A stretch of DNA of 23,494 nt from a virus, in the IMG/VR virus record IMGVR_UViG_3300042319_001780, positions 1-23,494 of that record. The stretch is one strand, 5' to 3'. The position numbers were made by a program, and so were the translations under genes. The notes below the pieces were generated by a model that made no database searches, was not told the origin of the DNA, and worked only from the letters and a program-made list of their open reading frames with translations. This document shows, one piece after another, positions 1 through 23,494 of this stretch (positions are counted from its first letter, which is position 1; each line of letters starts with the position of its first letter).

Positions 1-5896
<5,896 letters not shown>

Positions 5897-5950
5897 CTTC
5901 GTTTCCTTTTGGGTACTAGGCTATCATGTTTTAAATATGATTTATCTCTG

Positions 5951-5958
5951 TATTTATC
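5951..5958 (-). promoter_or_regulatory. T4-type late promoter for the giant fibre gene
   Basis: The minus strand reads GATAAATA followed by CAG, 55 bases upstream of the ATG at 5896. It differs from the T4 late promoter TATAAATA at one base. The same octamer recurs upstream of six further genes in this window, so it is probably this phage's late promoter. It lies after the terminator at 5990-6016, giving the fibre gene its own transcription unit. Confidence 0.75.
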
Positions 5959-5989
5959 AGTATGTTATAATTAAATTATTGACATTTTT

Positions 5990-6016
5990 AATAAAAATAG
6001 CGTCTAGAGACGCTAT
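5990..6016 (-). terminator. Rho-independent terminator downstream of the S74 fibre gene
   Basis: On the minus strand, ATAGCGTCT pairs with AGACGCTAT (6016-5997) through a very short loop, and TTTTTATT follows directly. It lies about 55 bases past the stop codon at 6070 and before the next late promoter. Confidence 0.82.
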
Positions 6017-6052
6017 AATTATGTATTATCAAATATATATTATAACCCAACT

Positions 6053-6070
6053 ACGTTCAAATTTGAACGT
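6053..6070. repeat. 18-bp perfect palindrome overlapping the fibre stop codon
   Basis: ACGTTCAAATTTGAACGT is fully self-complementary, and its right end includes the first base of the stop codon (TTA on plus, 6070-6072). No T-run follows on either strand, so it is not a standard terminator. It could form an RNA hairpin at the 3' end of the fibre mRNA or bind a dimeric protein; its role is unknown. Confidence 0.6.
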
Positions 6071-9000
6071 TATTTTATCTTTCTTATTTCATCAATTTGT
6101 TTTTGTTGTTCCTTAACTGCTTCAATTAAGATAGCAATTAATGGCAAATACGAAACTGATAATCCATTTTCATTTTTTGATACCAATTCTGGTAAAATTT
6201 TAGCAACTTCTTGAGCAATTACTCCATAAGATTTCTTACCCCATTCTTTCCAATTAAAAGAAACTCCAGTAATTTGATTCAAAATAGTTAACGGACTAAC
6301 AATATTTTTAATATTTTCTTTCAATGTTCCATCGCTAGTAGAGTTGACTTCTACAGCGTTTAGTTGACCAGTACTAGGATTAAATGTTAATTTACTACTA
6401 CTTACATATATCGTAGCTAAGCTACCAGTAAAAATATTTGAAAGAGCAGGATAAAATGTATTATTATCAACAGTATCAGTAATTATTGATACCCCAGTAC
6501 CAGTCGCTCCAGTTAATCCAGTAGCACCAGTTGACCCAATACTACCAACACCACCAGATAATCCAGTGGCACCTGTAGCGCCAGTAAATCCAGTTGATCC
6601 ATCAAATCCAGTAGAACCGTCAAATCCAGTAGCACCCGTACTTCCTATAAATCCAGTAGCCCCCTGTAATCCAGTAGCTCCCTGTAATCCAGTAACACCA
6701 GTAGCACCTGTTGATCCAGTAAATCCAGTTGATCCATCAAAACCAGTAGCGCCGTCAAATCCAGTTGATCCAGTAAATCCGGTAGCTCCATCAAAACCAG
6801 TAGCACCAGTAGATCCAATATCACCTTGAACTCCAGTGGCACCGGTAGATCCGTCTAATCCAGTAGATCCTGTGGCTCCAGTAAATCCAGTAGCACCTAT
6901 GTCGCCCTGAACTCCAGTAGCACCAGTGGCTCCATCTAATCCAGTAGCACCAATATCACCCTGTAATCCAGTAGCACCAGTAGATCCGTCTAATCCGGTA
7001 GCACCTGTGGCTCCATCTAATCCAGTAGCGCCAGTGGCTCCGTCAAAACCAGTGGCACCTATATCACCCTGAACTCCAGTAGCACCAATATCACCCTGTA
7101 ATCCAGTAGCACCAGTGGCTCCGTCAAATCCAGTAGCACCAATATCACCCTGTAATCCAGTAGCACCAGTGGCTCCGTCAAATCCAATTGGTCCAGTGGC
7201 CCCATCAAATCCAGTAGCACCTATGTCACCTTGAATTCCAGTAGCTCCAGTGGCTCCGTCAAATCCGGTAGCACCTATGTCTCCTTGAATTCCAGTAGCG
7301 CCAGTTGATCCATCTAATCCAGTAGCACCAGTAGCGCCATCAAATCCAGTGGCACCTATGTCGCCCTGTAATCCAGTAGCACCTGTGGCTCCGTCAAAAC
7401 CAGTTGCCCCAATATCACCTTGAATTCCGGTTGCGCCAGTGGCTCCATCAAAACCAGTAGCGCCAGTGGCACCATCTAATCCAGTAGCACCAGTGGCTCC
7501 ATCAAAACCAGTAGCACCTATATCACCTTGAACTCCAGTTGCGCCAGTTGATCCATCTAGTCCCGTGGCTCCAGTAGAACCAATAAATCCAGTAGCACCT
7601 ATGTCACCTTGAACGCCAGTTGCTCCTGTGGCGCCTGTATATCCAGTAGCACCTGTATATCCAGTTGGACCCACAATAGTTCCAACATTGACCCAAAGTG
7701 TACCATCATAAACCCATAAATTACCAGTAGCTTGATCTATAACTCCATTTCCAAGTACTGCAGATGGAAATGCAGCATTAAGTGTTGTTTGTGGATTATT
7801 AGGAGGATCAACGTTTACATTTGGTACTGATCCTATTATGGAAACTGACGTACCTGCTACTCCAGTAGCACCAATATCACCTTGAATTCCAGTGGCACCA
7901 GTGGCACCGTAACCAGTAGCACCTGTGGCTCCAGTTGATCCATCTAGTCCTGTTGCGCCAGTGGATCCTTCAAAACCAGTAGATCCAGTGGCTCCGCTTC
8001 CTGTAGCACCGATGAATCCAGTGGCTCCGATAAATCCAGTGGCTCCATCTAATCCAGTAGCGCCAGTAAATCCAGTAGCACCTGTACTTCCAGTGGCTCC
8101 ATCTAATCCAGTGGCACCCGTAGAACCAGTAAATCCAGTGGCTCCGTCAAATCCAGTAGCACCTGTACTACCAGTAGCACCTGTAAATCCAGTACTTCCT
8201 GTAAATCCGGTACTTCCGGTAAATCCAGTACTTCCGGTAAATCCAGTTGATCCAGTAGCACCTGTGGCTCCAGTAGCACCTCTGAATCCAGTTGCACCAG
8301 TTGATCCAGCAGTACCACCACCTCCAGCACCCCAATATAAATTACCTAATCCGTCAGTACTGACTACTAGTCCACTAGCACCACCAGTAATAACTACATT
8401 CCCAATATCTCCTAAATTGGCACGAGTATATACTACCAATTGATTTGCCGTAGCAATATTACTACTAGAAATATTTGATGTAACATTACTAGAATCAATA
8501 TTAGTAATGTTTAATGTACTAGTCTCAACATCAAATATAAAATTACTACTACCATCTAATCCGCTTGGTATACTTAAATCAGTCCAACTAGTTCCATTTA
8601 CACCACTGATAATTACGCCGTCTGTTCCAACTATATAATATTCACCACTACCATATATACTATCAATTAAATTACTAGTTGTTCCAGTACTACTAGTAGA
8701 CCATGATGTTGCACCATTGTTACTAGTGATTTGAATTCCATTATCGCCAGCTGATACCAATGTAGGTATAGTTGATACAGTTGCCAACGTAATTGTATTA
8801 AGATTTTCAACAGTTCCACTAATTGATGATGTCCATGTTATACCATCAGAACTGACAATTACTGTACCATTATTTCCAGTTGCAATATAATTGTCACCAT
8901 CAAATACCACGCTATTTAAATTATCAACAACTCCACCATCTTGGATAATCCAATCTATTGCGTCTTCACTTAATAATATTGTACCAGCATTACCAACTAC

Positions 9001-9573
9001 AACATATATACCATTGTCTACATCATAAGCAATACCACGTAAATTTTCTAATACTCCAGTAGCCTGTAAAGTCCAAGTAATAGCATTTAAACTAGTTAAT
9101 ATTGTTCCATTTTCACCAACCGCAACATATAATCCAGTAATATCAGTATAATATACTCGTAATAAATTTTCTGTTGTTCCGCTTGTTTGTACTGTCCATG
9201 TAGTGGCAATATTACTACTTGTGATAATAGTACCATTATCTCCAACTGCAATAAATCCTAATGGTGTTGGAGTTACTGAATTTATTGGTTGATTAACTGG
9301 ACTAGTTTGATTACTGTAATTTATTCCATCTGTACTGTAAAAATATCGTAATGGTGTACCAAATATTACCCATGTACCGCTATTATAAGCAATTGTATCT
9401 AGATTATTTGTGGCCGCAAATTGAACTGCGCCTGGTGGTGGAGCCGCAGTTCCACCGGATCCTAAACTATATAGTTGAGTAAAGTTTTCATTAATCTTTT
9501 CAAACGCAAGTCTTAGAGGATCGCCATTACCATCGTTTGACGAAGCTCCAATGTTAATAATTTGTTGTGCCAT
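6070..9573 (-). CDS. Phage fibre with beta-propeller-like repeats, collagen-like stalk and C-terminal S74 chaperone
   Basis: 1167 residues, complete. Residues 1-36 carry [19 protein letters not shown] then KINENF, an N-terminal motif common in T4-like phage fibre and virion proteins. Residues about 60-335 hold seven repeats of about 40 residues around V-G-x-N-G-T-I-x-x-S followed by a TW step, which suggests a seven-bladed propeller of the sialidase/Ycf48 type. Collagen-like Gly-X-Y fills about 423-573 and 633-1026, separated by a globular module containing [20 protein letters not shown]. The C-terminal 88 residues are an S74 intramolecular chaperone: SDGTLKENI places the expected catalytic Ser at 1080 and Lys at 1085, and GVIAQEV is also typical. 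In this family the chaperone drives trimerisation and then cuts itself off before the Ser. A late promoter lies just upstream. It is probably a tail or whisker fibre; the ligand is unknown. Confidence 0.9.
8182..8253 (-). repeat. 18-bp tandem repeat in the collagen stalk of the S74 fibre
   Basis: Four consecutive 18-bp units (8182, 8200, 8218 and 8236 onward) differ at only a few bases and encode repeated GSTGFT. This is a local tandem expansion within the first collagen segment of the fibre. Confidence 0.85.
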
Positions 9574-9593
9574 GCTTTATCCAGTTATAGTAA

Positions 9594-9601
9594 TATTTAT
9601 C
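9594..9601 (-). promoter_or_regulatory. T4-type late promoter for the S74 fibre gene
   Basis: The minus strand reads GATAAATA followed by TTA, 20 bases before the ATG at 9573. The octamer matches the other late promoters in the window. The mRNA leader would be short. Confidence 0.72.
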
Positions 9602-9638
9602 GTATTATATTTAAATTAATCGTCAAAACTAGGGTCCC

Positions 9639-9980
9639 ATGACTTATAACATAAATATTATAATGCTAAAACAACAATCTATCAGACCCATGTGTAAAGA
9701 ATGTAATAAATTACCATCAAGACCAAATGGTCGTAGTGTAAGTGGATATCAGCGATGGCATACTTTATGCAATCATTGTGCAAAATTAAAATATACCAAA
9801 AAGAAAAAAGATTCAAAGTGCAATATATGTAACTTTGAATCAATTGATAGTTGTCAATTATGTTTGATTAATGGAGAAACTATCTGCCAAAATTGTAACG
9901 CCCTCAGATTGAAAAATATCAAAAAGAGGGCGGAATTAACAGTGGATGCCACCATTGATTGGAGTAATATCAGATTGTAA
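9639..9980 (+). CDS. Small cysteine-rich zinc-ribbon-like protein, function unknown
   Basis: 113 residues with ten cysteines in five CxxC pairs: C19/C22, C44/C47, C61/C64, C72/C75 and C83/C86. The spacing suggests at least two structural zinc sites. The second half (CNICNFESIDSCQL, then CQNC) resembles the cysteine frame of small phage HNH-like proteins, but I see no HNH histidine/asparagine core, so nuclease activity is not supported; it may be a decayed relative. AGGG six bases before the first ATG supports the start at 9639; a second ATG at 9663 is possible. It runs opposite to the structural genes, and its stop abuts the stop of the minus-strand gene ending at 9981. The strand and position match the two homing endonuclease genes of this window, hinting at a shared mobile origin (inference). 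Confidence 0.7.
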   Translation: MTYNINIIMLKQQSIRPMCKECNKLPSRPNGRSVSGYQRWHTLCNHCAKLKYTKKKKDSKCNICNFESIDSCQLCLINGETICQNCNALRLKNIKKRAELTVDATIDWSNIRL

Positions 9981-11444
9981 TTAGTCTAAATCAACAACCC
10001 AACCACCAGTTTTAGAATCAAAATTAGCCATTAACGTATTACCAGATGCAAATGGAGATGAAACTTTCATAACCGGACGTCCATAATTATCTAATGTAAT
10101 GCTACCAGCTTGAACTGTCTTCATACCTAACTGTTGACCAGTTCCACTATTGATAAAGTTAACTTCAATCTCACCATTACCATAAGTTTCATTCATTTGT
10201 TTACTTTCATATTCAGGTTTACGAATATCTTTTGTTGGATAATCAATATCATCATTACGTGACTGATGATCATCAGGATCATAATCTTGATAACCTCTAC
10301 CACGACGACCTTGTTCACCCTTACGCATTGAATGATCAGTATAACTAGAATTTCTAGCTCTAGGTGTCTTTTTATCTGTTGGTGCACCTTGTTGTATTTT
10401 TCCACCACGTGCTAAGAAATCTTCTACATCACCTTCATTAAGACCAATATATGTCATAAACTTTCTACTATTAAAACGTGAATTATTACTTTCAAAAATC
10501 TTACAGTGACGCTTAGCTAAAATCTTACGATTATTTTCAGGTAATGTTTTGAGAATATCAGCTACTTGACGAAATTTGTTAAGTCTAACACCTTCTGCCA
10601 ATGCACCTTTCTTCAAATGAGCAATAAAAGATTTTAATGTTCCTTCTGGATTACTAGTCTTATATTTCTTGTAGTTTTTTGCAAAATTAGGATGTTTTGG
10701 ATCCCATTTATCATATCCTTCATCACTGTCACTGACAGATTTTTCACGAGTAGAAGAATTCCCTTCACCAGACTCTGACAATTTATCTTTACAATCAGCT
10801 ACCATTTGTTTTAATTCGGCACGATCACAATCAGGATGCATTTTACAAATTTCTGCTACAGTTTTTCCATCTTTACACATTTTTTTAATATGTGCCATTG
10901 ATGGTAATTTTCCAGTTTTAGATTTTACTGATTCAAATTGATTGCTACGTGTATTACTATCAGATTCTTCATCGTCTACACCGTTAATATTGTCCCAGTA
11001 TTCTTCTGCTTCTTCTGAGCTCAGAAAAATCGCCCCGTTGCGTCGCATCGCATTTGCAACAAAATCATCTTTCTCCATAGACATTGCTTGATTTATAAGC
11101 CAACGCTTCATAGCGCCTTCATCTAAAGTTTGTGAATTATCGTCTTCCATATTTTTATATTCAAACATGACATAATCAGCAAAAATCTTTTCTACAGTTA
11201 TACCATTTTCTCCACTAAAGAACATACCAGCTGGACCACCATCTGTAATTCCAAGTTTATCTTGAATATATGCGGCAGCGGCATCAAGTGCTTCTTCAGC
11301 TAAACTTTCTGGATCTTGATGAGTATCTTCTACATCTTCAGATACTTTCTCTTCAATACTTTCATTTAAATTAATTTTTTTACCTTGATCTACTGACTCA
11401 ATTAAATCTAGCATTGATCTCATACGTGTTTGATTGTCTAACAT
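9981..11444 (-). CDS. Hypothetical virion-associated protein, paralogue of the neighbouring 109-residue protein
   Basis: 487 residues, not firmly recognised. Residues 1-62 closely match the N-terminus of the protein encoded at 11489-11818, including MLDNQTRMR, LIESVDQGKK, LNESI and AAAxYIQD. Residues about 178-222 contain a Cys-bearing helical motif (KMCKDGKTVAEICKMHPDCD, then an MVADCKDKL helix). Residues about 290-345 are basic and helical. Residues about 350-410 are highly charged and low in complexity (RRGRGYQDYDPDDHQSRNDD). The last 65 residues look beta-rich. It lies just downstream of the capsid gene, where T4-like phages keep head genes. LIE16/S17 and LNE28/S29 fit the T4 prohead protease pattern (I/L)-x-E followed by a small residue, so an internal head protein is possible (inference). 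It has its own late promoter and an AGGA ribosome site. Confidence 0.8.
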   Translation of the reverse strand: MLDNQTRMRSMLDLIESVDQGKKINLNESIEEKVSEDVEDTHQDPESLAEEALDAAAAYIQDKLGITDGGPAGMFFSGENGITVEKIFADYVMFEYKNMEDDNSQTLDEGAMKRWLINQAMSMEKDDFVANAMRRNGAIFLSSEEAEEYWDNINGVDDEESDSNTRSNQFESVKSKTGKLPSMAHIKKMCKDGKTVAEICKMHPDCDRAELKQMVADCKDKLSESGEGNSSTREKSVSDSDEGYDKWDPKHPNFAKNYKKYKTSNPEGTLKSFIAHLKKGALAEGVRLNKFRQVADILKTLPENNRKILAKRHCKIFESNNSRFNSRKFMTYIGLNEGDVEDFLARGGKIQQGAPTDKKTPRARNSSYTDHSMRKGEQGRRGRGYQDYDPDDHQSRNDDIDYPTKDIRKPEYESKQMNETYGNGEIEVNFINSGTGQQLGMKTVQAGSITLDNYGRPVMKVSSPFASGNTLMANFDSKTGGWVVDLD

Positions 11445-11466
11445 GTTAGTATCCTATATTATACTG

Positions 11467-11474
11467 TATTTATC
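11467..11474 (-). promoter_or_regulatory. T4-type late promoter for the 487-residue gene
   Basis: The minus strand reads GATAAATA followed by CAG, 23 bases before the ATG at 11444. The leader shares ATAGGATACTA with the leader of the paralogous gene at 11818, showing that promoter and ribosome site were copied together with the gene. Confidence 0.75.
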
Positions 11475-11488
11475 TTTTTTAATAATAT

Positions 11489-11818
11489 TTAAAAATCGTC
11501 ATTAGGTGGTGCATCACCATTATGTTGAGCATCAACTTGATGTTCAATATACTCAACAAAAATGTCAAGTACTGTTTCAGCATTTTCGTCACGAAAATAT
11601 TCATAAGCAATTTCTTCATCTTCTTCAGATACTTCTAATGCATCTTGAATGTATCTTACTGCTGCACTAAGTGCTTCTTGTGCAAGTTGACGAGGATCAG
11701 AACCACTATCTTCAGATAATTCTTCACCAATACTTTCATTTAATTTGAGTTTTTTACCTTGATCTACTGATTCAATTAAATTTAACATTGCTCTCATACG
11801 TGTTTGATTGTCTAACAT
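11489..11818 (-). CDS. Hypothetical acidic protein, short paralogue of the 487-residue neighbour
   Basis: 109 residues, strongly acidic from residue 31 onward. Residues 1-60 align with the start of the next gene downstream on this strand (MLDNQTRMRAMLNLIES versus MLDNQTRMRSMLDLIES; shared LNESI and AA-x-x-YIQD). The similarity fades after residue about 60 and the protein ends at PPNDDF. No catalytic motif is visible. The conserved LIE/S and LNE/S steps could be prohead protease sites, which would make the N-terminus a capsid-targeting peptide (inference). It has its own late promoter at 11841-11848 and an AGGA site before the ATG. The 44-base gap to the paralogue holds that gene's promoter. 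Confidence 0.8.
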   Translation of the reverse strand: MLDNQTRMRAMLNLIESVDQGKKLKLNESIGEELSEDSGSDPRQLAQEALSAAVRYIQDALEVSEEDEEIAYEYFRDENAETVLDIFVEYIEHQVDAQHNGDAPPNDDF

Positions 11819-11840
11819 AGTAGTATCCTATAATATATAA

Positions 11841-11848
11841 TATTTATC
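11841..11848 (-). promoter_or_regulatory. T4-type late promoter for the 109-residue gene
   Basis: The minus strand reads GATAAATA followed by TTA, 23 bases before the ATG at 11818. The spacing is the same as in the paralogous gene at 11444. Confidence 0.75.
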
Positions 11849-11865
11849 TTGATTGATCATATTTG

Positions 11866-11894
11866 TTGACATTTAATGAATGACAGTGTATAGT
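11866..11894 (+). promoter_or_regulatory. Sigma70-type (early-type) promoter for the HNH endonuclease
   Basis: TTGACA (11866-11871), a 17-base spacer and TATAGT (11889-11894) form a near-consensus bacterial promoter. Transcription would start near 11901, about 40 bases before the ATG at 11942. The structural genes around it show late motifs instead, so this endonuclease is probably expressed early by host polymerase. Confidence 0.78.
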
Positions 11895-11928
11895 TAAAGA
11901 TTGAAAAGTAATATTAGTAACAGCGAAA

Positions 11929-11936
11929 GATAAATA
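11929..11936 (+). promoter_or_regulatory. Late-promoter-like octamer just before the HNH gene
   Basis: GATAAATA on the plus strand ends six bases before the ATG at 11942. If used, it would give an almost leaderless mRNA. It may be a real second late promoter or a chance match in AT-rich sequence. Confidence 0.35.
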
Positions 11937-11941
11937 AACAT

Positions 11942-12730
11942 ATGAACCAATTTAACAATACAAAATATACACGATGGTACTATGGTATCATCCAAAAACG
12001 AGCCATTTTAGATAAAGATTCTCGTGGTGAAATACATCATATTATCCCACGTAGTATGGGTGGCAATGATTCACCTGAAAATCTTGTCAAATTAACTGGA
12101 CATGATCACGCTTGGTGTCATTGGCTCTTGACTAAAATGACTACTGGATCAGCCAAAGTATCAATGATATATGCCTTTAATATGATGGGTGTCTCTGGAG
12201 AACATATGGAACGTCAGTCATCATATGCTATTGTCAGAGCGTATGAGAAGAACAGAATAGAGTGGAGTAAGAATCATAGTGAAACTATGAGTGAACAATT
12301 TATAAATGGTCGAGAAATTTGGAACAAAGGTCGTAAAGAAGATCGTCCTGAAGTTTTAGCCAGAGTAAAAGAAGCGGCTCAGAATAGACCAAAATTAACA
12401 GATGAAAAATTAAAAGAAAAAGTAAGAAAGTCAGTTGACACAATGAAGAAAAATGGTACGGATAAACGATCTCAAGAAACAAGAGATAAGCAACGAGATT
12501 CTATGATAGGGTTAGTTCGTGGGCCGATGAATGACGTTCATAAGAATAAGATTGCCATATCTTGTCGTAAGCCTAAATCAGAAGGACATGGTGACGCTGT
12601 TGCTGCGGCTAATCTAGGTGTTGTTAGTATTAATAGAAACGATGTCGAGAAAAAAGTCAAACAAGATACACTTCAATCTTGGATAGAACAAGGATGGCAA
12701 CTTGGTGGTAGACCACGTAAGAAAAAATAG
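11942..12730 (+). CDS. HNH homing endonuclease
   Basis: 262 residues. The N-terminal HNH core is clear: EIHHIIPRSMGGNDSPENL, with His32/His33, Asn47 and the downstream GHDHAWCH histidines. Residues about 160-215 look like NUMOD-type DNA-binding repeats (ETRDKQRDSMIG and HKNKIAISCRKP). The C-terminus WIEQGWQLGGRPRKKK resembles tails of phage-encoded homing endonucleases. Such enzymes cut DNA of related phages lacking the gene and so spread it; the target is usually in or near the neighbouring gene. Here it lies between the capsid gene and the paralogue pair, opposite in direction, as a free-standing gene and not inside an intron. A sigma70-type promoter lies upstream and a strong shared terminator downstream. 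Confidence 0.88.
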   Translation: MNQFNNTKYTRWYYGIIQKRAILDKDSRGEIHHIIPRSMGGNDSPENLVKLTGHDHAWCHWLLTKMTTGSAKVSMIYAFNMMGVSGEHMERQSSYAIVRAYEKNRIEWSKNHSETMSEQFINGREIWNKGRKEDRPEVLARVKEAAQNRPKLTDEKLKEKVRKSVDTMKKNGTDKRSQETRDKQRDSMIGLVRGPMNDVHKNKIAISCRKPKSEGHGDAVAAANLGVVSINRNDVEKKVKQDTLQSWIEQGWQLGGRPRKKK

Positions 12731-12735
12731 ACAAC

Positions 12736-12760
12736 AAAAAACCCGCCGAAGCGGGTTTTT
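12736..12760. terminator. Bidirectional Rho-independent terminator between HNH and capsid genes
   Basis: AAAAACCCGC, loop CGAA, GCGGGTTTTT: a GC-rich stem flanked by an A-run on one side and a T-run on the other. It can stop the plus-strand HNH transcript six bases past its stop codon, and the minus-strand capsid transcript about 40 bases past its stop. Confidence 0.93.
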
Positions 12761-12801
12761 GTTTTACTATATTCAAAAAGTTCTTGAATAGTGGTAAAAT
12801 A

Positions 12802-13998
12802 TCACTGAAACGATATATTAGTTACCGCGATCTCACCAACGTAGTCAGCAGCATTACCAAAGCTGGATGCTGTGTTTGTCAATTCCACGTAGCCGTATCT
12901 CGTCATAAACGAAACGACTGGTTCGAATGTTGACGGATCTAGAACAACACCACTGCTCATCAACGGAATGTATGGGCAATAGAATGCAGCTGCGTCTGTT
13001 TCTGAAGAACCCTTATAACCAACTAGAACTGGTGTTCCACTTGGAGCATATGAGTCAACGAAAACGCGCATTGCGTTGTTCAATGTACCGACTAATTTTG
13101 TATTAGTAGGTGCTTCGAATGTACCTTCTGTAGTACGGGCAAAAGCTGATGTTGTAGCAGACTGAAGAACAGTCAGCATTTCTGAAGAAACAACACACCA
13201 GTTACCAGCGCCACGACGAGTACGTTGGGCGATTAGGTTAGCAACACGGTTAATTAGAACAGCTAAAGCAGCGTGTTCGTCACCAACGTATGTAGCGGTA
13301 CCAGAAACGGTAGCTTGGTTATATGTAAACTCAGTAGCAGCCAATTGACGTAATGAAAGAAGAATTTCTTGGTCGATTTCAGCAGTAATTTCTTGTGCTA
13401 AAGCGGCCATGATTTCGGCTTCAACGTCGATACCATGCATTGATTGTGCGTCTTGTGCAGCTTCGAATGTCCAACGAGCTTGTAACTTACGGCTCTTGGC
13501 TTCGACAGCTTGACGTAGAATCTGTACAGAGATTGCTTTTCCGCCGTTACCTTCAAGAGTAGCGGTTGGAGCTGCGGTATAACTGTTTGCTGTATTATCG
13601 CTAGACTTTGTACGTGAATACGCTTGAGCGATCAAGAATGGTGATAGAGCTTCGTCACCAGCCACAACCGAAGTTTGAGCTGCTGAATTGTCTGTCAAGT
13701 TTTGAGCATAGCGAACACGTAGTGTATGAATCTGTCCAACTGGACCAGTCATTGGTTGAACACCAATTAACTCGTTAGCGATAACAGTAGGCATAACACG
13801 GCGAATAACTGGAAGAATGACACGATTTAGTGTGGCAATATTACCAGCGGTTGTAGTTCCAGCATTACTTTCAGAAAGTAGTTGCTTTTTGGTGTTTTCT
13901 AAAATAACACCCATTGATGAGCGGCGGACGCCTTTGAGACCTTCAAGGAGGGCTTCTTTGGTTTCATTCCAGCGGCTCTCTAATAGTACTTTTGACAT
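12802..13998 (-). CDS. gp23: Major capsid protein, T4 gp23-like
   Basis: 398 residues, shorter than T4 gp23 (521). Family signatures are clear: VIRRVMPTVIANELIGVQPM, TGPVGQI, AKSRKLQARWTFEAAQDAQS, MHGIDVEAEIMAALAQEI and the C-terminal YGYVELTN. It forms the head shell with the HK97 fold. LLSE43/SNAG fits the prohead protease rule (I/L)-x-E followed by a small residue, so residues 1-43 are probably the cleaved delta peptide (T4 cuts gp23 after E65). AGGAGATAATTAA before the ATG is a strong ribosome site. It follows the scaffold gene by 29 bases with no late octamer between them, so it is probably co-transcribed, possibly with an internal promoter I did not find. It ends at the terminator 12736-12760. 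Confidence 0.96.
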   Translation of the reverse strand: MSKVLLESRWNETKEALLEGLKGVRRSSMGVILENTKKQLLSESNAGTTTAGNIATLNRVILPVIRRVMPTVIANELIGVQPMTGPVGQIHTLRVRYAQNLTDNSAAQTSVVAGDEALSPFLIAQAYSRTKSSDNTANSYTAAPTATLEGNGGKAISVQILRQAVEAKSRKLQARWTFEAAQDAQSMHGIDVEAEIMAALAQEITAEIDQEILLSLRQLAATEFTYNQATVSGTATYVGDEHAALAVLINRVANLIAQRTRRGAGNWCVVSSEMLTVLQSATTSAFARTTEGTFEAPTNTKLVGTLNNAMRVFVDSYAPSGTPVLVGYKGSSETDAAAFYCPYIPLMSSGVVLDPSTFEPVVSFMTRYGYVELTNTASSFGNAADYVGEIAVTNISFQ

Positions 13999-14027
13999 TT
14001 AATTATCTCCTGTTAATAGTATGTCGA

Positions 14028-15131
14028 TTAAAGCCCTGCCAGACGCTTGATATCAATCACGTTATCACGTTCTTGGGTCTCAACTTCTGTTTTCTTGGCA
14101 GATTTATCACCAGTAATTGCTACACTTTCAGAGATCATTTGTTTTTTAGCAACTGGTCTTTGTTCTGTTAATGTATTCAATACTGCTGGTAGATACTTGT
14201 CGAATGCGCCTTTCAATTTTGGTGTTTGGACGCTTTCTAGTAAGTTCTTCATTACATGGGCTTTGTCTTCATTTAGTGTTCCGAGTAATTCACTCATAGT
14301 ACGTTCACGAAGGTTACTTTCTTTAATAATGCGAACTTCACGGTTTTTACTTTCTACTAAACGTTGTGATTGTTTAGCAGTTTCGATAGATTCAGCTAAT
14401 TGTTGATCTTTTTGATCTAAGATTGCTAGAAGTTTACGTGTCTCTGCTTTTTCGTTCAAGTGTGTTGAACTAAATTCAGCGGCAAATGCTTCAAACAAAC
14501 GACGACCAAATGTGTTTTCATTTGCACTTTGGATGTCTTCTTTCAATTGACTGATTTCGCCTTTTAAATGTGTACTGATTGCTGAACTAACTTTTCTTGC
14601 ACTTTCAGCTACAAATTTAGCTTTAAGTGAATCAAGTTGGTGTTTAGCTTCTGCAACTAATTTGACCTTGGCTTCTACTACAGCACGTTTGTCAGTTTCA
14701 AATTCGCCAATTTCACGGGCTAGAGCATTTACTACGAATTGTTCTAGTTTACCACGGGCTTCCATTTGAACTTTACGATCATTACGTAATTCTTTGATTT
14801 CTTCGGCTAGTTTAGTAACCATAAATTCATTGAATTTTTGTACATTTTCACGTAATTTAACTTGTGCTTTGACACGATCTTCATTCATTGCTTGTCTTTC
14901 TGTTTGAAATTCTGTAATTTCACCAGTTAGACCTTCAGTAACCATCTTATCAAGGGCTTCTACCATTACGTTCTTGTCATGCTCATATTTCTGTGCGAAT
15001 TCCTCTCGGAGTTCTGAACGAACTTGTTCGCGAGCTTCGTTTAATTTTACTTCCCATGCCTCATTAATGGCTTGGGCTGTATCTTCAGTAACGATTCCGC
15101 TTTCAAGTAATGGTTTGATGGCATCAAACAT
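14028..15131 (-). CDS. gp22: Prohead scaffold protein, T4 gp22-like
   Basis: 367 residues, longer than T4 gp22 (269). It is almost entirely charged helix and coiled coil from about residue 20 to 290. The N-terminus MFDAIKPLLESGIV and C-terminus DNVIDIKRLAGL fit the gp22 family. The protein forms the core around which the capsid assembles; the prohead protease then degrades it. Several (I/L)-x-E steps are present along it. Gene order protease-scaffold-capsid is as in T4, with a 12-base gap after the protease gene. AAGGGGATATCA before the ATG is the ribosome site. Confidence 0.92.
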   Translation of the reverse strand: MFDAIKPLLESGIVTEDTAQAINEAWEVKLNEAREQVRSELREEFAQKYEHDKNVMVEALDKMVTEGLTGEITEFQTERQAMNEDRVKAQVKLRENVQKFNEFMVTKLAEEIKELRNDRKVQMEARGKLEQFVVNALAREIGEFETDKRAVVEAKVKLVAEAKHQLDSLKAKFVAESARKVSSAISTHLKGEISQLKEDIQSANENTFGRRLFEAFAAEFSSTHLNEKAETRKLLAILDQKDQQLAESIETAKQSQRLVESKNREVRIIKESNLRERTMSELLGTLNEDKAHVMKNLLESVQTPKLKGAFDKYLPAVLNTLTEQRPVAKKQMISESVAITGDKSAKKTEVETQERDNVIDIKRLAGL

Positions 15132-15143
15132 TGATATCCCCTT

Positions 15144-15785
15144 TTATAATTTCAATTCCTTGATAAGACGAACTACTTCATCTTTCAAGAATTTTTGAAC
15201 TCTAGCATCCTTGTCCAAATTTGTACCTTTTAAGTTTTCTAAAACACGATGGCCATTTTTCATGTTCATCAATGATTCATAAATTGCTTTTGGGTATGCA
15301 TTTGGAGCACTGGGTTGTGCCACGATGTCCACAGTAACTATTTCAAAGTCACTGACTTTGCCTGTAGCTTCATCAACGTTACCGCTGCCTCTACTACTAA
15401 CGCCGAGTTTGACTCCATTCTCCAACATGGTGGCAGCTAACTGTCCCATGGGAGTTGGAATAATTTTTAATTTACCGAAACCATTAGCGCCATCCATCCA
15501 CATTTCTGTAATGATATGACTAACTCTATCTAAATTGATTTTTAAATCATCTGGGTGATCGATTTCACCCAATACTGAGTTACCGCTTCGGATTTGTTCG
15601 TTTAAGGTTACTACGGCTTGTTCAATTTCAGGAACGGGGTAAACACGCTCATTTGCGTTCTTCACCCCACCCTGGATAAAAATTCCTCTCATATAAAGAG
15701 ATTTTTTATCACCTTCTTCCTTAACTGATTCGACTATGAGGTTCGCTCTGTCGAATGTTAAGTTCTCTCTAAGATACAAAGCCAT
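15144..15785 (-). CDS. gp21: Prohead core protease, T4 gp21-like
   Basis: 213 residues, about the family length. Typical motifs are GGVKNANERVYP (36-50 region), GEIDHP with the likely catalytic His77, and GVKLGVSSRGSG with the catalytic Ser at 130 or 131, followed by FEIVTVDIVAQPSAPNA. These mark a prohead serine protease with a herpesvirus-assemblin-like fold. It matures the capsid by cutting scaffold, core and capsid proteins after (I/L)-x-E, and then itself. It lies 14 bases after the core protein gene and 12 before the scaffold gene, so the three are translated from one message. Confidence 0.95.
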   Translation of the reverse strand: MALYLRENLTFDRANLIVESVKEEGDKKSLYMRGIFIQGGVKNANERVYPVPEIEQAVVTLNEQIRSGNSVLGEIDHPDDLKINLDRVSHIITEMWMDGANGFGKLKIIPTPMGQLAATMLENGVKLGVSSRGSGNVDEATGKVSDFEIVTVDIVAQPSAPNAYPKAIYESLMNMKNGHRVLENLKGTNLDKDARVQKFLKDEVVRLIKELKL

Positions 15786-15799
15786 TTATACCTTATCCT

Positions 15800-16627
15800 T
15801 TAAATTCTACGCTTGGTAGTGCGACGGCTTTCTGGAACCGCACTGCGCTCATTTGTACCACTAGCCTGTGTTTTAGTTGGCTTAGGAGCACTTTCACCTT
15901 TACCTGAACCGTTGCTAGCATCGCCACCAACTTTGTTCTTGAATGATCCAGCACCTTTAACTTCTGTTTCGCCTTTAGCGCCATAATTTGTTGGCTTCTT
16001 TGGGCTAGTAGGAACTGATTCTGAACTACCACTAAAATTAACTGGCTTTGATGCCATACCTTTTTGACCACTGTTAGCATCTACTGTACTTTTCTTTGAT
16101 GAACCATCGGCGCCGTCAGTGTGTGTTACTGAAACCTTTTTTAATTCAACGGCTTCCATAACGTCACTTTCTTGGTCGTCTTTATCATCCATTTGACTAC
16201 CAAATTCTTCTTCGTCACCACCGAATTCTTGTTCAAATTCAGCCATTAATTGGTCAAGTTTGTCTTCAAGATCAACAACACGATCTTCAAGTTCTTCTTC
16301 TTCGTATTCTTCACCTTCTTCATCACCGTCTAGTTCAACTTCATCGTCAAACTCATCTTCTTCACCATCAGTATCATAGTCGCCGTCCATTTCTTCATTA
16401 TCCATGAATTCATCGTCGTCTTCCATCATTCCTTCCATTCCAATTTCTTCACTACCCATTTCATCAGAAACTTCGTCCATCATACCTGTTACTTCATCTT
16501 CACTAATTAATGATTCATAAATATCACGAGATTTTTCAACTACAATCTCATGAAATAATTGTTCTGCTCTTTCATTGTCTTCATTGATAATAAGATCAAT
16601 AAGTTTTTCAAATTTTGCTGTAGACAT
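15800..16627 (-). CDS. Acidic prohead core protein
   Basis: 275 residues. The N-terminus KFEKLIDLIINEDNERAEQL, then FHEIVVEKSRDIYESLISED, matches a prohead core protein conserved beside gp21 in T4-like phages (position of gp67/gp68). Residues about 46-140 are extremely Glu/Asp-rich. The last 100 residues switch to a Ser/Thr/Gly/Lys-rich, probably disordered, basic tail ending SRRTTKRRI. It probably acts with scaffold and protease inside the prohead and is cut there. AAGGAG nine bases before the ATG is the ribosome site, and a late-like octamer lies at 16662-16669. Assignment to gp67 or gp68 is not possible from sequence alone. Confidence 0.82.
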   Translation of the reverse strand: MSTAKFEKLIDLIINEDNERAEQLFHEIVVEKSRDIYESLISEDEVTGMMDEVSDEMGSEEIGMEGMMEDDDEFMDNEEMDGDYDTDGEEDEFDDEVELDGDEEGEEYEEEELEDRVVDLEDKLDQLMAEFEQEFGGDEEEFGSQMDDKDDQESDVMEAVELKKVSVTHTDGADGSSKKSTVDANSGQKGMASKPVNFSGSSESVPTSPKKPTNYGAKGETEVKGAGSFKNKVGGDASNGSGKGESAPKPTKTQASGTNERSAVPESRRTTKRRI

Positions 16628-16661
16628 TTAAAATCTCCTTATGTAAATGGCTTTGTATTAA

Positions 16662-16669
16662 TATTTAGC
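16662..16669 (-). promoter_or_regulatory. Possible variant late promoter for the core-protease-scaffold-capsid operon
   Basis: The minus strand reads GCTAAATA, one base from the GATAAATA motif used elsewhere, 34 bases before the ATG at 16627. It lies after a terminator-like hairpin, at the start of the four-gene head operon. It is less certain than the exact matches. Confidence 0.45.
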
Positions 16670-16677
16670 GAATAGCC

Positions 16678-16701
16678 AAAAAAATAGCGTAATATGTACG
16701 C
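16678..16701 (-). terminator. Probable weak terminator after the 74-residue gene
   Basis: On the minus strand a five-base stem GCGTA/TACGC with loop CATAT (16701-16687) is followed by TATTTTTTT (16686-16678). The stem is short, so read-through is likely. It lies 34 bases after the stop codon at 16735. Confidence 0.5.
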
Positions 16702-16734
16702 ATTTTATGGGTTTTTTAAATATATAGTATAAAT

Positions 16735-16959
16735 TTACAAACCGCCGCTCTCGGCTGGTGGGGCACCATATTGTTTTCTGATGTTTTTTAAATCAATCGC
16801 TCGTTCATAACTTTGAACTTCGTTCATTTTACGAATCTTGGATATCATACCAAGTGTTAATTTGGTTTTGCGTGACTCACCCCATTCTGGTTGAGATTTA
16901 TCATCTTCAACATCTTGATATCCTTGAGGTGCATGTGAGTAAAATTCAAATAGCATCAT
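16735..16959 (-). CDS. Small conserved protein next to the portal gene, function unknown
   Basis: 74 residues. Motifs are FYSHAPQGYQ near the start, RKTKLTLGMISKIRKMNEVQ in the middle and a basic helix ending KQYGAPPAESGGL. Small proteins with an RKTKLTL-helix arrangement sit between portal and core genes in other T4-like phages, so a head or portal-vertex assembly role is likely by position (compare T4 gp67), but I cannot assign it. Two ATGs in a row allow a start at 16959 or 16956; AAAGGA lies upstream. The late promoter at 16981-16988 drives it. Confidence 0.78.
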   Translation of the reverse strand: MMLFEFYSHAPQGYQDVEDDKSQPEWGESRKTKLTLGMISKIRKMNEVQSYERAIDLKNIRKQYGAPPAESGGL

Positions 16960-16980
16960 GTTAATTAAAGTCCTTTATGT

Positions 16981-17002
16981 TATTTATCAAATTTGATAAA
17001 TA
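16981..17002. promoter_or_regulatory. 22-bp palindrome forming two divergent late promoters
   Basis: The sequence is perfectly self-complementary. Its left half is TATTTATC (16981-16988), which reads GATAAATA on the minus strand toward the 74-residue gene. Its right half is GATAAATA (16995-17002) on the plus strand toward the GIY-YIG gene. The two octamers are six bases apart (AAATTT), so two polymerases could probably not start at once. Confidence 0.75.
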
Positions 17003-17061
17003 CTATTGTAGTTCGCGGTGATCAGACCCAACTACTCTAATGCTTATTAGGAGCAATCAGC

Positions 17062-17763
17062 ATGATTATTTATCTAGTAGTCAAAACTCACAATAAAACC
17101 GGTTTAAAATACTTATGTCAGACAATAAGAGATCCATTTAAATATAAAGGATCAGGAACATATTGGAAACGACATCTTAGAGAACATGGCAATTCTCATT
17201 CTACTATAGTAATTAAAGAATGTTTAACAAAACAAGAACTCAAAGAATGGGGAATGTATTATAGTAAATTATGGAACATTGTTGATGATGTAGATTCATA
17301 TAACAAAAAAACATGGGCCAATTTAAAACCGGAAGAAGGAGACGGTGGAGCGTCTGGAAAATATAGTTCATGTAAAAAACAAGAAGTAAAAAATAAAATT
17401 TCTAAAAGTTTAATAAATCTTGGAAATAATCATCCATCTAGAAATAGAACTTCAGAACAAACAAAAAATTTACGTGACAGAATGAGTGGGAATAATAATT
17501 TTGCAAAGAGAAAAGAAATTAGACAAAAAATATCAGAAAATAATCCAATGAAAAGAGAAGATCAAAAAGATAGACAAAGAGGAAGTAAAAATCCAGCTTA
17601 TAATTCTACTCTATTTACTTTTAAACACAAAATTACAAATGAAGTCGTGACATACACATGTCATGATTTCTGTAAAATAATTTTATCAGATAACGATAGA
17701 CCAAACATTTGCAAATTAATAAAAAACGAAGCAAAATCCGTAAAAGGTTGGATATTAATTTAA
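17062..17763 (+). CDS. GIY-YIG-type homing endonuclease
   Basis: 233 residues. The N-terminus IYLVVKTHNKTGLKYLCQT followed by YKGSGTYWKRHLREHG fits the diverged GIY-YIG-like nuclease domain of free-standing phage homing endonucleases, here with a degenerate first tyrosine motif. Residues about 95-185 contain NUMOD3-like repeats (GNNNFAKRKEIRQKISENN and NNHPSRNRTSEQTK). The C-terminus is a helix-turn-helix module of the intron-endonuclease-repeat type (ICKLIKNEAKSVKGWIL). It is more A-rich than its neighbours. It lies between the portal gene and the 74-residue gene in the opposite direction. Its stop is one base from the portal stop. TTAGGAG before the ATG is the ribosome site and a plus-strand late promoter lies at 16995-17002. 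Confidence 0.82.
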   Translation: MIIYLVVKTHNKTGLKYLCQTIRDPFKYKGSGTYWKRHLREHGNSHSTIVIKECLTKQELKEWGMYYSKLWNIVDDVDSYNKKTWANLKPEEGDGGASGKYSSCKKQEVKNKISKSLINLGNNHPSRNRTSEQTKNLRDRMSGNNNFAKRKEIRQKISENNPMKREDQKDRQRGSKNPAYNSTLFTFKHKITNEVVTYTCHDFCKIILSDNDRPNICKLIKNEAKSVKGWILI

Positions 17764-17764
17764 A

Positions 17765-19534
17765 TTATACCGGAGGGGGAGTTGCCAATGCACCTGGACT
17801 GGCAGTTTGATCATTAGCACCAACTGGAGCAGTAACTTCTGGAGCTATACCTTCTTCTCCTTCACTATCACTTTCAATATTGTCGGCAGTTTCCAAATCA
17901 CTATCAATATCACCAGTACTAATACCAACACTACGTAAATCAGAACCTTTAGCTTCTTGATCTTCTGGCTCAGATTTCTCTTCTTTCCATAATTTCTGAT
18001 TTTCTTTGATTTCTTCTTGACTTAATCCCAAGAATCTTTCCATGGCAAATCTAATACTCATATATGGTAAAGCTGCCATAGTAGTAAATGTCTGAACTCT
18101 AGATGTATCCAATTCTGATTGACGATAACTAGCAAAGTTTTGTGGTGGAGTAAAGTGAATGTCAAACAATCCACTATCAATATTAAATCCTCTCCAACGC
18201 ATAAACAATTTAAACTCTTCATTGAGTTTTTTGCTCATATAACCTTGTAATCGCTCACAATACTTATTGAATCTAAACTCTTGAATCATAGCGGTACCAA
18301 CACGACCATCACTTAATGGTGTTGGATTATCTTCTGGACCAGTTGGCAAGTAGCTACTTGGAACACGTAAACCACGTGCCAATCTATTATTGAAGTAACG
18401 TAAGTCATCAATCTCACCCAAGTTTTGTCCACCGGGCATAAGTTCTACACTAGATCCACGACCATCGGCTGTTACTGGGAAGAAATAATCTTCATTTGTT
18501 GACAATGGATTGTAAGTAGCATCAACAATACTTTGACCACCTTGAATACTTGGAATTCTACGTTGATGAATTTCATCTTTAATACGATTGACAAATGCCA
18601 TAGCCATATTACTTGGCATATTACCAACGTCAATCTTAAAAATTCTACGTTCTGGTGCTCGTTGAACACGATAGATCAGAACCGCATCTTCTAACAATTC
18701 TTTTTGTTTATAAACTTTGAAAATATTTTCTAATACACTTTGACCAAATGGCCAATAGCGATCTAGACCTTCTGTCAATGATAAGTGTACAACATGTTTG
18801 GCATCAATTGCCATTTCATTAACACCTAAACTAAAACGTGTACCTGTTGTACCATATGGTTCATTTGGTACAGTATATGAATATGGTGCACTATATCCAG
18901 CAGTTGGTGGTTGTGCTTGAAAATCTGTACTGGTCTTTTCTGCTACCGTTAGATTTTGTAAGTTTGGATTGATATCTTTAACTACATATTGTTCTGGTAA
19001 TTTACCTGCACTTTCGTTTACAATAACTTTAACTACTTTAGTTGGATCAACCCAAAACAATTTGAATGTTTCTGGATCACGTAGAAATACTTGATCACCA
19101 TATTTTACAGTGTTTCTAAATATTTTGAATGCTCTGACATCCATTTCATTTAATTTACACCATTGTTGTAATTGTTTACCAATCAACTCTACTTCAGTTT
19201 GTGTTGGTTCACCATTAAAGTGTATATCAAATGGAGTTTTGTTATGTTCATTTAACTGTGTAGAAAATTCACTTAAAATATCTAAACATCCATTGATTTC
19301 TGGATCACAATCCATCATTTCATATTGATTATATCGTTCAATACGATTTGGATGACCAGTATATACTTCTGGTAAACGACTTTGATAGTTTCTAAAGGCA
19401 AAATTATTATCCCAACCACCTGTTGGTGATTGATTCATACCAGCTCCGCCATTCCAAGAACCTTCGTTACTGTTGGCTCCTGAAATTGGACTTAGTGATC
19501 CGTGTTTATTAGTAAATTTTTTCTTGTATGACAT
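17765..19534 (-). CDS. gp20: Portal vertex protein, T4 gp20-like
   Basis: 589 residues (T4 gp20 has 524). Strong family motifs: RIERYNQYEMMDCDPEINGC, FKIFRNTVKYGDQVF, RAPERRIFKIDVGNMP, ELMPGGQNLGEIDDLRYF followed by NNRLARGLRVPSSYL, and ALPYMSIRFAMERFLGLS. The dodecameric portal starts head assembly, is the DNA channel for packaging and connects head to neck. The last 70 residues are acidic and Pro/Ala-rich and look like a disordered extension. A late promoter lies at 19555-19562 and a GATGAG ribosome site before the ATG. The first portal bases follow the stop of the preceding tape-measure-like gene by only 30 bases. Confidence 0.96.
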   Translation of the reverse strand: MSYKKKFTNKHGSLSPISGANSNEGSWNGGAGMNQSPTGGWDNNFAFRNYQSRLPEVYTGHPNRIERYNQYEMMDCDPEINGCLDILSEFSTQLNEHNKTPFDIHFNGEPTQTEVELIGKQLQQWCKLNEMDVRAFKIFRNTVKYGDQVFLRDPETFKLFWVDPTKVVKVIVNESAGKLPEQYVVKDINPNLQNLTVAEKTSTDFQAQPPTAGYSAPYSYTVPNEPYGTTGTRFSLGVNEMAIDAKHVVHLSLTEGLDRYWPFGQSVLENIFKVYKQKELLEDAVLIYRVQRAPERRIFKIDVGNMPSNMAMAFVNRIKDEIHQRRIPSIQGGQSIVDATYNPLSTNEDYFFPVTADGRGSSVELMPGGQNLGEIDDLRYFNNRLARGLRVPSSYLPTGPEDNPTPLSDGRVGTAMIQEFRFNKYCERLQGYMSKKLNEEFKLFMRWRGFNIDSGLFDIHFTPPQNFASYRQSELDTSRVQTFTTMAALPYMSIRFAMERFLGLSQEEIKENQKLWKEEKSEPEDQEAKGSDLRSVGISTGDIDSDLETADNIESDSEGEEGIAPEVTAPVGANDQTASPGALATPPPV

Positions 19535-19554
19535 ATCTCATCTTCAATGTCTAG

Positions 19555-19562
19555 TATTTATC
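19555..19562 (-). promoter_or_regulatory. T4-type late promoter for the portal gene
   Basis: The minus strand reads GATAAATA followed by CTA, 20 bases before the ATG at 19534 and directly after the stop codon of the upstream gene (19565-19567). Confidence 0.75.
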
Positions 19563-19564
19563 AA

Positions 19565-21772
19565 TTAAGCCATTGTTGCTTGCATTTTCTTTTTAGTCAT
19601 TGAGTTACTTGATTCTAGTAAATCAATTAAAAGAGCAAATTTATCATTAAGATTCATAGACATATTTTCTATATGTTTATTATCTTGAGTTGCAATATTC
19701 AATGATCCTGGTAATGATCTTTGAGAAACATTTGTTCCTTTGTCAGATTGATCGGATTCATTTGTATTTTGTACAATTCCACCGGTGTTAGCTGCAAAAC
19801 CAGTATCAGATATTAATTCAGACTGAGGTGTGGCTGAGGGAGATTGCGGTAAATTATTTTTTGGAGCAACAGATGTTGCCGCAACAGTTGGTTTACTTGT
19901 TGAGCCAGTAGATGCACTGGAGTTTGTCGCAGATGATGTTACTGCCGATGCTGCTGTTGGAGCTGCAGGTGATGTTACTGTCGAAGCTACTGCAGTAGAT
20001 GGAGTTATTTGAGTTGTTGATGAAGTTTTTGGTTGAGTTGGATTATTTTTTTGATATTCTTCTATCTGTAATCTAGTTGTTTCATCAAAATCATTTATAT
20101 TTTTTCTTTTTTCTTCTATTTCATTGGCATAATTTTTTATTTTTAAATTATGTTCTTGTTTTTTCAATTCTGCTAATTTTTCGTCATACTTTTTTAAAAG
20201 TTTTTTTGATTCATCATCAACTGAAGTGCCCATATTAGTAATCAAAGATTCTAATATATCTTTTTCTGTTGGTGGTTTTAAATTTCTAATTTCTTTTTGA
20301 ACACTGTTTAATTCTCGCTGAATTTCCAAAGATTTTGGTCCTCCTTTTCCAACCATCTTAGCTAATTCATCCATAAAATCTTTCATTGTATCGCTCATAA
20401 CATTCATCAATGTTGCAACGGTTTCACTACTAGTAGCTAATTGTTCCATTCTAATACTAGTATCTCTCATGTATGTTTTAGTATCTGCGATTTCAGTATT
20501 TAAACCAGTAGATTCTGCTGCAATCTTTTTATTTTTATCTAATTGTTCCTCATATTGTTGTTTAGTTAATCCATCTTTTTCAGTGATGAATTTTTGCATT
20601 TGAGTGTATACTGCATATAATGGATTATCTGAATTTATTACGCCGACTGTTTTTTCTGCATAAGATACCATTCTTTTATACGTGTCAATCGTTTTTTGAA
20701 CTGCCTGAAACTCGTCTATTTTTCCAGATGTTAAATCTTTTGTAAGATTCATCATATCGGTTCCTGCTGCTGCCATCTGACTAAAAAAATCCTTTTCAGC
20801 TTGAGTTCTTCCTATTCCAAAATTAGACAATCCTCCTAAAGTCATTTTTGCTAGTTCTGGACTAGATGCATTTAAAATATGTAAGAAATTTGTTACTGAC
20901 TTTTTAACTGGTTCAGATAAATCTGTTCTTCCTTGTATACCAAATACATATTCAGCACTATCCATTAATTTTTTATTATATTCATCATGTTGTCTGATAG
21001 ACATTCCAGTTAAATCTGCTAATGTTTTTAGCTCTAATGCATAATTTTCAGTTATTTTTACAGCATCATCGTCAATTTTAATTTGAGTGCCCTGATATCT
21101 TTGTCTTTGATTTAGTGCACTAATTTGAAATTCTGTAAAATCAGTTGCACTAATTCCTAATCTTTGCATTCGTTTTCTTGTTTCTCTACTATGAATTCCT
21201 AAGTCTTCAAGCTTAGCTCTACCGCCCGCAGCTGAACCTCCAAGTAAAGCGATATCTTTTGAACTTTTAGTGAACAATGTTTCCATTTCTGAAATACTCA
21301 TTCCTAATGAAACTCCAGCTTTTTGCATATCAGTAAAACTAGAAACAACTCCATTCTGACTCATTTTTTCAAATGAAGCATATGCTTTATCCATTGATCT
21401 GATCAAATGAGCCGCAACAGCGCCAGTTGCTTCGGAAGCTGCTCCAAAAAATGCTCCAATTGGACCAAATATTCCCAAAAAATTTCCCATAGTGCTAGAA
21501 ACTAACTCTACAATTGCCGCTAATGGTTCAAAGCTTGAGCCGCTATTCAATAAACTTTTAGTGAATGTCCCAAACTGAGCAGTTGCGTTTTTGGTAACTC
21601 CCTTAAGTTTTTTAAGCATTTCGGCCGATTCTTCTTCTTCCGCTGCAACTTTTGCAGCATTTGATGTTAAAATCAGATTGGTGTTAGAATTTTTTAATAA
21701 AATTTTATTAAAACTAGATAACTCACTAATAGTTTGTTCTAATTCTGAATTAAAATTGTCAATTGTGGACAT
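19565..21772 (-). CDS. Tape-measure-like tail protein
   Basis: 735 residues. The N-terminal 70 residues are coiled-coil-like. A hydrophobic Gly/Ala-rich stretch at about 83-123 (LAAIVELVSSTMGNFLGIFG) resembles the membrane-active segment of tape measure proteins. Residues about 125-580 are mainly helical with heptads, and about 590-665 is an Ala/Ser/Thr/Pro low-complexity linker. The end carries NTGGIVQ and a terminal helix (LNDKFALLIDLLESSN), an echo of the C-terminus of the adjacent 21791-23494 protein. It lies between that protein and the portal. A tape measure or a tail-interior protein is the best call, but T4 gp29 identity is not shown. A GAGAA site precedes the ATG, and the gap to the upstream gene is 18 bases. 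Confidence 0.6.
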   Translation of the reverse strand: MSTIDNFNSELEQTISELSSFNKILLKNSNTNLILTSNAAKVAAEEEESAEMLKKLKGVTKNATAQFGTFTKSLLNSGSSFEPLAAIVELVSSTMGNFLGIFGPIGAFFGAASEATGAVAAHLIRSMDKAYASFEKMSQNGVVSSFTDMQKAGVSLGMSISEMETLFTKSSKDIALLGGSAAGGRAKLEDLGIHSRETRKRMQRLGISATDFTEFQISALNQRQRYQGTQIKIDDDAVKITENYALELKTLADLTGMSIRQHDEYNKKLMDSAEYVFGIQGRTDLSEPVKKSVTNFLHILNASSPELAKMTLGGLSNFGIGRTQAEKDFFSQMAAAGTDMMNLTKDLTSGKIDEFQAVQKTIDTYKRMVSYAEKTVGVINSDNPLYAVYTQMQKFITEKDGLTKQQYEEQLDKNKKIAAESTGLNTEIADTKTYMRDTSIRMEQLATSSETVATLMNVMSDTMKDFMDELAKMVGKGGPKSLEIQRELNSVQKEIRNLKPPTEKDILESLITNMGTSVDDESKKLLKKYDEKLAELKKQEHNLKIKNYANEIEEKRKNINDFDETTRLQIEEYQKNNPTQPKTSSTTQITPSTAVASTVTSPAAPTAASAVTSSATNSSASTGSTSKPTVAATSVAPKNNLPQSPSATPQSELISDTGFAANTGGIVQNTNESDQSDKGTNVSQRSLPGSLNIATQDNKHIENMSMNLNDKFALLIDLLESSNSMTKKKMQATMA

Positions 21773-21790
21773 ATTATTTTCTCATAAAGA

Positions 21791-23494
21791 TTAAGAGGAT
21801 TTCATTCTTTCTTGTAATGATATTTTATCATTCATTAAATTTATCATTTCATCAACGTTTGAGTCAATCATACTAATTAAATTAGCTAATAATTTGTCAG
21901 ATTGTTTTTGTTTTTTACCATAAAACATATTACTATTACCATCATTATCAGGTATAATCATCATTCGTTCACGACCATGTAATTCAATTAGATACCCAGT
22001 ACTTGGACCATCAAATATACCACCAGTTCTGGCGGTTACTTCTGCATGTATGTGACCGCCAGTCGCTTGGCTAGATGGGTCATTATATTCATCTATTGCT
22101 TTTGAAGCACCTGAATTTTTTAAGAAATCAGTTATTTCTTTACTCATTGCTTTTGATATTTTTCCTCCTCTTGGTACTCCCTGTAAGGTGTAATCAAATG
22201 CCAATCCATCTTTATGTGCTGTAGTGCCTCGTTTCATTGTATCATTGAATGCGCTAAATGTTCCACCAGGATACATATTTTGAAATTTTCTGGCAAGAGC
22301 AATTATGTTGTTACTCGCTGATCCACCGGCAATTGCTTCTCCTGGATATTTACCACCTATATTCAATCCTTGATAGTCTTTTGAGTTGGCAGCCTGACCA
22401 TTCTGATTATTTTCGTTTTCTTTTGAAATTGCGCTAGAATATATTGAACTTAATTTTTTAGCATAATCTGGATCAGTTGCATATCCAGATTTACCCTGAG
22501 CAGCTATAGCCTCTGATGCAGTTTTTGCCGCCACCACATCTTTATATCTGGAGTTTGAAGTAAGTAATCTTACATAATCTGCTGCAGATTCATTCATATT
22601 ACTATAAGTCATAAATGGCTGGTTTATAGTTACCATTTTACCATTAATAAATTCTTGAGTAGATTGAGAATTCTTTCTTTTTCCACTAAAATCTTTTATA
22701 CCAAAATAGTTATTTCCACCACCTAAACTCTTACCATATCCTGTTTCTAAAGCTGATTGTGTTGCTCCCAACATTGCAATAGCTTCAGGATTTGGAACTC
22801 CAGCTTTTTTTGCTTCTGAATATATTGCAGTATATATATTTTGAAAAAATTCTTTTTGAGGACCCTTAAATGACGGTGATCCGCCAGATTGAGATGAGGA
22901 TGATGAATTAGGTCGCGATCTTTCCGCCTCGGTTTTATATCCTTTTAGTATTTCAAGTTCTAATTTTTTTGCAGCAAGTTCTTTTTCTCTTTTTTCCAAA
23001 TTTCTAAGATTAATATTTTCTAATATAATTAAATTTTTAGTATCTTCTATTTCTTTTTTATCAGATTTGTCTACAAAATAACCGCTTTTTCCAGCTGCTT
23101 TTCTAGCATTTATTTTTTCTTGAGCTTTAATTTGTCTTTTATTATATTCAGCCAACTCGGTAATTGAATCTGTTATTTTGTCTCGTACATTATCTTGATC
23201 TTCCATTACAATTAAAAGTTCAGGTATATTTTTTCCAACTTGATTAAAAACCCCTTTGATTAATGAATTCATTGCCTTAGATATTAATCTCATTGATTTA
23301 GTAACCAATGGAATACTCATTGACAATCTTTGAATTGTCAAATTGTTGTCACCCATGTCAATTCTAGCTCTAGCTAAAGCTTCATCTGTTGTGGTTGGTG
23401 GTTTAGTTTTACCCGCCTGAATCATATCTTCTATATCTTTTTGATTTAATTTGGCAAATTGAGCACCTTTACGTAGTTCAACTGCAACTTTACT
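21791..23494 (-). CDS. Tail-associated cell-wall hydrolase with glucosaminidase and M15-like peptidase domains, 5' end outside window
   Basis: The frame stays open to the right edge. 23 sense codons (reading LRKGAQFAKLNQKDIEDM) precede the ATG at 23425, so the true start is probably outside. Numbering from that ATG: 30-165 is helical and coiled coil; 192-335 is a GH73-type glucosaminidase with QSALETGYGKS (likely catalytic Glu227) and NNYFGIKDFSG; 400-462 looks like an M15 peptidase, with HKDGLAFD matching HxxGxAxD (His404, Asp411) and GGHIHAEV supplying His458/His460 for zinc. ARTGGIFDGPSTGYLIELHG then IIPDN (466-493) is a motif seen near the C-termini of tape measure proteins, and a terminal helix follows. 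It probably cuts peptidoglycan glycan and peptide bonds during DNA entry. The catalytic calls are based on motifs only. Confidence 0.82.
   Translation of the reverse strand, partial: SKVAVELRKGAQFAKLNQKDIEDMIQAGKTKPPTTTDEALARARIDMGDNNLTIQRLSMSIPLVTKSMRLISKAMNSLIKGVFNQVGKNIPELLIVMEDQDNVRDKITDSITELAEYNKRQIKAQEKINARKAAGKSGYFVDKSDKKEIEDTKNLIILENINLRNLEKREKELAAKKLELEILKGYKTEAERSRPNSSSSSQSGGSPSFKGPQKEFFQNIYTAIYSEAKKAGVPNPEAIAMLGATQSALETGYGKSLGGGNNYFGIKDFSGKRKNSQSTQEFINGKMVTINQPFMTYSNMNESAADYVRLLTSNSRYKDVVAAKTASEAIAAQGKSGYATDPDYAKKLSSIYSSAISKENENNQNGQAANSKDYQGLNIGGKYPGEAIAGGSASNNIIALARKFQNMYPGGTFSAFNDTMKRGTTAHKDGLAFDYTLQGVPRGGKISKAMSKEITDFLKNSGASKAIDEYNDPSSQATGGHIHAEVTARTGGIFDGPSTGYLIELHGRERMMIIPDNDGNSNMFYGKKQKQSDKLLANLISMIDSNVDEMINLMNDKISLQERMKSS

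Follow-up and report, generated by a model that had tools for sequence, protein, structure and literature searches.

Two predicted late promoters back to back where a homing endonuclease gene meets the head genes of a T4-like phage

Here we describe a perfect 22-bp palindrome, TATTTATCAAATTTGATAAATA, at positions 16981-17002 of a viral contig of 23,494 nt (IMGVR_UViG_3300042319_001780, the whole of which is called here the window), made of two divergent GATAAATA boxes. Very probably, it arose when a GIY-YIG endonuclease gene inserted in antisense orientation brought its own late box and leader module beside the promoter of a gp67-like head gene. In this explanation, a free-standing gene would have entered between the portal stop codon and the gp67-like late promoter, carrying a module composed of a late box, 5 nt and a two-hairpin leader that begins at +1 and holds the Shine-Dalgarno sequence in its second hairpin. 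The two boxes would now stand back to back with 6 bp between them, giving the palindrome; a polymerase with a gp55-type sigma would use the old box to transcribe leftward into the head gene and the cassette box to transcribe rightward, the endonuclease being read as a late gene. With the box centres 14 bp apart, room for two polymerases at once is unlikely. Initiation, its lateness, competition and the action of the leader are the parts of this explanation that we infer.

The palindrome and the predicted promoter of the head gene

On its minus strand, the window carries the head and structural genes of a T4-like phage, in the order portal gp20, a 74-aa gene at the gp67 position, a 275-aa gene, the prohead protease, a gp22-position gene and gp23. 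Judged by the portal protein, its nearest named relatives are jumbo-type phages such as PA5oct and Atu_ph07, and a search of the region's DNA against named phages gave no match. Further along the minus strand, a collagen-repeat tail protein (6070-9573) ends in a Peptidase_S74 chaperone domain. At 9639-9980, a third plus-strand ORF is flanked by genes on the minus strand; its product has several CxxC pairs that by eye resemble a zinc finger, the start of the ORF contains a CATAAATA box, and no Pfam or PHROG match was obtained. Beside an HNH endonuclease gene, the pair of ORFs at 9981-11444 and 11489-11818 records a partial gene duplication: the 109-aa product and the N-terminal 92 residues of its 487-aa neighbour share 57% identity, and the two ORFs have a similar promoter and leader region.

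The palindrome lies between a plus-strand ORF (17062-17763) and the gp67-like gene, is laid out as TATTTATC-AAATTT-GATAAATA and equals its own reverse complement, just as the first-pass annotation had described it. Even palindromes with arms of at least 11 did not appear in any of 60 first-order Markov simulations of the window, which itself holds two, the other being an A/T-only stretch at 21692-21713. A reading as a transcription terminator was discarded, given that no T run follows the palindrome. The octamer GATAAATA is present in nine copies in the window against 1.85 expected, a number reached in none of 100 shuffles, and, judged on its sequence, it is an 8-bp box of the T4 type (TATAAATA-like). 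Its position is also fixed, since five copies on the minus strand are each followed, after 21-23 nt, by the ATG of an ORF on that strand. Furthermore, the gp55 family (phrog_234) was found in each of the 14 phage records tested; one of them, G001, is 109 kb long and has an identical endonuclease, and from it the presence of gp55 was deduced for the window, a contig too short to include it. Box position and the gp55 of relatives together give good support to the earlier proposal of one late promoter for each of the two genes, as predicted promoters, and the cassette is probably expressed late by a gp55-type polymerase.

The left box GATAAATA (16981-16988, minus strand) is the predicted promoter of the 74-aa late head gene (16735-16959, minus), with a start by the T4 rule at about 16975. 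This gene was assigned by position, between gp20 and gp21 as T4 gp67, and by a PA5oct homologue annotated as a structural protein by mass spectrometry, which bears out its previous description as structural. On the other side, the stop codon of the portal gene gp20 (17765-19534, minus; Pfam Portal_T4, 3.5e-100) abuts that of the endonuclease, 1 nt away. A compact portal/gp67 junction with no insert is found in 66 of 80 portal relatives, so that the site is occupied in some phages and empty in others, as is characteristic of homing endonucleases. An ATAAATA-type forward box is present at 65 of the 66 compact junctions and the mirror box at none of them; the forward box usually overlaps the portal stop codon or follows it immediately. 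Counting only distinct insert-free junctions, 59 of 60 have the box, which in 51 is exactly GATAAATA. These insert-free loci have portal proteins 68-80% identical and include some near-duplicates; a search for an isogenic pair with and without the insert found none. Because the box is kept in nearly all insert-free relatives and its mirror in none, the left half can be read as the ancestral promoter of the gp67-like gene. The comparison is the one the first-pass annotation had proposed, and it came out as that annotation anticipated, the right half being missing and the left retained where the endonuclease is absent. A second insertion site, studied in relatives of the L117 left gene, was set aside as a replicate comparison that is not clean, as a native divergent box lies about 40 nt away in insert-free relatives.

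Two further observations concern late boxes outside the cassette. In 32 of the 60 distinct insert-free junctions (loci L009-L088), the late box and the ATG have exactly 5 nt between them, a spacing shared by the HNH gene of the window (11942; region 11929-11942). The T4 rule would place the start on the A of the ATG, which points to possible leaderless late mRNAs, usually devoid of a Shine-Dalgarno sequence. In turn, locus L256 carries upstream of a gene start at 1501 a native hairpin palindrome, TATTTATCACTTGGTCACCAAGTGATAAATA, with two divergent late boxes and no cassette leader.

The endonuclease cassette and its leader

The plus-strand ORF at 17062-17763 encodes 233 aa and, by its predicted fold and family matches, is a homing endonuclease of the GIY-YIG type. 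The predicted structure has a mean pLDDT of 81.5, rising to about 97 in the N-terminal domain, and its best match by Foldseek among solved structures is the GIY-YIG catalytic domain of I-TevI (1mk0, probability 0.99, E 0.03; 1ln0, probability 0.84, E 0.33). Matches in BFVD are GIY-YIG and SegD-like proteins, and a Pfam scan of the protein gave no match. The GIY-YIG assignment comes by way of the predicted fold, and the name of homing endonuclease formerly given to this gene is upheld both by the I-TevI match and by its family.

From its 5′ end, the cassette is ordered as late box, 5 nt, two-hairpin leader and endonuclease ORF. The right box GATAAATA (16995-17002, plus), which is part of the leader model R1, is the predicted promoter of the cassette and, by the T4 rule in which the box spans -13 to -6 (PMC2988020), sets the start at 17008. 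This is the first base of hairpin P1/P1b (GUAGUUCGCGGUGAUCAGACCCAACUAC, 17008-17035, plus), which has an inner extension and is followed on the same strand by a conserved linker UCUAA (17036-17040), by hairpin P2 (TGCT-TATTAGG-AGCA, 17041-17055), which contains the Shine-Dalgarno sequence, and by a conserved ATCAGC just before the start codon (17056-17061). These elements were derived from two MAFFT alignments of leaders, A2 and A5, one of 60 and one of 30 sequences. Both alignments support the two hairpins, with covariation of 0.250 against 0.085 after shuffling in A2 and of 0.574 against 0.223 in A5; in each case none of 500 shuffles reached the observed score, and structures slid along the alignment had far lower covariation. 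In A5, a set that includes copies recovered with a covariance model and not with the pattern, both sides have changed in 11 of 13 pairs. A Shine-Dalgarno-like sequence is found in the region of the second hairpin in 104 of 107 leaders.

The box and leader sequence was first seen with relatives of the endonuclease, at other sites (L037, L097) and at the same junction (L083). A sequence pattern for the leader then matched at least 120 stretches in viral contigs, a set seeded by exact pattern from the window locus and its relatives, which by itself accounts for part of the conservation at the patterned bases; the copies in G014 and G009 came from the covariance model and are free of such a bias for P1. 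Upstream of the leaders that the pattern recovered, ATAAATA occurs within 25 nt in 102 of 121, and exactly 7 nt before AGTTCGCGG in 90 of the 121; the strict motif is absent from those 25 nt in the other 19, most of which show an NTAAATA variant. Moreover, the first base of hairpin 1 coincides with the start site of the T4 rule in 93 of 106 leaders, a fixed spacing that favours a genuine promoter at the right box. Since the same box and leader are found at other loci, mostly lacking a local reverse box, the right half is best regarded as a promoter belonging to the cassette and not as a copy of the local one.

As to the genes served by this leader, among 96 downstream ORFs 58 matched PHROG homing endonuclease family 314 and 38 matched family 655, with Pfam hits to NUMOD3, several HNH families and GIY-YIG, so that in viral contigs the leader precedes unrelated GIY-YIG and HNH endonucleases. 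In G014 and G009, an ORF that is endonuclease-like by eye follows 20 of 20 leader copies; when ten of these ORFs were scanned, nine matched PHROG families that include endonucleases and the tenth was of the type of the window gene. Some leaders, for instance the L148 copy, are followed by broken ORFs and retain promoter and leader. A single genome holds up to 13 copies, and one cultured carrier was found, Rhizobium phage RHph_I1_18 (L224), where the leader is present once and the endonuclease is not that of the window. On a MAG contig (L223, JAPOUQ010000026.1, 6087-6186, minus), a leader whose P1 has the compensatory change GAAGTT/AACTTC stands before a protein that is TnpB-like by eye. The leader was searched for in T4, PBECO4, Phosso, XaC1, PA5oct and Atu_ph07 and found in none of them; leader-bearing loci had no Rfam match at the gathering threshold or at E 0.5, and the window itself gave only sub-threshold chance matches.

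Altogether, we are inclined, on a modest balance of the evidence, to see in the late box, the two hairpins and the UAUUUA element a new class of portable late-expression leader, acquired or exchanged by unrelated endonucleases (GIY-YIG, HNH and perhaps TnpB-like), in which the 5′ end of the mRNA would be the first base of a hairpin, with possible consequences for mRNA protection or the control of translation. More precisely, the leader may protect the mRNA, tune translation or block it early in infection. Selfish endonuclease genes need to be expressed without harm to the phage, and here the means of expression would be a standard module that travelled with the gene. Should a single leader indeed be common to unrelated endonuclease families, then regulatory modules travel independently of the enzymes, and the evolution of these elements becomes open to test. 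From a practical perspective, the covariation of the leader and its fixed start offer an annotation tool for endonuclease genes missed by Pfam and PHROGs, such as that of the window.

Insertion, symmetry and alternative readings

The cassette occupies the portal/gp67 junction in four lineages, namely the window, L083, L041 and L148, with centre-to-centre box distances of 14, 17, 15 and 13 bp, respectively. Promoters separated by 13-17 bp probably exclude each other, considering the normal size of a polymerase footprint. Only the window and L148 have perfect palindromes, with different spacers, and because two of the four lineages lack one, the symmetry is incidental rather than the conserved feature: it results from the divergent orientation of two boxes of similar sequence. 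At most empty junctions, 0-3 nt lie between the portal stop codon and the box, or the two overlap, and an insert placed just upstream of the box therefore preserves both the portal gene and the head-gene promoter. Indeed, neither neighbour was damaged by the insertion, which fell within the short stretch of free sequence separating a stop codon from a late promoter. The junction itself is an insertion hotspot. Some relatives (L022, L055, L057, L070 and others) carry different inserts there, 207, 596 and about 862 nt long, whose main ORF runs with the head genes and has no match to the endonuclease. Additionally, an insert of about 1.2 kb (7232-8439), which could be an intein or an intron, interrupts the portal gene of L148 (6522-9536).

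Other explanations of the palindrome can be weighed on these data. In a phage as A+T-rich as this one (GC 0.39), single octamers are expected by chance at the frequency given above, and a palindrome deprived of promoter function could be imagined; nevertheless, the excess of boxes over shuffled sequences, the retention of the left box in relatives and the locking of the right box to the leader make this extremely unlikely. The identity of the two octamers and the symmetric spacer would also suit an inverted duplication of the gp67 promoter made at the moment of insertion. However, dozens of other sites have this leader with a box in front of it at the same spacing, a reverse box lies within 60 nt in only 18 of 106 cassettes, the boxes of L083 differ from each other (AATAAATA and GATAAATA) and the spacers differ across all four lineages. 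The leaders at other sites largely refute such a duplication, which we consider very improbable. The first-pass annotation had left open whether the endonuclease arrived with the right half or created it as a mirror copy of the local promoter; the finding of the box within the leader module at distant sites sustains the former and speaks against the latter. Somewhat less remote, though still improbable, is that the palindrome serves a dimeric repressor as its operator, the endonuclease itself being a candidate: the 22-bp perfect symmetry covers both boxes, and autorepression of I-TevI by binding over its own late promoter is established (PMC2988022), but the symmetry is not kept in L083, L041 or most cassettes and the sequence of the spacer is not conserved. 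A weaker operator may exist within the box.

A different role for the right box, additional to that of promoter, is suggested by the conserved UAUUUA(U) element inside the start of the ORF (17067-17074, plus), which read on the minus strand is a third local copy of GATAAATA. In 99 of 107 leaders UAUUUA starts 3-5 nt after the first base of the start codon, against 1 of 107 in a later control window, and because this holds in all three reading frames, the element would be kept through selection on the nucleic acid. Its interpretation as a reverse late promoter is not favoured, G at -13 being present in 57 of 106 forward boxes and in 26 of 101 reverse elements. By analogy with T4 I-TevI and segB and with Aeh1 mobE, the box, as the 5′ strand, might pair with UAUUUA in read-through RNA to form a stem, P0, hiding the start codon, an arrangement known from T4 (PMC2988022). 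Besides the position of the element, native box/UAUUUA pairs form more stable duplexes than swapped pairs do (-5.52 against -5.02, p 0.002, in a test that ignores relatedness). On the other hand, the variable -12 pair does not covary, its 66 A-T pairs being close to the expectation under independence, and in the window sense read-through is not expected, as the flanking genes are antisense to the endonuclease. We regard P0 as a tentative proposal, rather doubtful on present evidence. The preferred reading, that of a promoter brought by the cassette, is compatible with it.

Relation to known late promoters and endonuclease leaders

A late promoter and an RNA hairpin before a phage homing endonuclease gene are already known. 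A leader from +1 shared by unrelated endonucleases was found neither in Rfam nor in the literature searched, which included few subscription papers, and may be described elsewhere; likewise, the literature on the leader sequence or on divergent late promoters yielded nothing relevant.

T4 late promoters, served by gp55, gp33 and gp45, consist of an 8-bp A/T box with no -35 element, and the window box is likewise an A/T box of 8 bp, in a phage whose relatives encode gp55. The differences are that its first base is G and not T (GATAAATA), a position, -13, that varies in T4 late boxes too, and that two boxes stand back to back, 6 bp apart; in T4, both strands are transcribed late at several sites (PMC2988020).

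In the T4 genes for I-TevI and segB, and in mobE of Aeh1, a late promoter lies directly upstream and an RNA structure surrounds the ribosome binding site (PMC2988022), as predicted for the window gene. The hairpins of I-TevI and mobE block early translation (PMC2988022). The inhibitory structure in T4 and Aeh1 requires sequence upstream of the late start (PMC2988022), whereas the leader of the window type begins at the predicted +1 and, unlike those cases, has one stereotyped form common to unrelated endonuclease families at many sites. A further example is seg43(25) of Aeromonas phage 25, where a stable hairpin immediately precedes an exposed ribosome binding site, as here, although it is a single case, for which the review describes neither a leader family nor a link to the late start (PMC2988022). 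Finally, T4 segD is, like the window gene, a GIY-YIG endonuclease gene set antisense in the capsid gene region; no promoter of its own has been identified for it (PMC2988022), whereas the window gene has a predicted one.
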